This document shows positions 1 to 64,000 of a stretch of DNA of 64,000 bases, one piece after another. The notes under the pieces are model-generated. The model was not told where the DNA came from. It was given only the letters and a program-made list of their open reading frames with translations, and did no database searches. The stretch comes from Devosia sp. 67-54 (GTDB taxonomy: Bacteria; Pseudomonadota; Alphaproteobacteria; Rhizobiales; Devosiaceae), in assembly GCF_001899075.1 (NCBI RefSeq), contig NZ_MKVA01000005.1:372001-436000 (forward strand). Direction: 5' to 3'. Both the position numbers and the translations under genes were made by a program. The stretch's first letter is position 1. Each line of letters opens with the position of its first letter.

Positions 1-665
<665 letters not shown>

Positions 666-732
666 AGGGGGCACCGGAGCGATCGAAACCGGTGGCCGCT
701 GCCCCCAAGGGCCCGACTGCACCATCAGGCTC

Positions 733-793
733 GCGGTTCCATCGCCCCCCTCCCCCTTGCGGGGAGGGGCCGGGGGTGGGGGCCACGACCACT
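733..793 (+). repeat. GC-rich palindromic intergenic repeat, copy 1
   Basis: The core is a C-rich arm followed by its G-rich complement (CCCCTCCCCCTTGCGGGG), flanked by GCGGTTCCATCG and a GGGGGTGGGGG tail. A near-identical copy lies at 7229-7289 and inverted relatives at 15318-15474. It sits just after ligA in a 237-bp gap. It could act as a transcription-terminating or mRNA-stabilising hairpin, but there is no T-run. Confidence 0.75.
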
Positions 794-902
794 GGGTCCG
801 GTCTGCGGCCTATTGCGACCCTTACCGCAGCGTAATGTCGCCGCCGCGTTTCTGCCGCACGCCGACACTAGTGCTGCCCCGATCGACACGGGGGGACGAC
901 CC

Positions 903-1406
903 ATGCGGGCATTGCTTATCGGCCTCGTGCTGGCGCTGATCGCGGCGCCGGCGCTGGCCTTCGACGATCCCAAGGCGCTGGTCACGGCGATCTATGCGCC
1001 CTACCAGACGCCGGGGCAGGCGGCGCAGCAGGATCCGGCGCAATATTACAGCGAGCGGCTGCGCGGTCTGGTGTCGGGCCACGCCGCCAAGGCCGCCGCC
1101 GACCTGCTCAGCAGTTCCAACGTCGGCACCGATACCGGCGACGTCGCCCCGGTGCTGGGGTTCAACCCGTTCATCAACGGCCAGCAGTCGCTGCTGATGG
1201 ATCTGAGCATCGGCGAGCCCGTGGTGGTCAGCGACAAGGCCATGGTCACGGTGAGCTTCCACAATTTCGACCGCTCGACGCTCCTGGCGCTGTCGCTGGT
1301 CAAGACCGCCGGCGGCTGGGCCGTCGACGACGTCGCCTCGCTCGGCCAGGGCGAACACTGGCTCTACAGCTGGCTGCTGCAATACGACCCCTTCGGCGTG
1401 GATTAG
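903..1406 (+). CDS. Small exported protein, DUF3828-like
   Basis: A 167-residue protein of unknown function. The chosen ATG is preceded by a purine-rich RBS (GGGGGGAC) and opens a clear Sec signal peptide (MRALLIGLVLALIAAPALA, cleavage after ALA), so the product is probably periplasmic. The mature part starts with FDDPKALVTAIYAPYQTP and contains GFNPFINGQQ, then a beta-rich tail ending VSFHNFD...GGWAVDDV. That pattern (FYxxY helix, a FDPxxxGQD-like motif, a GGWxIxDV strand) resembles the DUF3828 family, itself of unknown role. It has no lipobox. It is followed by a REP-type doublet and then the convergent aminopeptidase gene. Confidence 0.8.
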   Translation: MRALLIGLVLALIAAPALAFDDPKALVTAIYAPYQTPGQAAQQDPAQYYSERLRGLVSGHAAKAAADLLSSSNVGTDTGDVAPVLGFNPFINGQQSLLMDLSIGEPVVVSDKAMVTVSFHNFDRSTLLALSLVKTAGGWAVDDVASLGQGEHWLYSWLLQYDPFGVD

Positions 1407-1427
1407 TGCCCGGGCGAGCGCTCCATC

Positions 1428-1523
1428 CACATCGTCATTCCCGCGAAGGCGGGAATCCAGGCGGAGTCCTCGGACGTCCGTGAACCCGGTCTGGATTCCC
1501 GCCTTCGCGGGAATGACGATGTG
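1428..1523. repeat. REP-like palindromic doublet (33-bp arms)
   Basis: Two perfectly complementary 33-bp arms (1428-1460 and 1491-1523) are separated by 30 bp. Each arm is itself a small hairpin: TTCCCGCGAAGGCGGGAA can fold with a GAAG tetraloop. The arrangement is that of a REP doublet (REPIN/BIME type) and occupies the gap between two convergent genes. A related but different doublet is at 62133-62214. No RAYT transposase is visible in the window. Confidence 0.85.
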
Positions 1524-1545
1524 ACGAGGTCGAAATCCGGCCCCC

Positions 1546-3375
1546 TCAAATCGCCCGCGTCGCCTCCTTCAGCCAGGCCTTCACGTCGCCCTTCAGCGAC
1601 GGGCCGATCTCGCGCCAGACGCGCTTGTGGTAGGCGTTGAGCCAGTCGCGTTCGTGCGGCAGCAGCAGCGTGTCGTCGATCAGCCGCAGATCGATGGGGC
1701 AGAGGGTCAGCGTTTCGAGCTCGAGGAACTTGCCGTCGCCCACCGCGCTCTCCACCACCAGAACGAGGTTCTCGATGCGGATGCCGTAGCCGCCGGCCTT
1801 GTAGTAGCCGGGCTCGTTGGAGATGATCTGGCCCGGCTCGAGCGGCTGCGGGTAGCGCGTCGAAAAGCCGATCGGGCCCTCGTGCACGCCGAGGAAGGCG
1901 CCGACGCCGTGGCCGGTGCCGTGGTTGTAGGCGATGCCGTCCTGCCACAGGAACTGCCGCGCCAGCACGTCGAGCTGCGCGCCGGACGTGCCGCGCGGAA
2001 AGCGCTGCATCGACAGCGCGATCATGCCCTTGAGCACGCGGGTGAAGCGGTCCTTGTGCTCGGCGCTGGCCTTGCCGGTGAACAGCGTGCGGGTGATGTC
2101 GGTGGTGCCGCTCAGATATTGCGCGCCGGAATCGAGCAGCATCAGCTCGCCGGGCCTGAGCGTGCGGTTGGAACGCTCGTCGACGCTGTAGTGCACGATG
2201 GCGCCGTTCGGCCCGGCGCCCGAGATGGTGTCGAAGCTGGCGTCGACGCAGCTCGGCTCCTCGCGGCGGAAATCTTCCAGCGCCTCGACGATGCCGATCT
2301 CGGTCAGCCTGCCCCTGGGCGCCTCGGCGTCGAACCAGGCGAGGAATTTCGCCAGCGCGATGCCGTCGAGCTTGTGCGCCTCCTTCATGCCGCCGATCTC
2401 GGCGTCGTTCTTGCGGCTCTTGGGCAGCAGCACCGGGTCGCGCTTTTCGATCAGCACCGCGTCCGAGACGCCCTTGATCGCCGACACCACCGCCAGCGGC
2501 GCCGTCGCCGGGTCGAGCCAGACGCGCTTGTCGGCGGCGCCGAGCTTGCGCAGTTCCGCCATCAGCGTCGCCTTGTCGGCCACCCGGGCGATGCCGCTCA
2601 GGCCCTTCCTGAGCTCGGGCGTGATCTTGGCCTTGTCGACGAACAGCGTCGGCTGGCCCTTTTGCGGCACCAGCGCGAAGCCCAGCACCACCGGCACGTT
2701 GGGCACGTCGCGGCCGCGCATGTTGAACAGCCAGTTGATGGATTCGGGCAGGGTCAGCACCACCACGTCGGCCCTCTCCTCGGCCAGCGTGCGGCGAAGC
2801 TCGGCGAGCTTGTCCTGCGCGGTGCGGCCGGCGCGGTTGTGGCCGAGGAATTCGACCGGCGTCACCGGCGGCGGCGGCCGGTCGTCCCAGATGCGGTCGA
2901 CCAGATTGGCGCTGGGCACCAGCGTCGCCTTGCCCGCGAGCCTGTCGCCGAGGTCCTTGATCTCGCCGGGTGTGTGCAGCCACGGATCGAAGCCGAGCTT
3001 GCCGCCCCTGGGCACGAAATCGGCGATGCGCGGGTCGGTGCCGACCTGGGCGCTTTCGAGCACCGTCACCAGTTTCGTGTCGGTCTCGAGCGGCGCCTGC
3101 AGGGTGTAGCGGGAATCGACGAACAGCCCGGCCTTCTTCGGCCCGACCACGGCGAGGCCGGCGGAGCCGGTGAAGCTCGTCACATAGGCCAGCCGCGCCT
3201 CGCCTGCCGGCACCGATTCGCCGCGATGGGCGTCGGCCCGCGGCACGAGGAAGCCGTCGAGCCCGGCGGCGGCGATGGCGGCGCGCAGCGCCTTGAGGCG
3301 CGCGGCGACGGTCGTCGGGCTGGTCAGCGGGGCGAAAGTCTGGAAGCGGGCAGGGGCGAAATCAGGGTTCGGCAT
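1546..3375 (-). CDS. pepP: Aminopeptidase P family (M24) metallopeptidase, long form
   Basis: A 609-residue Xaa-Pro aminopeptidase that removes an N-terminal residue preceding proline; probably cytoplasmic, as no signal peptide is seen. Length and layout match the three-domain aminopeptidase P form: two creatinase-type N-terminal domains (about residues 20-310) and a C-terminal pita-bread catalytic domain. All five dinuclear metal ligands are visible: the Asp pair in LLDSGAQYLSGTTDITR, His in GTGHGVG, Glu in SNEPGYY and Glu in RIENLVLV. The ATG at 3375 opens MPNPDFAPARFQ; the RBS is weak. A second, shorter M24 peptidase is at 24235-25326. prmA lies nearby on the same strand, but a small plus-strand gene comes between them. 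Confidence 0.93.
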   Translation of the reverse strand: MPNPDFAPARFQTFAPLTSPTTVAARLKALRAAIAAAGLDGFLVPRADAHRGESVPAGEARLAYVTSFTGSAGLAVVGPKKAGLFVDSRYTLQAPLETDTKLVTVLESAQVGTDPRIADFVPRGGKLGFDPWLHTPGEIKDLGDRLAGKATLVPSANLVDRIWDDRPPPPVTPVEFLGHNRAGRTAQDKLAELRRTLAEERADVVVLTLPESINWLFNMRGRDVPNVPVVLGFALVPQKGQPTLFVDKAKITPELRKGLSGIARVADKATLMAELRKLGAADKRVWLDPATAPLAVVSAIKGVSDAVLIEKRDPVLLPKSRKNDAEIGGMKEAHKLDGIALAKFLAWFDAEAPRGRLTEIGIVEALEDFRREEPSCVDASFDTISGAGPNGAIVHYSVDERSNRTLRPGELMLLDSGAQYLSGTTDITRTLFTGKASAEHKDRFTRVLKGMIALSMQRFPRGTSGAQLDVLARQFLWQDGIAYNHGTGHGVGAFLGVHEGPIGFSTRYPQPLEPGQIISNEPGYYKAGGYGIRIENLVLVVESAVGDGKFLELETLTLCPIDLRLIDDTLLLPHERDWLNAYHKRVWREIGPSLKGDVKAWLKEATRAI

Positions 3376-3520
3376 GGTTCATCTGCTGTTAAGCCGGGTT
3401 GCGGCATTGGCATGGCTGGGTTGCCGGACGCCGCCTTCTCGGGCGGCGGCAGGGCGACTATCTACACATCGACCGCAGAAAGCGGCCAGATTCTCGACTC
3501 CGAACAGAAACACGACTGAA

Positions 3521-3655
3521 ATGACCACGAGCAGACCCGATTTTCGCAGAGCCCTGGACGGTATCGTTGGCGCGCGCACCCGCGAAGCCACCCGCCAGCT
3601 CGAGCGCCGCAACGAGCATTTGCTGCTCGGAGCGCTGACCAAGCGGCCGAACTAA
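3521..3655 (+). CDS. Possible 44-residue protein of unknown function
   Basis: A short reading frame (MTTSRPDFRRALDGIVG...) with an Arg-rich amphipathic helix pattern (REATRQLERRNEHLL) and a TAA stop. It fills the gap between two minus-strand genes. A well-formed intrinsic terminator begins 30 bases after the stop on the same strand, which supports a real transcript. No clear RBS precedes the ATG. I do not recognise the family. It could instead be the 3' part of a small RNA transcript. Confidence 0.45.
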   Translation: MTTSRPDFRRALDGIVGARTREATRQLERRNEHLLLGALTKRPN

Positions 3656-3685
3656 TTCCTCCACGTCCCATGCAGACGTCGCCAG

Positions 3686-3714
3686 ATCCCCGGACCAGCT
3701 CCGGGGATTTTGCT
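3686..3714 (+). terminator. Intrinsic terminator after the 44-codon gene
   Basis: A 9-bp perfect stem, ATCCCCGGA with TCCGGGGAT, around a CCAGC loop, followed by TTTTGCTTTT. It points in the plus direction and also sits just beyond the 3' end of prmA on the other strand. Confidence 0.8.
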
Positions 3715-3722
3715 TTTGAGAC

Positions 3723-4592
3723 TTATGGTTTCTCAAGGATCAACGTCGCCCAGTCGCCGCGCTCGAGCTTGCGGCGCAGCACGATGCCCTGGCTGGCATA
3801 GACCGTGACGATCCGCGCCGCCTGCGCCCGCAGCAGCCCCGAAAGGATGATGGTGGCGCGCTTCGCCGCGGCGCGGGCGATGGCCGGCGCGATCGCCGCC
3901 AGGGGGCCCGCGAGGATGTTGGCGACGATCAGGTCGTAGGGCCCGGAGCGGGCGATCACCGGATGCGCGAGGCCGGCCGCGGTCACCGCCTCGATCAATG
4001 GTCCGACGCCGTTGTCGCGGGCGTTCTGCAGCGTCGTTCTGGTGGCCACCGGATCGATGTCGCTGGCCAGCACGTGCAGATGCGTGCGCTTGGCGAGCGC
4101 GATGGCGAGCACGCCGGTGCCGGTGCCCACATCGAGCATCTTGCGCAACGGCCGGCGCTTCAGCGTCATGGTGATCGCTTCGAGGCAGCCGGTGGTGGTC
4201 TCGTGATGGCCGGTGCCGAAGGCTTCCGCCGCATCGATGCGGATGGGGATGGTGCCGGGCGGCGGCACCGCGTCCTCGTGGCTGCCATAGATATAGAAGC
4301 CGCCGGCCTCGACCGGCTGCAGCCCCTCGAGCGATTTCGCCACCCAGTTCACCTCGGGGTCGATCGGGGCGATGGCGAAATCCACCTCGCCGCCCAGCGT
4401 GGCGCGTGCCAAATCCTCGAAGGCGTAGAGGTCGGGCAGCATTTCGGTGGTGGCCTCGAACACCCATTCGCCGGTGTCGGCATCCTCGTGCGCCGAGGCG
4501 GTGAGGGCGAGGTCGTCGCGCTCCATCACGGCGTCGACCAGCGCATAGGCCTGCTCGCGGCTCAACGGGGCGGAAATCTGGCTGAGGCTCAT
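3723..4592 (-). CDS. prmA: Ribosomal protein L11 methyltransferase
   Basis: A 289-residue SAM-dependent methyltransferase that modifies ribosomal protein L11 in the cytoplasm. The class I Rossmann fold carries motif I as MLDVGTGTGVLAIALAK, preceded by the PrmA-typical AFGTGHHETTTGCLEAI. The N(D)PY-like catalytic region reads DLIVANILAGPL, and the C-terminal strand is ILSGLLRAQAARI. The N-terminal 100 or so residues form the L11-binding domain. The length fits the family. The ATG at 4592 is followed by MSLSQISAPLSREQAY. It diverges from the ilvBH leader region. Confidence 0.95.
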   Translation of the reverse strand: MSLSQISAPLSREQAYALVDAVMERDDLALTASAHEDADTGEWVFEATTEMLPDLYAFEDLARATLGGEVDFAIAPIDPEVNWVAKSLEGLQPVEAGGFYIYGSHEDAVPPPGTIPIRIDAAEAFGTGHHETTTGCLEAITMTLKRRPLRKMLDVGTGTGVLAIALAKRTHLHVLASDIDPVATRTTLQNARDNGVGPLIEAVTAAGLAHPVIARSGPYDLIVANILAGPLAAIAPAIARAAAKRATIILSGLLRAQAARIVTVYASQGIVLRRKLERGDWATLILEKP

Positions 4593-4649
4593 GGCGGTTT
4601 GTTGCCGGGGCCGGGGCGGTTGTCAATTCTCGCCGCGGCGACAACAGGG

Positions 4650-4679
4650 TTGACAGCTTTCGCCGGCGGGGCGTAGCTT
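4650..4679 (+). promoter_or_regulatory. Predicted promoter of the ilvBH leader transcript
   Basis: A perfect TTGACA box at 4650-4655 is followed after 18 bases by TAGCTT at 4674-4679, a partial -10 match. It is placed to start transcription just upstream of the leader peptide's RBS (GGGAG near 4695). The -10 is weak, so the exact start is uncertain. Confidence 0.5.
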
Positions 4680-4705
4680 CCCCGCACTTTTCCTGGGAGC
4701 AGCTC

Positions 4706-4753
4706 GTGCGGAGCATTCTCGTAGTGGTGGGGCGCATCGGTCACGTGGGGTAG
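4706..4753 (+). CDS. Branched-chain leader peptide (ilvBH attenuator)
   Basis: A 15-codon frame starting with GTG, translated MRSILVVVGRIGHVG, stop TAG at 4751-4753. Seven of 15 codons are Ile, Leu or Val, including a run Ile-Leu-Val-Val-Val. A GGGAG sequence sits 6 bases before the start. The stop codon lies in the loop of a 7-bp hairpin (4744-4762). This is the expected build of a leader peptide whose stalling on uncharged Ile/Leu/Val tRNA controls the downstream acetolactate synthase genes. Confidence 0.85.
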   Translation: MRSILVVVGRIGHVG

Positions 4754-4808
4754 GTCCCCGCGGGAATAGGCTGATGCGCGCAGACAGGTCCCGAATGGGG
4801 CCTTTTTT
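4744..4808 (+). promoter_or_regulatory. ilvBH transcription attenuator
   Basis: Three elements follow the leader codons. A pause-type hairpin (CGTGGGG 4744-4750 with CCCCGCG 4756-4762, loop TAGGT) overlaps the peptide stop. The GGTCCCC segment at 4754-4759 resembles the left arm of the terminator (GGTCCC, 4787-4792) and could compete for its right arm (GGGGCC, 4797-4802), making an antiterminator. A terminator with T-run ends the element. The layout fits ribosome-mediated attenuation; which alternative pairing is used is my inference. Confidence 0.75.
4787..4808 (+). terminator. Attenuator terminator of ilvBH
   Basis: A 6-bp stem GGTCCC/GGGGCC (one T-G wobble) with a GAAT loop, followed immediately by six T residues and ATT. 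It lies 50 bases before the ilvB start codon, so it would stop transcripts before the structural genes. Confidence 0.8.
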
Positions 4809-4857
4809 ATTGCCCGAAATTCCCGGGCGTTGGGTTTGGTGAGGAAGGACTGGAAAC

Positions 4858-6627
4858 ATGCCCCAGCAGATGACGGGCGCCGAAATGGTGGTGGAGGCGC
4901 TGAAGGACCAGGGGGTCACCGATATCTTCGGCTATCCGGGCGGCGCCGTGCTGCCGATGTACGACGCGATCTTCCAGCAGGACAAGGTGCGGCACATCCT
5001 CGTCCGGCACGAGCAGGGCGCGACGCACATGGCCGAGGGCTATGCCCGCTCGACCGGCAAGGTCGGCGTGGTGCTGGTCACCTCCGGCCCGGGCGCGACC
5101 AACGCCGTCACCGGCCTCACCGACGCCTTGATGGATTCGATCCCGATCGTCTGCCTCACCGGGCAGGTGGCGACGCCGCTGATCGGCTCGGACGCCTTCC
5201 AGGAATGCGACACCGTCGGCATCACCCGCTCCTGCACCAAGCACAATTACCTGGTGAAGAACGTCGCCGACCTGCCGCGCATCCTGCACGAGGCGTTCTA
5301 CATCGCGCGCTCCGGCCGGCCCGGCCCGGTGCTGATCGACATCCCCAAGGATGTGCAGTTCGCCATGGGCACCTATTACGGCCCGACCGAGATCGAGGCG
5401 ACGCGGCACAAGAGCTACCGGCCACAGCTCGAGGGCGACATTCGGCTGATCGAGGCGGCGGTCGACATGATGCTGCGCGCCGAACGGCCGGTGTTCTACA
5501 CCGGCGGCGGCGTCATCAATGCCGGGCCGGAGGCGAGCCAGCACCTGCGCGAGCTGGCCGAGCTCACCGGCTTTCCGGTCACCTCGACGCTGATGGGGCT
5601 GGGCGCTTTCCCGGGCTCGTCGCCGCAATGGCTGGGCATGCTGGGCATGCACGGCAGCTACCAGGCCAACATGGCGATGCACGATTGCGACCTGATGATC
5701 AATCTGGGGGCGCGGTTCGACGACCGCATCACCGGCCGCATCGATGCGTTCTCGCCGCAGAGCCGCAAGATCCACGTCGACATCGATCCGAGCTCGATCA
5801 ACAAGAACATCGTCATCGATCTGCCGATCGTCGGCGATGTCGGGCACGTGCTCAAGGAAATGGTGCGCATCTGGCGCAGCAAGACCAACCAGCCGCGCAC
5901 CGAGGCGCTGGCGCCGTGGTGGGCCGAGATCGAGACCTGGCGGGCGAAGAACTCGTTCGGCTTCGCCAATTCGAGCAGCGTGATCAAGCCGCAATACGCC
6001 ATCCAGCGCCTGTACGAGGCGACGAAGGGCCGCGACGTCTACGTCACCACCGAAGTCGGCCAGCACCAGATGTGGGCGGCGCAGCATTTCCCGTTCGACT
6101 TGCCCAACCGCTGGATGACCTCGGGCGGCCTCGGCACCATGGGCTACGGCCTGCCGGCCGCCATCGGCGTGCAGGTGGCGCATCCCGAGGCGCTGGTCAT
6201 CGACATCGCCGGCGAGGCCAGCGTGCAGATGACCATGCAGGAGATGTCGACCGCGGTGCAGTACGGGCTGCCGGTCAAGATCTTCATCCTCAACAACGAG
6301 CGCATGGGCATGGTGCGGCAGTGGCAGGAGCTGCTGCATGGCGGCCGCTACGCCCACTCCTATTCGGAATCGCTGCCCGATTTCGTCAAGCTGGCCGAAG
6401 CCTATGGCGGGCACGGCATCAAATGCGACAACCCCGCCGACCTCGATGCCGCGATCAGGGAGATGATCGACAGCCCCAAGCCCGTGCTGTTCGACTGCCT
6501 CGTCGAAAAGCACGAGAACTGCCTGCCCATGATCCCCTCGGGCAAGCCGCACAACGAAATGATCCTGCCCGATTTCGCGGGCGACGTCGGCGCCGTGATC
6601 GACGCCAAGGGACGGGAGCTGGTCTGA
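4858..6627 (+). CDS. ilvB: Acetolactate synthase, large subunit
   Basis: A 589-residue ThDP/FAD enzyme condensing pyruvate with pyruvate or 2-oxobutyrate, the first common step to Val, Leu and Ile. N-terminal ThDP Pyr domain: FGYPGGAVLPMYDA with the cofactor-activating Glu in VRHEQGATHMAEGYA. The middle FAD-type domain has GARFDDRITGRID. The C-terminal PP domain contains MVRQWQELLHGGRYAHSYSE. The Mg-binding motif reads GEASVQM, with Glu at residue 453 where the family usually has Asp (GDG or GDA). A strong RBS, GAGGAAGG, is 9 bases upstream. The stop overlaps the ilvH start (ATGA). Expression is controlled by the upstream leader. Confidence 0.97.
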   Translation: MPQQMTGAEMVVEALKDQGVTDIFGYPGGAVLPMYDAIFQQDKVRHILVRHEQGATHMAEGYARSTGKVGVVLVTSGPGATNAVTGLTDALMDSIPIVCLTGQVATPLIGSDAFQECDTVGITRSCTKHNYLVKNVADLPRILHEAFYIARSGRPGPVLIDIPKDVQFAMGTYYGPTEIEATRHKSYRPQLEGDIRLIEAAVDMMLRAERPVFYTGGGVINAGPEASQHLRELAELTGFPVTSTLMGLGAFPGSSPQWLGMLGMHGSYQANMAMHDCDLMINLGARFDDRITGRIDAFSPQSRKIHVDIDPSSINKNIVIDLPIVGDVGHVLKEMVRIWRSKTNQPRTEALAPWWAEIETWRAKNSFGFANSSSVIKPQYAIQRLYEATKGRDVYVTTEVGQHQMWAAQHFPFDLPNRWMTSGGLGTMGYGLPAAIGVQVAHPEALVIDIAGEASVQMTMQEMSTAVQYGLPVKIFILNNERMGMVRQWQELLHGGRYAHSYSESLPDFVKLAEAYGGHGIKCDNPADLDAAIREMIDSPKPVLFDCLVEKHENCLPMIPSGKPHNEMILPDFAGDVGAVIDAKGRELV

Positions 6628-7181
6628 TGAACGCACTGCTGCAACCGACCGGGTCGGTCTATTCGCTGGTCCCCGAGACGCAGACGCCGGAGCGGCACAC
6701 GCTGAGCGTGCTGGTCGACAACGAGCCGGGCATCCTCGCCCGCATCGTCGGCCTGTTCGCGGCGCGCGGCTTCAACATCGACAGCCTCACCGTCTCCGAG
6801 ACCGAGCACGAGAAGGGGCTGAGCCGCATCACCGTGGTCACGGTGGCCACGCCGAAGGTGCTGCAGCAGATCAAGCTGCAGCTCGAGCGGCTGGTGCCGG
6901 TGCACCGCGTGCACGACCTCACCGACGAGGGCAAGTCGCTCGAGCGCGAGCTGGCGCTGGTCAAGGTCGCGAGCAGCGGCGAGCCGCGCGCCGAGGCGCT
7001 CCGTCTCGCCGACGCCTACCGCGCCCAGATCGTCGATGCGACCACCGAAAGCTTCGTGTTCGAGATCACCGGCAAGCCATCCAAGATCGACTCGTTCATC
7101 GCCATCATGGTGCCGCTCGGGCTGGTCGAAGTGGTCCGCACCGGCCTCGCCGCCATCGCCCGCGGCCCGGAGGGAATGTAG
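6627..7181 (+). CDS. ilvH: Acetolactate synthase, small regulatory subunit
   Basis: A 184-residue regulatory subunit that stimulates IlvB and confers valine feedback inhibition. The N-terminal ACT domain reads HTLSVLVDNEPGILARIVGL, with GFNIDSLTVSETEHE; a second ACT-like half follows (residues about 95-175, SFVFEITGKPSKIDSFI). The length is somewhat above the 160-170 typical of enteric IlvH because of a 22-residue N-terminal extension. The start codon overlaps the ilvB stop by 1 base within ATGA, so translation is probably coupled. A GC-rich repeat follows the stop. Confidence 0.97.
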   Translation: MNALLQPTGSVYSLVPETQTPERHTLSVLVDNEPGILARIVGLFAARGFNIDSLTVSETEHEKGLSRITVVTVATPKVLQQIKLQLERLVPVHRVHDLTDEGKSLERELALVKVASSGEPRAEALRLADAYRAQIVDATTESFVFEITGKPSKIDSFIAIMVPLGLVEVVRTGLAAIARGPEGM

Positions 7182-7228
7182 CGCACGCCGCCCCTGGGGG
7201 AGGGGAGCCCGACTGAAGCCTTGCGAAT

Positions 7229-7289
7229 GCGGTTCCATCGCCCCCCTCCCCCCTGCGGGGAGGGGACGGGGGTGGGGGCCGCAACCACC
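7229..7289 (+). repeat. GC-rich palindromic intergenic repeat, copy 2
   Basis: The same unit as 733-793: GCGGTTCCATCG, then CCCCCCTCCCC, then CTGCGGGGAGGGG and GGGGGTGGGGGCCGC. Only a few substitutions separate the two copies. It lies between ilvH and pdxJ. Confidence 0.75.
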
Positions 7290-7370
7290 GGACTCCGTGC
7301 CGGACTCTATCTATCGCGCCGCGCCATCACGGGGGTGTTGGCCGTTCGCGGCTTCGTGTAAGCAGCCGCC

Positions 7371-8126
7371 ATGGCCAAGCTCTCCGTCAATCTCAATGCC
7401 GTCGCGCAACTGCGCAACCGCCGCAACCTGCCGTGGCCGAGCGTGCCCGAAATGGCGCGCCTGTCGCTGGGCGCGGGGGCAGGGGGCATCACCGTGCATC
7501 CGCGGCCGGACGAGCGGCACATCCGGCGCACCGACGTGTTCGAGCTCAACGACCTGCTGCGCGACGAATGGCCGGACCGCGAGCTCAACATCGAGGGCTA
7601 TCCCACCGAGGCCTTCCTCAAGCTGTGCGAGGTGGTGCGGCCCGACCAGGTGACGCTGGTGCCGGACGATCCGGACCAGGCCACGTCCGACCATGGCTGG
7701 GACCTGGCGACGCACGCGGCGATGCTGGCCGAAATCACCGAGCGCCTGCAGAACGGGGCGATGCGGGTATCGCTGTTCATCGACGCCGATCCGGCCATGC
7801 CGGCGCTGGCCGCCGAGATCGGCGCCGACCGCGTCGAGCTCTACACCGGCCCCTATGGCGACCCCAGGGGCGACACCGCCGCCGAGCTGGCGAGGCTCAG
7901 GGCCACCGCCGAGGCCTGCCGCAAGGCCGGGCTCAGGGCGGCGCGCGGCGGCGCCGGGCTCGGCGTCAATGCCGGGCACGATCTGACGCTCGACAACCTG
8001 CCGGCGCTGCTGGCGGCGATTCCCGACCTCGACGAGTGCTCGATCGGCCATGCGCTCACGGCCGACGCCCTGAAATTCGGGTTTGCCGAGACGGTGCGGA
8101 AATACATCCAGGCGCTGACTGTTTAG
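7371..8126 (+). CDS. pdxJ: Pyridoxine 5'-phosphate synthase
   Basis: A 251-residue TIM-barrel enzyme joining 1-deoxyxylulose 5-phosphate and 3-amino-2-oxopropyl phosphate to give pyridoxine 5'-phosphate in the DXP-dependent vitamin B6 pathway. Family signatures: [16 protein letters not shown] at the N-terminus, [13 protein letters not shown] (phosphate/His site), LNIEGYP with the catalytic Glu, [17 protein letters not shown] and ECSIGHAL near the C-terminus. The length matches the family. Its usual partner acpS does not follow; an unrelated flavin reductase does. Confidence 0.96.
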
Positions 8127-8232
8127 CAAACGCGAACAATTCGACACCCAACAGTGACCGATCGCGGTGGAACCGAGCTCGGCCGCCGCACGTCTCCCGG
8201 CTATGCCGCCTGCGACCTATGCGCACAAGAAT

Positions 8233-8350
8233 GTAACTGAGCGACAGCGGTTTAACGCAGTTACGGCGATGTCGGCGCGTGACCGAAGCGTGCCTGCTTG
8301 CAGGATGGCGCCGCAGGCACATATCAAGCGTCAGTTACACTTTGTTACTG
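8233..8350 (+). promoter_or_regulatory. Repeated GTAACTG/CAGTTAC sites upstream of the FMN reductase
   Basis: Three copies of one heptamer in both orientations lie in the 237-bp gap: GTAACTG at 8233-8239, CAGTTAC at 8258-8264, and CAGTTAC inside an imperfect 19-bp palindrome at 8332-8350 (CAGTTACACTTTGTTACTG). The last copy is just upstream of the next gene's start. This looks like an operator set for a dimeric regulator, but no regulator gene is adjacent. Confidence 0.4.
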
Positions 8351-8363
8351 GAGAGCAGAAAGA

Positions 8364-8966
8364 ATGAGCAAACCCAAGATTGCCGTGATCCTCGGCAGCA
8401 TCCGCCCGAATCGCAAGGGCGCGGAGGTCGCGACCTGGGTGGTCGAGCAGGCCCGGGCCTATGGCGCGTTCGACGTCGAGCTGGTCGACCTCAAGGACTA
8501 TCCGCTGCCGCTGTTCGACGCTCCCGCCTCGGATTTCTGGATGCCGACCACCAACGAGATCGCCGCCAAATGGCAGGCCAAGCTCAACGAATTCGACGGC
8601 TTCATCATCGTCACCGCCGAGTACAACCGCTCGGTGCCGGGTGCGCTCAAGAACGCCATCGACTGGGCCTACAAGCCGTTCATCAAGAAGGCCGTGGCCT
8701 ATGTCAGCTACGGCTCGGTGGGCGGCGCGCGCGCCGTCGAGCACCTGCGCAACATCATGGTCGAGGTGCAGGCGGTGTCCGTCCGGCACGGGCTGCACAT
8801 CGGCGGCGCCGATTTCGGCGCGGTCTATATGGGCCACAAGACCTGGGCCGAGGTGCTGCCCAACCAGGTGCCCTACACCAAGGATCTGTTCGACAATCTG
8901 CTGTGGTGGACCAACGCCACCAGGGCGGCGCGCCAGCAGGACGAGCAGGCCGCCAAGGCCGCCTGA
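8364..8966 (+). CDS. NADPH-dependent FMN reductase
   Basis: A 200-residue flavodoxin-fold reductase that uses NAD(P)H to reduce FMN or quinone/azo substrates. The phosphate-binding loop is VILGSIRPNRKGAEVA; the family motif AEYNRSVPGALKNAIDWAY is intact; YVSYGSVGGARAVEHL follows. The ATG at 8364 is preceded by GGAGAGCAGAAAGA. A redox-stress role is typical of relatives but cannot be shown here. The repeated CAGTTAC sites upstream suggest regulated expression. Confidence 0.9.
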   Translation: MSKPKIAVILGSIRPNRKGAEVATWVVEQARAYGAFDVELVDLKDYPLPLFDAPASDFWMPTTNEIAAKWQAKLNEFDGFIIVTAEYNRSVPGALKNAIDWAYKPFIKKAVAYVSYGSVGGARAVEHLRNIMVEVQAVSVRHGLHIGGADFGAVYMGHKTWAEVLPNQVPYTKDLFDNLLWWTNATRAARQQDEQAAKAA

Positions 8967-9292
8967 CGGCTCCCCTCTCCCCGCCGGGGAGAGGGTGCCT
9001 CGCGCAGCGAGGCGGGTGAGGGCCTGCCGTTGCAGCGATTCGCCGGGTCGAAAGTCTCGCTCGGGGCTTTTCTCCTTCTCCCCCCGAACGCGAAGGGCGG
9101 TGCCGCAAGGCGCCGCCCTTTCTTCTGACGGGACCGGAAGCCAGGGCGGCGCGCACGGCCCTCACCCGGCGCTACGCGCCACCCTCTCCCCCTTGGGGAG
9201 AGGGGAGCTCGACTGAACCGCCAGCGCCTCCTCCCCTCTCCCCTCCGGGGAGAGGGTGCCTCGCGGCAGCGAGGCGGGTGAGGGCCTGCCGA
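8967..9292. repeat. Cluster of three CTCTCCCC palindromic repeats
   Basis: Part of a 439-bp gene-free stretch before kup. Copy A (8970-9025) and copy C (9231-9292) are direct repeats sharing CCCTCTCCC, GGGGAGAGGGTGCCTCGC, GCAGCGAGGCGGGTGAGGG and CCTGCCG. Copy B (9157-9207) is inverted (GCCCTCACCCGGCGCTACGC then CCCTCTCCC). Between A and B lies a terminator-like hairpin. These are related in style to, but distinct from, the repeats at 733 and 7229. Confidence 0.8.
9093..9126 (+). terminator. Strong hairpin with GCAA tetraloop
   Basis: A 12-bp stem, AAGGGCGGTGCC with GGCGCCGCCCTT (one T-G wobble), closed by a GNRA-type GCAA loop and followed by TCTTCT. It lies 127 bases after the FMN reductase stop and is the probable terminator, though the T-run is interrupted. 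Confidence 0.6.
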
Positions 9293-9405
9293 TCCCGGCG
9301 CGTTCGAGGGAACTGCACCTGCCGTCGCCCGTTACGCACGGGTTGAATGCGTCTTCCCATGGGTGTATGCACCCGCCCGCCTCATAAAGGGGCTATGAAG
9401 GCTCT

Positions 9406-11325
9406 ATGACGCAGACGAACGCGACCGGCGCTCCACTCGCCGGCACCGTTGCGACCACTTCGGCCGGCCACGCTGACAAACATCTGCCCGCTCTCGTTCT
9501 GGGCGCACTGGGCGTCGTCTATGGCGACATCGGCACCAGCCCGATCTATGCGTTCCGTCAGGCGTTCGCCGACCGCGGCACGCCGGGCGACCTCAGCACC
9601 GACGTCCTCGGCCTGCTGTCGCTGATCATCTGGGCGCTGACCATCACGGTCTCGGTCAAATACGTGTTCTTCGTCACCCGCGCCGACAACAAGGGCGAGG
9701 GCGGCACGCTGGCGCTGATGTCGCTGGTGCGCTCGACGCTGCAGCACCATGGCGGCTGGATCGTCGCGGTCGGCGTGGTCGGTGCGGCGCTGTTTTTCGG
9801 CGACGCTATCATCACCCCGGCGATCTCGGTGCTGTCGGCCGTCGAAGGCCTCGAAGTGGTGCAGCCCTCGCTCGCCACCTGGGTGGTGCCGATCACCGTG
9901 GTGGTGATCCTCTTTTTGTTCGTGCTGCAGCGCTTCGGCACGGCGCGCGTCAGCGTGCTGTTCGGGCCGGTGATGGTGGTGTGGTTCCTGACGCTGGGCA
10001 TCTCCGGCCTCATCCACGTCGCCGGCAATCCCTCGGTGCTGTGGGCGATCAATCCGGCCAACGGCATCCTGTTCCTGGTGCGGCATGGCGACACCGCCTT
10101 CGTCGTGGTCGGCGCCATCTTCCTCGCCGTCACCGGCGCCGAGGCGCTCTATGCCGATCTCGGCCATTTCGGCCGCAAGCCGATCGTCATCGCCTGGTTC
10201 GGGCTGGTGTTCCCGGCGCTGCTGCTCAACTATTTCGGGCAGGGGGCGTACCTGATCCAGAACGGCGTCGGCGCTGCCGGCAATCCGTTCTTCACCATGC
10301 AGCCGGCGTGGTTCCAGCTGCCCTTCGTGATCCTCACCACGGCGGCCACGGTGATCGCCAGCCAGGCGGTGATCTCGGGCATGTTCAGCCTCGCGCAGCA
10401 GGCGACGGCGCTCAATTTCCTGCCGCGCCTCACGGTGCTGCATACCTCCGAGACGCAGAGCGGGCAGATCTACGTGCCGCAGATCAACGGCATCCTCTAC
10501 ATCCTGGTGACGGTCCTGGTGATCGCCTTCGGCAGCTCGGCGGCGCTGTCGGCCGCCTACGGCATCGCCGTCAGCGGCGTCATGCTGGGCACCGCCTCGC
10601 TGCTCGCCATGGTGATGTGGCGCAAGTGGAAATGGCACCCCGCGGCGGTGGTCGTGGTGATGACGCCGTTCCTCATCGTCGACCTCAGCTTCTTCGTCTC
10701 CAACGCCTTCAAGATCCTCGACGGCGGCTGGGTGCCGGTGCTGGTCGCGGGCGTCGCCGCGGCGATCATGACCATCTGGATCCAGGGCCGGAAGCGGCTC
10801 AGCGAGAAGACCCGCCGCGACGAGGTGCCGCTCGAATTCCTGCTCGAGAACCTCGCCAAGAAGAAGCCCACCATCGTGCCGGGCACGGCGGTGTTCCTCA
10901 CCTCCGACATCACCGGCGCGCCGACGGCGCTGCTGCACAGCCTCAAGCACTACAAGGTGCTGCACGAGCACAACGTCATCCTGACCATCCAGACCGCCGA
11001 GACGCCGCGCGTGCCCGACGACGAGAAGGTCAAGATCGAGGCGTACAACGATCTGTTCTACCGCGTCATCGTGACCTTCGGCTTCATCGAGACGCCGAAC
11101 ATTCCCAAGGCGCTGGCGCTGGCGCGCAAGCTCGGCTGGAAGTTCGACATCATGTCGACCTCCTTCTTCCTCAGCCGCCGCTCGCTGAAGCCGTCGACGC
11201 GCGGCCTGCCGGTGTGGCTCGACCGCATCTTCATCGCGCTCGCCAAGAACGCCACCGACGCCACCGAATATTTCCACATCCCCACCGGCCGCGTGGTGGA
11301 GATCGGCACGCAGGTGCTGCTGTAG
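9406..11325 (+). CDS. kup: Kup-type potassium uptake protein
   Basis: A 639-residue inner-membrane K+/H+ symporter of the KUP/HAK/KT family. The N-terminal signature GALGVVYGDIGTSPIYAFRQ is intact; LWALTITVS-like TM2, FFGDAIITPAISVLSAVEGL and GAEALYADLGHFGRKPI follow. About 12 hydrophobic segments occupy the first 430 residues; the rest is a cytoplasmic tail containing VPGTAVFLTSD and an aromatic-rich FYRVIVTFGFIETPN stretch. Length is normal for the family. The gene is alone, with repeats upstream and a convergent exported protein 12 bases downstream. Confidence 0.96.
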   Translation: MTQTNATGAPLAGTVATTSAGHADKHLPALVLGALGVVYGDIGTSPIYAFRQAFADRGTPGDLSTDVLGLLSLIIWALTITVSVKYVFFVTRADNKGEGGTLALMSLVRSTLQHHGGWIVAVGVVGAALFFGDAIITPAISVLSAVEGLEVVQPSLATWVVPITVVVILFLFVLQRFGTARVSVLFGPVMVVWFLTLGISGLIHVAGNPSVLWAINPANGILFLVRHGDTAFVVVGAIFLAVTGAEALYADLGHFGRKPIVIAWFGLVFPALLLNYFGQGAYLIQNGVGAAGNPFFTMQPAWFQLPFVILTTAATVIASQAVISGMFSLAQQATALNFLPRLTVLHTSETQSGQIYVPQINGILYILVTVLVIAFGSSAALSAAYGIAVSGVMLGTASLLAMVMWRKWKWHPAAVVVVMTPFLIVDLSFFVSNAFKILDGGWVPVLVAGVAAAIMTIWIQGRKRLSEKTRRDEVPLEFLLENLAKKKPTIVPGTAVFLTSDITGAPTALLHSLKHYKVLHEHNVILTIQTAETPRVPDDEKVKIEAYNDLFYRVIVTFGFIETPNIPKALALARKLGWKFDIMSTSFFLSRRSLKPSTRGLPVWLDRIFIALAKNATDATEYFHIPTGRVVEIGTQVLL

Positions 11326-11337
11326 CGGATCGGCGGA

Positions 11338-11772
11338 TCAGCCCTTGGGCATGTCCGGGCAGACCGAGGGCACCGGCGCGGGCGTGTAATGCTCCTCGAC
11401 GTCGCCGCCCTTGAGCTTCAGCGACAGCACCAGCTCGTCGGCGGTGAGGGTCACGATGTCGGCCTTGATGTCCATGCCGTCCTCGTTCCAGGTGAGGCTC
11501 TTGGCGTCGGTCATCTGCCAGGGCGACAGCCGGTGCGTCTCCCAGCAGGAATCCTGCACCAGCGTGCCGTCGGAGAGGAAGATCTTGATGACGCCGGGCA
11601 GGGCGGCGTCGTCGCCGGCCTTCACCCAGACGCGGTTGGTGAGATCGCCCGGCTCGTCCTTGGTGTCCGTCGCCTGCTCCGACGAGGTCTCGTCGGCCCA
11701 GGCCTGATGCGGCACCGCGGCGCCGACGCCCCACAGCGTCAGCAGCGTCAACAGGGCGGCTTTGCTGGTCAT
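11338..11772 (-). CDS. Exported protein of unknown function
   Basis: A 144-residue protein. The chosen ATG at 11772 has a good RBS (GGGAGAGACGCC before it) and opens a signal peptide (MTSKAALLTLLTLWGVGAA, cleavage near QAWA). The mature part has an acidic linker (DETSSEQATDTKDEPGD) and a beta-rich domain with VWVKAGDDAALPGVIKIFL, two Cys (DSCWETHRLS and SVCPDMPKG) that could pair, and WNEDGMDIKADIV. I do not recognise the family. Same strand as the lipoprotein gene upstream, 94 bases apart, so possibly one transcript. Confidence 0.75.
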   Translation of the reverse strand: MTSKAALLTLLTLWGVGAAVPHQAWADETSSEQATDTKDEPGDLTNRVWVKAGDDAALPGVIKIFLSDGTLVQDSCWETHRLSPWQMTDAKSLTWNEDGMDIKADIVTLTADELVLSLKLKGGDVEEHYTPAPVPSVCPDMPKG

Positions 11773-11866
11773 GGCGTCTCTCCCGGCTCGAACGTCAACC
11801 GCACGTGGGGAGCCCCGCGCGCGGTTGCAAGTGTCTGCGGCCAAACACGGCGAAAATGCGGGCGGC

Positions 11867-12547
11867 TCACGCTTTAGGGCGATAGCTTGCGAAGAAGTAA
11901 GAATTGCCGGCCTCGACATAGCTCGAGGCCACGTCGGAGAAGCGGATCTCCACCGCGCCGCGACGCTCCAGCGTCACCGGCCTGGCGTTCTCGGGCAGCA
12001 TCGGCTTGCCGTCGACATAGACGTTGGCGAGATCGACATTCACCGCGCCGGCGCCGTCATTGTTGAGGCTGAGGAGGAAGAAGGACGGGTCGAAATCGAC
12101 CTGCATCGAATCTTCGGCCTGCACCGCCTTGATGACCTCGCCGATCGGCTTCAGCATCCTGAAGCTCAGCCGCGTGCTGCCGTCCCTGGGCGCCGCCTCG
12201 ATGACGAAGAGGTTGGGGCCCGGCACGGCCTTTCCCGCCGGCACGATCTGCACGGCGGTTTCGACCTCGGCGAGCTGCGTGCCCTGGCCGTGCTGGTCCT
12301 TGGAGATGCACTGCGCCTTGCCGCTCACCGGCGCCAGCGCCCGCAGCTTTTCGACCAGCGCGGCGAGGCCCTTCTTGCAATCGTCTTCGCCGCCCTGCGG
12401 GATGCGCAGCAGCGCCGGCACCGACACGGCTTCGCCCTTGTCGAGCGCGCTCTGCACGTCGGCGAGATAGACGGTGGATGCAACCTCCGGCGCGCAGGCG
12501 GCCAGCAGCGGCAGCGCGAGCAGCGCGGCGAATGGCTTGAATGTCAT
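11867..12547 (-). CDS. Putative lipoprotein of unknown function
   Basis: A 226-residue protein starting MTFKPFAALLALPLLAACAP, with a lipobox LLAAC; the Cys at residue 18 would be lipidated and the protein anchored in a membrane facing the periplasm. The ATG at 12547 is preceded by GGGAGCTCCAC. The body has YLADVQSALDKGEAVSVPALLRIPQ, a Cys pair (DDCKKG, AQCISK), and a C-terminal beta domain with NLFVIEAAPRDGSTRLSFRM. Function is unknown. The longer frame upstream of this ATG lacks a signal and is unlikely. Confidence 0.78.
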   Translation of the reverse strand: MTFKPFAALLALPLLAACAPEVASTVYLADVQSALDKGEAVSVPALLRIPQGGEDDCKKGLAALVEKLRALAPVSGKAQCISKDQHGQGTQLAEVETAVQIVPAGKAVPGPNLFVIEAAPRDGSTRLSFRMLKPIGEVIKAVQAEDSMQVDFDPSFFLLSLNNDGAGAVNVDLANVYVDGKPMLPENARPVTLERRGAVEIRFSDVASSYVEAGNSYFFASYRPKA

Positions 12548-12688
12548 GTGGAGCTCCCAGGCGAATGATCGCCGCGCACATGGCACCGCCAATCTGAACG
12601 CAGGATGAGCGCCGGCGGGCAACCACCGGCGCGTGGCCCGGCGTCGTTCTCGCCCCGCCGATGCAGAAGGTCTCGCCCGCCCGCGGCG

Positions 12689-13813
12689 CTACCCCTGCCG
12701 CAGCCCCAGCAGCTTGTCCTTGCCGCGGATGCGGTCGCGGGCCTGCTTGGGCCACAGCTCGTACTGGGCGCCGTCGAGCACGTGGTGGGCGTGGATGGCC
12801 CAGTTGGGGTCCTCCAGCGCGCCGCGGGCGAACGCCACCATGTCGGCCTCGCCGCGCTCGAGGATGTTTTCGGCGTCGCGCGGATCGTCGATCAGGCCCA
12901 CGGCGATGGTGGTGGCGCCGGTGCGCCTGATCGCCTCGGCCAGCGGCACCTGGTAGAGCGGCGCCGGCGTCATGCCGTAGGCGCCGACGCCGCCCGACGA
13001 GACGTGGATGACGTCGACGCCGAGCGCCGTGAGCTCGCCGACCAGCACGATGGAATCGTCGAGGTCCCAGCCGCCTTCGGCCGCGTCGGTGGCCGAGATG
13101 CGCATGAACAGCGGCTTGCCTGCCGGCCAGGCGGCACGCACGGCGCGTGCCACCTCGAGCGCGAAGCGCATGCGGTTGTCGCGGCTGCCGCCATAGGCGT
13201 CGGTGCGGTGGTTGGCGATGGGCGACAGGAACTGGTTGATCAGATAGCCATGCGCGCCGTGGATCTCGACCGTGTCGAAGCCGGCCGCGTCGGCGCGGCG
13301 TGCCGCGGCGGCGAAGGCCTCGACGGTGGCGGCGATGTCGGCGAGCGTCATCTCGCGCGGCGTGGTGTAGCCGGGCGCGCTGGTCGGCTGCAGGATCGGG
13401 CTCGGCGCGATCGGCGTCCACGATTCGAAGGCGAGCTCGGCCTTTTCCGCCTCGGTCTCGTTGAAGTCGCGGCGCCACGGGACCGGCGTCGAGGCCTTGC
13501 GCCCGGCATGGGCGAGCTGGATGCCGGCGGCCGCGCCCTCCTGGTGCAGGAAATCGACGATGCGTTTGAGCGCCCCGACCTGCTCGTCGGTCCACAGCCC
13601 CAGATCGCCATAGGAGATGCGGCCTTCCGGCGTCACGCCGGTGGCTTCGAGGATCACCAGGCCGAAGCCGCCCAGCGCGAAGCGGCCGAGATGGACCAGG
13701 TGCCAGTCATTGGCGACGCCGTGCCGGGCGGAGTACTGGCACATCGGCGCGACGACGGCACGGTTGCGCAGCGTCAGCTCGCGCAGGGTGAGGGGAGAAA
13801 ACAGGAGGGACAT
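12689..13813 (-). CDS. NADH:flavin oxidoreductase, Old Yellow Enzyme family (YqjM/NamA-like)
   Basis: A 374-residue FMN TIM-barrel enoate reductase. Signatures: NRAVVAPMCQYSA (the YqjM-type cysteine that tunes FMN), GIQLAHAGRKAS, the His pair in EIHGAHGYLINQFLSP, GGSRDNRMRFALEVARAVR, VSSGGVG, and C-terminal ADMVAFARGALEDPNWA. Length and motifs place it in the classical YqjM/NamA subclass, which reduces activated C=C bonds of enones using NAD(P)H. The ATG at 13813 is preferred to an in-frame TTG just before it. It diverges from the sugar dehydrogenase gene. Confidence 0.93.
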   Translation of the reverse strand: MSLLFSPLTLRELTLRNRAVVAPMCQYSARHGVANDWHLVHLGRFALGGFGLVILEATGVTPEGRISYGDLGLWTDEQVGALKRIVDFLHQEGAAAGIQLAHAGRKASTPVPWRRDFNETEAEKAELAFESWTPIAPSPILQPTSAPGYTTPREMTLADIAATVEAFAAAARRADAAGFDTVEIHGAHGYLINQFLSPIANHRTDAYGGSRDNRMRFALEVARAVRAAWPAGKPLFMRISATDAAEGGWDLDDSIVLVGELTALGVDVIHVSSGGVGAYGMTPAPLYQVPLAEAIRRTGATTIAVGLIDDPRDAENILERGEADMVAFARGALEDPNWAIHAHHVLDGAQYELWPKQARDRIRGKDKLLGLRQG

Positions 13814-13972
13814 CAATCTGCTGGGGATCGTGGAGGAAGGCGGCCAGTGTGGCGTATAAGCATTTCATCGGCAAGAGACGATGAACCCGGCGGCCCGGCT
13901 CACGGACGCGTGTTCGGCGGCCGCGACACCACGGGCGCCCAGCGGCGTTGCTGACAGAACGGAGGATTTTTC

Positions 13973-15295
13973 ATGCGCATGTTCCCGCTGGCCGCCCTCG
14001 CCCTGGCCCTGCTGTCGGCTCCGGCCCTGGCGCAGGGTACGGTGCTGACCGGCAAGGCGGCCTTCGGCGGCTGGACGCATGACGCGCCCGGCACCACGCG
14101 GCACCTGACCGCCGGCGACCTCGAGCCGCCCTTCGTCAGCCCCAGCGCCTCCAACACGGCGCAGCCGGTGCCGATGCCCGAGGGACAATTGCCCAGGGTG
14201 CCGGACGGCTACGCCGTGACGCTGGTGGCCAAGGGCATCGACAACCCGCGCGCCATCCGCTTTGCGCCCAATGGCGACCTGTTCATCGCCAATTCCGACG
14301 ACGGCCAGGTGCTGGTGCTCAAGGGCGGGCAGGCGGGCACGCCGCAGACCTTCATCGACGGCCTCAAGCAGCCCTACGGACTCGCGTTCTATCCGGCCGA
14401 GAGGCCCGAATGGATCTACATCGCCGAGAGCGACGGGCTGCGGCGCTATCCGTACAAGGACGGCGACATGCAGGTCACGGGCAAGGGCGAGCCGATCATC
14501 ACCGGCATCGATCCCGGCCACCACTGGACGCGCGACGTGGTGTTTTCGGCCGACGGCAAGACGCTCTATTATTCGGTCGGCTCGGGCAGCAATGTCGGCG
14601 ACGGCACCATGGGCAGGACCCCCAAAGGCGGCCTCGATGCGTGGATCGCCGGCCATCCGCTCGGCGCCGCCTGGGGCGAGGAGGAGCGCCGCGCCGCCGT
14701 GCTCGCCACCGATCCCGACGGCGGCAACGAGCGCTATTTCGCCACCGGCCTGCGCAACTGCGCCGGCATGACGCTGCAGCCGGCCACCGGCCGGCCGTGG
14801 TGCGTGGTCAACGAACGCGACGCGCTCGGCGACAACGTTCCGTTCGACTACGCCACGGCGCTCACCGAAGGCGCCTTCTACGGCTGGCCGTGGTTCTATA
14901 TCGGCGACCATCCCGACCCGCGCTGGAGCGCGACGCCGCGCGACGACCTCGAGGGCAAGGTCACCGTGCCCGACGTGCTGTTCCAGGCGCATTCGGCGCC
15001 GCTCAACATCGCCTTCGAGACCGGCGACGGGCTCGGCCCGGAGGTGAAGGGCGATGCCTTCGTGGCGCTGCACGGCTCGTGGAACCGCGGCACCCGCACC
15101 GGCTACAAGATCGTGCGGCTGGAAATGGACAAGGCCGGCAGGCCCACCGGCAGCTACACCGATTTCGTCACCGGCTTCGTGCTCAGCGCCGACGACGTCT
15201 GGGGCCGCCCGGTGGGCGTCGCTTTCGACAAGGCGGGCGACCTCTATTTCTCCGAAGACGGCAGCGGCACCATCTGGAAAGTGAGCAAGCAGTAA
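13973..15295 (+). CDS. PQQ-dependent sugar dehydrogenase, sorbosone dehydrogenase-like
   Basis: A 440-residue periplasmic protein with a clear signal peptide (MRMFPLAALALALLSAPALA). The body is a six-bladed beta-propeller of the GSDH family: repeated NPRAIRFAPNGDLFIANS, PYGLAFYP, RDVVFSADGKTLYYSVGSGSN, RYFATGLRNCAGM and PVGVAFDKAGDLYFSEDG. The WCVVNERDALGDNVP and FVALHGSWNR segments are typical of L-sorbosone/soluble aldose dehydrogenases. Substrate unknown; a PQQ source is not in the window. RBS GGAGGA lies 8 bases before the ATG. Confidence 0.88.
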   Translation: MRMFPLAALALALLSAPALAQGTVLTGKAAFGGWTHDAPGTTRHLTAGDLEPPFVSPSASNTAQPVPMPEGQLPRVPDGYAVTLVAKGIDNPRAIRFAPNGDLFIANSDDGQVLVLKGGQAGTPQTFIDGLKQPYGLAFYPAERPEWIYIAESDGLRRYPYKDGDMQVTGKGEPIITGIDPGHHWTRDVVFSADGKTLYYSVGSGSNVGDGTMGRTPKGGLDAWIAGHPLGAAWGEEERRAAVLATDPDGGNERYFATGLRNCAGMTLQPATGRPWCVVNERDALGDNVPFDYATALTEGAFYGWPWFYIGDHPDPRWSATPRDDLEGKVTVPDVLFQAHSAPLNIAFETGDGLGPEVKGDAFVALHGSWNRGTRTGYKIVRLEMDKAGRPTGSYTDFVTGFVLSADDVWGRPVGVAFDKAGDLYFSEDGSGTIWKVSKQ

Positions 15296-15317
15296 GGCGT
15301 CTCGCGCTTTGGTGCCT

Positions 15318-15474
15318 GCGACCCCCACCCCCGGCCCCTCCCCGCAAGGGGGAGGGGTGCGATAGAACTGCATTCTCTCATTCAGGCCCCTCCCCACAAA
15401 AGGGGGAGGGGAGCAATGGCCCCGCAATCCCAGGCGCCTCAGTCAGGCCCCCCTCCCCCTTGCGGGGAGGGGGC
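15318..15474. repeat. Cluster of GC-rich palindromic repeats, inverted and direct units
   Basis: Three hairpin units: 15318-15358 is the reverse complement of the repeat at 733 (CCCCCACCCCCGGCCCCTCC then GCAAGGGGGAGGGG); 15386-15413 and 15447-15473 are shorter stems (CCCCTCCCC with GGGGAGGGG; CCCCCTCCCC with CGGGGAGGGGG). They fill the gap between two convergent genes. Confidence 0.75.
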
Positions 15475-15495
15475 AGAGTTCGCCGAGCATTCAAG

Positions 15496-15957
15496 CTACT
15501 TCCCGGCGTACGCCGTCTCCAGCTCGGCGATCACCAGCTTCTTCATCTGCATCATCGCCGTCATGGCGCGCTGCCGGCCGGCGGCGTCGGGGCCGTTGAG
15601 GGTGCGCTCGATCGCCGCCATCGGCGCGATCTGCCAGCTCACGCCGTACCTGTCCTTCACCCAGCCGCACATGGATTCGGCGCCGCCCTCGGCGGTCAGC
15701 GTCGTCCAGTAATAGTCGATCTCGGCCTGGTCCTTGCAGTCGATGTAGAACGAGATGGCCTCGGAGAATTTGAAGTCGGGCCCGCCATTGAGCAGGGTGA
15801 AAGTGGTGCCGAGGATATCGACGTTGGCAGTCAGCATGCGGCCGTCGGGATAGTGGCTCCTGCCGGTCACCTTGCCCTTGAAGACACGGGCGTAATAGTC
15901 GGCGGCCTCGGTGATGCGGTCGTCGAACCACAGGCAGGGGGTGATCTTCTGCGACAT
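15496..15957 (-). CDS. VOC-family protein (PhnB/3-demethylubiquinone-like fold)
   Basis: A 153-residue protein starting MSQKITPCLWFDDRITEAAD. It shows the paired beta-alpha-beta modules of the vicinal oxygen chelate fold: YYARVFKGKV, LLNGGPDFKFSEAISFYIDC and YYWTTLTAEGG, then CGWVKDRYGVSWQIAP, a hallmark of the PhnB-like group. The C-terminal AMMQMKKLVIAELETAYAGK is also typical. Enzymatic function is not known for most members. Third gene of an arsR-AHSA1-VOC operon, 28 bases after the AHSA1 stop. Confidence 0.9.
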   Translation of the reverse strand: MSQKITPCLWFDDRITEAADYYARVFKGKVTGRSHYPDGRMLTANVDILGTTFTLLNGGPDFKFSEAISFYIDCKDQAEIDYYWTTLTAEGGAESMCGWVKDRYGVSWQIAPMAAIERTLNGPDAAGRQRAMTAMMQMKKLVIAELETAYAGK

Positions 15958-15985
15958 GATCGTTCTCCGTGTGTGAGGTGTCGTT

Positions 15986-16468
15986 CTAGTGATGCTGTTC
16001 GGCGGCAAGCAGCGTGTCGAGCCGCTTGAAGCCGATCTCCATCCCGGTTGCCATCGGCGAGGCCGCTGCCGCGGCGCGGGCTTCGGGCGAAGCATAGGTG
16101 ACGGTGGTCACCGCAGTGGTGACGCCATCGGTCTCGGTGAAGACGATGGAGTTGGTGGTCTCCCCGCCGGTCCAGTTGTCGTCGTAGGTTTCGGTCTGCT
16201 CGATGCGCTCGGGCGCGACGATGGCGGTGTAGATGCCCTGGCTCACCAGCTCGTAGCCGTCGGGCGCACGCTGGCCGAGCCGCCATTTGCCGCCGACGCG
16301 GAAGTCGATCTCGCACACATGCGTGGTCCAGTCGGGCATGCCGTACCAGCGGCGCAGCAGCTCGGGCCTGGAGTAGCAGAGGAACACCAGGTCGCGCGGC
16401 GCATCGAAGCTGCGGGTGACGACGATCTGGCGGTCGCCGGGCGTGGTGATGGTGAGCGGCTCAGGCAT
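15986..16468 (-). CDS. SRPBCC/AHSA1-domain protein
   Basis: A 160-residue START-like ligand-binding protein. AHSA1 signatures: VVTRSFDAPRDLVFLCYSRP, LLRRWYGMPDW, IDFRVGGKWRL, and the C-terminal helix GMEIGFKRLDTLLAAE. Such proteins are routinely encoded with an ArsR regulator and are thought to bind small hydrophobic molecules; the ligand here is unknown. The ATG at 16468 overlaps the arsR stop by 8 bases, indicating coupled translation. Confidence 0.9.
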   Translation of the reverse strand: MPEPLTITTPGDRQIVVTRSFDAPRDLVFLCYSRPELLRRWYGMPDWTTHVCEIDFRVGGKWRLGQRAPDGYELVSQGIYTAIVAPERIEQTETYDDNWTGGETTNSIVFTETDGVTTAVTTVTYASPEARAAAAASPMATGMEIGFKRLDTLLAAEQHH

Positions 16469-16838
16469 TGCTGTCGTCCTTCCTGTTGCGGGGGGTGTCG
16501 GTGTTGACGGGGGTCTGCAGCTCGGCGAGCAGAGCATCGAGCCGGCCGTAGCTCGTCTCCCAGAACGTCCGGTATGTCTCGAGCCAGTCGACGGCCTGCT
16601 TCATCGGCGCCGCCTCGATCCTGACCGGGCGGCGGGTGCCGGCGGTCGAACGGCTGACGAGGCCGGCGCGTTCCAGGATCTTCAGGTGCTTGCTGATCGC
16701 CGGCTGGCTGATCTCGAACGGCGCCGCCAGTTCGTTGACCGAGGCCTCGCCCTGCATCAGCCGCACCAGGATGGCGCGCCGCGTCGGATCGGCGAGGGCG
16801 ATGAAGGTGGCGTCGAGCTGTTCGGAGGGACTAGGCAT
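16461..16838 (-). CDS. ArsR-family transcriptional regulator
   Basis: A 125-residue winged-helix repressor. The DNA-binding segment reads LADPTRRAILVRLMQGEASV, with the recognition helix in ISQPAISKHLKILERAGLV, then the wing SRSTAGTRRPVRIEAAP. No Cys-based metal site (such as CVCDL) is present, so it belongs to the non-metal ArsR group found with AHSA1 partners. First gene of the three-gene operon. Palindromic sequence immediately upstream suggests autoregulation. Confidence 0.93.
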   Translation of the reverse strand: MPSPSEQLDATFIALADPTRRAILVRLMQGEASVNELAAPFEISQPAISKHLKILERAGLVSRSTAGTRRPVRIEAAPMKQAVDWLETYRTFWETSYGRLDALLAELQTPVNTDTPRNRKDDSNA

Positions 16839-16841
16839 CTA

Positions 16842-16875
16842 CATAACCTAAACGTTATAGAATGGTATGGTTATG
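16842..16875 (-). promoter_or_regulatory. Candidate ArsR operator
   Basis: Starting 4 bases upstream of the arsR ATG are nested inverted repeats: CATAACC (16842-16848) with GGTTATG (16869-16875), and inside it ATAAC-N6-GTTAT (16843-16858). The segment is AT-rich against a GC-rich background. Placement fits repression of the divergent arsR operon by its own product. Confidence 0.5.
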
Positions 16876-16960
16876 CATTGCTGTGAGTCTGGAGTCAATC
16901 GGGTTTCTTTGTTTCCGGTTTGTTCTGTGCTACGAACCCGCGATAACCTGGGAGAGTGTC

Positions 16961-18223
16961 ATGGCTCAACGCGGCGGCAGCGCCGACCTTCCGCTCCATG
17001 GCGGCCGCGTTCCGGAGTGGCTCGCCGGCCGCATGGCCAGGCTCGGCGCCATCATCGCCGAGGCGATCACGGCCGAATACGGCCGCGACGAATTTCTGAG
17101 CCGGCTCGCTAACCCCTTCTGGTTCCAGAGCTTTGGCGCGGTGATGGGGATGGACTGGCACTCGTCGGGCATCACCACCTCGGTCATCGGCGCGCTGAAG
17201 CGCGGCCTCAAGCCGCTCGAATCCGAGCTCGGCCTCCACGTCTGCGGCGGCCGCGGCCGGCATTCGCGCAAAACACCACAGGAGCTGGTGGAGATCGGTG
17301 GTCGCGTCGGCTTCGACGGCGCCGCTCTGGCCGCGGCCAGCCGTCTCGTCGCCAAGGTCGACAGCGCCGCCGTGCAGGACGGCTTCGAGCTCTATCTGCA
17401 CGGTTTCATCGTCGCCGACGACGGCAAATGGGTGGTGGTGCAGCAGGGCATGAAGGACGAAACCTCCACCGCCCGCCGCTACCACTGGCAGAGCGAAGGC
17501 CTCAAAAGCTTTGTCGAACAACCACATGCGGCGATCGAGGGAGTCGGGCAGGGGACCATCGTCAACCTCACCGACCGGCGCGCCGACCGGGCGCGCTCCG
17601 CTTCCGTCGACCTCCTCGGCAGCCTCGGTCCGGACGGCATCGTGCGCGAAATCGGCCGCCTCGAGGGCCGCCCGCCCGAGGAGGAGGTCGAGCCGCTGCT
17701 GCCGCACCTCGTGATGCCCGCCCACCACGACGTGCGCCCCAAGGACGTGCTGCTCCGCCGCCTGCATGCCTCGCTCGGTGCCGCCGCCGACAATGCGCCG
17801 CGCGATTTCGCCGATCTGCTGCTGGTGCCGGGCGTCGGCGCCCGCACCGTGCGCTCGCTGGCGATGGTGGCGGAGGTGATCCACGGCGCGCCGCACCGCT
17901 TCTCCGACCCGGCGCGGTTTTCGATGAGCAAGGGCGGCAAGGATGGCGCGCCGTTCCCGGTGCCGCTCAAGGTCTATGACGAGACCATCAAGGTGCTAAA
18001 ATACGCGGTGGTGAAGGCCCGGCTCGGCGCCAGCGAGGAGCTGGGTGCCATCAAGCGTCTCGACGCGCAGGCGCGGGCGGTGGAGGGCAAGGTCTCTGGA
18101 CCGTCGTTCTATGGCTATGTCGACGAAGAATGGCGGCGCAGCAAGGAGTATGGTGGGCGCACGGTGATGGACGATGCGCGCGACAAGGGCCTGCCGCTGC
18201 CGAAATGGGCGAAGGCCGGTTGA
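16961..18223 (+). CDS. DUF763-domain protein
   Basis: A 420-residue protein of a conserved family of unknown function. The ATG at 16961 has the RBS GGGAGAG. Conserved-looking segments: N-terminal GSADLPLHGGRVPEWLAGRM, then GAVMGMDWHSSGITTSVIGA, LHVCGGRGRHSRKTP, WVVVQQGMKDETSTARRYHW, and near the C-terminus LLLVPGVGARTVRSLAMVAE followed by SFALGGKDG-like FSMSKGGKDGAPFPV. The PGVGARTVRSLA stretch resembles a helix-hairpin-helix DNA-binding motif, which hints at nucleic acid contact, but no catalytic motif is recognised. It diverges from arsR with no obvious functional link. Confidence 0.88.
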   Translation: MAQRGGSADLPLHGGRVPEWLAGRMARLGAIIAEAITAEYGRDEFLSRLANPFWFQSFGAVMGMDWHSSGITTSVIGALKRGLKPLESELGLHVCGGRGRHSRKTPQELVEIGGRVGFDGAALAAASRLVAKVDSAAVQDGFELYLHGFIVADDGKWVVVQQGMKDETSTARRYHWQSEGLKSFVEQPHAAIEGVGQGTIVNLTDRRADRARSASVDLLGSLGPDGIVREIGRLEGRPPEEEVEPLLPHLVMPAHHDVRPKDVLLRRLHASLGAAADNAPRDFADLLLVPGVGARTVRSLAMVAEVIHGAPHRFSDPARFSMSKGGKDGAPFPVPLKVYDETIKVLKYAVVKARLGASEELGAIKRLDAQARAVEGKVSGPSFYGYVDEEWRRSKEYGGRTVMDDARDKGLPLPKWAKAG

Positions 18224-18273
18224 CCGGCGCGGCGTTTCGGGGTCGATTGCGCGTCCTTTGATCCGGGGACGCG

Positions 18274-19206
18274 ATGCGCGAAGACAAGCTCAAAGCCGGC
18301 AAGTTCGACGTCGACGTGCCGCTGGTCGAGCGGCTGGTGGCCGCACAGTTTCCGCAGTGGGCCGGCCTGCCGGTGCGGCCGGTCGAGCACGACGGCTGGG
18401 ACAACTGGACCTTCCACCTGGGCGACCGCATGAAGGTGCGGCTGCCCAGCGCCGCGGGCTACGCCGAGCAGGCCGAGAAGGAGGCGCACTGGCTGCCGAA
18501 GCTGGCGCGGCATCTGCCGCTGCCGATCCCGGCGCCGCTCGCGCTCGGCCAGCCCGGGGAGGGCTTTCCCTGGTGCTGGTCGGTCAGCGGCTGGCTGCAG
18601 GGAGACCCGGCGACCCGCGAGCGCGTGGACGACCCCGTGCAGTTCGGCTGGGACCTCGCGAAATTCCTCACGGCGCTGCAGCGCATCGACGCCACCGGCG
18701 GCCCGCCGCCCGGCCCGCATAATTATTTCCGTGGCGCCGACCCGATGCAGGCTTATGGCGCCGAGGCGCGGCAGTCGGTCGACGCGCTGGCCGGCCGCAT
18801 CGACGTGCCGGCGGCGCACGCCGTGCTCGATGCCGCCGTCGCCGCGCCGTTTGCGGGGCCGCCGGTGTGGCTCCACGGCGATATCGCCATCGGCAATCTG
18901 CTGGTCGAGCACGGGCGGCTCGGCGGGGTCATCGATTTCGGCTGCTGCGCGGTGGGCGATCCGGCCTGCGACCTGGTGATCGCCTGGGTGTTCCTCGACG
19001 GCCCCGGGCGCGACGCCTTCCGCCTGTCGGTGCCCGCCGACGAGGCGATGTGGGCGCGCGCCCGCGCCTGGGCGCTGTGGAAGGCGGCGCTGATGCTGGC
19101 CCGGGACCTCGTGGTCAACCCGAACGAAACGCCGCCGCGGGCGGTGATCGAGGCCGTCATCGCCGAGCATCGCGCGGGGGTGTCGCCGGCACCGGACGCA
19201 GCGTAA
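18274..19206 (+). CDS. Aminoglycoside phosphotransferase-fold kinase
   Basis: A 310-residue member of the APH/choline-kinase-like family. Brenner-type catalytic loop WLHGDIAIGNLLV (Asp and Asn present) and metal-binding GGVIDFGCCAVGDPACDL are intact. N-terminal lobe: EHDGWDNWTFHLGDRMKVRL, which holds the nucleotide-binding strand pair, and EKEAHWLPKL. The family phosphorylates hydroxyls of small molecules; antibiotic resistance cannot be inferred. It sits 50 bases after the DUF763 gene and 10 bases before the FUSC gene. Confidence 0.88.
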   Translation: MREDKLKAGKFDVDVPLVERLVAAQFPQWAGLPVRPVEHDGWDNWTFHLGDRMKVRLPSAAGYAEQAEKEAHWLPKLARHLPLPIPAPLALGQPGEGFPWCWSVSGWLQGDPATRERVDDPVQFGWDLAKFLTALQRIDATGGPPPGPHNYFRGADPMQAYGAEARQSVDALAGRIDVPAAHAVLDAAVAAPFAGPPVWLHGDIAIGNLLVEHGRLGGVIDFGCCAVGDPACDLVIAWVFLDGPGRDAFRLSVPADEAMWARARAWALWKAALMLARDLVVNPNETPPRAVIEAVIAEHRAGVSPAPDAA

Positions 19207-19216
19207 GCTTCCGCCG

Positions 19217-21235
19217 ATGACTGCACTGGCCGAGCAACCGACATCCCCAGCGGCAGCGTGGCTGCGCCCGCTCCGCCGGCTGCGCGACCGGCTCGGCGCC
19301 TCCGATCCGGCATTTTCGCGGCTGCGCCTCGCCTCGCGGGCGCTGCTGGCTTTGGCGCTCAACGTCGCGCTGCTGCTCGGCCTCGCGCAGCTGCATGCGC
19401 TGCCGTTTACCGCCTACGGCCTCGCCTTCGTGCTGTCGTTCAACGGCTCGCTGGCGGTGCGCGACAAGGGGGCCCGGGCGCAGGCGGTCACGCGGGCCTA
19501 TGCCGGGCTCGGCGCCTGCGCGGCGGTGACCGTTGCGAGCCTGCTCGCGCCGTGGCCGCTGGTCGGCGACCTCGCCTTCCTCGCGGTGATCTTCGCCGCC
19601 GTCTATGTCCGCCGCTTCGGGCCGCGCTGGACTGCGGTCGGCATGATCGGGGTGATGGCGTATTTCATGGGCAATTACACGCGGCCGGTGCCTGCCGACC
19701 TGCCCTGGCTGGCCCTCGCCATCGCGCTGGCCCTCGCGGTCACGCATCTGGTGACCAATGTGCTGCTGCGCGACGAGCCGCGCGGCGATTTCGTCCGCGC
19801 GCTGGCGAGCCTCGACCAGCGGGTCGCGGCCATCCTGCGCGAACTGCTGACGGCGCCGCAGATCGAGCGGCCGAAGCTGCAGGCGCAGCTCAACCGGCTG
19901 CGCGACATCGTGATGATGGCCGAGGGCCTGATCCCGCAGGGCGACGAAGGCGGCCTCGCGGCGCGCGGCCCGGCCTCCGAGCTCGCCATTGCGCTGTTCG
20001 ACGTGCAATTGGCGACCGAGCGGCTGGTGCGCTCGAGCTATGTGGAGCGCCCCCCCGCGGCGCTGCTCGGGGCGATGCTCGAGGGTCGGCCGCTGCCCGA
20101 AAACGAGAGCGTCGTGGCGCATCTGCTGCTGCGTCTCGGGCGGGCGCGGGCGCAGATCGACGCGGCGCTCAGCGCCACGCCATCGCCGTTCTCGGCCGCG
20201 GGGCCGGCGCCGAGCGCCGCCAAATCGATCGTGGTCGACCATTGGTGGCAGCGGCCGGAGCTGCATACGGCGGTGCAGGTGACGCTCGCCTGTGCCATCG
20301 CCATGGCGCTCGGGCTCGCCACCTCGCCCAGCCGCTGGTACTGGGCGGTGATCACCGCCTTCATTGTGTTCAACAACACCAAGTCGCGCGCCGACACGGC
20401 GCAGCGCGCCTTGCAGCGCTCGCTGGGCACCATGGCCGGGCTCGTCGGCGGCACCATCATCGCCACGCTGCTGCATGGCCAGCCGGTGGCCACCGCGGCG
20501 CTGATGCCGGTCGCGTTCTTCCTCGCCTTCTACTATCTGCAGGTAAGCTACAGCGTGATGATCTTCTTCATCACCATCGCGCTGGCGCTGCTCTACGGCC
20601 TCACCGGCAGCTTCACGCCCGAGCTGCTGCTGCTTCGTCTCGAGGAGACAGTGATCGGCGCGGCGGCAGGCACGCTGGTGGCGTTCCTGATCTTTCCGGC
20701 CCGCACCGCCACCGGCATCGGCGCCGCGCTCGACAAATACCTCAAGGCGCTGGCCGATCTGGTCGAGGCGGCGCGCGGCCGGGCGATGGGCGAGGCCGAG
20801 CCGCTGCACCTGCTGGCGCGCTCGCGGCTGCTCGACCGCGCCTACACCGACCTCGCCGCGGCGGTGCGGCCGATCGGCGGCCCGTGGGCGGCGGTGACGC
20901 GCTTCGGCGAGGTGCGGGCGCGGTTGCTGCTGCTCAGCGGCATCGTGCACTGGGCGCGGGTGCTGGCGCGCAGCCTGCCGTCCGGCGTGGTGCTGGCGCC
21001 GGCGCAGCAGCAGCGCATCGTTGAAACGGCCGCCGAGGTCACGGCGCGCATCGGCGCGGCGACGGCGATCGAGGCGCATTATTTCGACCGCCCGGACGAG
21101 CAACAGGCCGAGGCGCTGAAGCCGCGGCCGCCGGTGCCGATCTCCGACGAGGCCGATCCGGCGCTGGTGCTCGAGATCATCGCCGCGCTGCTGCGGCGCG
21201 CCACGCCCGCGGTGCCACCGGAAAACTCACCGTGA
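19217..21235 (+). CDS. FUSC-family inner-membrane transporter
   Basis: A 672-residue protein with two hydrophobic blocks: about residues 38-180 (LLALALNVALLLGLAQLHAL onwards) and about 350-500 (VTLACAIAMALGLATSPSRW, FFLAFYYLQVSYSVMIFFIT). The blocks are separated by soluble helical regions, the usual arrangement of fusaric-acid-resistance/aromatic-acid exporters (FUSC, YccS-like). No periplasmic adaptor gene is adjacent. The stop overlaps the following monooxygenase start (GTGA), implying co-expression of an exporter-like protein with a flavin oxidoreductase. Confidence 0.88.
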   Translation: MTALAEQPTSPAAAWLRPLRRLRDRLGASDPAFSRLRLASRALLALALNVALLLGLAQLHALPFTAYGLAFVLSFNGSLAVRDKGARAQAVTRAYAGLGACAAVTVASLLAPWPLVGDLAFLAVIFAAVYVRRFGPRWTAVGMIGVMAYFMGNYTRPVPADLPWLALAIALALAVTHLVTNVLLRDEPRGDFVRALASLDQRVAAILRELLTAPQIERPKLQAQLNRLRDIVMMAEGLIPQGDEGGLAARGPASELAIALFDVQLATERLVRSSYVERPPAALLGAMLEGRPLPENESVVAHLLLRLGRARAQIDAALSATPSPFSAAGPAPSAAKSIVVDHWWQRPELHTAVQVTLACAIAMALGLATSPSRWYWAVITAFIVFNNTKSRADTAQRALQRSLGTMAGLVGGTIIATLLHGQPVATAALMPVAFFLAFYYLQVSYSVMIFFITIALALLYGLTGSFTPELLLLRLEETVIGAAAGTLVAFLIFPARTATGIGAALDKYLKALADLVEAARGRAMGEAEPLHLLARSRLLDRAYTDLAAAVRPIGGPWAAVTRFGEVRARLLLLSGIVHWARVLARSLPSGVVLAPAQQQRIVETAAEVTARIGAATAIEAHYFDRPDEQQAEALKPRPPVPISDEADPALVLEIIAALLRRATPAVPPENSP

Positions 21236-22344
21236 GCGCGGTGCAGGTCGCCATCAAGACCGAGATCGCGGTCATCGGCGCCGGCCAGGCCGGGCTGAGC
21301 TCGGCCTACCATTTGCGGCAGCGCGGCCTCCAGCCCGGCCGTGGCTTCGTCGTGCTCGACCAGAATCCGGTTCCAGGTGGGGCCTGGCAGCATCGCTGGC
21401 CGTCGCTGACGCTGAGCACGGTCAACCGCATCCACGATTTGCCGGGGCTGGGGTTCGCCGAGGCGGTGCCCGACGCCGGCGACAGCGTCGAGGCGGCGGT
21501 GGCGGTGCCGCGCTATTTCGCCGAATACGAGCGGCGCTTCGCGCTGCCGGTCTATCGTCCGGTGACGGTGAAGGTGGTGTGCGAGCGCGCCGGCCGCTTC
21601 CGCATCGAGACCGATCGCGAGACGTTCTCGGCCCGCGGCCTCATCAACGCCACGGGCACCTGGGAATCGCCGTTCATCCCCGACTATCCCGGGCGCACGC
21701 TGTTCCGCGGCCGCCAGCTCCACACGCATGACTATCGCACCGCCGAGGCGTTTCGCGGCCAGCATGTGCTGATCGTCGGCGGCGGCATCTCGGCGATCCA
21801 GCTGCTCGACGAAATCTCGCAGGTGACACGCACCAGTTGGGTGACGCGCACGCCGCCGCGCTGGCGCCAGGGGCCGTTCGACCAGGAGGCGGGGCGGGCG
21901 GCGGTGCGGCGCGTCGAGGAGCGGGTGCGCGCCGGCCTGCCGCCCAATTCGGTGGTGTCGGTCACCGGACTGCCGGTCAACGAGCGGGTCGAGGCGATGC
22001 GCGCCCGCGGCGTGCTGGTGCGGCAGCCGATGTTCAGCGAGATCACCGAGACCGGCGTGCGCTGGGCCGATGGCCGCACGCTCGCCGTCGACGTCATCCT
22101 CTGGTGCACCGGTTTCCGGTCCTCGCTCGACCATCTGGCGCCGCTGCTGCTGCGCGAGCCGGGCGGCGGCATTACCATGACCGGCCGGCTCGCGACCGAG
22201 GTCGCGAAGGATCCGCGCGTGCATCTCGTCGGCTACGGGCCGTCGGCCTCGACCATCGGCGCCAACCGCGCGGGCGCCGCGGCGGCGAGCGAGCTGATGG
22301 CGACGCTCGGGCTCACGCGCGGCGACGTTGCCGCTGGCCGCTAG
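21232..22344 (+). CDS. Flavin-containing NAD(P)-binding monooxygenase
   Basis: A 370-residue flavoprotein. FAD-binding GxGxxG near the N-terminus: VIGAGQAGLSSAYHLRQRG. NADPH-binding site mid-protein: VLIVGGGISAIQLLDE. PGGAWQHRWPSLTLSTVNRI and a C-terminal VILWCTGFRSSLDHLAPL match the FMO/CzcO-like group. The start is GTG, overlapping the FUSC stop by 4 bases. Substrate unknown; the coupling to an FUSC exporter suggests handling of an aromatic or organic acid compound, which is inference. Confidence 0.88.
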   Translation: MSAVQVAIKTEIAVIGAGQAGLSSAYHLRQRGLQPGRGFVVLDQNPVPGGAWQHRWPSLTLSTVNRIHDLPGLGFAEAVPDAGDSVEAAVAVPRYFAEYERRFALPVYRPVTVKVVCERAGRFRIETDRETFSARGLINATGTWESPFIPDYPGRTLFRGRQLHTHDYRTAEAFRGQHVLIVGGGISAIQLLDEISQVTRTSWVTRTPPRWRQGPFDQEAGRAAVRRVEERVRAGLPPNSVVSVTGLPVNERVEAMRARGVLVRQPMFSEITETGVRWADGRTLAVDVILWCTGFRSSLDHLAPLLLREPGGGITMTGRLATEVAKDPRVHLVGYGPSASTIGANRAGAAAASELMATLGLTRGDVAAGR

Positions 22345-22391
22345 GCGGCTGAATCGCTAAGACTGCGGCGGCAATTGCCTGGGGGAGTCCA

Positions 22392-23354
22392 ATGCCGTTC
22401 TTCGACATCAACGCCGCCGACCTGCCGCGCTATCGCAGCAGCGTCGTGCCGCCGACCGATTTTTCCGCCTTCTGGTCGGGCACGCTCGCCGAAGCGCGCG
22501 AGCTGCCGCTCGATGCGCGCTTCGAGCCGGTCGATGTCGGCCTGCCGCTGGTCGAGGTGTTCGACGTCACCTTCGCCGGCTGGGGCGGCCATCCGATCAA
22601 GGGCTGGTACATCCGCCCGCGCGGCGGCAAGGCCGAGGCCGGCGCTGTGGTCAAGTTCATCGGCTACAATGGCGGGCGCGGCTTCCCGCAGGAGCATCTG
22701 CTGTGGCCGGCCTCGGGCCGTCCGGTGCTGGTGATGGATACACGCGGGCAGGGCAGCGGCTGGACGGTGGGCGACACGCCCGACCCGGTCGGCTCCGATC
22801 CGGCGCATGCCGGCTTCATGACGCGCGGCATCGCGAGCCCTGCGGGCTATTTCTACCGCCGGGTGTTCACCGACGCGGTGCGCGCCATCGAGGCGCTGCG
22901 CAGCCGTGCCGAGATCGATCCGGCGCGTATCGCCACCGCCGGCGGCAGCCAGGGCGGCGCGCTGGCGCTGGCGGCGGCGAGCCTCGATCCCGGCGTCAAG
23001 GCGGTGGTCGCCGACGTGCCGTTCCTGTGCGATTTTCCGCGCGCCATCGGGCTTGCGCCGCGCGACCCCTATGGCGAGGTGTCGCGCTACCTCGCGGTGC
23101 ATCGCGACATGGTCGGCACCGCCTTCGCCACGCTCAACTATTTCGACGTGGTCAACCACGTGCCCAACGCGCGGGCGAACGCGCTGATTTCGGTGGCGCT
23201 GATGGATACCATCTGCCCGCCCTCGACCGTCTATGCGGCCTACAACGCCTATGGCGGCGACAAGCGCATCGTCTCGTACAGCTTCAACGACCACGAAGGT
23301 GGCGGCGTGTTCCAGGAGCGGGAACAGCTGGCGTTTCTCAGGGACGTTCTCTAG
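22392..23354 (+). CDS. Acetylxylan esterase/cephalosporin-C deacetylase (CE7)
   Basis: A 320-residue alpha/beta hydrolase of carbohydrate esterase family 7, removing acetyl groups from xylo-oligosaccharides and similar substrates; length is typical. Nucleophile elbow ATAGGSQGGALALAA, oxyanion-side GYNGGRGFPQEHLLWP, DTRGQGSGW, and the catalytic Asp (ALMDTICPPSTVYAAYN) and His (FNDHEGGG) are all present. No signal peptide, so cytoplasmic, as usual for the family. RBS GGGGGAG lies 7 bases before the ATG. The stop overlaps the convergent SH3 gene's stop by 4 bases. Confidence 0.93.
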   Translation: MPFFDINAADLPRYRSSVVPPTDFSAFWSGTLAEARELPLDARFEPVDVGLPLVEVFDVTFAGWGGHPIKGWYIRPRGGKAEAGAVVKFIGYNGGRGFPQEHLLWPASGRPVLVMDTRGQGSGWTVGDTPDPVGSDPAHAGFMTRGIASPAGYFYRRVFTDAVRAIEALRSRAEIDPARIATAGGSQGGALALAAASLDPGVKAVVADVPFLCDFPRAIGLAPRDPYGEVSRYLAVHRDMVGTAFATLNYFDVVNHVPNARANALISVALMDTICPPSTVYAAYNAYGGDKRIVSYSFNDHEGGGVFQEREQLAFLRDVL

Positions 23355-24103
23355 CGCCGGATCCAGGCCGAGGTGCCGTCATTGGTCTCGACGCGCAGCC
23401 AGTCGCCGCGCACCTCGGCGATGCGCACGCGTTCGCCGGGCGAGAAGGTGAAGATGGCGCGGGCCGAGCCGCCCGGCCGGTCATAGGCGGGGAGCTCCGA
23501 GCCGATGCGCGCCATGCGGTCGCGCAGATCGCCGTCGCCGCCCTTGATGGTGGCGCGCGGCGGCTGTGCCTCGGCCACCTTCGCCGGCGCGGGGTCGGAG
23601 GCCGCCGCCTGCGCCTGGGCGTTGCCCGAAAGATAGGACGAATACATCCAGCCGCTGGAGCCGTCGGCGCGCGTCACCTTGATCCAGCCATTGATGCTCT
23701 GGCCGGTCTGCACCGCTTCGCCCGGCTGCAGTACCGACAATTGCTGCGCCGACGACGACGGGCCGGCGCGCATGTTCACCGCCGAGGCGCCTATGGTGGC
23801 GGGGTGGAGGTCGGGATCGGCGGCGTCGGGCATGGCGGGTGTCGCGATGTCGGTGGCCGGCCGCAGCGCCACGGACTGCACCGCGACGCGGGCCGCCTCG
23901 GGCTTGGCCTGCACCGGCGGGGGCGGCGACACTTCGGCGTCGAGGCGGGCGAGCAAATCGGGGTTGGGCGAGGAGACGCTGGCCAGCGCGACGTTGGCGT
24001 CGGGATTGCCGCCCGGGCTGCCGTCGCCGGGAATGAGCGCGAGCGCCACCAGCCCCGCACCGAGGACCGTCGCTACAGCAATGAAACGCGTGCGTCTGAA
24101 CAT
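23351..24103 (-). CDS. Membrane-anchored protein with two SH3-type domains
   Basis: A 250-residue protein. An N-terminal hydrophobic segment (RFIAVATVLGAGLVALALIP) gives a signal anchor or signal peptide. A Pro/Ala-rich linker follows, then two bacterial SH3 (SH3_3-like) domains: ASAVNMRAGPSSSAQQLSVL ending GSSGWMYSSYL, and a second ending DWLRVETNDGTSAWIRR. Such domains usually bind cell-wall peptides in the periplasm. The enzyme partner, if any, is not adjacent. Confidence 0.87.
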   Translation of the reverse strand: MFRRTRFIAVATVLGAGLVALALIPGDGSPGGNPDANVALASVSSPNPDLLARLDAEVSPPPPVQAKPEAARVAVQSVALRPATDIATPAMPDAADPDLHPATIGASAVNMRAGPSSSAQQLSVLQPGEAVQTGQSINGWIKVTRADGSSGWMYSSYLSGNAQAQAAASDPAPAKVAEAQPPRATIKGGDGDLRDRMARIGSELPAYDRPGGSARAIFTFSPGERVRIAEVRGDWLRVETNDGTSAWIRR

Positions 24104-24203
24104 TGGACCGTCTCCACTTCAGCAAAAGCTGAAGCCCCTGTCACGGTTCCAACGACACTGTGATTTAGATGAACGGGCCCTGAATGCCGAAAGGGTTAAC
24201 GCC

Positions 24204-24228
24204 GCGGCCGGGGCAAATCGCCGGCCGC
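24204..24228 (-). terminator. GC-rich hairpin after the M24 peptidase gene
   Basis: An 8-bp perfect stem, GCGGCCGG (24204-24211) with CCGGCCGC (24221-24228), just past the stop codon of the minus-strand peptidase. There is no T-run, so it may only block 3' exonucleases or act with Rho. Confidence 0.35.
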
Positions 24229-24234
24229 AGGCGC

Positions 24235-25326
24235 CTATTTCCGCCGGATCGCGGTGCGCGGCAGCTCGGACAGGATCTCGGGCCCGTGCTCGCGCACGAT
24301 CACGATCTCCTCGAGCCGGATGCCGAAGTGGCCCGGCAGATAAATTCCGGGCTCGATCGAAAATACGTTGCCCACCTCGATCGGGCGCTCCGAGGTCCCG
24401 GTCATATACGGCGTCTCGTGCACGTCGATGCCGAGCCCGTGCCCGGTGCGGTGCGGAAAGCGGTCGCCATAGCCGGCAGCCACGATCACGTCGCGCGCCG
24501 CCTGGTCGACGACTTTCGCCGGATGGCCAGGCTTCACCGCCGCCAGCGCCGCCTCGACGGCGCGGTTGACGATGCTCCACACCGCGTCGAACTCGGCCGG
24601 CGCCGCGCCGAAGGTGCCGACGCGCGTCATGTCGGAGGGATAGCCCTCGGAGCGGCCGCCGATGTCGAGCAGCACCGCGTCGCTGTCGCGCAGGGCACGG
24701 CTGCCGGAGGTGTGGTGCGGGAAGGCGCCGTCTTCGCCGAAGCAGACCGAGATGAACTCGGTGCGGGCGCCGCGGCTCTTGTAGCCGTCGCGGATGAGGC
24801 CGGCGAGCTCGTCCTCGGTGATGCCGGGGCGGAGCGCCTCGAAGGCCGCCATCATCACCTGGTCGTTGATCAGCGCGTTGCGCTTCAGCGCCGCAAATTC
24901 GGCCTCGTCCTTGGCGGCGCGCAGGGCGCCGACGGTGGTTTCGGTGAAACGCCGCTCTACATCGCCCAGCGTGTCGAGCACCAGCAGGGCGAAATCGGCG
25001 CGCATGGTCTCGTCGAGCACGACGTTGAGCCGCTTGCCGGGCAGGGTCAGCGATTTGAGCAGGTCGGCAAGCGCCGCCTTCGGACCGTCGGCATCGGCCC
25101 AGGTGAAGAACGGCACGGTGGTGAGCGGCCGCTGGCTGTCGGCGTTGAGCGCCGGCATCAGCATCGCCGCGCCCTTGCCGCTGACCAGCAGCAGCACCGG
25201 GCGCTCGTCGCCATGCGGGCGCAGCCCGGCAAGCCAGACGAGATGGGAGGAGGGGCCGAGGACCACCAGGTCGGTGCCGGTTTCGGCCATCCGCCGCCGC
25301 AGGCGAGCCAGGCGCTGTTCGTTCAT
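24235..25326 (-). CDS. M24 Xaa-Pro peptidase, short form
   Basis: A 363-residue pita-bread-fold metallopeptidase of the PepQ/YpdF type. Metal ligands: Asp pair in LLDIGGRSEGYPSDMTR, His in RTGHGLGIDVHE, Glu in SIEPGIYLP and Glu in RLEEIVIV. A creatinase-like N-terminal domain (residues 1-130) precedes the catalytic domain. The chosen ATG at 25326 (MNEQRLARLRRRMAETG) has GAGGA upstream. It diverges from tetR-ilvC, and the palindrome at 25415-25430 lies in the shared upstream region. Confidence 0.93.
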   Translation of the reverse strand: MNEQRLARLRRRMAETGTDLVVLGPSSHLVWLAGLRPHGDERPVLLLVSGKGAAMLMPALNADSQRPLTTVPFFTWADADGPKAALADLLKSLTLPGKRLNVVLDETMRADFALLVLDTLGDVERRFTETTVGALRAAKDEAEFAALKRNALINDQVMMAAFEALRPGITEDELAGLIRDGYKSRGARTEFISVCFGEDGAFPHHTSGSRALRDSDAVLLDIGGRSEGYPSDMTRVGTFGAAPAEFDAVWSIVNRAVEAALAAVKPGHPAKVVDQAARDVIVAAGYGDRFPHRTGHGLGIDVHETPYMTGTSERPIEVGNVFSIEPGIYLPGHFGIRLEEIVIVREHGPEILSELPRTAIRRK

Positions 25327-25402
25327 GGTGTCCTCGTGCGATGCGTTCGGGCGTGCAGGTAGCGCAGCGCGGGCACCGGCGCCAGAGGGAAGCGCCGCCA
25401 TC

Positions 25403-25430
25403 TTGACACCGAACCGTACCGTACGGTACG
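25403..25430 (+). promoter_or_regulatory. TTGACA box plus perfect 16-bp palindrome upstream of tetR-ilvC
   Basis: TTGACA at 25403-25408 is followed by the perfect palindrome CGTACCGTACGGTACG at 25415-25430, placed in the spacer/-10 zone. The form and size fit a TetR-family operator, probably bound by the product of the gene 108 bases downstream. No good -10 hexamer is visible, so promoter strength and start are uncertain. Confidence 0.6.
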
Positions 25431-25538
25431 CATCCGGCGGCCATGGGCGGGCCTGCCGACGGGAATGGGCGCAGGCGCCGATGGCCGTGGCCGGAGGCGG
25501 GGCAGTGCCGCCTGCCGGGCAGCCTTTCGGAGCCAGTC

Positions 25539-27223
<1,685 letters not shown>

Positions 27224-27270
27224 GCCAACGGCAGGGCGGCCGGGTCGTCCCCGGCCGCCACCGCCTCGCG

Positions 27271-27993
27271 ATGCTCGTTCCCGTCACCGATGTCGATATC
27301 CGCTTCGTCGCGGAACCGTGGCCGGTGCCCGCGGCGCTGCGCGCCCAGGTGCCGGCGATCTGGGCGCGGCTCGTCGCCGCCAATCCGCATCTGTGGGACG
27401 GCCGCATCCTCGGCGTCTCCGGCGTCGGCGGCGGTCCGCCGCGGGTCGATGCGAGCGGGGTGCTGCGCGGCGAGGCGCGCGAGGACAGCTTTTCGGCCTT
27501 CATGGCGTGGCGCGACCTCGGCTGGCCCGAGATCGGGCTGCGCAACCTCTTCGGCTCGGCCGTGGTGATCTCCGCCGACGGTGCGGTGCTGCTCGGCCGG
27601 ATGGGCGGCACCACCGCCAATGCCGGCCAGATCTATCCGCCCGCCGGCTCGCTCGAGCCCGGCGACATCGTCGACGGGCGGGTCGACGTCTTCGCGTCGC
27701 TGGCGCGCGAGCTCGGCGAGGAAACCGGCCTCGTCGCCGCCGAGGCGCAAGCCGGCGCCAGCTTCGCGATCTTCGACGGGCCGCGCATCTCGGTGGCGCG
27801 CGCCCTGCATTTCCCGCTGCCGGCGGCAGAGCTGGCGGCGCGTGTCCGCGCCAATCTCGCGGCGCAGCTCGAGCGCGAGCTGGCCGATATCGTGGTGGTC
27901 CGCACCACCGCCGACCTCGCCGCCGCCGGCCCGTTCCCGCCCTATGTCGGCGAGATCGTCGACGCCGTCGCCGCCAGCCGCTTCGGGCCCTAG
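27271..27993 (+). CDS. NUDIX hydrolase-like protein
   Basis: A 240-residue protein with a C-terminal NUDIX fold: YPPAGSLEPGDIVDGRVDVF then ASLARELGEETGLV. The RELGEETGL core of the Nudix box (REUxEExGU) is intact, but the upstream GX5E part is not well matched because of the extended LEPGDIVDG loop. The N-terminal 100 residues (RFVAEPWPVPAALRAQVPAI) resemble the accessory region of NUDIX proteins that act on nucleotide-sugar or CoA derivatives. Substrate unknown. It lies 47 bases after ilvC. Confidence 0.8.
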   Translation: MLVPVTDVDIRFVAEPWPVPAALRAQVPAIWARLVAANPHLWDGRILGVSGVGGGPPRVDASGVLRGEAREDSFSAFMAWRDLGWPEIGLRNLFGSAVVISADGAVLLGRMGGTTANAGQIYPPAGSLEPGDIVDGRVDVFASLARELGEETGLVAAEAQAGASFAIFDGPRISVARALHFPLPAAELAARVRANLAAQLERELADIVVVRTTADLAAAGPFPPYVGEIVDAVAASRFGP

Positions 27994-27999
27994 ACAGGC

Positions 28000-28027
28000 G
28001 AAGGGCCCCGCTGCTGCGGAGCCCTTC
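28000..28027. terminator. Hairpin between convergent NUDIX and DUF1127 genes
   Basis: Outer stem GAAGGGC (28000-28006) with GCCCTTC (28021-28027), inner stem CCGC/GCGG with a TGCT loop. It lies just after the NUDIX stop and 30 bases beyond the DUF1127 stop. T-runs are weak on both strands; bidirectional use is possible. Confidence 0.5.
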
Positions 28028-28056
28028 AGATGCGTGTCCCGCGGGTAAGGCGGGGA

Positions 28057-28230
28057 CTACTCATGCGTACGGTGTCCGCGGCCGTGTGCGGTCCGCGATC
28101 CGAACATCATCTGCTTGAGGTCGGAGCGGGAGACGCCGATGTCACGCAGCATGCGGTCGTCGAACTGCAAGAGGTCGGCATAGGTACGGCGCTTTTCCGA
28201 ACGGCGGAAAAGCGAAGAGAACAGGTTCAT
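28057..28230 (-). CDS. DUF1127 small protein
   Basis: A 57-residue protein, MNLFSSLFRRSEKRRTYADL, with the DUF1127 core LLQFDDRMLRDIGVSRSDL in the middle and a basic, His/Arg-rich tail (SRTAHGRGHRTHE). Small Arg-rich DUF1127 proteins are widespread in alphaproteobacteria and have been linked to RNA turnover and phosphate or carbon responses in some species. The chosen ATG at 28230 is immediately upstream of the conserved part; the longer frame adds no recognisable sequence. Confidence 0.9.
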   Translation of the reverse strand: MNLFSSLFRRSEKRRTYADLLQFDDRMLRDIGVSRSDLKQMMFGSRTAHGRGHRTHE

Positions 28231-28419
28231 TTCGCGTCGTCCTGGCTGGAGGGGAGGATCGCCACCCCGGCGATCGATGGCGCGGCTTATGCGCATCGAC
28301 CGATGAACGCGGCATGAACGCACCCGCTACAGGCTTAACGCCCGGTAAACGCCGCAAGAACGTCGTTTCGCGCCGCCCGCTCCGTGCTATCACGGCGCGG
28401 CACGAACAGGGGAGCAAGC

Positions 28420-28917
28420 ATGTCGAGGCAAGACGACGTCCGGCTGGTGATCGAGCAGGAAAAGGCGCTGGTGTTCACCGAATTCGACGAGGCGGTGGCC
28501 TTCCGCATCGGCTCGGCGCTGCGCGACACGGCGCTCGCCCAAGGCCTCGGCATCGTCGCCGACGTCCGCACCTGGGAACGGCCGCTGTTCTACATGGCGC
28601 TGCCCGGCACCACCGGCGACAATCCGCACTGGGTGCGGCGCAAGGCCAATCTGGTGCAGCGGGTGGCCAAGAGCTCGTACCGGGTGGTGCTCGAAAAGAC
28701 CTGGGAGGGTGACACCTTCCCGCCGCGGCGCGCCTTCGACGACCGGGAGATGGCGCTCGCCGGCGGCAGCTTCCCGATCCGCGTCAGGGGCGCCGGGATG
28801 ATCGGCGCCGTCACCGTGTCCGGCCTGCACGAGCGCGACGACCACCGGCTGGTGGTCGAGGCGCTCTGCGACGAGCTCGGGCTGGATCGGACAGCGCTCG
28901 CCCTGCCGCCGCTTTGA
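28420..28917 (+). CDS. HbpS-like/UPF0303 heme-degrading-domain protein
   Basis: A 165-residue protein of the PF03928-type family (formerly DUF336; UPF0303 subgroup). Typical segments: AVAFRIGSALRDTALAQGLG, IVADVRTWERPLFYMALPGT, DNPHWVRRKANLVQRVAKSS and the glycine-rich AGGSFPIRVRGAGMIGAVTV, SGLHERDDHRLVVEAL. Members form octamers; some bind heme, but enzymatic activity is not established for this subgroup. RBS AGGGGAGC lies 5 bases before the ATG. Confidence 0.87.
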   Translation: MSRQDDVRLVIEQEKALVFTEFDEAVAFRIGSALRDTALAQGLGIVADVRTWERPLFYMALPGTTGDNPHWVRRKANLVQRVAKSSYRVVLEKTWEGDTFPPRRAFDDREMALAGGSFPIRVRGAGMIGAVTVSGLHERDDHRLVVEALCDELGLDRTALALPPL

Positions 28918-28983
28918 TCGAAAGGCTTGCTTGACAGCGGCCGGTGCTTGCCGCACCCGCTATGCCTCCGGGGGAGCGACGCG

Positions 28984-29871
28984 ATGAAACTCGACTATCT
29001 GCTGCTGGACGTCTTCACGCGCGACAAGCTGCACGGCAATCCGCTGGCCGTGGTGCTGCGCGCCGACGGCCTGCTCGACGACCAGATGCAGCGCATCGCC
29101 GCCGAGTTCAACCTGAGCGAGACGGTGTTCATCGGCACACCGCGGGCCGAACGGCACAGCGCCGGAGTGCGCATCTTTACGCCCAAGGTCGAGCTGCCCT
29201 TCGCCGGCCACCCCACGGTCGGCGCCGCGGTGGTGCTCGGGCTCGAGACGCGCAGCAGCGCCATCCGCATCGAGGAAAAGATCGGCGTCATCACCTGCGT
29301 CATCGAGCGGATCGACAAGCATCGCGGCCACGCCCGCTTCGCCCTGCCGCATCTGCCGGCTGCCGCCGGCACGCCGCCCGACAGGACGCAATTGGCGCTG
29401 AGCCTCGGCATCGAGCCGGACGAGATCGGCTTCGGCTTCCACAAGCCGTCGGTGTATTCGGCCGGCGTCATCTTCTACCTGGTGCCGGTGCGCTCGCCGG
29501 CGGTGCTGGCGCGGCTGCAGCCGCAGCCGCGCGGCTGGAGCGAAATCTTCCCGCTCGGCCACCATTCCGTCTACGCCTACACCGAGGCGGTGGACGAGGA
29601 CGGCGTCGACTTCGCGGCGCGCATGTTCTCGCCGGGCATGGGGCTGGGCGAGGATCCGGCGACCGGCGCCGCCGCTGCGGCGCTGATCGGCGAACTGGCG
29701 CAGGATGCGGCCAGCGGCCAGACCGAATATGTGCTGCGCCAGGGCCGCGAGATGGGCCGGCCCAGCCGCATCACCATCCAGATCCGCAAGGACGGCGACA
29801 CGCTGACCCATGGCGGCATCGGCGGCGACGCGGTGATCGTCGGACAGGGGAGCCTCGACCTCGACGACTGA
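28984..29871 (+). CDS. PhzF-family isomerase/epimerase-like protein
   Basis: A 295-residue two-domain protein with the diaminopimelate-epimerase fold. The PhzF catalytic Glu lies in EFNLSETVFIG; substrate-binding motifs ELPFAGHPTVGAAVVLG and GLGEDPATGAAAAALIG are intact; N-terminal LDVFTRDKLHGNPLAVVL is diagnostic. No phenazine genes are present, so the role is unassigned, as for most PhzF homologues. GGGGGAGCGACGCG precedes the ATG. It is convergent with the GNAT gene, with a gap of 5 bases. Confidence 0.92.
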   Translation: MKLDYLLLDVFTRDKLHGNPLAVVLRADGLLDDQMQRIAAEFNLSETVFIGTPRAERHSAGVRIFTPKVELPFAGHPTVGAAVVLGLETRSSAIRIEEKIGVITCVIERIDKHRGHARFALPHLPAAAGTPPDRTQLALSLGIEPDEIGFGFHKPSVYSAGVIFYLVPVRSPAVLARLQPQPRGWSEIFPLGHHSVYAYTEAVDEDGVDFAARMFSPGMGLGEDPATGAAAAALIGELAQDAASGQTEYVLRQGREMGRPSRITIQIRKDGDTLTHGGIGGDAVIVGQGSLDLDD

Positions 29872-29876
29872 GCCCG

Positions 29877-30332
29877 TCAGGCCACCGGCCGTTCGAGGAA
29901 CACGATGTGGTAGCCCGCCGGCGTCACCTGTTCGGCCACCTCGACGAAGCCGAGATGGGCGTAGAGGGCGCGGTTCCTGGTCATCGCCACATTGGTGAAG
30001 AGCGTCAGTTTCGGCCGCCGCTCGCGGCGCGCCGCGGCTTCGGCGAAATCCAGCAGCGCATGCAGCAGGCCGTGCCCCTGCGCCTCGGGGGCGACGGCGA
30101 GGTTGAAGATGTGCACCGCCTCGGGCTCGATCTGCATGGTCATCGCCCCGAGCAGCCGGCCGTCCTCCTCGAGCACGAACAGTTCGCTCGCGGCGACGCG
30201 GGCCGCTTGATCGTCGTCCATCGGGCGCGGCCGCCGGCCGCCCAGCAGCGGTACGTAGTGGCGATAGGCGGCGTCGATCAGGGCGACGACGGCGTCGATG
30301 TCGGCGGCTGTGGCGGGGCGGAGCAGGGGCAT
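29877..30332 (-). CDS. GNAT-family N-acetyltransferase
   Basis: A 151-residue acetyltransferase. N-terminal RPATAADIDAVVALIDAAYR, then acceptor-side strands, and the acetyl-CoA binding motif A as FNLAVAPEAQGHGLLHALLD, motif B as LYAHLGFVEVAEQV. The substrate cannot be told. It overlaps no neighbour; its start is 60 bases from the divergent small membrane-protein gene. Confidence 0.88.
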   Translation of the reverse strand: MPLLRPATAADIDAVVALIDAAYRHYVPLLGGRRPRPMDDDQAARVAASELFVLEEDGRLLGAMTMQIEPEAVHIFNLAVAPEAQGHGLLHALLDFAEAAARRERRPKLTLFTNVAMTRNRALYAHLGFVEVAEQVTPAGYHIVFLERPVA

Positions 30333-30391
30333 CGGCTTTCCGTTCGGCGGCGGCGAGCCTAGTATCCGCCCGCCGCGGAGGGGAGACTCGC

Positions 30392-30820
30392 ATGGAGATC
30401 GTCAACAACCTGCTGTTCTGGCTGCATTTCGCCGGCCTGGCGCTGGGCGGCGTCGCGACCTTCGGGCTGCCGGTGGTCGGCCGGCAGATGCCCATGGCGA
30501 CGGCGGAGACCCGCCCGGTGCTGTTCACGGTGGCGCGCGGCTTGACCTCGCTCGGGCGCGCCGGGTTCGGCGTGCTGCTGGTCACCGGCCTGCTGCTGTT
30601 CTGGCTCAAATGGAACGGCAACGCTCCGTCGATGGCGTGGTTCGGCGCCAAGATGGCGCTGGTGCTGCTGCTGTTGATCCTGCTGATCGTCGCCGGCCTC
30701 ACCTCCAGGCGCGCCGAGGCGGGCGACCGGGCTGCGGGCCGGCGCATGCCGATGCTGAGCGCCATCGGCGTCGTGCTGCTGCTGGGCGTCCTGCTCTGCG
30801 CCGTATTCGCCTTCAATTAG
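30392..30820 (+). CDS. Four-helix inner-membrane protein of unknown function
   Basis: A 142-residue hydrophobic protein with about four transmembrane segments: NLLFWLHFAGLALGGVATFG, GFGVLLVTGLLLFWLKW, MALVLLLLILLIVAGLT and LSAIGVVLLLGVLLCAVFAF. A conserved-looking HF in the first helix and GR in loop 1 recall DUF2269/CopD-like small membrane proteins (compare the gene at 63716). RBS GAGGGGAGACTCGC precedes the ATG. It ends 72 bases before the leuA leader peptide. Confidence 0.8.
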   Translation: MEIVNNLLFWLHFAGLALGGVATFGLPVVGRQMPMATAETRPVLFTVARGLTSLGRAGFGVLLVTGLLLFWLKWNGNAPSMAWFGAKMALVLLLLILLIVAGLTSRRAEAGDRAAGRRMPMLSAIGVVLLLGVLLCAVFAFN

Positions 30821-30840
30821 AGGCATTTGCGACGGGCGGC

Positions 30841-30869
30841 TTGCCAAAGCAATTCGATTCACGCAGTAT
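30841..30869 (+). promoter_or_regulatory. Possible promoter of the leuA leader transcript
   Basis: TTGCCA at 30841-30846, then 17 bases, then CAGTAT at 30864-30869. Both hexamers match consensus only partly. The position, 24 bases upstream of the leader peptide's ATG, is right. Confidence 0.35.
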
Positions 30870-30892
30870 GGGCTTAGTTAGGAACCCAGCCA

Positions 30893-31018
30893 ATGAAGCG
30901 CGCTCGCGCCATTGCCATCGCCCAGGCAGAACAGCAGGCCCGTGAGGCCCGTCTGCTGCTGGCGGCTGGCCTGCTGCTGCTTCCCGCGCTGCTTCTTCTC
31001 CTTCTTATTGGCCCCTGA
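30893..31018 (+). CDS. Leucine-rich leader peptide (leuA attenuator)
   Basis: A 41-residue frame, ATG to TGA. The first 20 residues are basic and Ala/Gln/Glu/Arg-rich; the second half holds 13 leucines in runs of 3, 4 and 6 (LLLAAGLLLLPALLLLLLIG). Codons include both CTG and CTT/CTC, so several leucine tRNAs would be sampled. TAGGA lies about 9 bases before the ATG. It ends 129 bases before leuA, and hairpins follow. This composition and position are those of a leucine-sensing leader peptide; a small membrane protein is the alternative. Confidence 0.82.
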   Translation: MKRARAIAIAQAEQQAREARLLLAAGLLLLPALLLLLLIGP

Positions 31019-31027
31019 GTACCGGCG

Positions 31028-31129
31028 GTCCGCCCTAGGCGCGGACGGGTGGTCAGGGGAGCACGACTGAGAGCCGAACAAGTGATTTGTCCGGCCGTTT
31101 GGGTTTGAGCCAGAGGCTCGCCCCGGCCG
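31028..31129 (+). promoter_or_regulatory. Hairpin region between leader peptide and leuA
   Basis: Hairpin 1: GTCCGC/GCGGAC with one bulge (31028-31046). Hairpin 2: an outer CGGCCG pair (31092-31097 with 31124-31129) enclosing GAGCC-AGA-GGCTC (31107-31119). A second GAGCC at 31071-31075 could pair with the same GGCTC, so two exclusive folds are possible. Hairpin 2 ends 6 bases before the leuA RBS (AGGAAG). No T-run follows, so control may be by Rho, by RBS access or by an unrecognised terminator. Confidence 0.5.
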
Positions 31130-31147
31130 CGGGATAGGAAGACCGAG

Positions 31148-32719
31148 ATGACCACCACGACCACCGACAGCAACAAAGACCACGTCTTCATCTTCGACAC
31201 CACGCTGCGCGACGGCGAGCAGAGCCCGGGCGCCACGATGACGCTCGAGGAGAAGCTGCAGGTCGCCGAAGCACTCGACGAGATGGGCGTCGACATCATC
31301 GAAGCGGGCTTCCCCATCGCCTCCAACGGCGATTTCGAGGCCGTGGTCGCCGTCGCCAAGCAGGTCAGAAATTCGGTCGTCGCCGGGCTCGCCCGCGCCA
31401 TCCCGGCCGACATCGCGCGCGCCGGCGAAGCGGTGCGGCACGCCCGGCAGGGCCGCATCCACACCTTCGTTTCCACCTCGCCGATCCACCTCGCACACCA
31501 GATGAAGAAATCCGAAGAGGAGGTGCTGGAGATCATTGGCGCCACGGTGACGCAGGCGCGCAATCTGATCGACGACATCGAGTGGAGCGCGATGGACGCG
31601 ACGCGCACGCCGATCGACTATCTCAGGCGCTGCTGCGAGCTGGCGATCAAGTCCGGCGCCACCACCATCAACATCCCCGACACCGTCGGCTACGCGGTGC
31701 CCGAGGAATATTTCACGCTGATCAAGACGCTGCGCGAGACGGTGCCGGGCGGCGACAAGGTGATCTGGTCGACGCATTGCCACAACGATCTCGGGCTGGC
31801 GGTGGCCAATTCGCTGGCCGGCGTGAGGGCCGGGGCGCGGCAGGTCGAATGCACCATCAACGGCCTCGGCGAGCGCGCCGGCAATGCCGCGCTCGAGGAG
31901 ATCGTCATGGCGCTGCGCACCCGCGCCGACGCCATGCCCTACAATACCGGCATCGAGTCGACGCATCTGGCGCGGGCCAGCAAGATCGTCTCGGCGGCGG
32001 CGAATTTCCCGGTGCAGTACAACAAGGCGATCGTGGGCAAGAACGCCTTCGCGCATGAAAGCGGCATCCACCAGGACGGCATGCTGAAGAACGCCGAGAC
32101 CTACGAGATCATGACCCCCGCCAGCGTCGGCATCAAGGAAACGACGCTGGTGATGGGCAAGCATTCGGGCCGCGCCGCGTTCAAGGACAAGCTGCGCGAG
32201 CTGGGCTACGACCTCGGCGACAACGCCTTCCAGGAGGCGTTCGTGCGCTTCAAGGATCTCGCCGACCGCAAGAAGCACGTCTACGACGCCGATATCGTGG
32301 CGCTGGTCGACGACGAAGCGGGGTCGGTCGACGACCGCATCAAGCTGGTCGACATGGAGGTGGTCAGCAAGACCGGCGGCGTGCATCGCTGCACCCTCAC
32401 GGTGATGATCGACGGCGACAGGCGGACGGTGAGCTTCGACGGCACCGGCTCGGTCGACGCCATCTTCAACGCCGTCAAGCAGGTCGTCGGCATGGACCCG
32501 CATCTGGTGCTCTACGCCGTCGACGGCGTCACCGGCGGCACCGACGCGCAGGCGAGCGCGCATGTGCGACTCGAGCACAATGGCCGCATCGCCTCGGGCA
32601 ACGCCGCCGAGCCCGACACGCTCGTCGCTTCGGCGCGCGCCTATCTCAACGCCGTCAATCGGCTGATGATCGAGCGCGGCGCGGCGGCGCAGGGCGCCAT
32701 GGAAAGCGCGGCGAGCTGA
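31148..32719 (+). CDS. leuA: 2-Isopropylmalate synthase
   Basis: A 523-residue enzyme condensing acetyl-CoA with 2-ketoisovalerate, the first committed step of leucine synthesis. The HMGL-like barrel starts IFDTTLRDGEQSPGATM, with metal-binding STHCHNDLGLAVANSLAG and GERAGNAALEE; the flexible region has AFAHESGIHQDGMLK and MGKHSGRAAFKDKL. The C-terminal regulatory LeuA-dimer domain (about residues 380-510) carries leucine feedback. Length fits the long bacterial form. RBS AGGAAG is 6 bases before the ATG. It follows a leucine-rich leader. Confidence 0.97.
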   Translation: MTTTTTDSNKDHVFIFDTTLRDGEQSPGATMTLEEKLQVAEALDEMGVDIIEAGFPIASNGDFEAVVAVAKQVRNSVVAGLARAIPADIARAGEAVRHARQGRIHTFVSTSPIHLAHQMKKSEEEVLEIIGATVTQARNLIDDIEWSAMDATRTPIDYLRRCCELAIKSGATTINIPDTVGYAVPEEYFTLIKTLRETVPGGDKVIWSTHCHNDLGLAVANSLAGVRAGARQVECTINGLGERAGNAALEEIVMALRTRADAMPYNTGIESTHLARASKIVSAAANFPVQYNKAIVGKNAFAHESGIHQDGMLKNAETYEIMTPASVGIKETTLVMGKHSGRAAFKDKLRELGYDLGDNAFQEAFVRFKDLADRKKHVYDADIVALVDDEAGSVDDRIKLVDMEVVSKTGGVHRCTLTVMIDGDRRTVSFDGTGSVDAIFNAVKQVVGMDPHLVLYAVDGVTGGTDAQASAHVRLEHNGRIASGNAAEPDTLVASARAYLNAVNRLMIERGAAAQGAMESAAS

Positions 32720-32724
32720 TCGCG

Positions 32725-33492
32725 TTGGCGGCCTATCCGCACAACCGCCTGAAGCAGCGGCTCGGCGCCGGCACTCCGGCGCTGGGCTTCTGGCTCAGCC
32801 TCAACAGCCTGCCGCTCACCGAAATGGCCGCCGGCGCCGGCTGGGACTGGCTGCTCCTCGACATGGAGCACGCCGTCTACACCGACGAGACGGTGGAGCG
32901 GCATGTGCTGGCCGCCCGCCACGGCGGCGACGCCGAGCTGGTGGTGCGCCTTCCCTCGCTCGATGCGGCGCTGGCGAAGCGGCTGCTCGATGCGGGCGTG
33001 CGCAGCTTCATGTTCCCGTTCGTCGAGACCGTCGCCGAGGCGGAGCTGGCGGTCCGGTCGACGCGCTATCCGCCCGCCGGCATCCGCGGCTTTTCCGGCG
33101 CGACGCGGGCCAACCGCTACGGCCGCGACGCCGGCTATCTCACAAGCTACGCCGACGACGTCTGCGTCATCATCCAGATCGAGACGCCACAGGCGATCGC
33201 CAACATCCCGGCCTACGGCAGGATCGACGGCGTCGACGCCATGCTGATCGGCGCCAACGATCTCGCCGCCAATATGGGCCATCTCGGCGACACCCGGCAT
33301 CCCGACGTGATCGCGGCGGTGTCGGGGGCAGGGCGCGCCATCCGGCAGGCCGGCAAGGCCTCGGGCTTCCAGTTCTTCGACGAGCGCGCCAGGACGCTGC
33401 TCGCCGAGGGCTTCACGCTCGCCGCGGTGGCCGGCGACCTCCACACTGTCGCCACCGGCATGGCCGCGCGGCTGGGCGAGCTCGCGAAATAA
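32725..33492 (+). CDS. HpcH/HpaI-family aldolase
   Basis: A 255-residue class II aldolase-type TIM barrel. Signatures: LGFWLSLNSLPLTEMAAGAG, the catalytic-His segment WLLLDMEHAVYTDE, VVRLPS with the pyruvate-binding Arg, IRGFSGATRANRYGR, VIIQIETPQAI with the metal-binding Glu, and GANDLAANMG with the metal Asp. Family members cleave 2-keto-3-deoxy or 4-hydroxy-2-oxo acids to pyruvate and an aldehyde. The start is TTG, 5 bases after the leuA stop, suggesting coupled translation with leuA although the pathways differ. Confidence 0.88.
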   Translation: MAAYPHNRLKQRLGAGTPALGFWLSLNSLPLTEMAAGAGWDWLLLDMEHAVYTDETVERHVLAARHGGDAELVVRLPSLDAALAKRLLDAGVRSFMFPFVETVAEAELAVRSTRYPPAGIRGFSGATRANRYGRDAGYLTSYADDVCVIIQIETPQAIANIPAYGRIDGVDAMLIGANDLAANMGHLGDTRHPDVIAAVSGAGRAIRQAGKASGFQFFDERARTLLAEGFTLAAVAGDLHTVATGMAARLGELAK

Positions 33493-33499
33493 CCCCCGG

Positions 33500-34366
33500 C
33501 TATTTGCTGGCCGGCAGGTCCGGGGCCTGCGTGCCGGTGAGTGCCACGTGCGGGTCGGAGGCTTCCTTCACCTCGGCGACGCCGCCGTCGCCTTCGGCCA
33601 GCATGCGGTTGATGCCGAGCTTGGCCGCCTCGGTTAGGTCGCGCAGCACGGTGCGGTAGTTCGGCGTCTTCACCCAGACGCGCATCTTGAGCGTCACCGT
33701 GGCGGTGCCGAAGCCGTCGACGAACACCGTCGCCTCCGGGTCGGGCAGCACGCGCCTGTCGTGCGCGGCGATGGCCAGCAGGGTCTTGCGGGCGCGGCTG
33801 ATATTGGCGGAATCGGGGATGGTGACGTCGACGTCGATGCGTCGATGCGGCTCGCGGCTGTGGTTGGTGATGGGGCCGTTCCACAGCCGGTTGTTGTTGG
33901 TGAAGACGTAGAGCCCGCTGGTCGAGCGCAGCCGCGTGCCGAACAGGCCGATCTCAACCACTTCGCCCTCGACGCCGTCGCCCTTGATGTATTCGCCCAC
34001 CGCCACCGGGCGAATCCAGGCGAGCATGATGCCGGCGGCGACGTTGCTGAGGGTGCTCTGCAGCGCCAGCGCCAGGGCCAGCGAGGTGGTGCCGATCACC
34101 GTGAGGATCGAGGTCGTGGGCACGCCGACGAAGCCGAGCGCGGTGATCGCCGCGACGATCAGGATGGCGTAGCGCACCGTCTGGCCGAGCAATGGCGCCA
34201 GGGTGACCATCGAGGGGGCGCCGATGCGCGGCAGCCACGAGCGCACCGCGTGCTGCGCCAGTCCGGCCACGAAAATCCCCACCGCCAGGGCGGCGGCGGC
34301 ACCGAGAATCGGCAGCAGGAAGCCGGTCCAGGTGGCTGGGTTCTCAAGCGAAAAGGGAAGGTGCAT
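33500..34366 (-). CDS. Small-conductance mechanosensitive channel (MscS family)
   Basis: A 288-residue inner-membrane channel. Three transmembrane helices lie in the first 125 residues; the pore helix TM3 shows the Ala/Gly pattern TTSLALALALQSTLSNVAAG followed by IMLAWIRPVAVGEYIKGDGV and the beta domain FGTRLRSTSGLYVFTNNNRL and WNGPITNHSREP. Size is that of the core MscS. I chose the ATG at 34366 (MHLPFSLENPATW); an in-frame ATG 10 codons earlier is possible. Confidence 0.92.
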   Translation of the reverse strand: MHLPFSLENPATWTGFLLPILGAAAALAVGIFVAGLAQHAVRSWLPRIGAPSMVTLAPLLGQTVRYAILIVAAITALGFVGVPTTSILTVIGTTSLALALALQSTLSNVAAGIMLAWIRPVAVGEYIKGDGVEGEVVEIGLFGTRLRSTSGLYVFTNNNRLWNGPITNHSREPHRRIDVDVTIPDSANISRARKTLLAIAAHDRRVLPDPEATVFVDGFGTATVTLKMRVWVKTPNYRTVLRDLTEAAKLGINRMLAEGDGGVAEVKEASDPHVALTGTQAPDLPASK

Positions 34367-34482
34367 GAAGAATTTCCGGGGCCCGTTTCGACGCAACGCC
34401 CGACATCATTGCCGCAGCGGCGAGAAAGTGCCAAGCGCTGCTGGACACGCTCCTATGCCTCTGCTAGTGACCCGCCCGGATC

Positions 34483-34558
34483 GGGCGGCTAGCTCAGCTG
34501 GTAGAGCAAGCGACTCTTAATCGCTGGGTCCGGGGTTCGAGTCCCCGGCCGCCCACCA
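34483..34558 (+). tRNA. tRNA-Lys (anticodon CTT)
   Basis: A 76-nt cloverleaf: acceptor arms GGGCGGC and GCCGCCC, D-loop AGCTCAGCTGGTAGAGC, anticodon stem AGCGA/TCGCT around loop CTCTTAA, giving anticodon CTT. The T arm is CCGGGGTTCGAGTCCCCGG, with discriminator A and an encoded CCA. No integrase or att-like duplication is seen nearby. Confidence 0.97.
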
Positions 34559-34592
34559 ATCCCTTCGCATCGTTGCATTGCCCGCGCCGCGG

Positions 34593-34606
34593 TTAACGGA
34601 CGTTAA
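34593..34606 (+). promoter_or_regulatory. TTAA-N6-TTAA element upstream of the fliK-like gene
   Basis: GTTAACGGACGTTAAC lies 24 bases before the ATG. It resembles a CtrA box (TTAA-N7-TTAA) but the spacer is 6 rather than 7, so binding is doubtful. It is also an inverted repeat of two GTTAAC units. Confidence 0.3.
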
Positions 34607-34629
34607 CCCGAATCCGGCAGGGTCTGGCA

Positions 34630-36453
34630 ATGCCCGTCGCCGCCCCCGCCATCGCCAATGCCGCCCAGGCCGTCGCCGCCGCCCGCGTGGCGCTGGCCGA
34701 GGCCATGGTGCTGAAGGTCGGGCAGGTGCTCGAAGCGCTGGTCGTGGGCAAGGCCGCCGACGGCGCGACGGCGCTCAAGATCGGCGAGCACGTGGTGACG
34801 GCCAGGCTGCCGCAGCTCGCGCTGACGGCCGGCAGCGTCGTGCAGCTGCAGGTCAAGGCCACCGGCAGCGCGCCGCAACTGCAGGTGCTGAGCGTGCAGC
34901 CCCCCGCCCAGGCGGCGCGGCCGGTGGCGACGCCGCCCCCCGCAGCCGTGTTGCCGCAGGCGCCAGGCGAGCCGGCCGCGCCGGCGTCGGTCCCGCCACA
35001 GCCGCAGCTCCCGCAGCCGAAAGCCGAGTCAACACCGGCAGTTGCGCCCCGGAGCTCGCAGCCCGAGTCAGCCCCGGCGCGGTCGCAACCAGCCGCGTCC
35101 ACGCCGCCATCGGCGTCTGCCGAGCCCGTCTTGCGCGCCGAGCCGACGCTCCGCCCGCCGGCCGCCTCTCCCGCCGCGCAACTCCAAGCCGCTCCGCCAT
35201 CGACGCCCGAGGCGCGGCCAAATCCGGCAGCGGCTCCCGCTGCCACCCCAGCGCAGCCGACCCAGGCCGAAGCCGGCCCGCTCGTCCGCCCGCTGCCGTC
35301 CAGCCCCGCCCAGCCGGCTCCGCCAGCGCCGGCGACCACACCGCCCGCTCCCGCCGCACCACCGCCATCCCCGATGCAACCGGCGCCGTCCGCCGCAGCG
35401 GCCGGCGATCCCGCAGAGCCCGCTCCAAATCCGCTGCTGCTGGCGCAGGCGGCGCCGCGTCCGCCGGCCAATGTCGCGGACCTGCCGCGGCCTGCGCCGA
35501 TCCCGGGACCGCCGCAGGCCGCGCCGCAGCCGTCGGCCCCGCCGCCGACGCCGCAGGCGGCGCTGGCGCAGATGCTGCCCGACGCCCTCGGTCGGCAGAA
35601 CTCCGCCGGGCCGCTGCTGGCGTCGCTGGCGGCCGCGGTGCAGATGCCGGCGCTGCTGCCCGAGCCGGTGCTGCGCGCCGCGCTCGGGGTGTTGGCGCAG
35701 CGCCTCGTGGTCCGCGACGGCCAGGTGCCGGCGCCGGCGCTGGAGCAGGCGGTGACGCGCGCCGGGGTGACGCTCGAGGCGTCGCTGCTGCGCGGCGAGC
35801 CGCAGCCGCGCGACGCCAAGGCAGGCCTCCTGGCGCTGCGCGAGGCGCTGGTGAAGTGGCTCGGCGGCGCGCCCGCGCCCACCGCGCCCGTCCGCGAGCC
35901 GGCGCCGCCGCCGATCCGTGGCCTGCCGCTCCGCGCCGCGCCGGTCGATGCGCCGCCGCTGCCCGATGTGGCGCGCGACGCCGGCCGGATGCTGCACGAG
36001 CAGGCGGACGCCGCCGTGTCGCGGCTGAAGCTGATGCAGCTCGCCTCGCTGCCCGACAGCAGCGATCCGGCCCGGCCCGTGCCGCCGGCCCTGCGCCTCG
36101 AGCTGCCGTTCCTCGTCGGGCACGAGCTGGTGATGGCGCAGATGCAGATCGGCCCCGACGGCAGCCGGCGCGAGCGGCGCGAGGGCAAGCGCGGCTGGAC
36201 GCTGCGCTTCGCGCTCGATTATTCGGCCACCGGCGAGGTCGGCGCCGAGGTGGGCGTGCTCGGCAAGGCGGTGACGGTGTCGCTCTGGGCCGCCGAGCCG
36301 GAAACGGCCGCGGCCATGCAGGCGGCGCTGCCGGAGCTCACCGGCGCGCTCGACGCTGCCGGTCTCACCCCCGGCGCCGTGAAAATCCGCCACGGCGTGC
36401 CGGCCGCCCCGCCGCGGCCGCTGGCCGGGCGCCTGCTGGACAGCGTCTCATGA
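34630..36453 (+). CDS. FliK-like (flagellar hook-length control type) protein
   Basis: A 607-residue protein in three parts. The N-terminal 95 residues are folded (LKVGQVLEALVVGKAADGAT). About residues 95-320 are low complexity, very rich in Pro, Ala and Gln. The C-terminal half ends in a domain (about 470-595) resembling the FliK/Flg_hook C-terminal domain: ALRLELPFLVGHELVMAQMQ, GWTLRFALDYSATGEVGAEV, TVSLWAAEPETAAAMQAALP. The next gene, overlapping by 4 bases, encodes an FlhB-C-terminal-like protein, the export-switch partner of FliK, which supports the call. No other flagellar gene is in the window. Confidence 0.7.
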   Translation: MPVAAPAIANAAQAVAAARVALAEAMVLKVGQVLEALVVGKAADGATALKIGEHVVTARLPQLALTAGSVVQLQVKATGSAPQLQVLSVQPPAQAARPVATPPPAAVLPQAPGEPAAPASVPPQPQLPQPKAESTPAVAPRSSQPESAPARSQPAASTPPSASAEPVLRAEPTLRPPAASPAAQLQAAPPSTPEARPNPAAAPAATPAQPTQAEAGPLVRPLPSSPAQPAPPAPATTPPAPAAPPPSPMQPAPSAAAAGDPAEPAPNPLLLAQAAPRPPANVADLPRPAPIPGPPQAAPQPSAPPPTPQAALAQMLPDALGRQNSAGPLLASLAAAVQMPALLPEPVLRAALGVLAQRLVVRDGQVPAPALEQAVTRAGVTLEASLLRGEPQPRDAKAGLLALREALVKWLGGAPAPTAPVREPAPPPIRGLPLRAAPVDAPPLPDVARDAGRMLHEQADAAVSRLKLMQLASLPDSSDPARPVPPALRLELPFLVGHELVMAQMQIGPDGSRRERREGKRGWTLRFALDYSATGEVGAEVGVLGKAVTVSLWAAEPETAAAMQAALPELTGALDAAGLTPGAVKIRHGVPAAPPRPLAGRLLDSVS

Positions 36454-36713
36454 GCGCCGACGGCAAGCTCGCGGTCGCGCTCGACTACGAGGCGGGCACG
36501 CGGCAGGCGCCGGTGGTCGTCGCCAAGGGGCGCGGCCACGTCGCCGAGGCGATCCTGGCGGCGGCGCGCGACAACGGCGTCGCCATCGAGGCCAATCCGA
36601 TGCTGGCCGAGGCGCTCAGCGGCGTCGGGCTCGACGAGGCGATCCCCTACGAACTCTACCAGGCGGTGGCCGAGGTCATCGGCTTCGTGCTCCGGACCAG
36701 CCGAAAGTCGTAG
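36450..36713 (+). CDS. Standalone FlhB/EscU C-terminal-like protein
   Basis: An 87-residue protein matching the cytoplasmic switch domain of type III export apparatus proteins: KLAVALDYEAGTRQAPVVVA, KGRGHVAEAILAAARDNGVA, IEANPMLAEAL and DEAIPYELYQAVAEVIGFVL. The membrane domain and the self-cleaving NPTH motif are absent; the sequence begins just where the post-cleavage fragment would. The ATG overlaps the stop of the fliK-like gene (ATGA). Similar FlhB-like small proteins beside a FliK-like protein are known in other bacteria (YlqH/FlhX type). Its role is probably in substrate-specificity switching, but this is inference. Confidence 0.85.
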   Translation: MSADGKLAVALDYEAGTRQAPVVVAKGRGHVAEAILAAARDNGVAIEANPMLAEALSGVGLDEAIPYELYQAVAEVIGFVLRTSRKS

Positions 36714-36820
36714 CGCCGTCGCCGCATCCGGCGGCGAATTTCTGGCCCGGCGGGGGTGAAACCGCGCAACGCATTGACTAGATAGGCTGATCGGCCCCTT
36801 TCGCCGTCGAGCGTTCGCCT

Positions 36821-37489
36821 TTGCTAGAGATCCTTTCCCCCGGCTCGTTCAGCGCCTTCCTGCAGGTGATCGTCATCGATCTGGTGCTGGCCGGCGACAA
36901 CGCCGTGGTCATCGGCATGGCCGCGGCGGGGCTGCTGCCGGGGATGCGGCGCAAGGCCATCCTCATCGGCATCGGCGCGGCGACGGTGCTGCGCATCGGC
37001 TTTGCCCTCATCGCCACGCAGCTGCTCGCCTTCACCGGCCTGCTGCTGGCCGGCGGGCTGCTGCTGCTGTGGGTCTGCTACAAGATGTGGCAGGAGCTGC
37101 GCAGCGGCGCCGACGACCACCACGAGACCGAGCAGGCGATGCACGCCGCCGAAGCCGCCCCGCCCGGGGCGCGCAAGACCCTCGGCCAGGCGGTGATGCA
37201 GATCGTCATCGCCGACGTGTCGATGTCGCTCGACAACGTGCTGGCGGTCGCCGGGGCGGCGCAGCGGCATTTCGAGGCGCTGATCTTCGGGCTGACGCTG
37301 TCGGTGCTGATGATGGGCGTCGCCTCGTCGCTGATCGCCGGGCTGCTCAACCGCTTCCGCTGGATCGCCTGGGTCGGGCTGGTGGTGATCCTCTACGTGG
37401 CGCTGCGCATGGTCTATGAAGGGCTCGACCAGGTGCTCGCCGACCATCTGCCGAACATCCCCGGCCTGCCGCTGCCGCATTTGGCATGA
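36821..37489 (+). CDS. TerC/YjbE-family integral membrane protein
   Basis: A 222-residue membrane protein with about seven hydrophobic segments. TerC motifs: FLQVIVIDLVLAGDNAVVIG (with the conserved Asp-Asn) and, in the second half, QIVIADVSMSLDNVLAVAGA, the paired DN motif. The YjbE group is linked to manganese export or metal handling. The start is TTG; the loop DDHHETEQAMHAAEA is His/Asp-rich and might bind metal. No yybP-ykoY riboswitch is recognisable upstream. Confidence 0.9.
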   Translation: MLEILSPGSFSAFLQVIVIDLVLAGDNAVVIGMAAAGLLPGMRRKAILIGIGAATVLRIGFALIATQLLAFTGLLLAGGLLLLWVCYKMWQELRSGADDHHETEQAMHAAEAAPPGARKTLGQAVMQIVIADVSMSLDNVLAVAGAAQRHFEALIFGLTLSVLMMGVASSLIAGLLNRFRWIAWVGLVVILYVALRMVYEGLDQVLADHLPNIPGLPLPHLA

Positions 37490-37595
37490 CGGCTTGGTAA
37501 CCTTGTCGCGCAATAGCGCGCATTTACCTTGTTTCTGAACGGATTTCCGGCGCGCGACGGCCTATTTTGACGGCCAGTCGAGCGGAGAATTCACG

Positions 37596-38774
37596 GTGTC
37601 CATTGCAGTGCACGACGTTACGGACGACATGAGCCGGCCCGCGCCCAGGAGCCTTGCGCCCAGGAGCGCCGCCACGATGACCACGCAGATCGTGGCGCCG
37701 GAATTGTGGGACCGCACCATCGCGCAGTTCGACGAGGTCTGCCAGGAACAGCTCCACGTCTTCGCCCGCACGCGCTGGCCGCATGTCCGGCACGAGCCGG
37801 TGTTGTTCTGGCGCGGCGGCGAGGTGGTCGGCGGCAGCCTGATGATGATCCAGCCGCTGCCGCTGAAGACCGGGGCGCTGGCGGTGGCCAAATGGGGCCC
37901 GATGCTGGCGCGCGCCGACCAGCCCGACCGCCTCGAGCTCTACCGCGAGATGATCGACGTGCTGGTGGCCGACTACGCCGTCACGCGCCGGCTGATGCTG
38001 TCCATCCTGCCGCGCGCCTCGCTCACCGCCTTCAATGCCGAATACGACCACCTCATCCATCGCGGCTTTTCGCACGGCTCGGAGCTGCCGTTCCCCAATC
38101 GCTACATCGTCAACCTGCGGCTCGGCGATGCCGAGCAGCGCAAGAGCTTCCTGCAGAAATGGCGCTACCATCTCAACAAATCCGAGAAGGCGGGGCTGAG
38201 CTTCGAGCACGCCCCGGCGTCGCGGCTGCCGGAGTTCGCGGCGCTCTACGAAAAGATGCTCGACCGCAAGCGCTTCGCCGACCATTCCGCCTATGAGACG
38301 GTGCCGGCGCTGATGGCGATGGAGAGCGAGCGGCTCAGGCCCGAGCTGTTCTTCGTGCGTCACCTCGGCGAGGTGATCGCCGGCGCCATCATCTTCAAGG
38401 CCGGCGACCGCGCCGTCTATCTCTACGGCGCCACCAACGACCGGGCGCTGCCGCTGCGCGCCGGCTATTTCATGCACTGGAACATCATTCGCTGGCTGCG
38501 CGACAACACCGAGGCCAAATGGTACGACCTCGGCGGCACCGACGGCTTCCAGGGGCTGCACCAGTTCAAGAAGGGCATGGTCGGCGAGGCCGGCGTGATC
38601 CAGCCGGTACCGCCCGTCGCCAATTACGCGGCGCATCCGTGGCCGCGGCTCGTGGGCAACGCCGCCTTCAAGGGCCGCGACCTCGCGAGCGCGGCGCTGC
38701 GCCAGCTCGACTGGCTGCGCTCGGCGCATGCCCGGCCCGACCAGAAGCGCGCCGGCGCGGGCGATGCCGAATGA
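37596..38774 (+). CDS. FemAB-like/GNAT-fold aminoacyltransferase
   Basis: A 392-residue protein with the duplicated GNAT fold of FemAB/FemX relatives: first half EPVLFWRGGEVVGGSLMMIQ and VAKWGPMLARADQPDRLE; second half FLQKWRYHLNKSEKAGLSFE, KMLDRKRFAD, FFVRHLGEVIAGAIIFKAGD, YLYGATNDRALPLRAGYFMH and WYDLGGTDGFQGLHQFKKGM. These are typical of FemAB-related proteins in exopolysaccharide or cell-wall contexts. The start is GTG with GGAG upstream. The stop overlaps the flippase start (ATGA). Confidence 0.88.
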   Translation: MSIAVHDVTDDMSRPAPRSLAPRSAATMTTQIVAPELWDRTIAQFDEVCQEQLHVFARTRWPHVRHEPVLFWRGGEVVGGSLMMIQPLPLKTGALAVAKWGPMLARADQPDRLELYREMIDVLVADYAVTRRLMLSILPRASLTAFNAEYDHLIHRGFSHGSELPFPNRYIVNLRLGDAEQRKSFLQKWRYHLNKSEKAGLSFEHAPASRLPEFAALYEKMLDRKRFADHSAYETVPALMAMESERLRPELFFVRHLGEVIAGAIIFKAGDRAVYLYGATNDRALPLRAGYFMHWNIIRWLRDNTEAKWYDLGGTDGFQGLHQFKKGMVGEAGVIQPVPPVANYAAHPWPRLVGNAAFKGRDLASAALRQLDWLRSAHARPDQKRAGAGDAE

Positions 38775-40096
38775 GCCTGCTGCACCGCCTGTTGTCGCAA
38801 TCGACGGTGATCTTCGGCGCCCGCATCTTCGGCGCCGGCCTCACCTTCCTGGTGCAGGTGGCGATCGCCCGCTTCATCAGTCCGCAGGCGCTGGGCGACT
38901 ACATCCTGGTGATGGCGGCGGTGAACATCATCGCCGTGGTGATGCCGCTGGGCTTCGAGACCATCGGCACCTATTTCGCCGCCGAGTACCGCGCCCGCGG
39001 CGAAGGCCGGCTGCTGCGCGGCTTCATGCTGCGCGCCTACGGACACACCGCCGCCACCGGCCTGCTGCTGATCCTCGCCGGCTATCCGCTGGCGCAATTC
39101 TTCGGCGAGCCGGGCAGGGCGCTCGCGGCGCACTGGCTGCCGGCGGCGATCCTCACCATCGCCACCGCCATGGTGCTGGTTTCGGGCGCCATGCTGGTCG
39201 GGCTCAAGCGGCCCTTCGCCGGCTTCTTCGCTGAAACGCTGTTCCGGCCGATGCTGGCGCTCGCCGGCTTCGCGGTGGCGCTGAACACCGGCTCAACCCA
39301 GGCGGTGACGACCATCCTGTGGGTGCTGTCGGTCGGCTATGCCGCGGTGGCGCTGCTGCAGTTCGGCCTGCTGCTGGTGACGACCACGCGCATTCCGCTG
39401 GAAGAGACGCCGCGCGCCGGCGAATGGCGCCGCTGGTGGCGCTTCGCCGTGCCGTGGATCGCACTGGCGGTCGCCGGCGACTTCTTCTTCGACATCGATT
39501 TGCTGCTGCTGTCGGGCCATATGAGCCGCACCGACCTGGCGGTGTTCGGCGTGTGCACCCGCGTCTTCTCGCTGGTGGCGTTCGGGGTCGGGGCGGTCTA
39601 CGCGGTCACCATGCCCGACATGTTCGAGAGCGAGGCGCTGCGCGACCGTGCCGGCTTCCACCGCAAGATCGGCGAGGCCAACCTCGTCGCGTCGGGCCTG
39701 TCCGTCGTGCTGCTGCTCTTGGTGCTGGTCGCCTCGCCGCTGGCCTTCATGCTGTTCGGCTCGACCTTCCAGGCCGGCGTCGTGCCGCTCGCCATCCTCT
39801 GCGTCGGGCTGGTGATCCGCTCGGTGTTCGGTCCCGCGTCGGTGGTGCTGTCGGTGCACAACCGGCCCTATGCCAGCCTGCCGGCGGTCGCCGCCGCGAT
39901 GGCGACGCTGGTCGCCGCCAACCTGACCCTGGTGCCGCATCTGGGCCTGCTCGGCGCCTCGCTCGCGGCGCTCATCGCCATGACCGTGTGGTCCGCCGCC
40001 ATGTGGTTCACGGCGCTGAAGATTTCCGGCGTCGACGTCTCCATCCGCGCCCGCCTCACCCGCCCCATGGCGCTCACGGTAAAAACCGCCGAATAG
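38771..40096 (+). CDS. Wzx-like polysaccharide flippase
   Basis: A 441-residue integral membrane protein with about 12 to 14 hydrophobic segments, of the MOP/PST superfamily: STVIFGARIFGAGLTFLVQV, AIARFISPQALGDYILVMAA, the central pair at FDIDLLLLSGHMSRTDLAVF, and FGPASVVLSVHNRPYASLPA. It probably flips a lipid-linked sugar across the inner membrane. Coupled to the FemAB-like gene by a 4-base overlap. No glycosyltransferase is adjacent. Confidence 0.88.
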   Translation: MSLLHRLLSQSTVIFGARIFGAGLTFLVQVAIARFISPQALGDYILVMAAVNIIAVVMPLGFETIGTYFAAEYRARGEGRLLRGFMLRAYGHTAATGLLLILAGYPLAQFFGEPGRALAAHWLPAAILTIATAMVLVSGAMLVGLKRPFAGFFAETLFRPMLALAGFAVALNTGSTQAVTTILWVLSVGYAAVALLQFGLLLVTTTRIPLEETPRAGEWRRWWRFAVPWIALAVAGDFFFDIDLLLLSGHMSRTDLAVFGVCTRVFSLVAFGVGAVYAVTMPDMFESEALRDRAGFHRKIGEANLVASGLSVVLLLLVLVASPLAFMLFGSTFQAGVVPLAILCVGLVIRSVFGPASVVLSVHNRPYASLPAVAAAMATLVAANLTLVPHLGLLGASLAALIAMTVWSAAMWFTALKISGVDVSIRARLTRPMALTVKTAE

Positions 40097-40671
40097 CCGG
40101 CGTCCCTGCAGTCGGTGAGAACGCGCGAGACCGGTGCCCCGACACCTCTATCCCCCACGTCACCGCCAATTTCCCCTTCCCCCACAATCCCCTGCAACAA
40201 ATCCACCGTCCGCCAATCCACCCCCTTTGCGCCCGGGTGTACTCTCCACCCCATCCCCTCGCGATTGCGAGGTCGCGACGAACGGTCGGCGGGGGGAGAT
40301 CGGTGTGGGTGGGGTGTCGACCCCATTCGGGCCGGTTCTGCCGGGAACCATGGGTGAGCCAAATCCTGCACCCAGGGTCCGGGGATCGCCCCGAGGGTGT
40401 TGCCATCCGAGGGGCTCGGAGCTGTGGGGCCAACTCGGCAAGACCCCGCATCTCGACGAAATCTCCGCGCGCCGCAGTCAAGAGGCTGGTCGAAGGCAGG
40501 ACCTGGTCATAAACCCCGGTCGCGTGGCGAGGCTCCGGTCTCATTACACGCCGTCTACCGGCTCCGGGAGCGGAGCCTCGCCATGCCGCATGTCACAGGC
40601 GGCGCTGCTCTTTGACATCGCCGGTCGGGCCGGTGGAGGCTTCCGCTCGCCCACAATCCTGAAGCTGCGAC
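40097..40671. other. 575-bp intergenic region with no recognised gene
   Basis: It lies between the convergent flippase and GNAT genes. Composition differs from its surroundings: long C/T-rich runs near 40150-40260 (TCCCCTTCCCCCACAATCCC) and G-rich runs after 40290. Reading frames exist on both strands but have no RBS, no family resemblance and poor codon pattern. A 13-bp inverted repeat is at 40525-40583. No tRNA, rRNA or RNase P/6S/SRP signature was found by eye. Confidence 0.6.
40525..40583. repeat. 13-bp inverted repeat
   Basis: TGGCGAGGCTCCG at 40525-40537 and its exact complement at 40571-40583, 33 bases apart, with GGCTCCGG copies inside. It may form a long hairpin that ends one of the convergent transcripts; no T-run follows. 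Confidence 0.6.
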
Positions 40672-41292
40672 TCAGCGTCCCAGCAGTGCGTTGAGGTGAG
40701 CGATGGCGCGCCCGACGCGGCCCTGGGCGATGCCGTGGTCGTAGCCCTCCGTGAGCTTGGTGTAGGGCTTTTCCATCACGCAATAGTCCTGGCCGAAGAT
40801 GTGCTGCTTGAGCACGGCGGTTTCGACGTAGCCGTAGCGGCGGAGCAGCGCGAGGGCGACCTCGTTCTCGGGGCGCACGAAGGTGTAGGCCTTGTGGAAT
40901 CTGCCGTTGTCGAAATGCTCGTCGAAGGCGCGCATGCCGTGCATGCCCAGCCGGGTCTGGCGGAAGGCCGGGAAGATCCAGCTCCAGTAGCGGAACACGG
41001 CGCCGAACTCCGGCCCCGAGATCAGCGCGCCGCCGACCTTGCCCTCCGACAGCAGCGCGATCACGTGCCAGGGGTCCTGGCGCTGCAGCGTGCGCAGGTA
41101 GGATTTGGTCAGCCGGGCCTTCTCCCAGGCCTTGAACTCGGCATTGTAATGGGGGCTCTCGTCGATCACCAGCATCAGCTCGTGGTGGATGAGGTCGAGA
41201 TCGGCAGGCGTGGCGGCGCGGGTCGCAAAGCGCGGCGTCGCCTTGGCGTCGGTCTGGGTCGGAGCAGCGGAGGTCAGCGTCAGGTCAGCCAT
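40672..41292 (-). CDS. GNAT-family acetyltransferase
   Basis: A 206-residue protein. The first 20 residues are an unstructured Ala/Thr tail; the GNAT domain begins FATRAATPADLDLIHHELML. Motif-A-like RQTRLGMHGMRAFDEHFDNG, then FVRPENEVALALLRRYGYVE, the usual acetyl-CoA/motif-B region. The C-terminal 40 residues are helical. Substrate unknown. It faces the unexplained intergenic region downstream and is divergent from acs. Confidence 0.82.
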   Translation of the reverse strand: MADLTLTSAAPTQTDAKATPRFATRAATPADLDLIHHELMLVIDESPHYNAEFKAWEKARLTKSYLRTLQRQDPWHVIALLSEGKVGGALISGPEFGAVFRYWSWIFPAFRQTRLGMHGMRAFDEHFDNGRFHKAYTFVRPENEVALALLRRYGYVETAVLKQHIFGQDYCVMEKPYTKLTEGYDHGIAQGRVGRAIAHLNALLGR

Positions 41293-41449
41293 CGGTCAAG
41301 CTCGCATCAGAAATTTGCCGCAAAGGATACTCCCGGCGGCGGCGCAGCCACACAACAGAGCGTCCGTGCGGTTAACGGGGACAAGTGGTCTTCTTGCCCG
41401 CGGGCAGGCCAGTGGCTAAACCGGTTCGCAAAAGAATTGGGAGGAGCCG

Positions 41450-43393
<1,944 letters not shown>

Positions 43394-43472
43394 GCCCCCC
43401 GCCGGGCGCCGTTAATCTTTCCTCACCGGCCGGCCCCGCATAATCGGCGCGGGTCGGTCGAGAGGGACGAAG

Positions 43473-45182
43473 ATGCGGTTGGCGTCGGCGATTGGCGCGG
43501 GGTGGCGGACACTGCGCGGCCGGGCGTCCGCAGCCACCCTCGCTCGCGTGGTCAGCGACAATTTCGCCGGCATGGTGGTGGTGGAGTCGGGCGGCGTCAT
43601 CGTCGCCGCGAGCCGCATCGCCTCCGACCTGCTCAATGGCGGCCGGCCGCTCGATGGGCACGGCATCCGGCAGGCGCTGCCGCCGGACATGCGGCACGCC
43701 ATCGAGCAGGTGCTCGCCGGCGCCGTGGCCAGCACCGAGCTGGCCCTGGCGGTCATCCGCCGGGGCGAGGGCGAAGACGACCGGCTGGTGCTGCAATACG
43801 CCGTGACCGCCAGCGAGGTGGACTCTGGCCGCATCGCCTGCCTCAATTTCTGGGACGTGACCGAACGGCGGCGGGCGGAAGAGCGGCTGAGCTTTCTCGC
43901 CTCGCACGACCCGCTCACCGGGGCGCTGTCGCGCACCGGGCTCTGCGCGGCGATCAACCAGCGCTTCGAGACCGAACGCGGACGCGGCGAAGGGCTGGCG
44001 GTGCTGGCCATCGACCTCGCGCGCTTCAAGCCGGTCAACGACGCGCTCGGCCATGCGCATGGCGACATGCTGCTGAAGCAGGTGGTCGGCCGGCTGCGCG
44101 CCACCGGCGCCGCCTATGTGGCGCGGCTCGGCGGACATGGCTTTGCCGTGGCACATCCCGGGCTCGATGGTGGCGAGGCCATCCAGTTCTGCGAGCTGAT
44201 CCAGGACCGCCTGACGCTGCCCTACCAGCTCGGCCCGCACCGGGCGATCATCGGCGCCGAAGTGGGGATCAGCCATTCGGGCGTCTCCGGCTTCGACCCC
44301 GACCGCCTGCTGAGCCACGCCGACATGGCGCTGTCGATCGCCCGCGAGGGAGCGGGCCGGGGGCACGCCTCGTTCTCGCCCGAGATGGACGCCGGCCTCC
44401 GGGCCCGCCAGGAGCTCGAGACCGCTATGCAGCAGGCGATGGAGCGCGGCGAAATCTCACTGATGTTCCAGCCGCAGGCCTCTCTCGACGACGGCACGGT
44501 CATCGGCGTCGAGGCGCTGATGCGCTGGGTGCATCCCGAGCTCGGGTCGGTGTCGCCGGAGCGTTTCATTCCGGTGGCCGAGGAAACCGGCAAGATCGTC
44601 GAGCTCGGCCGCTGGATCCTCGAAGCGGCGTGCCGCGAGGTTGCCGGCTGGCCGGGGCATCTGAAGCTCTCGGTCAACGTTTCGCCGATCCAGTTCGAGC
44701 TGGTCGACGTGGTCGGGGAGGTGAAGGAGGCGCTGACCCGTTCGGGCCTGCCGGCGCATCGGCTCGACGTCGAGATCACCGAAGGCATCTTCATGTCGAA
44801 CGCGCGGGCCGTCACCGACGCGCTGCAGCGGCTGCGTAACCTCGGCGTCGGCATTGCCCTCGACGATTTCGGCACCGGCTATTCGTCGCTGAGCTATATC
44901 GGGCGGCTGCCGATCGACAAGATCAAGATCGACCAGAGCTTCGTGAAGCGCCTGCCCGGCGACCAGCAGGCCGGCGTGATCGTCCGCGCCGTGATGATGC
45001 TCAGCGAAGCGCTCGACAAGATCGTCATCGCCGAAGGCATCGAGACCGCCGACCAGGCGTGGATGCTGAAGATGATGGGCTGCAAGGTCGGGCAGGGCTA
45101 CCATTTCGGCCGGCCGAAAACGGCGGCGGAAATGCGCGCGATGCTCGCCGAAAAATCGGCGACGGACCGGATCGCGGGGTAG
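43473..45182 (+). CDS. Cyclic-di-GMP phosphodiesterase with degenerate GGDEF domain
   Basis: A 569-residue protein: a PAS-like N-terminal sensor (about 25-130), a GGDEF domain (about 140-305) and an EAL domain (about 315-560). The diguanylate cyclase site reads GGHGF (residues 220-224) instead of GGDEF, so synthesis is unlikely. The EAL domain keeps EAL at 347-349, NVSPIQF, EITEGIF, LDDFGTGYSSLSYIGRLPID, KIDQSFV and IAEGIET, the residues needed for hydrolysis. No transmembrane segment is seen. The degenerate GGDEF may act as a GTP-binding regulatory module. Confidence 0.92.
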   Translation: MRLASAIGAGWRTLRGRASAATLARVVSDNFAGMVVVESGGVIVAASRIASDLLNGGRPLDGHGIRQALPPDMRHAIEQVLAGAVASTELALAVIRRGEGEDDRLVLQYAVTASEVDSGRIACLNFWDVTERRRAEERLSFLASHDPLTGALSRTGLCAAINQRFETERGRGEGLAVLAIDLARFKPVNDALGHAHGDMLLKQVVGRLRATGAAYVARLGGHGFAVAHPGLDGGEAIQFCELIQDRLTLPYQLGPHRAIIGAEVGISHSGVSGFDPDRLLSHADMALSIAREGAGRGHASFSPEMDAGLRARQELETAMQQAMERGEISLMFQPQASLDDGTVIGVEALMRWVHPELGSVSPERFIPVAEETGKIVELGRWILEAACREVAGWPGHLKLSVNVSPIQFELVDVVGEVKEALTRSGLPAHRLDVEITEGIFMSNARAVTDALQRLRNLGVGIALDDFGTGYSSLSYIGRLPIDKIKIDQSFVKRLPGDQQAGVIVRAVMMLSEALDKIVIAEGIETADQAWMLKMMGCKVGQGYHFGRPKTAAEMRAMLAEKSATDRIAG

Positions 45183-45185
45183 GCG

Positions 45186-46451
45186 TCAGCCGAATTTGCG
45201 CCGCGCGTCGAGCGCGAGCCCGAGGCCCACGCTGCCGAAGGCGTCGGTCTCGACGAAGCGGGCGTTGGCGAAGTTGCGGCGCAGGCGCTCGAGGATCATC
45301 GGAATGCGCGTCGAGCCGCCGGTGAGGATCAGCGTGTCGATGCGATCGGCGGTGAGGCCGGCGATGGCGACCACCTCGCGCAGCTTGTCCTCGATGCGGT
45401 CGATGCTGTTGGCGATGGCGGCGGCGAGCACGTTGCGCGCGATCAGCGGATGCAGCTCGACCTCCTCGCCCACGAAGTCGAGGCGGACCTCGCTGGTGTC
45501 GGTCAGCGCGATCTTGGCGTCCTCGACGGCGCCGGCGAGCCGGTGCCCGTCGCGATGGGTGACGATCGAGATCATCGCGTCGACGCGCTCGGGGTCGCGG
45601 GCCTCGCGCTCGGTATGGCGGAGCTGGCGCAGCATCGCCGGATCGTAGAGCTGGTTGATGCGGTGCCAGGTGGCGAGGTCGACATAGGGCGCCGAAGGCA
45701 GCGGGCGCTTGCCGTCGGCGGTGGGCGTCTGGTAGCCGAGCTCGGGCATCACCGCGCGCAGCGACAGCAGGCGGTCGAAATCGGTGCCGCCGACATGGAC
45801 GCCGGCGGTCGACAGGATGTCGCCCTGGCGATCGGCGGCAGCGGCCCGTTGCGGCGAGACGCGCACTACCGAGAAGTCCGAGGTGCCGCCGCCCAGGTCG
45901 ACGACGAGGCCCAGTTCCTCGCCCGACACCTGCTGCTCGTAGTCGAGCGCGGCGGCAATCGGCTCGTACTGGAAGGCGATGTGACGGTAGCCCTTGGAGC
46001 GCACCGTACGCTCCATCTGCTGCTGCGCCTCGCGGTCGGCGAGCGGATCGTCGTCGACATAGTGGACCGGCCGGCCGACGACGACGCTGTCGAGCGTCTC
46101 GCCGAGATCGGCCTCGGCGCGGTCCTTCAGCTCGCCGACGAAGCCGCCGATGATCTGCAGATACGACACGATGCGCTTCTTGATGCGCACGTTCTCCTCG
46201 GCCAGCGACGAGCCGAGGATGGATTTGAGCGAGCGCATCATGCGGCCGTCGGTGCCGGAGATATATTCGGCGATGGCGGCGCGGCCGTACAGCGTCCGGT
46301 CCTCGTCGAAATCGAAGAAGATGGTAGAGGGAATGGTCGGCTTGCCGTCCTCGAGCGGCAGCAGGCGAGCGGCGGCGTTGCCGCGGGCCACCGCGAGGGT
46401 GGTGTTGGACGTGCCGAAGTCGAGGCCGCAATGGCGCAATGGATCGGGCAT
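45186..46451 (-). CDS. Hsp70-family protein, YegD-like
   Basis: A 421-residue actin-like ATPase of the Hsp70 superfamily without a substrate-binding domain. Phosphate 1: GLDFGTSNTTLAVARG; connect/phosphate 2: GLVVDLGGGTSDFSVVRVSP; adenosine motif: LILTGGSTRIPMILERL. The long insertion GRMMRSLKSILGSS is typical of YegD. Function of this group is not established. The start is at 46451 (MPDPLRHCGLDFG); it is convergent with the EAL gene with a gap of 3 bases. Confidence 0.9.
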   Translation of the reverse strand: MPDPLRHCGLDFGTSNTTLAVARGNAAARLLPLEDGKPTIPSTIFFDFDEDRTLYGRAAIAEYISGTDGRMMRSLKSILGSSLAEENVRIKKRIVSYLQIIGGFVGELKDRAEADLGETLDSVVVGRPVHYVDDDPLADREAQQQMERTVRSKGYRHIAFQYEPIAAALDYEQQVSGEELGLVVDLGGGTSDFSVVRVSPQRAAAADRQGDILSTAGVHVGGTDFDRLLSLRAVMPELGYQTPTADGKRPLPSAPYVDLATWHRINQLYDPAMLRQLRHTEREARDPERVDAMISIVTHRDGHRLAGAVEDAKIALTDTSEVRLDFVGEEVELHPLIARNVLAAAIANSIDRIEDKLREVVAIAGLTADRIDTLILTGGSTRIPMILERLRRNFANARFVETDAFGSVGLGLALDARRKFG

Positions 46452-46554
46452 GGCGGAACTCGGGGTTGGCGGGGAGCGGCGTCTATAGCGGCGTTTGCAG
46501 TTTCGCCGCAATAGCGTGAGAAGGCTCGTGGCCGATTCCCGCCCGAGGTGCTTC

Positions 46555-47643
46555 GTGATCCGTTTCGTCGTTTCCCTGCTGCTGGCCGGGCTGTTTGCCG
46601 GCCCGGCGGCCGCCCAGTCGCTCGATCAGATGGCGGGGCAGATGATCATCGTGGGCTTCAAGGGCGACGATGCGGGCGATGCCTCGTTCAAGGCCGTCCG
46701 CGACGAGGTCGCTGCGGGAACGCTCGGCGGTGTCATGTACCTCAAGACCAACGTGAAGAGCCTCGCCGCGGTAAAGGCGATGAACTCTGCGTTGCGCGCC
46801 GCATCGCCGGACCTGCCGCCCTTCATCACGCTGGACCAGGAGGGGGGCGCGGTCGAGCGGCTGACATCCGCTGTGGGTTTCGCCGAGATGCCCACGGCGC
46901 AGGCGATCGCCGCCAGCGACAGCCCGGCGCAGGCCGAGGCTGCCTATGCGAAGATGGCGCGCGGCATCAAGGACGAGGGCTTTACCGTCAATTTCGGCCC
47001 GGTGGCCGACCTCAACGTCAATCCGAAGAACCAGATCATCGCCAAATTCGGCCGCTCCTACGGCAAGAGCGCCAAGACCGTGACGGCCTACGACGAGGCC
47101 TTCATCAACGCCCATCACGATGCCGGCCTGCTGACGGCCCTCAAGCATTTTCCCGGCCACGGTTCGAGCACGGCGGACAGCCATGCCGGCTTCGTCGACA
47201 TCTCCAAGACCTGGAGCCCGGTGGAACTCGATCCCTACAAGGCGCTGTTCGCCGACGGCTACGACGATTTCGTCATGGTGGGGCACCTCTACCACAAGGA
47301 CTATACCGGCACGGACGGCGCCAAGCTGCCAGCGTCGCTGTCGCCGGACTGGATCGAGGGGGTGCTGCGCGGGCAGTTGAAATTCGCCGGCGTGGTGGTC
47401 AGCGACGACCTCGAGATGGGGGCGATCCGCAAGCAGTTCGACCTGCACGACACGGTGGTGCGGGCGGTGAAGGCAGGCGTCGACGTGTTGCTGTTCTCCA
47501 ACACCGCCGCCTACGATCCGAAGCTCTCGGACAAGGTGCGGGGCATCCTGGTGGCGGAAGCGGCGGCCGATCCGGCGTTCAAGGCGCGGATTGAGGCGAG
47601 CTATGCGCGGATCGTGGCCATGAAGGCGCGCATCGGGAAGTAG
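46555..47643 (+). CDS. Exported GH3 beta-N-acetylhexosaminidase-like protein
   Basis: A 362-residue glycoside hydrolase family 3 protein. The GTG at 46555 has GAGG upstream and opens a signal peptide (VVSLLLAGLFAGPAAAQS); GTG codons at 46516 and 46528 are possible but would bury the signal. GH3/NagZ motifs: LDQEGGAVERLT, NFGPVADLNVNP, KHFPGHGSSTADSHAG (catalytic His) and VVVSDDLEMGA with the nucleophile Asp at residue 284. NagZ recycles peptidoglycan in the cytoplasm, so a secreted form more likely acts on periplasmic muropeptides or environmental sugars. Confidence 0.88.
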   Translation: MIRFVVSLLLAGLFAGPAAAQSLDQMAGQMIIVGFKGDDAGDASFKAVRDEVAAGTLGGVMYLKTNVKSLAAVKAMNSALRAASPDLPPFITLDQEGGAVERLTSAVGFAEMPTAQAIAASDSPAQAEAAYAKMARGIKDEGFTVNFGPVADLNVNPKNQIIAKFGRSYGKSAKTVTAYDEAFINAHHDAGLLTALKHFPGHGSSTADSHAGFVDISKTWSPVELDPYKALFADGYDDFVMVGHLYHKDYTGTDGAKLPASLSPDWIEGVLRGQLKFAGVVVSDDLEMGAIRKQFDLHDTVVRAVKAGVDVLLFSNTAAYDPKLSDKVRGILVAEAAADPAFKARIEASYARIVAMKARIGK

Positions 47644-47703
47644 TTGCCCACCCACAGGTCTGGTGATACCGGGACAGTGGTGCTGACTTAAATTGAGCGC
47701 ACC

Positions 47704-48297
47704 ATGGACAGGACCACCCTCACGGCCTTCGTCGTTGCCGCGATCCCGGGCTTTTTCACGCCCGGACCCAACAATCTGATGCTGATGGCCTCGAGTGCGA
47801 AGTTCGGCTTCCGCCGTACCCTGCCGCACGGGCTCGGCGTCACCATTGGGTTTGCGGTGATGGTGGTGCTGGTCGGCGTCGGGCTCGGCGAGGTGTTCCG
47901 CTACCTGCCGTGGCTCGAGCCGGTGCTGAAGGTGCTGGCGGCAATCAACCTGCTCTACCTCGCCTGGACGCTGATCGGGCTCAAGATCAAGGATCAGGGG
48001 GCCGGGCAGCGGCCGCTGACCTTCCTTGAGGGCGCCGGATTCCAGTGGATCAACCCCAAGGCGTGGGCGCTGGCGGTCAGTTTCGTGGCCATGGTGGTCG
48101 ATCCGGGGCCGGGGCGGTACTTGGGGATCGCCATCCTCGGCGCGAGTTGCCTCGTCATCGGCGCCGCCTCGTCGCCGACCTGGATGGTGTTCGGCGAACG
48201 GCTGGAAAAGCTGCTCAGGCGCACCGGCGGCGAGCGCTATCTGGGCATCGTCATGGCGGTGCTGGTCGTCGCCTCCGTGGTTCTCTTCTTTCTGTGA
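47704..48297 (+). CDS. LysE-family exporter
   Basis: A 197-residue inner-membrane protein with about six hydrophobic segments. RhtB/LysE motifs: AAIPGFFTPGPNNLMLMASS in the first helix pair, GFRRTLPHGLGVTIGFAVMV and FQWINPKAWALAVSFVAMV. It probably exports an amino acid or related metabolite. No Lrp/LysR-type regulator is adjacent. Confidence 0.92.
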   Translation: MDRTTLTAFVVAAIPGFFTPGPNNLMLMASSAKFGFRRTLPHGLGVTIGFAVMVVLVGVGLGEVFRYLPWLEPVLKVLAAINLLYLAWTLIGLKIKDQGAGQRPLTFLEGAGFQWINPKAWALAVSFVAMVVDPGPGRYLGIAILGASCLVIGAASSPTWMVFGERLEKLLRRTGGERYLGIVMAVLVVASVVLFFL

Positions 48298-48344
48298 GCG
48301 GATGAGGGTAAGTTCGACCTCCCTTCACTGCGGCCGGAGGTTCG

Positions 48345-49187
48345 ATGGCTGATTCCGTCGCCACCCCAGAGACACGACACGTGCGGACCCTGTTCATGTC
48401 CGACGTGCATCTGGGCATGCGGCCCACGCGAATCGCCCAGTGCGTCGATTTTCTGCGCCACCACGAGGCCGACACGATCTATCTGATCGGCGACATTCTC
48501 GACGGCTGGCGGCTGGCCAAGGCCTGGTACTGGCCGCCGCTCTACACCGAGTTCGTCGAGGTGCTGCTGGACAAGGCGGCGCGCGGGACGCGCATCGTGG
48601 TGCTGCCGGGCAACCATGACGAATTCCTGCGCGAATATCTCGGCACCTATTTCGGCGAGGTGGAATTCGTCGATCGCACCGTGCACACCACGGCGCTGGG
48701 CCGGACGTATCTGGTGATGCATGGCGACCAGTTCGACGTGGTGGTGGCGCACGCCAAATGGCTCGCCCACGTCGGCGACTGGGCCTATCGCATGGCGCTC
48801 AGGGTCAACATCTTCATCAACTGGGTGCGCCGCCGTCTCAGGCGGCCGTACTGGTCGCTCAGCGCCTGGGCCAAGCACAAGGTGAAGAACGCGGTGAGCG
48901 TCATCGGCCGCTTCGAGGAAGCGCTGACGCTTGAGGCGCGCGACACCGGCGTCGACGGGGTGATCTGCGGCCATATTCATTTTGCCGACATGCACGACCG
49001 GCTGGGCATCCACTACATCAACACCGGCGACTGGGTGGAGAGCTGCACCGCCGTCTGCGAGACGCATGACGGCCAGTTCGAGCTGATCAAATGGGACAAG
49101 CAGACGCCGGTGCCGCCCAGGCCGAAGCGCACCGGCTTGCTGCGGCGGGCCAAGGCGCCCACCGACGCCGGAACGGCGTCGCCCTAG
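48345..49187 (+). CDS. LpxH-like metallophosphoesterase
   Basis: A 280-residue calcineurin-like phosphoesterase. Metal motifs are complete: FMSDVHLGMRPTR, LIGDILDGWRL, VLPGNHDEFL, MHGDQFD and ICGHIHFADM. The sequence DWAYRMALRVNIFINWVRRR gives a basic amphipathic surface that could contact membrane. Relatives are annotated as UDP-2,3-diacylglucosamine diphosphatase of lipid A synthesis, but many alphaproteobacteria use LpxI for that step, so the true substrate is open. Confidence 0.85.
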   Translation: MADSVATPETRHVRTLFMSDVHLGMRPTRIAQCVDFLRHHEADTIYLIGDILDGWRLAKAWYWPPLYTEFVEVLLDKAARGTRIVVLPGNHDEFLREYLGTYFGEVEFVDRTVHTTALGRTYLVMHGDQFDVVVAHAKWLAHVGDWAYRMALRVNIFINWVRRRLRRPYWSLSAWAKHKVKNAVSVIGRFEEALTLEARDTGVDGVICGHIHFADMHDRLGIHYINTGDWVESCTAVCETHDGQFELIKWDKQTPVPPRPKRTGLLRRAKAPTDAGTASP

Positions 49188-49350
49188 CGATCGCGGTGCG
49201 GCGCCAACATTCTTGTTTTCGCTGGTGGTTCCGTCCATCCTGATGGCGAAGCGGATTCACGCTTCCGGAGCATTTCCCGAATGAGCTGGTCGAAGCGGGC
49301 GAAGGGCATGTTGCCTTGCCTGTGCGGCGTGTCGCGCGGCGAGGCGCTCG

Positions 49351-50544
49351 ATGGCTGACGCGCGGCGCTGGTGGTCGCCGGAATTGCGGGCGACGCTCTA
49401 TTATTTCACGGTCTTCATGACCTCGGGCGCGGCCGCGGCCTATGGCGGCATCTGGTTCCAGGACCAGGGGCTGAGTCCGGGCGAAATCGGGCTGCTCGGC
49501 TCGCTGCCGGTGTTCATCATGCTGGTGCTGAACCTGGTCGTCGGTCGGATCGCCGACCGGGCGCAGGATTGGCGGCAGGTGATCGTCATCGGCGCGCTGC
49601 TGGGCGGGGGCATTCCGATCGGGCTGTTCTTCGTGCACGATTTCGCCGGCATCCTGCTGGTGTGGACGCTGGCGGCAATTCCGGTGGCGGCGATCGGACC
49701 CGTGGCCGACGCGGCGGCGCTGCGCATGACCAATCGCAACGGCACCGATTTCGGCTTCATCCGCGCCTGGGGCACGGTCGGGTACATGGCGATGACCATT
49801 GCCACCGGGCAGATCGTCACCTGGTTCGGGGGCGGCACGTTCCTGCCGTTCTTCGTGGCCCTGGCGCTGCTGCGCGGCATGGCCGCGCTGCAATTGCCCA
49901 ATTTCCGGGCGCCGAAACACGAACAGACCCTGGCCCGGGCGCCCGGGGCCAGCCGGATGCGCGAGGTCATGAAGCCCTGGTTCCTGCTGCCGCTGGTCGG
50001 CTGGTCGATGGTGTTCGCGACGCATCTGGTGCTCAACAGCTTCCAGGCGCTGCTGTGGAAGGGGCAAGGCATCCCCGACCTGACCATCGCCATCCTGATC
50101 GCCCTCGGGGCGGCCAGCGAGGCGGCGATGATGTTCGTGTTCAAGCGCTTCGTCGGCCGGTTTCCGGCCCGCCTGGTGATCCTCGCCTCGGCGGTGGTCG
50201 CGGTGCTGCGCTGGGCGGCGATGGCGTTGGCGCCGGACGTCGCCATCCTGGTGCCGCTGCAATTGCTGCACTCGGTGACCTTCGCCATGGGCTACATGGG
50301 CTGCGTGCACTTCATCGCCAACTGGACCAGCGAGGACATCGCCGCGGAGGCGCAGAGCTTCTTCCAGGTGTTGCAGCAGGCGATGTCGGTGCTGACGCTG
50401 ACGGCCTTCGGCTGGATCGCCGGGCCGCTCGGGGTGCGCGCCTATTTCGCCTCGGCGGCGTTTGCAGCGCTGGGCGCGGTGCTTATCTTCATCTCGATGC
50501 GCCTGATGGCGCCCAAGAGCCAGGGAGCGCAAGCGCATGCCTGA
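49351..50544 (+). CDS. MFS transporter (3-phenylpropionate permease-like)
   Basis: A 397-residue permease with about 12 hydrophobic segments, of the MFS_1-like/HcaT group: LRATLYYFTVFMTSGAAAAY, GGIWFQDQGLSPGEIGLLGS, the loop motif VVGRIADRAQDWRQVIVIGA, FGFIRAWGTVGYMAMTIATG and VTFAMGYMGCVHFIANWTSE. Substrate unknown. The stop overlaps the cupin gene start by 8 bases, suggesting co-translation. Confidence 0.9.
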   Translation: MADARRWWSPELRATLYYFTVFMTSGAAAAYGGIWFQDQGLSPGEIGLLGSLPVFIMLVLNLVVGRIADRAQDWRQVIVIGALLGGGIPIGLFFVHDFAGILLVWTLAAIPVAAIGPVADAAALRMTNRNGTDFGFIRAWGTVGYMAMTIATGQIVTWFGGGTFLPFFVALALLRGMAALQLPNFRAPKHEQTLARAPGASRMREVMKPWFLLPLVGWSMVFATHLVLNSFQALLWKGQGIPDLTIAILIALGAASEAAMMFVFKRFVGRFPARLVILASAVVAVLRWAAMALAPDVAILVPLQLLHSVTFAMGYMGCVHFIANWTSEDIAAEAQSFFQVLQQAMSVLTLTAFGWIAGPLGVRAYFASAAFAALGAVLIFISMRLMAPKSQGAQAHA

Positions 50545-50899
50545 ATCGATCAATCTGCTGATGAAGCTCGAACACATCGCCGAGCAGTGGCAGCCCCGCA
50601 TCGTCGCGGAACTGAACGACTACCAGTTCAAGGTGGCGCGCATCGAGGGCGATTTCGTCTGGCACAGCCATCCGGAAACCGACGAGGCGTTCTTCGTGCT
50701 CGAAGGCGAACTGAGGATCGACCTGCGCGACGGCGAGGTGATCGTGCGGCCCGGGGAGCTCTATGTCGTGCCCAAGGGCGTCGAGCACAAGCCGTTCGCC
50801 GAACACGAGGTCAAGCTGCTGCTGATCGAGCCGCGCGGCACGGTCAATACCGGCGACCAGGGCGGCGAGCGCACCGCGGCAAACGACGTCTGGGCCTGA
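50537..50899 (+). CDS. Cupin-domain protein
   Basis: A 120-residue single-domain cupin. Motif 1: VWHSHPETDEAFFVLEGELR (two His, Glu); motif 2: RPGELYVVPKGVEHKPFAEH (second metal His). The metal site therefore looks intact. Such small cupins can be isomerases, dioxygenases or sensors; none can be chosen here. It overlaps the MFS gene by 8 bases. A strong hairpin follows the stop. Confidence 0.9.
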   Translation: MPESINLLMKLEHIAEQWQPRIVAELNDYQFKVARIEGDFVWHSHPETDEAFFVLEGELRIDLRDGEVIVRPGELYVVPKGVEHKPFAEHEVKLLLIEPRGTVNTGDQGGERTAANDVWA

Positions 50900-50901
50900 A
50901 G

Positions 50902-50931
50902 CCAAAACAAAGGCCCCGCCGAAGCGGGGCC
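50902..50931 (-). terminator. Intrinsic terminator of the giant coiled-coil gene
   Basis: Read on the minus strand: GGCCCCGC, the stable TTCG tetraloop, GCGGGGCC, then TTTGTTTTGG. It lies 38 bases beyond the stop of the 1702-residue gene. The same hairpin is 13 bases after the cupin stop and may serve both strands. Confidence 0.85.
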
Positions 50932-50968
50932 AGAGGGCTTTGGAGATTCTCTTCTGAAGCGGGGCGCC

Positions 50969-53900
50969 TCAGCCGAGGCGGCCGCTGGCGTGCGCCAGCA
51001 TGGTGTAGACCTTGCCGCGGTCGGAGGTGAGATAGGCGCGGGTTTCGTTGACCGGGTCCGCGCCACTGGCGGCGCGCTGCAGCAATTGCTCGAACTCGCT
51101 CATATAGCTCTGGGCATTCTTGGCGAAGTCGGCGTCGGCGGTCAGCCGGCGCTTCACCTGGTCGAAGGTCGACTGCCCGGTGAGCGTGTAGATGCGGCGC
51201 GAGAACACGTTCTGCTCGCCCATCTGGTAGCGGGTCCAAGCGTCGCCGAGAGCGCTCGGATCGATCGAGCGTGCGATCTCGTCGGTGAGGGCCGTGAGGT
51301 TCTGCTGCGGCGCAGCGGCCGGGGCCGCCGGGCTGTTGGCATTGCGCAGCACGTCGCGCAGCCAGCCGCCGCTCGCATCGTCCGCGGTGCGGGCCGGGGC
51401 GGGCTTCGGCGCCTCGGCAACCGGCGCGGGCCGGAGCGTCGGAGCCTCGGCGACCGTAACGGTGCGCGGGGCCGGCGGCGGCGTCACCGGGGCAGGGCGC
51501 GGCGCCGGGGGCTCGGCGGCGCGCACCGGCTCGGGGCGCGGTTCCTGCCGCGGGGCCGAGCGGCGCTCGGTCAGGTCGTGGGTGGCCGACTGGGCGCGCA
51601 CGATGGCGTTGAGCTCGCTCAGGGCTTCGATCTGCTCGGCGACGACGCGGCGCATCGCAGCGGCGCTGGTCTTGGTTTCCTCAGGCAGTTCCATAACGCC
51701 GCGGGCCAGTTCGGAGCGGGTGGCTTCGAGCTCGGTGCCCACTTCCTTGGCCGTCTCGCGCATGGCGGAGGCGGTCTCGGTGAAGCGGCGGGTGGCCTCC
51801 TCGAGCGCCTGCTGCATCTCGAGGATCATGGTCGCCTGCGTCTGGCGCAGCACGTCGGAGGCCTTCTCGGTCTCGGCGCCGGCGGCCTCGCGGAAGTCGC
51901 CGAGGCGGCTGGTGAGCTCGGAAGTGGCGGTGGAGAGCGCCGAATTCACCTGGTCGCCGGAGCCCGACAGGATCTGCTCCATCTGCGCGCGGGCGTCGAG
52001 GAGGCGGCGCTCGGTGGCGTTGATGGTGTCGGCGATCGACTGCGCGAAGCCGCGCATCCGCTCGTCGATCTCGTCGGCGCGAGTGGTGAAGCTCTGCGAC
52101 AGCGCATCCATGGCGGCGCGGCGTTCCTCGAGCTGGGTGAGGGACTGCGTGCCGGCCTGGTTGAGCGAGGCGGCGGCCTGGTCGATTGCGGCGACTTCGC
52201 TGTTGATGTTGCCCAGCAGCGAGCTGAACTCGTCCATCATGCCGCGGACCGTCGACTGCAGGCCGCTGACCTGCTCGCTGACCATGTTGCCGGCCTGTTC
52301 GGTCGAGGCAACGGCGTCGCGGACCGTCGACGAATAGGTCGCCGTCTGGCTGGCCACGTTGGTTTCGAGCTCGGTGAGGTTGCGGTTGGCGCCTTCCAGC
52401 ACCTGCTGCAGGATCTCGTTGGCGCGGTTGAGCCGGGTGAACGCCTCGATCGCATCCGACTGGATGCGTTCGGAGGTGGTGTGCATCATCTGCTCGGTCT
52501 GCGACGCGGCGGCGGCGAGGGCCTCGTTGAGAATGTTGCCGTGCGTGCGCAGTGCGTTTTCGAGGGCACTCGCCCTGTCGGCGACGGTCGATGCCAGCGT
52601 GTCGGCGTGCTGCCCGACCAGTGCCGTGATGCTGCCGGACTGCTCGGTGACGACGTTGCTGATGGCGTCGGCCTGCTGCGCGACGACGGCGCCGAGGTTC
52701 TGCGTCTCGCGGGCGATCACCGAGCCGAGGCTCTGCGTTTCGCTGGTGACCACGGAGCCCAGGGTTTGCGTCTCGCGGCTGACCACCGAGCTGAGTGCCT
52801 CGGTCTCGCGGGCAACCACGGAACTGAGGTTCGCCGAATGCTCGGCCACGACGGCGTTGACGCTCTGCGTCTGCTGTTCGACCACGGCGTTGAAGCCCTG
52901 GGTCTGCTGCGCGATCACGGCGCTGAGGTTGTCGGATTGCTGGGCCACCACCGAGCTCAGGCCCTGCGTCTGCTGCGTGACCACGGCGTTGATGTTGTCG
53001 GACTGCTGCGCCACCACGGCCGCGAGGTTCTGCGCCTGCTCGGCGACCAGCGAGGTGATGCTGTCGGACTGGCCGGCGACCACCGCGTGGAACTGCTCGC
53101 CCTGGCGGGCGATGAGTCCGGCAAGGTCGTTGGTCTGCTGCGTCACGGACTGGTTGAGGGCGTTGACGCGGCCCTCGATGGCTTCGGTCGCAGCCACGGC
53201 CTTGATCGAGATGAGCTCGTCGATGGCGCGCGAGGCGGAATGGATCTGCTCCATCGCCTGGCGGACATGGGTGTCCATACGGTCGGCGGTCTCAGCCACA
53301 TCGAGCGTGATGTTGGCGGTGGCGGCAACGATGCGCTTGGAGATGGTCTCCTCGATGCGGTCGGCGCCGGCCTCGAGATCCGCCATCGACTGCACCAGCG
53401 CGGTGTTGATCGCGGTGTTGAGCGAGGCGAGACGCTCGGCGGTGATGTCGGCGCGCGCGGTGATCGCTTCGGGCAGGGTGCCCAGCCGCTGGTCGACCAT
53501 GTCGGTGATCGCCTTGCGGGCCGAGTTGACGCCGGTTTCGATGATGTCGGCGGCCTTGCGGGCGCTTTCGCCCACGGTGGCGGCGGCGCCGTCGATGCGG
53601 GCGGTCACGCCGCTTTCGGCATCGGCGATGCGCAGGATGGCGGAGTCGATGCCGCGGCCGAGATTGTCGTTGACCTCGCCGACCTTGCTGGCGATGAGCG
53701 CGGTGACGGCGGTGGCGCGGTCGGCCATGACGTCGGTGACCGAGCGCAGCGAGGCGTCGATCTTGTCGCGGGCCTGGGTGCCCTGGGCGTCGATGGTGCG
53801 GGCCAGCTCCATGGTGCGGTCGCCGATGGCGCCGGCGATGGCCGCGGTGTGCGTGCCGAGGACTTCGGCGAGCTGCTGGGTGCGGGCGTTGAGCGCCTCG

Positions 53901-56077
53901 CTGAGCTCGGACGAACGGGTGCCCACGGTCGAGGCGAGGAGCTGGGTGCGCTGGTCGAGCGTAGCGGACAGCGCGTTGGAGTGCTGCGTCAGCGTCTCGT
54001 CGATATTGGAGAAGCGCGTCTCCATCACCGTGCCGATGTTGGCGACGTGGGTGTTGAGCGCATTGTCGAGCAGCGTCGTACGGCCGGCGAGCAGTTCGTT
54101 GATCTCCTGGGCGCGGCCGAGCAGGGTGTCGCTCATCTCACCGGTGCGCGATTGCAGGGCGTCCACCAGATCGGTGGTACGCGACTGCAGAGCGTCGACC
54201 ATGTCGGTACTGTGCGACTGCAAAGCGTCGACCAGGTCGGTGGTGCGCGACTGCAGCGACTCCGTCAGGGTCTGGGTACGGCTGTCGAGGGCGTCCGCGA
54301 GAATCTGCGAATGGCCCTCGAGGGCGTCGGAAATCTCGCGTGAGCGGTTGCCGATGACTTCGGTGATCTGCTTGGAGCGCTGCCCCAGCGTCTCGATCAT
54401 CTCGCGCGTGCGCTGGTTGACAATGTCGTTGAAATGGCCGGACTTTTCGTCGAGCGCCATCTCCAGCACGTTGGCGCGGGCGGCGAAGCTCGCATTGTGC
54501 TTTTCGAGCGCGGCGATGAGCTTGTCGCCCTTGTCGCCGACGACGCCGTCGAGTGATTGCAGGCGGGTGTCGATGACCACGGCGATTTCGTCGAGGCGGG
54601 CATCGAACTGCGTGAGGTTCTGCGAGCCGGCGCCCATCAGGGTGACGCGGGCGCGCTCGGTGGTGTCGTCGAGGGCACCGGCGAGCTCGATCATCGAGGT
54701 CTGGAGCTTGCTCTCCATCGAGTTGATCTGGATCGAGAGTTGCTCGTCGAGCTGCTTGGTCAGGCTGCCCATCAGCGCTTCGGCCTCGCGGCTGCGCTGC
54801 TGGATGTCGGCGGAGATGCGCGAGCCGATCATGTCGAGCGCCGACGACACCTCATGGCCGCGGTCGCGCAGCTGGTCGAGCAGCGTGATGCCGCCCTGGC
54901 TCAGCAACTTCGCCAGCGAGGACGTGCGATTCTCTATGGCTTCGGCGAGGGTGGTGGCGCGGTTGTCGAGCGCTTCGGTGAGGCCGTTGGTGCGCGCGTC
55001 GATGACCTGGCTCAGCTCCATCGTGCGGTTCTCGAAGGCCTGGCTGATCGAGCCGGCGCGGTCCTCGAGCGTGATGTTGAGGCGGCTGGCGCTGTCGTCC
55101 AGCGCGCTCAGCAGATGGCTGGTGCGCTGGTCGATCAGCGACACGAAGCTTTCGGTGCGCTCGCCGAAGGCGCCGTTGAGCGAATTGCCGGCGGTTTCGA
55201 GCGCCTTGGTCAGATTTCCGCCCGATTCCACGATGGTGCCGGCGATGCGCTGGCTGATCATGTCCAAGTCGAAAACAAGGCCGGTGTGGCTCTCGGTGAT
55301 GGCCTCGCGCACGCGCTCGGTATTGGTGATCACCGCCTCGCGCTGGCTGGCCAGTTCCTGGATCAGCGCGCGCATGCGGGATTCGTTGTCGGAATAGGTG
55401 CGCTCGAGAGCGGTGACCTCGTTGTGGATCATCACTTCGAGCTCGCCGGCGCGGCTCAAGGCGCGCTCGAGGCCGTCACCCAGGGCGTTGACCTCGCGGC
55501 GCACGGCCTGGCCGACCGAGGCGACCTTCTCGGACGCGGTGGTCTCGGGCTCGGCGAGGCGGATGGCGGCATGCGTCACCGCGGTTGCGGCGTTGCGCAG
55601 ATCCTGGGCGCGGCGGATCAGGGTGGCGATGGCGAAAAAGCCGAGCACCGGAATGACGGCGAGGGCGACGAGGCCGATGAAATCGTTGGAGCCGAAGAAG
55701 GCCGGGCTGCCGAAATCGCGGCCATTGCGGATCAGCGCCACGGCGAGGATGGCGACAACCCAGGCGGCGGCAACGAGGATGGCGACGAGGTTGGGCGTCG
55801 ACGACGAACGCGACTGCAGGCCGTAGAGGATGCGCGAGCCCTGGAAGCGATCGTCATTGGCGACCGAGCCGGCCATCGAGGCCTGCTTGTCGGCGACGCG
55901 GGCGCGGTCGGAGCGGCCGCCGGTCTGCTGCGGGCGGGAGGGAGCGATCAGGGGCTCAGGCTGAGCCTCGGGTTCGGCCGGCGCGGGACCCCCGAAAACG
56001 GAGTCCTTGAGGGCGTCCTCGACCGCCGAAAAGGCCAGCGTTGCGGGATCGTCCTGAGTGTTCGATTTCTTCGCCAT
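50969..56077 (-). CDS. Giant membrane-anchored coiled-coil protein, GPR/RgsE-like (unipolar growth) candidate
   Basis: A 1702-residue protein. N-terminal 95 residues: cytoplasmic, Pro/Ala/Gln-rich. Two transmembrane helices, about 97-116 and 133-154, form a hairpin. From about 160 to 1530 it is almost entirely helical, built from 11-residue repeats such as TTDLVDALQSR and TLGSVVTSETQ. About 1545-1620 is a Pro/Arg linker, and the last 100 residues are a folded tail (FSRRIYTLTGQSTFDQVKRR). Architecture and size match the Growth Pole Ring protein of Agrobacterium (RgsE in Sinorhizobium), a scaffold at the growing pole of Hyphomicrobiales; apolipoprotein-like hits are usual for it. Start RBS is GAGAG. 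The assignment rests on architecture, not alignment. Confidence 0.75.
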   Translation of the reverse strand: MAKKSNTQDDPATLAFSAVEDALKDSVFGGPAPAEPEAQPEPLIAPSRPQQTGGRSDRARVADKQASMAGSVANDDRFQGSRILYGLQSRSSSTPNLVAILVAAAWVVAILAVALIRNGRDFGSPAFFGSNDFIGLVALAVIPVLGFFAIATLIRRAQDLRNAATAVTHAAIRLAEPETTASEKVASVGQAVRREVNALGDGLERALSRAGELEVMIHNEVTALERTYSDNESRMRALIQELASQREAVITNTERVREAITESHTGLVFDLDMISQRIAGTIVESGGNLTKALETAGNSLNGAFGERTESFVSLIDQRTSHLLSALDDSASRLNITLEDRAGSISQAFENRTMELSQVIDARTNGLTEALDNRATTLAEAIENRTSSLAKLLSQGGITLLDQLRDRGHEVSSALDMIGSRISADIQQRSREAEALMGSLTKQLDEQLSIQINSMESKLQTSMIELAGALDDTTERARVTLMGAGSQNLTQFDARLDEIAVVIDTRLQSLDGVVGDKGDKLIAALEKHNASFAARANVLEMALDEKSGHFNDIVNQRTREMIETLGQRSKQITEVIGNRSREISDALEGHSQILADALDSRTQTLTESLQSRTTDLVDALQSHSTDMVDALQSRTTDLVDALQSRTGEMSDTLLGRAQEINELLAGRTTLLDNALNTHVANIGTVMETRFSNIDETLTQHSNALSATLDQRTQLLASTVGTRSSELSEALNARTQQLAEVLGTHTAAIAGAIGDRTMELARTIDAQGTQARDKIDASLRSVTDVMADRATAVTALIASKVGEVNDNLGRGIDSAILRIADAESGVTARIDGAAATVGESARKAADIIETGVNSARKAITDMVDQRLGTLPEAITARADITAERLASLNTAINTALVQSMADLEAGADRIEETISKRIVAATANITLDVAETADRMDTHVRQAMEQIHSASRAIDELISIKAVAATEAIEGRVNALNQSVTQQTNDLAGLIARQGEQFHAVVAGQSDSITSLVAEQAQNLAAVVAQQSDNINAVVTQQTQGLSSVVAQQSDNLSAVIAQQTQGFNAVVEQQTQSVNAVVAEHSANLSSVVARETEALSSVVSRETQTLGSVVTSETQSLGSVIARETQNLGAVVAQQADAISNVVTEQSGSITALVGQHADTLASTVADRASALENALRTHGNILNEALAAAASQTEQMMHTTSERIQSDAIEAFTRLNRANEILQQVLEGANRNLTELETNVASQTATYSSTVRDAVASTEQAGNMVSEQVSGLQSTVRGMMDEFSSLLGNINSEVAAIDQAAASLNQAGTQSLTQLEERRAAMDALSQSFTTRADEIDERMRGFAQSIADTINATERRLLDARAQMEQILSGSGDQVNSALSTATSELTSRLGDFREAAGAETEKASDVLRQTQATMILEMQQALEEATRRFTETASAMRETAKEVGTELEATRSELARGVMELPEETKTSAAAMRRVVAEQIEALSELNAIVRAQSATHDLTERRSAPRQEPRPEPVRAAEPPAPRPAPVTPPPAPRTVTVAEAPTLRPAPVAEAPKPAPARTADDASGGWLRDVLRNANSPAAPAAAPQQNLTALTDEIARSIDPSALGDAWTRYQMGEQNVFSRRIYTLTGQSTFDQVKRRLTADADFAKNAQSYMSEFEQLLQRAASGADPVNETRAYLTSDRGKVYTMLAHASGRLG
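52540..53070 (-). repeat. Hendecad repeat block in the giant protein
   Basis: About 16 consecutive 11-residue units (residues about 1002-1179), for example NLSSVVARETE, ALSSVVSRETQ, TLGSVVTSETQ, SLGSVIARETQ and NLGAVVAQQAD. The 11-residue period with hydrophobics at fixed positions predicts a right-handed coiled coil. Units are highly alike in protein, less so in DNA. Confidence 0.8.
54148..54279 (-). repeat. Tandem 33-bp repeat in the giant protein gene
   Basis: Four consecutive 33-bp units (54148, 54181, 54214, 54247), each reading GCGACTGCA at its start on the plus strand, encode TTDLVDALQSR-type hendecads. The first three are nearly identical in DNA, implying recent duplication or slippage. 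Confidence 0.8.
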
Positions 56078-56418
56078 AACTCTCTACAACTCTCACGTCG
56101 GCTGTTGCGACAAGGGGCGGCATCAGAGTTGTCATGGACCGGTGGCCCTTTCAGGTCTCCGGTACATTTGGGTAAAAAGCGATTCAAATGCCCGCCCAGA
56201 CCCGCCCCATTGCCGCCGCGCGCCGGGTAAGCCTCACCATACATTCAATTTGAGGCAAACCGAGCGGTATCTTAAGCAAAGGTTAATTTGGGCGGATTGG
56301 TGGCGCGGGGCGCCGGTCGATGCAGTGCGAGCGATCGGCTTAAGGGCCTGTTCACCCGGCCGCTCTAGGCTTTCATGCGGCCCCGAAGGGTCATCAGTAT
56401 TCGTGCGTGAGGCCAGAA
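56078..56418. promoter_or_regulatory. Divergent promoter region with a perfect CtrA box
   Basis: A 341-bp gap between the giant coiled-coil gene (minus) and the HPt gene (plus). TTAA-GCAAAGG-TTAA at 56272-56286 exactly fits the CtrA consensus TTAA-N7-TTAA; a half-site TTAA is at 56340-56343. GCCTCA/TGAGGC near 56231-56256 is an inverted repeat. In the 5' leader of the giant gene, ACAACTCT (56086-56093) pairs with AGAGTTGT (56125-56132). No clear sigma-70 boxes were fixed. Confidence 0.6.
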
Positions 56419-56814
56419 ATGCGTGGACAAAGTGCGGCGAAAACCGCGGAAGCGTCCAATCCGCAGGCACAGATTCGGGGTCCGATCGACCTGGCCCATC
56501 TGAGCCGTCAGACACTCGGCGACCACAATCTCGAACTCGAAGTGCTGCGCCTGTTCGACGAGATGAGCCACGTCTATTACGGCCGGCTCGAAACCAGCAC
56601 CACGGTGCCGGACCTGCTGACCAACCTTCATACGCTCAAGGGCGCGGCGGCCGGGATCGGGGCGTTCGGGCTGGCGGAACTGGCGCGGGTGACCGAAAGC
56701 GAGCTCAGGGCCGGCGCGCCGGTCAATCCCGAGCGGATCGACGATTTGCATGTTGCGGTCGAGGAGCTTTCGGCCTTCATCGCCCAGCGGCTGCGGCAGC
56801 AGGACGCGGCGTAG
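56419..56814 (+). CDS. Histidine phosphotransfer (HPt) domain protein
   Basis: A 131-residue single-domain HPt protein. The phosphorylatable His is residue 71 in LLTNLHTLKGAAAGIGAFGL, the canonical HTLKG motif, flanked by helices LELEVLRLFDEM and LHVAVEELSAFIAQRL. The ATG at 56419 has GAGG 6 bases upstream; a GTG four codons earlier is possible. It would pass phosphate between a hybrid kinase and a response regulator. It is too small to be ChpT. It shares a CtrA-box intergenic region with the giant polar-protein candidate. Confidence 0.9.
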   Translation: MRGQSAAKTAEASNPQAQIRGPIDLAHLSRQTLGDHNLELEVLRLFDEMSHVYYGRLETSTTVPDLLTNLHTLKGAAAGIGAFGLAELARVTESELRAGAPVNPERIDDLHVAVEELSAFIAQRLRQQDAA

Positions 56815-56870
56815 CCGGCGTTCCGAGGCTCGGCTTGCGGCCCGCAAGGGGCACCGCTATATGCGGCGCC

Positions 56871-57191
56871 ATGCCGAAAATCACCTTCATCGAAGCCAAC
56901 GGAACCACCTACGAGACCGAGGGGGAGGTGGGCTCCACGGTGATGGAAACCGCCATCATGAACGGCGTGCCGGGCATCATCGCGGAGTGCGGCGGGGCCT
57001 GCACCTGCGCTACCTGCCATGGCTACATCGATGATTCCTTTATGGAAATCGTCGGTCCACCATCGATGATGGAGGAGGACATGCTGGATTTCGCGTTCGA
57101 GGTGAAGCCCAACAGCCGGCTGACCTGCCAGATCAAGGTGAAGCCGGAACTGGACGGGCTGATCGTGCGCGTGCCGTCGCGGCAGGGCTAG
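56871..57191 (+). CDS. [2Fe-2S] ferredoxin, adrenodoxin type (first copy)
   Basis: A 106-residue electron carrier. Cluster ligands Cys40, Cys46 and Cys49 lie in AECGGACTCATCHGYID (C-x5-C-x2-C) and the fourth Cys in NSRLTCQIKV. MEEDMLDFAFEVKPNSRL marks the vertebrate/adrenodoxin-like class. Partner redox enzymes are suggested by the sulfite-reduction genes downstream and the FNR at 62235; the protein is 42% or so identical by eye to the second ferredoxin at 63260. It lies upstream of the cysG operator, so it is probably a separate transcript. Confidence 0.92.
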   Translation: MPKITFIEANGTTYETEGEVGSTVMETAIMNGVPGIIAECGGACTCATCHGYIDDSFMEIVGPPSMMEEDMLDFAFEVKPNSRLTCQIKVKPELDGLIVRVPSRQG

Positions 57192-57262
57192 CGATTTCGT
57201 TCCATCGCCGGGTCGGGCGGCAGAACGGTTTGGCGCGCCCGACGGCCGGCGAGGAAAAATAA

Positions 57263-57313
57263 AAGCTATTGTATTTCAATAGCTTGTAGCAAAAGTCCAA
57301 AGTCGACTATACC
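57263..57313 (+). promoter_or_regulatory. Operator-like palindrome and promoter of the sulfur operon
   Basis: A 9-bp perfect inverted repeat, AAGCTATTG (57263-57271) and CAATAGCTT (57277-57285), spacer TATTT. It overlaps a -35-like TTGTAG (57284-57289); 18 bases further is TATACC (57308-57313), a good -10. It ends 19 bases before the cysG ATG. The AT-rich palindrome covering the -35 suggests a repressor site for the cys genes; the regulator is not in the window. Confidence 0.6.
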
Positions 57314-57332
57314 GCGGCGCGAAAGGCCGCGA

Positions 57333-58682
57333 ATGGGTGAACTCAACACATTCCCCGTCAGCTACAAGGTCAAGGGTCAGCGCATCGTCGTGGTCGGCGG
57401 TGGAGAAGAAGCCCTCAACAAAGCCCGGTTGGCCGCTAAGACGACTGCTTCAGTCGTGATTATTTCGGACGAAGCGACCGTTTCCTTCGACGGCATCGAC
57501 CACGAACTTGTGTCAGGACATCGCGGGTTCGGTGCGCTCGAGGGGGCAGCACTGGTGTTCGTCGCGGAAAAGAGTCCCGTCGCGGACGCGGTGAAGGCCG
57601 AGGCACGGCGGCGCGGCATCCCGGTCAACGTCGTCGATACGCCGGACGAGTGCGACTTCTACGTGCCCTCGATCGTCGAGCGCGCGCCGCTGACGGTGGC
57701 GGTGTCGACCGAGGGCGACGCGCCGGTGCTGGCACGGCTGGTGAGGGCGCAGATCGAGGCGATGCTGTCGCCCGACACCGGGCGGCTGGCGCGGCTCGCC
57801 GGATCGCTGCGCGGGCGGGTGGCGGCGACGCTGGGCAAGCTGCAGGCGCGGCGGTTCTACGAGGATCTGGTGACGGGCGTCGGCGAGCCCGAGGCGCTGC
57901 TCGACGCGCATGCGGGAGAGGCGGCCGGCGAGGTGTGGCTGATCGGGGCGGGACCGGGGGCCGAGGACCTGCTGACGCTCAGGGCGCAGCGGCTGCTGCA
58001 GGCGGCGGACGTGATCGTCCACGACCAGCTGGTGCCGGACGCGGTGATCGAGATGGGCCGGCGCGACGCCGAGCGGATCAGCGTGGGCAAGAAGAAGGGG
58101 CACCATTCCTTCACGCAGGCCCAGATCAATGCGCTGCTGGTACGGCTGGCGCGGCAGGGCAAGCGCGTGGCGCGGCTGAAGAGCGGCGACCCGATGGTGT
58201 TCGGGCGCGCCGGCGAGGAGATCGCGGCGCTGCGCAAGGCCGGCATCGGCTATCGGATCGTGCCGGGGGTGAGCGCGGCGCTGGCCGCAGCCGCCGATAC
58301 GGCGACCCCGGTGACGCTGCGCAGGGTATCGCCGGGGGTGATCTTCGCCACCGCGCACGGCGCCGACAGCGCCGAGCTCGACCATTGGGCGGCGCTGGCC
58401 GGGGCCGGACTGACGCTGGCGCTCTACATGGGCAAGTCGATCGCCATGGAAACCGCCGGCAAGCTGCTTCGGCGCGGCATGCGGCCGGATCTGCCGGTGG
58501 GCGTGGTGGCGAACGCCGGGCGCCGCAATCGCTCGCTGTACCGCGCCACGCTGGGCGACATCGCCGCGGATGGCGCCGACATGGCAGACGGGCCGGCGGT
58601 GATCTTCATCGGCGAGGCGGTGGCGCATGGCGACTGGGCCGCGGCGGAAGATTTGGCGGTCGCGAAATTCAAGGTGGCATGA
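57333..58682 (+). CDS. cysG: Siroheme synthase (trifunctional CysG)
   Basis: A 449-residue enzyme making siroheme, the prosthetic group of sulfite and nitrite reductases, from uroporphyrinogen III. N-terminal NAD-dependent precorrin-2 dehydrogenase/ferrochelatase half: RIVVVGGGEEALNKARLAAK and VVDTPDECDFYVPSIVERAP. C-terminal uroporphyrinogen methyltransferase half (from about residue 207): VWLIGAGPGAEDLLTLRAQR, ERISVGKKKGHHSFTQAQIN, VARLKSGDPMVFGRAGEEI, VTLRRVSPGVIFATAHGA. The N-terminal ATG follows a promoter and palindrome. First gene of the sulfur operon; the next stop/start is 1 base apart. Confidence 0.96.
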   Translation: MGELNTFPVSYKVKGQRIVVVGGGEEALNKARLAAKTTASVVIISDEATVSFDGIDHELVSGHRGFGALEGAALVFVAEKSPVADAVKAEARRRGIPVNVVDTPDECDFYVPSIVERAPLTVAVSTEGDAPVLARLVRAQIEAMLSPDTGRLARLAGSLRGRVAATLGKLQARRFYEDLVTGVGEPEALLDAHAGEAAGEVWLIGAGPGAEDLLTLRAQRLLQAADVIVHDQLVPDAVIEMGRRDAERISVGKKKGHHSFTQAQINALLVRLARQGKRVARLKSGDPMVFGRAGEEIAALRKAGIGYRIVPGVSAALAAAADTATPVTLRRVSPGVIFATAHGADSAELDHWAALAGAGLTLALYMGKSIAMETAGKLLRRGMRPDLPVGVVANAGRRNRSLYRATLGDIAADGADMADGPAVIFIGEAVAHGDWAAAEDLAVAKFKVA

Positions 58683-58988
58683 ATGGACATTCTCACCGGC
58701 AACGAGCTGGTCAGTGGAGCGACGGTCTATCTGAGCAGAAGCGGCCTTTGGGTCGAGGATTTGCAGCAGGCGCGCGTCTTCCTCAAGGAAGAGGCGGAGG
58801 CGCGCGACGCGGCGCTGGACGCGAGCCGCAACACCATGCGCATCAATTCGCTGGAGATCGAGACGGTGCAACTGCGCGACGGCACGATCTATCCCGACCG
58901 CATCCGCGAGCGCATCCGCGCCGCGGGGCCCACGGCGCCGCGCTTCGACCGGCAGCACCTCGGACAGGACGACCATGTATCGATATGA
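58683..58988 (+). CDS. DUF2849 protein
   Basis: A 101-residue protein: MDILTGNELVSGATVYLSRS, then LWVEDLQQARVFLKEEAEAR. DUF2849 genes are commonly sandwiched between cysG and cysI in alphaproteobacteria, and the position here is the same. It starts immediately after the cysG stop and overlaps cysI by 14 bases. Function is unknown; a role in sulfite reductase assembly or activity is suggested only by gene order. Confidence 0.9.
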   Translation: MDILTGNELVSGATVYLSRSGLWVEDLQQARVFLKEEAEARDAALDASRNTMRINSLEIETVQLRDGTIYPDRIRERIRAAGPTAPRFDRQHLGQDDHVSI

Positions 58989-60633
58989 CGAGTTCGACGC
59001 CGCGTTCGTGCAGGAGCGCACGGCGCAGTTCACCGACCAGGTGATGCGGCGGGTGCGCGGCGAGATCAACGAGGACCAGTTCCGGCCGCTCCGGCTGATG
59101 AACGGGCTCTACCTGCAATTGCACGCCTATATGTTCCGCATCGCCATTCCGTACGGCACGCTGCGCTCGAAGCAGCTGCGCAAGCTGGCGTTCCTGGCGC
59201 GCGCCTACGACCGCGGCTACGGGCATTTCACCACGCGCACCAACATCCAGTTCAACTGGCCGCGGCTGAGCGATGTGCCGAAGATGATCGAGCATCTCAA
59301 CGAGGTGGAGATGCATTCGATCCAGACTTCGGGCAATTGCATCCGCAACATCTCGACCGACCAGTTCGCCGGCGCCGCCGCGGACGAAATCATCGATCCG
59401 CGGCCGATGGCGGAGATCCTGCGGCAGTGGTCGAGCCTGCACCCGGAGTTCTCGTACCTGCCGCGCAAGTTCAAGTTCGCCATGACCGGCTCGGCGAACG
59501 ACCGCGCGGCGATCAAGTTCCACGACATCGGCATGAAGGCGGTGACCAATCCGGCCGGCGAGATCGGCTGGGAGATCTGGGTCGGCGGCGGGCTGGGACG
59601 CACGCCGATGATCGCCAAGATGATCCGCGGCTATGTCGAGCACGAGAATTTGCTCGCCTATCTGGAGAGCATCCTGCGCGTCTACAACCGCTACGGCCGA
59701 CGCGACAACAAATGGAAGGCGCGCATCAAGATTCTGGTGCACGAGACCGGCATCGACAAGCTGCGCGACGAGGTGGAGGCCGAATATGCGCAGATGAAGG
59801 GCGGCGTGCTGACGCTGCCGCAGGCCGAGCTCGACCGCATCAGCGCCTATTTTGCCGAGCCGCCGTTCGAGCTGGTGAACGCGACGCAGATCGACGTGGT
59901 GAAGGAGAAGGCAGCCGACGCGCCCTATGGCGAATGGCTGGAGCGCAATATCCATTCGCACAAGCACCCCGGCTACGTGTCGGTGACGATTTCGCTGAAG
60001 CCGATCGGCGGTGCGCCGGGCGACTGCACGGCCGAGCAGATGGAGGCGGTGGCCGAGCTGGGCGAGCGCTATTCGTTCGACGAAATCCGGGTGACGCATG
60101 AGCAGAACCTGGTTCTGCCGCATGTGCGGATCGCCGACCTGCGGACGGTCTACGACCGGCTGGTCGAGGCGGGCCTGGCGAGCGGCAATGCCGGGCTGAT
60201 CACCGACATGATCACCTGCCCGGGCCTCGATTTCTGCTCGCTGGCCAATGCGCGCTCGATCCCCATCGCTCAGGCGATCTCGCACAAATTCGCGGCGCCC
60301 GAGCGGCAGCGCGAGATCGGCAACCTCAAGATCAAGATCTCGGGCTGCATCAATGCCTGCGGCCACCACCATGTGGGCCATATCGGCATCCTCGGGGTCG
60401 AGAAGAAGGGCACCGAGCTCTACCAGATCACGGTGGGCGGCGACGCCACCGAAGCGGCGGCGCTGGGCGACACGCTCGGCCACGGCTTCGTTGCCGACGA
60501 GGTGCCGGCGGCGATCGAGCGGCTGGTGGAGGCGTATATCGCGCGGCGCGAGACGGCGGACGAGCCGTTCATCGAGGTGTATCGGCGGGTGGGCGACGCG
60601 CCGTTCAAGGAGGCGCTGTATGGAAATGCGTGA
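58975..60633 (+). CDS. cysI: Sulfite reductase hemoprotein (ferredoxin-type nitrite/sulfite reductase family)
   Basis: A 552-residue siroheme-[4Fe-4S] enzyme reducing sulfite to sulfide with six electrons. Cluster Cys residues are Cys415 and Cys421 (TCPGLDFCSLA) and Cys458 and Cys462 (SGCINACGHHH). Siroheme contacts: HFTTRTNIQFNWPRLSDVPK and TSGNCIRNIS. No CysJ flavoprotein gene is near; FNR and ferredoxin genes downstream suggest ferredoxin supplies electrons. A nitrite reductase reading is possible by sequence, but the cys neighbours favour sulfite. A repeat-filled 203-bp gap follows. Confidence 0.93.
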   Translation: MYRYDEFDAAFVQERTAQFTDQVMRRVRGEINEDQFRPLRLMNGLYLQLHAYMFRIAIPYGTLRSKQLRKLAFLARAYDRGYGHFTTRTNIQFNWPRLSDVPKMIEHLNEVEMHSIQTSGNCIRNISTDQFAGAAADEIIDPRPMAEILRQWSSLHPEFSYLPRKFKFAMTGSANDRAAIKFHDIGMKAVTNPAGEIGWEIWVGGGLGRTPMIAKMIRGYVEHENLLAYLESILRVYNRYGRRDNKWKARIKILVHETGIDKLRDEVEAEYAQMKGGVLTLPQAELDRISAYFAEPPFELVNATQIDVVKEKAADAPYGEWLERNIHSHKHPGYVSVTISLKPIGGAPGDCTAEQMEAVAELGERYSFDEIRVTHEQNLVLPHVRIADLRTVYDRLVEAGLASGNAGLITDMITCPGLDFCSLANARSIPIAQAISHKFAAPERQREIGNLKIKISGCINACGHHHVGHIGILGVEKKGTELYQITVGGDATEAAALGDTLGHGFVADEVPAAIERLVEAYIARRETADEPFIEVYRRVGDAPFKEALYGNA

Positions 60634-60675
60634 GGTCGCGGTCGGCAGTTCGATGAGATGGAGCAGTCGGCGTTC

Positions 60676-60815
60676 CTCTCCCGCTTGCGGGGGAGGGGGA
60701 CCACGCGTCAGCGTGGTGGAGGGGGAGGCCGCTTGCTCCGTGCTCGTGGCCGCCCCCTTCCGTCGGCTTCGCCGCCACCTTCCCCCGCACGCGGGAGAAG
60801 GAGTCCCGACTGCGA
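60676..60815. repeat. Palindromic repeat cluster inside the sulfur operon
   Basis: Two arms: CTCCCGCTTGCGGGGGAG at about 60690 with a CACGCGTCAGCGTG hairpin, and an inverted counterpart ending CCCCCGCACGCGGGAGAAGG at about 60785-60810. It separates cysI from the cysH-DUF934 gene. It does not resemble a terminator, as no T-run is present. Confidence 0.7.
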
Positions 60816-60836
60816 GGGCTGCCGTCAGGGTGTGTC

Positions 60837-62114
60837 ATGTCCACTAACCTTGCGTTCGACGTTCCCGAGTCCGCACCGCGGCGGGCGCTGCAGATCGTGG
60901 CGCTCAACGGGCTGTTCGACGAGATGGATGCCGAGGGGGTGCTGCGGCATGCGGTGAGCGAGGTGCTGCGCGAGGATGTGGCGATCGTGTCGTCGTTCGG
61001 GGCGGATTCGGCGGTGCTGCTGCATCTGGTGTCGCTGATCGACCGGCGCCTGCCGGTGTATTTCCTCGAAACCGGCAAGCATTTTCCCGAGACGCTGACC
61101 TATGTCGAAACCCTGACACGGCATCTCGGGCTCGCCAATGTGCGCTGGCTCAGGCCCGACCCCAAGGACGTGACGCGGTTCGATCCGCGCGGCGAGCTGT
61201 GGGAGAGCGATCCCGATTCGTGCTGCCACATCCGCAAGACCGAGCCGCTCGACGCCGAGATCGCCAATTTCGGCGGCTGGGTGACCGGCAGGAAGCGCTA
61301 TCAGACGGCCGAGCGCGGCGTGCTGCCGCATTTCGAGCTGACCTCGGACGACCGCATCAAGGTCAACCCGCTGGCGTATTTCTCGGACGCCGACGTCAAC
61401 GCCTACAAGCGGGCGCACGGGTTGCCGGAGCACCCACTGTTCGCTAAGGGCTACCGGTCGATCGGCTGTGCCCCGTGCACGACCGTCGTCGCCGAGGGCG
61501 AGGACCCACGCGCCGGCCGCTGGCGCGGACTCAACAAGAAGGAGTGCGGCATCCATTTCGACTTCAATGGAGCGATCGCAAAACCGGTGGCCGCGGTGGA
61601 AAAGACCCTGTTCAAAGACGGCAAGTTCATTGCCGACCCGTTCCGCGCCTGGGCCGAGGGGGACGATCCGGCGGCGGTGCGCTATACGCATATTCCGCTC
61701 GAAATGTTCGTCGCCAACCGCGCGGCGGTGCTCGGTAATCCGCACCCGAACGGGCTGCTGATCCGGGCGGGAGACGCCATCGAGGAGGTGGCGGCCGATC
61801 TCGGGCGCTTCGCGTCGGTGGCGGTGGAGTTCCCGAAATTCTCGGACGGACGCGGCTACACCACGGCGCGGCTCGCCAGCGAGCGCTACCATTATGCGGG
61901 GGAGCTCCGGGCCGTCGGCGACGTGCTGATGGACCAGATCACGCTGATGCGGCGCTGCGGCATCACCGCGTTCGTCGTGGTGCATCCGGCGACGCGCAAG
62001 GCGCTGGAGACCGGCACGCTGGTGACGGTGAACCGCTATTACCAGCCGATCGGCAGCGCCGAAGTGCCGGTGGGAACGCGGCCCTTTTTGCGCAAAGCAC
62101 CGGAGACGGTGTAG
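60837..62114 (+). CDS. cysH: Fused APS/PAPS reductase (CysH)-DUF934 protein
   Basis: A 425-residue protein with two parts. Residues 1 to about 245: CysH, with the adenylyl-sulfate loop SSFGADSAVLLHL, and the iron-sulfur Cys set CC at 129-130 and CxxC at 211-214 (GCAPCTT), plus the catalytic KKECGIHFD (Cys237). The Cys set indicates the [4Fe-4S] APS-reducing class. Residues from about 258 to 415: DUF934 (KTLFKDGKFIADPFRAW, FSDGRGYTTARLASERYHYA, DQITLMRRCGITAF). In most alphaproteobacteria DUF934 is a separate gene between cysI and cysH. No frameshift is seen; the linker reads through cleanly. Confidence 0.92.
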   Translation: MSTNLAFDVPESAPRRALQIVALNGLFDEMDAEGVLRHAVSEVLREDVAIVSSFGADSAVLLHLVSLIDRRLPVYFLETGKHFPETLTYVETLTRHLGLANVRWLRPDPKDVTRFDPRGELWESDPDSCCHIRKTEPLDAEIANFGGWVTGRKRYQTAERGVLPHFELTSDDRIKVNPLAYFSDADVNAYKRAHGLPEHPLFAKGYRSIGCAPCTTVVAEGEDPRAGRWRGLNKKECGIHFDFNGAIAKPVAAVEKTLFKDGKFIADPFRAWAEGDDPAAVRYTHIPLEMFVANRAAVLGNPHPNGLLIRAGDAIEEVAADLGRFASVAVEFPKFSDGRGYTTARLASERYHYAGELRAVGDVLMDQITLMRRCGITAFVVVHPATRKALETGTLVTVNRYYQPIGSAEVPVGTRPFLRKAPETV

Positions 62115-63589
<1,475 letters not shown>

Positions 63590-63596
63590 ACGCGCC

Positions 63597-63610
63597 GGAA
63601 CGATCGTTCC
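63597..63610. promoter_or_regulatory. Perfect 14-bp palindrome after the ferredoxin gene
   Basis: GGAACGATCGTTCC, 8 bases past the ferredoxin stop and 106 bases before the next start. It could be an operator for the following gene or a small terminator; no T-run follows. Confidence 0.35.
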
Positions 63611-63715
63611 ACTGCGAACGACCAGCAGCCCTGGCGTTCCGGCATTCATTTGCCGTTCAGGCACGCCGCTCTATCTCGCCGCCCGTCTTCGCGGGGGGCT
63701 TCTGGCGAGATACGA

Positions 63716-64000
63716 ATGGATTTCTATACGATCTTCAAACTGTTGCACGTGCTGTGCGCGCTGGCCTGGGTCGGCGGCGGCATGACGCTGCTGGTGGCGA
63801 GCCTGCTGGCGAGCCGCGCCAACAACGATGCGGGGCTGATGGCCGGGCTCGATTTGATGAACCGGCTGGGCAAGACCTGGTTCGTGCCGGCGTCGCTGCT
63901 GACGGTGGTGTTCGGCGCGGTGGTGGCGACGCTGGGCGGCATGTGGGGCGAGCTGTGGGTGATCCTGGGGCTCGCCGGCTTCGCCTCGACGTTCCTCACC
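63716..64000 (+). CDS. DUF2269-like membrane protein, 5' part
   Basis: The first 95 codons of a gene that leaves the window. MDFYTIFKLLHVLCALAWVG opens a first transmembrane helix with the LLHVLCALAWVGG motif of DUF2269; a second segment is VPASLLTVVFGAVVATLGGM and a third starts VILGLAGFAS. Function of the family is unknown; heme or metal binding has been guessed for related CopD-like proteins. It resembles the small protein at 30392 in size and pattern. Confidence 0.78.
   Translation, partial: MDFYTIFKLLHVLCALAWVGGGMTLLVASLLASRANNDAGLMAGLDLMNRLGKTWFVPASLLTVVFGAVVATLGGMWGELWVILGLAGFASTFLT

Follow-up and report, generated by a model that had tools for sequence, protein, structure and literature searches.

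Here, we present an analysis of the region upstream of leuA in a 64,000-nucleotide stretch of DNA from Devosia sp. 67-54 (hereafter, the window). leuA, which encodes 2-isopropylmalate synthase (HMGL-like, LeuA_dimer), is located at 31148-32719 on the + strand. Between it and an upstream gene for a membrane protein (30392-30820; weak similarity to UPF0093 and CopD, both below the Pfam cut-off) lies a short open reading frame (ORF) at 30893-31018 on the + strand. This leader ORF has 41 codons, encodes the peptide MKRARAIAIAQAEQQAREARLLLAAGLLLLPALLLLLLIGP, and has the C-terminal end LLLLLLIGP-stop. Thirteen of the 41 residues are Leu, and they are arranged in three runs (codons 21-23, 27-30, and 33-38) and encoded by CTG (seven), CTT (five), and CTC (one). 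The Leu fraction of 0.32 is the highest among the 177 ORFs of 30-60 residues in the window, of which the runner-up has 0.17; based on the mean Leu fraction of these 177 ORFs, the binomial probability of at least 13 Leu in 41 residues is 1.3e-7. An earlier note on this DNA had described a Leu-rich 41-residue leader with 13 Leu in three runs, written with several codons and in excess of chance, and our counts bear this out; the leuA leader ORF is real. The last Leu run (codons 33-38; 30989-31006, + strand) is the presumed stall site and ends with a Leu codon three codons ahead of the stop codon. A promoter-like pair of loose form, TTGCCA and CAGTAT separated by 17 nt, is present at 30841-30869 on the + strand. 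Of 29 Devosia-group loci, 28 have such a pair with a 17-nt spacer that ends 21-36 nt upstream of the start of the leader, compared with a background match rate of 2.5% in shuffled 80-mers; a scan of 30780-31250 with a stricter sigma-70 consensus returned no promoters. Elsewhere in the window, a gene of the HpcH/HpaI aldolase family (32725-33492) starts 5 bases past the end of leuA, the ketol-acid reductoisomerase gene ilvC is found at 26198-27223, and the Rhizobiales sRNA Atu_C8 of Rfam matches 4699-4819 barely above its gathering score (54.5 versus 50 bits).

Sequence comparison identifies this ORF as a member of a conserved leuA leader of Alphaproteobacteria. The leader precedes leuA in all 18 same-genus loci with full-length leuA, including that of the window, and also in 9 of the 11 genomes from elsewhere in the order that have a full-length leuA; a 19th same-genus genome (G013) has only a distant LeuA homologue. 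Named Devosia loci share the leader of the window, and the leader of Devosia sp. 66-22 (L090) is identical to that of one of the same-genus genomes (L002). A pattern scan of species genomes returned at least 119 matching stretches; among the 80 loci listed, which include Bradyrhizobium, Gluconobacter, Hyphomicrobium, Methylobacterium, and Geminicoccaceae, 76 precede leuA, three are at a contig edge, and one is without leuA. The last of these (L095, 5377-5433) is in a metagenome-assembled genome labelled Syntrophomonadaceae, ends in LLISP-stop, and is followed by 2.5 kb in which leuA is absent. A covariance model built on the Leu run and the hairpin that follows it matched 117 of 385 genomes of the class at E 0.01 or better. 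We examined 60 of these matches, mostly the higher-scoring ones and with near relatives left out, and leuA is downstream of all 60. Conversely, LeuA was found in 182 of the 385 genomes, and 101 of the 150 LeuA places listed for them have a model match within 600 nt upstream; in one genome (G226), the match and LeuA are on different contigs. When we inspected 40 of the 48 LeuA genomes without a model match, 13 had a variant of the leader as judged by eye (L217, L220, L221, L223, L224, L226, L227, L228, L236, L241, L242, L250, and L253). Four of these leaders (L221, L224, L226, and L227) are AT-rich and come from genomes of ~1.3-1.4 Mb; they keep a Leu-rich leader and the hairpin, with CCTC in its 5' arm. 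In a sample of the phylum, 43 of 299 genomes had a match, of which only two, both marginal (E 0.004 and 0.006), were outside the class. One large family within the order (f187), with genomes mostly of 6-7 Mb and possibly Rhizobiaceae, had no match in this sample and accounted for 13 of the 20 misses listed; the leader seems to have been lost or replaced there. In Rfam release 15, no family reached its gathering score in the leader of the window, the single match being to a microRNA family far under its cut-off, and 17 related loci that were scanned gave no match. Among titles and the openings of abstracts, with subscription papers mostly beyond reach, we recognized no report of such a leader in Alphaproteobacteria, although one may well have been published; Vitreschak et al. 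reportedly treated attenuators in proteobacteria in 2004, which would be a likely place for an earlier report.

For the comparisons below, we used two sets of loci. Set 1 comprises 97 leaders, i.e., 70 loci from the pattern scan and 27 from a homologue search of the genus and order genomes. Dropped from the 80 scan loci were those in which the contig ends shortly past the match (L056, L070, and L101), the locus lacking leuA (L095), and those in which the start was not found (L037, L038, L053, and L096) or unreliable (L060 and L091); L060 was kept for the pN/pS and promoter counts. Among the genus and order genomes, no leader was seen at L019 and L029, and L030 is a distant LeuA homologue only. 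L069 was omitted from alignment A3. Set 2 comprises 50 of the 60 class loci; those dropped lacked an identifiable start (L162, L166, L199, and L207) or leader frame (L171, L193, and L215), or had a start 416 nt away (L212) or at most 5 nt from the hairpin (L198 and L208). Three pairs within set 1 are identical (L002/L090, L003/L067, and L083/L108), and at least two loci of set 2 are identical to loci of set 1 (L163 to L106 and L168 to L079).

A recurrent structural feature of the leader, not mentioned in the earlier note, is a hairpin built on the stop codon of the ORF (hairpin A; 31012-31059, + strand), in which CCCCTGA (31012-31018) is complementary to TCAGGGG (31053-31059). The 5' arm is formed by the last sense codon and the stop codon, as CCCC plus stop. 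In an alignment of 50 sequences, 92.4% of the cells in this hairpin are paired, and its covariation score of 0.352 (0.146 in shuffles) is above those of all 500 shuffles and of every slid version. The five basal pairs are invariant in this alignment, in part because the scan pattern fixed them. Loci that are independent of the pattern show changes on both sides: L021, L023, and L024 have TAA and TAG stop codons with TTA in the 3' arm, and L221 and L242 have CCTC with GAGG (CCTCTGA with TCAGAGG). Thus, the stop codon (TGA, TAG, or TAA) and the CCCC or CCTC stretch vary together with the 3' arm. In L221 and L242, the final Pro is replaced by Leu and the 3' arm matches, supporting that the RNA stem rather than the peptide end is kept. 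For the same reason, peptide arrest at a Pro-stop end, as in the TnaC type, is an unlikely cause of the conserved Pro-stop end.

The idea that the Leu codons pair with the Shine-Dalgarno (SD) sequence of leuA was first drawn from the fold of the window, and comparison between loci supports that such a helix (P0) recurs in many, but not all, lineages. Using 34 similarity clusters of the 97 leaders in set 1, we found that the duplex between the Leu run and the SD segment has a mean energy of −17.05 kcal/mol when the partners are matched and −14.19 kcal/mol when they are permuted (z −5.84), and not one of 20,000 permutations reached so low a value. The matched duplexes are also more stable than those with shuffles of their own 3' segment at the same composition (mean z −1.22, P = 2.5e-4, 10 of 34 below −2) and than those with shuffles in which the SD core is held in place (mean z −0.89, P = 0.002); when a stretch of leuA coding sequence served as a decoy, the Leu run gave no signal (z +0.65). 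Similarly, in set 2, the values are −14.58 for matched and −11.41 for permuted partners (z −7.93), and 15 of 50 loci are below −2 relative to their own shuffles (P = 1.1e-5). The strands of P0 differ by lineage; for instance, TGCTCCTTAT pairs with ATAAGGAGC in L202, CTCCTTCGACTTAGC with GCTAGTCGAAGGA in L210, and TTATCTCT with GGAGATAA in L227. When 18 Devosia-group leaders are folded to a consensus without constraints, UCCU from the Leu codons pairs with AGGA of the SD. Loci of the Bradyrhizobium type are without the Leu-codon/SD signal (L031, +0.59; L073, +1.27; L034, +0.52; L110, −0.40), so a different lock may be at work in some members of the class.

The choice of Leu codons points in the same direction. 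We recoded ten leader codons synonymously, keeping the last two and using generic GC-rich weights; the related sequences are not independent. For the Devosia group, the computed SD accessibility was 0.106 natively and 0.40 after recoding (native lower in 26 of 28 loci, P = 1.2e-7); for the others, it was 0.25 and 0.398 (35 of 46, P = 5.0e-7), and for set 2, 0.307 and 0.452 (34 of 50, P = 8.1e-5). The opposite holds in seven of the 50 loci of set 2, where the native sequence is more accessible than 90% or more of its recodings. Masking the stretch that a stalled ribosome would occupy increased SD accessibility from 0.13 to 0.60 in the Devosia group (up in 28 of 30) and from 0.29 to 0.48 in the others (52 of 67), and accessibility was likewise up in 39 of 50 loci of set 2. 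These folding computations predict that the SD is sequestered unless a ribosome in the leader masks the Leu codons. With the ribosome placed on the stop codon instead, SD accessibility was just as high (0.62 in the Devosia group and 0.49 in the others), indicating that a switch of this kind would require fast release of the ribosome at the stop codon. Together with the permutation tests on the duplex, the recoding lends comparative support to a suggestion of the earlier note, namely, that control is exerted at translation initiation.

In the window itself, P0 is only moderately well predicted. Its 5' strand, the anti-SD (31001-31009, + strand), consists of the Leu codons CTT CTT and an ATT codon and is complementary to GATAGGAAG (31133-31141, + strand), which includes the SD AGGA (31136-31139), over nine pairs, two of them G-U; the earlier note had not mentioned this complementarity. 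The helix is present in the minimum-energy folds and has a probability of ~0.42 in one ensemble. SD accessibility ranges from 0.02 to 0.56 across 20 free folds; with the masked stretch, it is at least 0.9 in 28 of 35 folds and 0.27-0.80 in the others. As an isolated duplex, the Leu run and the SD segment of the window do not pair better than shuffles (z +0.38), and 22% of the recodings are as closed as the native copy. The reading for the window leans on its relatives.

Based on these comparisons, which are computational throughout, we consider it likely that the leader is a leucine-sensing translational attenuator, in which ribosome stalling on the Leu codons takes the anti-SD out of play. 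What supports this proposal is the conserved leader, the covarying hairpin A, the Leu-codon/SD helix in many lineages, and the lack of a terminator; we infer that ribosomes stall, that they do so for want of leucine, and that leuA translation responds to this. According to this model, the 5' end of the leuA mRNA would lie a short way upstream of the leader ORF. When leucine is plentiful, ribosomes would complete the leader and leave, hairpin A would form, and the last Leu codons would pair as anti-SD with the SD of leuA, allowing little leuA translation. With leucine scarce, a ribosome waiting on the Leu codons would hold the anti-SD and block the foot of hairpin A, and the SD would be left open for translation of leuA. 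Because the last Leu codon is three codons before the stop codon, the waiting ribosome, for which we used the generally known footprint, would cover the 5' arm of hairpin A; a ribosome waiting further up the leader would still cover part of the anti-SD. The Leu codons would, in this way, be sensor and lock at once.

Two further hairpins lie between hairpin A and leuA. Hairpin B (31073-31095, + strand) pairs GCCGAACA with TTTGTCCGGC and has bases in common with hairpin C; it is partly present in the consensus fold of the 18 Devosia-group leaders, and its support is confined to that group. Hairpin C (31092-31129, + strand) pairs CGGCCG with CCCCGGCCG and adjoins the ribosome binding site of leuA, as the earlier note had stated of a hairpin at this place; six of its pairs are in the same consensus fold. 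The earlier note had also suggested a switch in which two copies of GAGCC compete for one GGCTC. The motifs are there (GAGCC at 31071 and 31107, GGCTC at 31115), but the arrangement is found in only one of 30 Devosia-group loci (two of them duplicates), which is that of the window, and we rejected it as a switch. Hairpin C could nevertheless act as the lock in a translational attenuator with four regions, with the Leu-codon/SD pairing being secondary: a ribosome on the 5' arm of hairpin A would free the 3' arm, GGTCAGGGG, to pair with CCCCGG of hairpin C, a possible pairing noticed by eye, and open it. That hairpin C ends just 5' of the SD fits such a lock, and another lock of this sort may act in the Bradyrhizobium-type loci, which are without the Leu-codon/SD signal. 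However, the changes in hairpin C are one-sided only, the evidence for it comes from the Devosia group, and SD accessibility depends on which codons the Leu run uses. We therefore regard the four-region arrangement as unlikely.

No terminator-like site was found in 30780-31250, and a hairpin followed directly by a run of at least four T is present in only 7 of 97 leaders in set 1 and 2 of 50 in set 2. Thus, the absence of an obvious terminator or T-run, which the earlier note had pointed out, is general among the relatives compared, and we rejected an intrinsic terminator as the regulatory element. The absence would suit Rho-dependent attenuation, in which plentiful leucine leaves an untranslated stretch past the leader that lets Rho terminate before leuA, and a stalled ribosome prevents this. 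An untranslated leuA mRNA could also be exposed to Rho. However, Rho-dependent attenuation leaves the matched Leu-run/SD pairing and the codon choice unexplained, and the stretch from the leader to leuA is sometimes very short; we give it little credence.

The motif CTTA immediately 5' of hairpin A (in the region of 31006-31009 in the window) is near-invariant (50 of 53 second-set leaders), and its conservation seems to go beyond what pairing with the SD needs. As a partner of CTTA, we considered URRG within the 25 nt that precede leuA and discarded it (present in 52 of 150 leaders versus 41.7 ± 5.6 in shuffles). As pairing explains CTTA incompletely, a regulatory protein might bind the leader, an idea put forward for the LEU element of Actinobacteria; the conserved, in-register Leu codons and the stop codon, by contrast, point to translation of the leader, and we consider a protein site very unlikely.

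Within the ORF, pN/pS falls from 0.61 in codons 1-20 to 0.33 in codons 21-32 and 0.21 in codons 33-41 (20 gap-free of 29 Devosia-group ORFs), and the N-terminal part is wholly different outside Devosia and as short as MTFLSILSLRLIGP in Gluconobacter loci. Based on this weak constraint in Devosia and the unrelated N-terminal parts in other taxa, we rejected a functional microprotein. We consider it highly improbable that the leader acts in trans, whether through an RNA that is released or through a small, membrane-like peptide with a function of its own: the pN/pS values leave room for some constraint on the peptide, but its N-terminal part is not kept between taxa, and the trans-acting leader transcript raised in the earlier note is without support because we found no terminator-like site in 30780-31250, or anything else, that would release it.

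The proposed leucine-sensing attenuator resembles several known leaders. In the enterobacterial Leu attenuator leu_leader, a leader peptide with Leu codons controls the leu genes via a transcription terminator. Like leu_leader, the alphaproteobacterial leader encodes a peptide in which the regulated amino acid is abundant; however, leu_leader has a terminator with a T-run, whereas the alphaproteobacterial leader has none in 30780-31250 of the window and no Rfam match at the gathering score. The alphaproteobacterial leader also resembles the LEU element of Actinobacteria, which, according to the text available of Seliverstov et al. (2005; PMC1262725), is a leader ORF with a run of Leu codons before leuA, has a predicted base stem of the Leu codons with the leuA SD, and has a conserved pseudoknot inside this stem. 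Its authors considered classical attenuation unlikely and proposed a protein; the same text reports that the effects of Leu-codon mutations in the Streptomyces leuA leader are not consistent with classical attenuation, and this counts against an attenuator reading (PMC1262725). Both leaders have a Leu-codon-run ORF directly before leuA and a predicted base stem of Leu codons and SD, which in our case holds at the level of the class and moderately for the copy of the window. In contrast, the alphaproteobacterial leader carries hairpin A on its stop codon and is found in Alphaproteobacteria, whereas the LEU element is found in Actinobacteria. We suggest that the alphaproteobacterial leader works like the LEU element, and we do not file it as one, the comparison being with the description of the LEU element and the covariance model having been searched in its own class and phylum. 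Small ORFs with consecutive Leu codons also precede leuA in Corynebacterium glutamicum (PMC4046766) and Mycobacterium tuberculosis (PMC3526491), where they are described as presumed attenuators; the available parts of these descriptions do not discuss pairing of the Leu codons with the SD. Finally, rnTrpL/peTrpL of Sinorhizobium meliloti is, like the leuA leader, a leader of an amino acid gene in alphaproteobacteria. According to the abstract of the report (PMC7298713), its peptide acts in trans, whereas nothing indicates a release site or a role in trans for the leuA leader.

Altogether, we tentatively propose, as a possibility short of probable, that Alphaproteobacteria have an ancestral one-helix amino acid sensor, in which the leucine-sensing codons are themselves the anti-SD of leuA, stalling opens the gene without an anti-terminator or anti-sequestor in between, and hairpin A brings the two strands together. 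If so, codon choice in the leader would have a double purpose, which would explain the use of CTT and CTC rather than CTG beside the leader stop codon in a window with a GC content of 68%. The leader would add a widespread leucine sensor that Rfam release 15 misses in the loci scanned, and it would give a possible answer to what was left unsettled about the LEU element of Actinobacteria. If the same is true in Actinobacteria, these leaders would form a general and largely unrecognized class.
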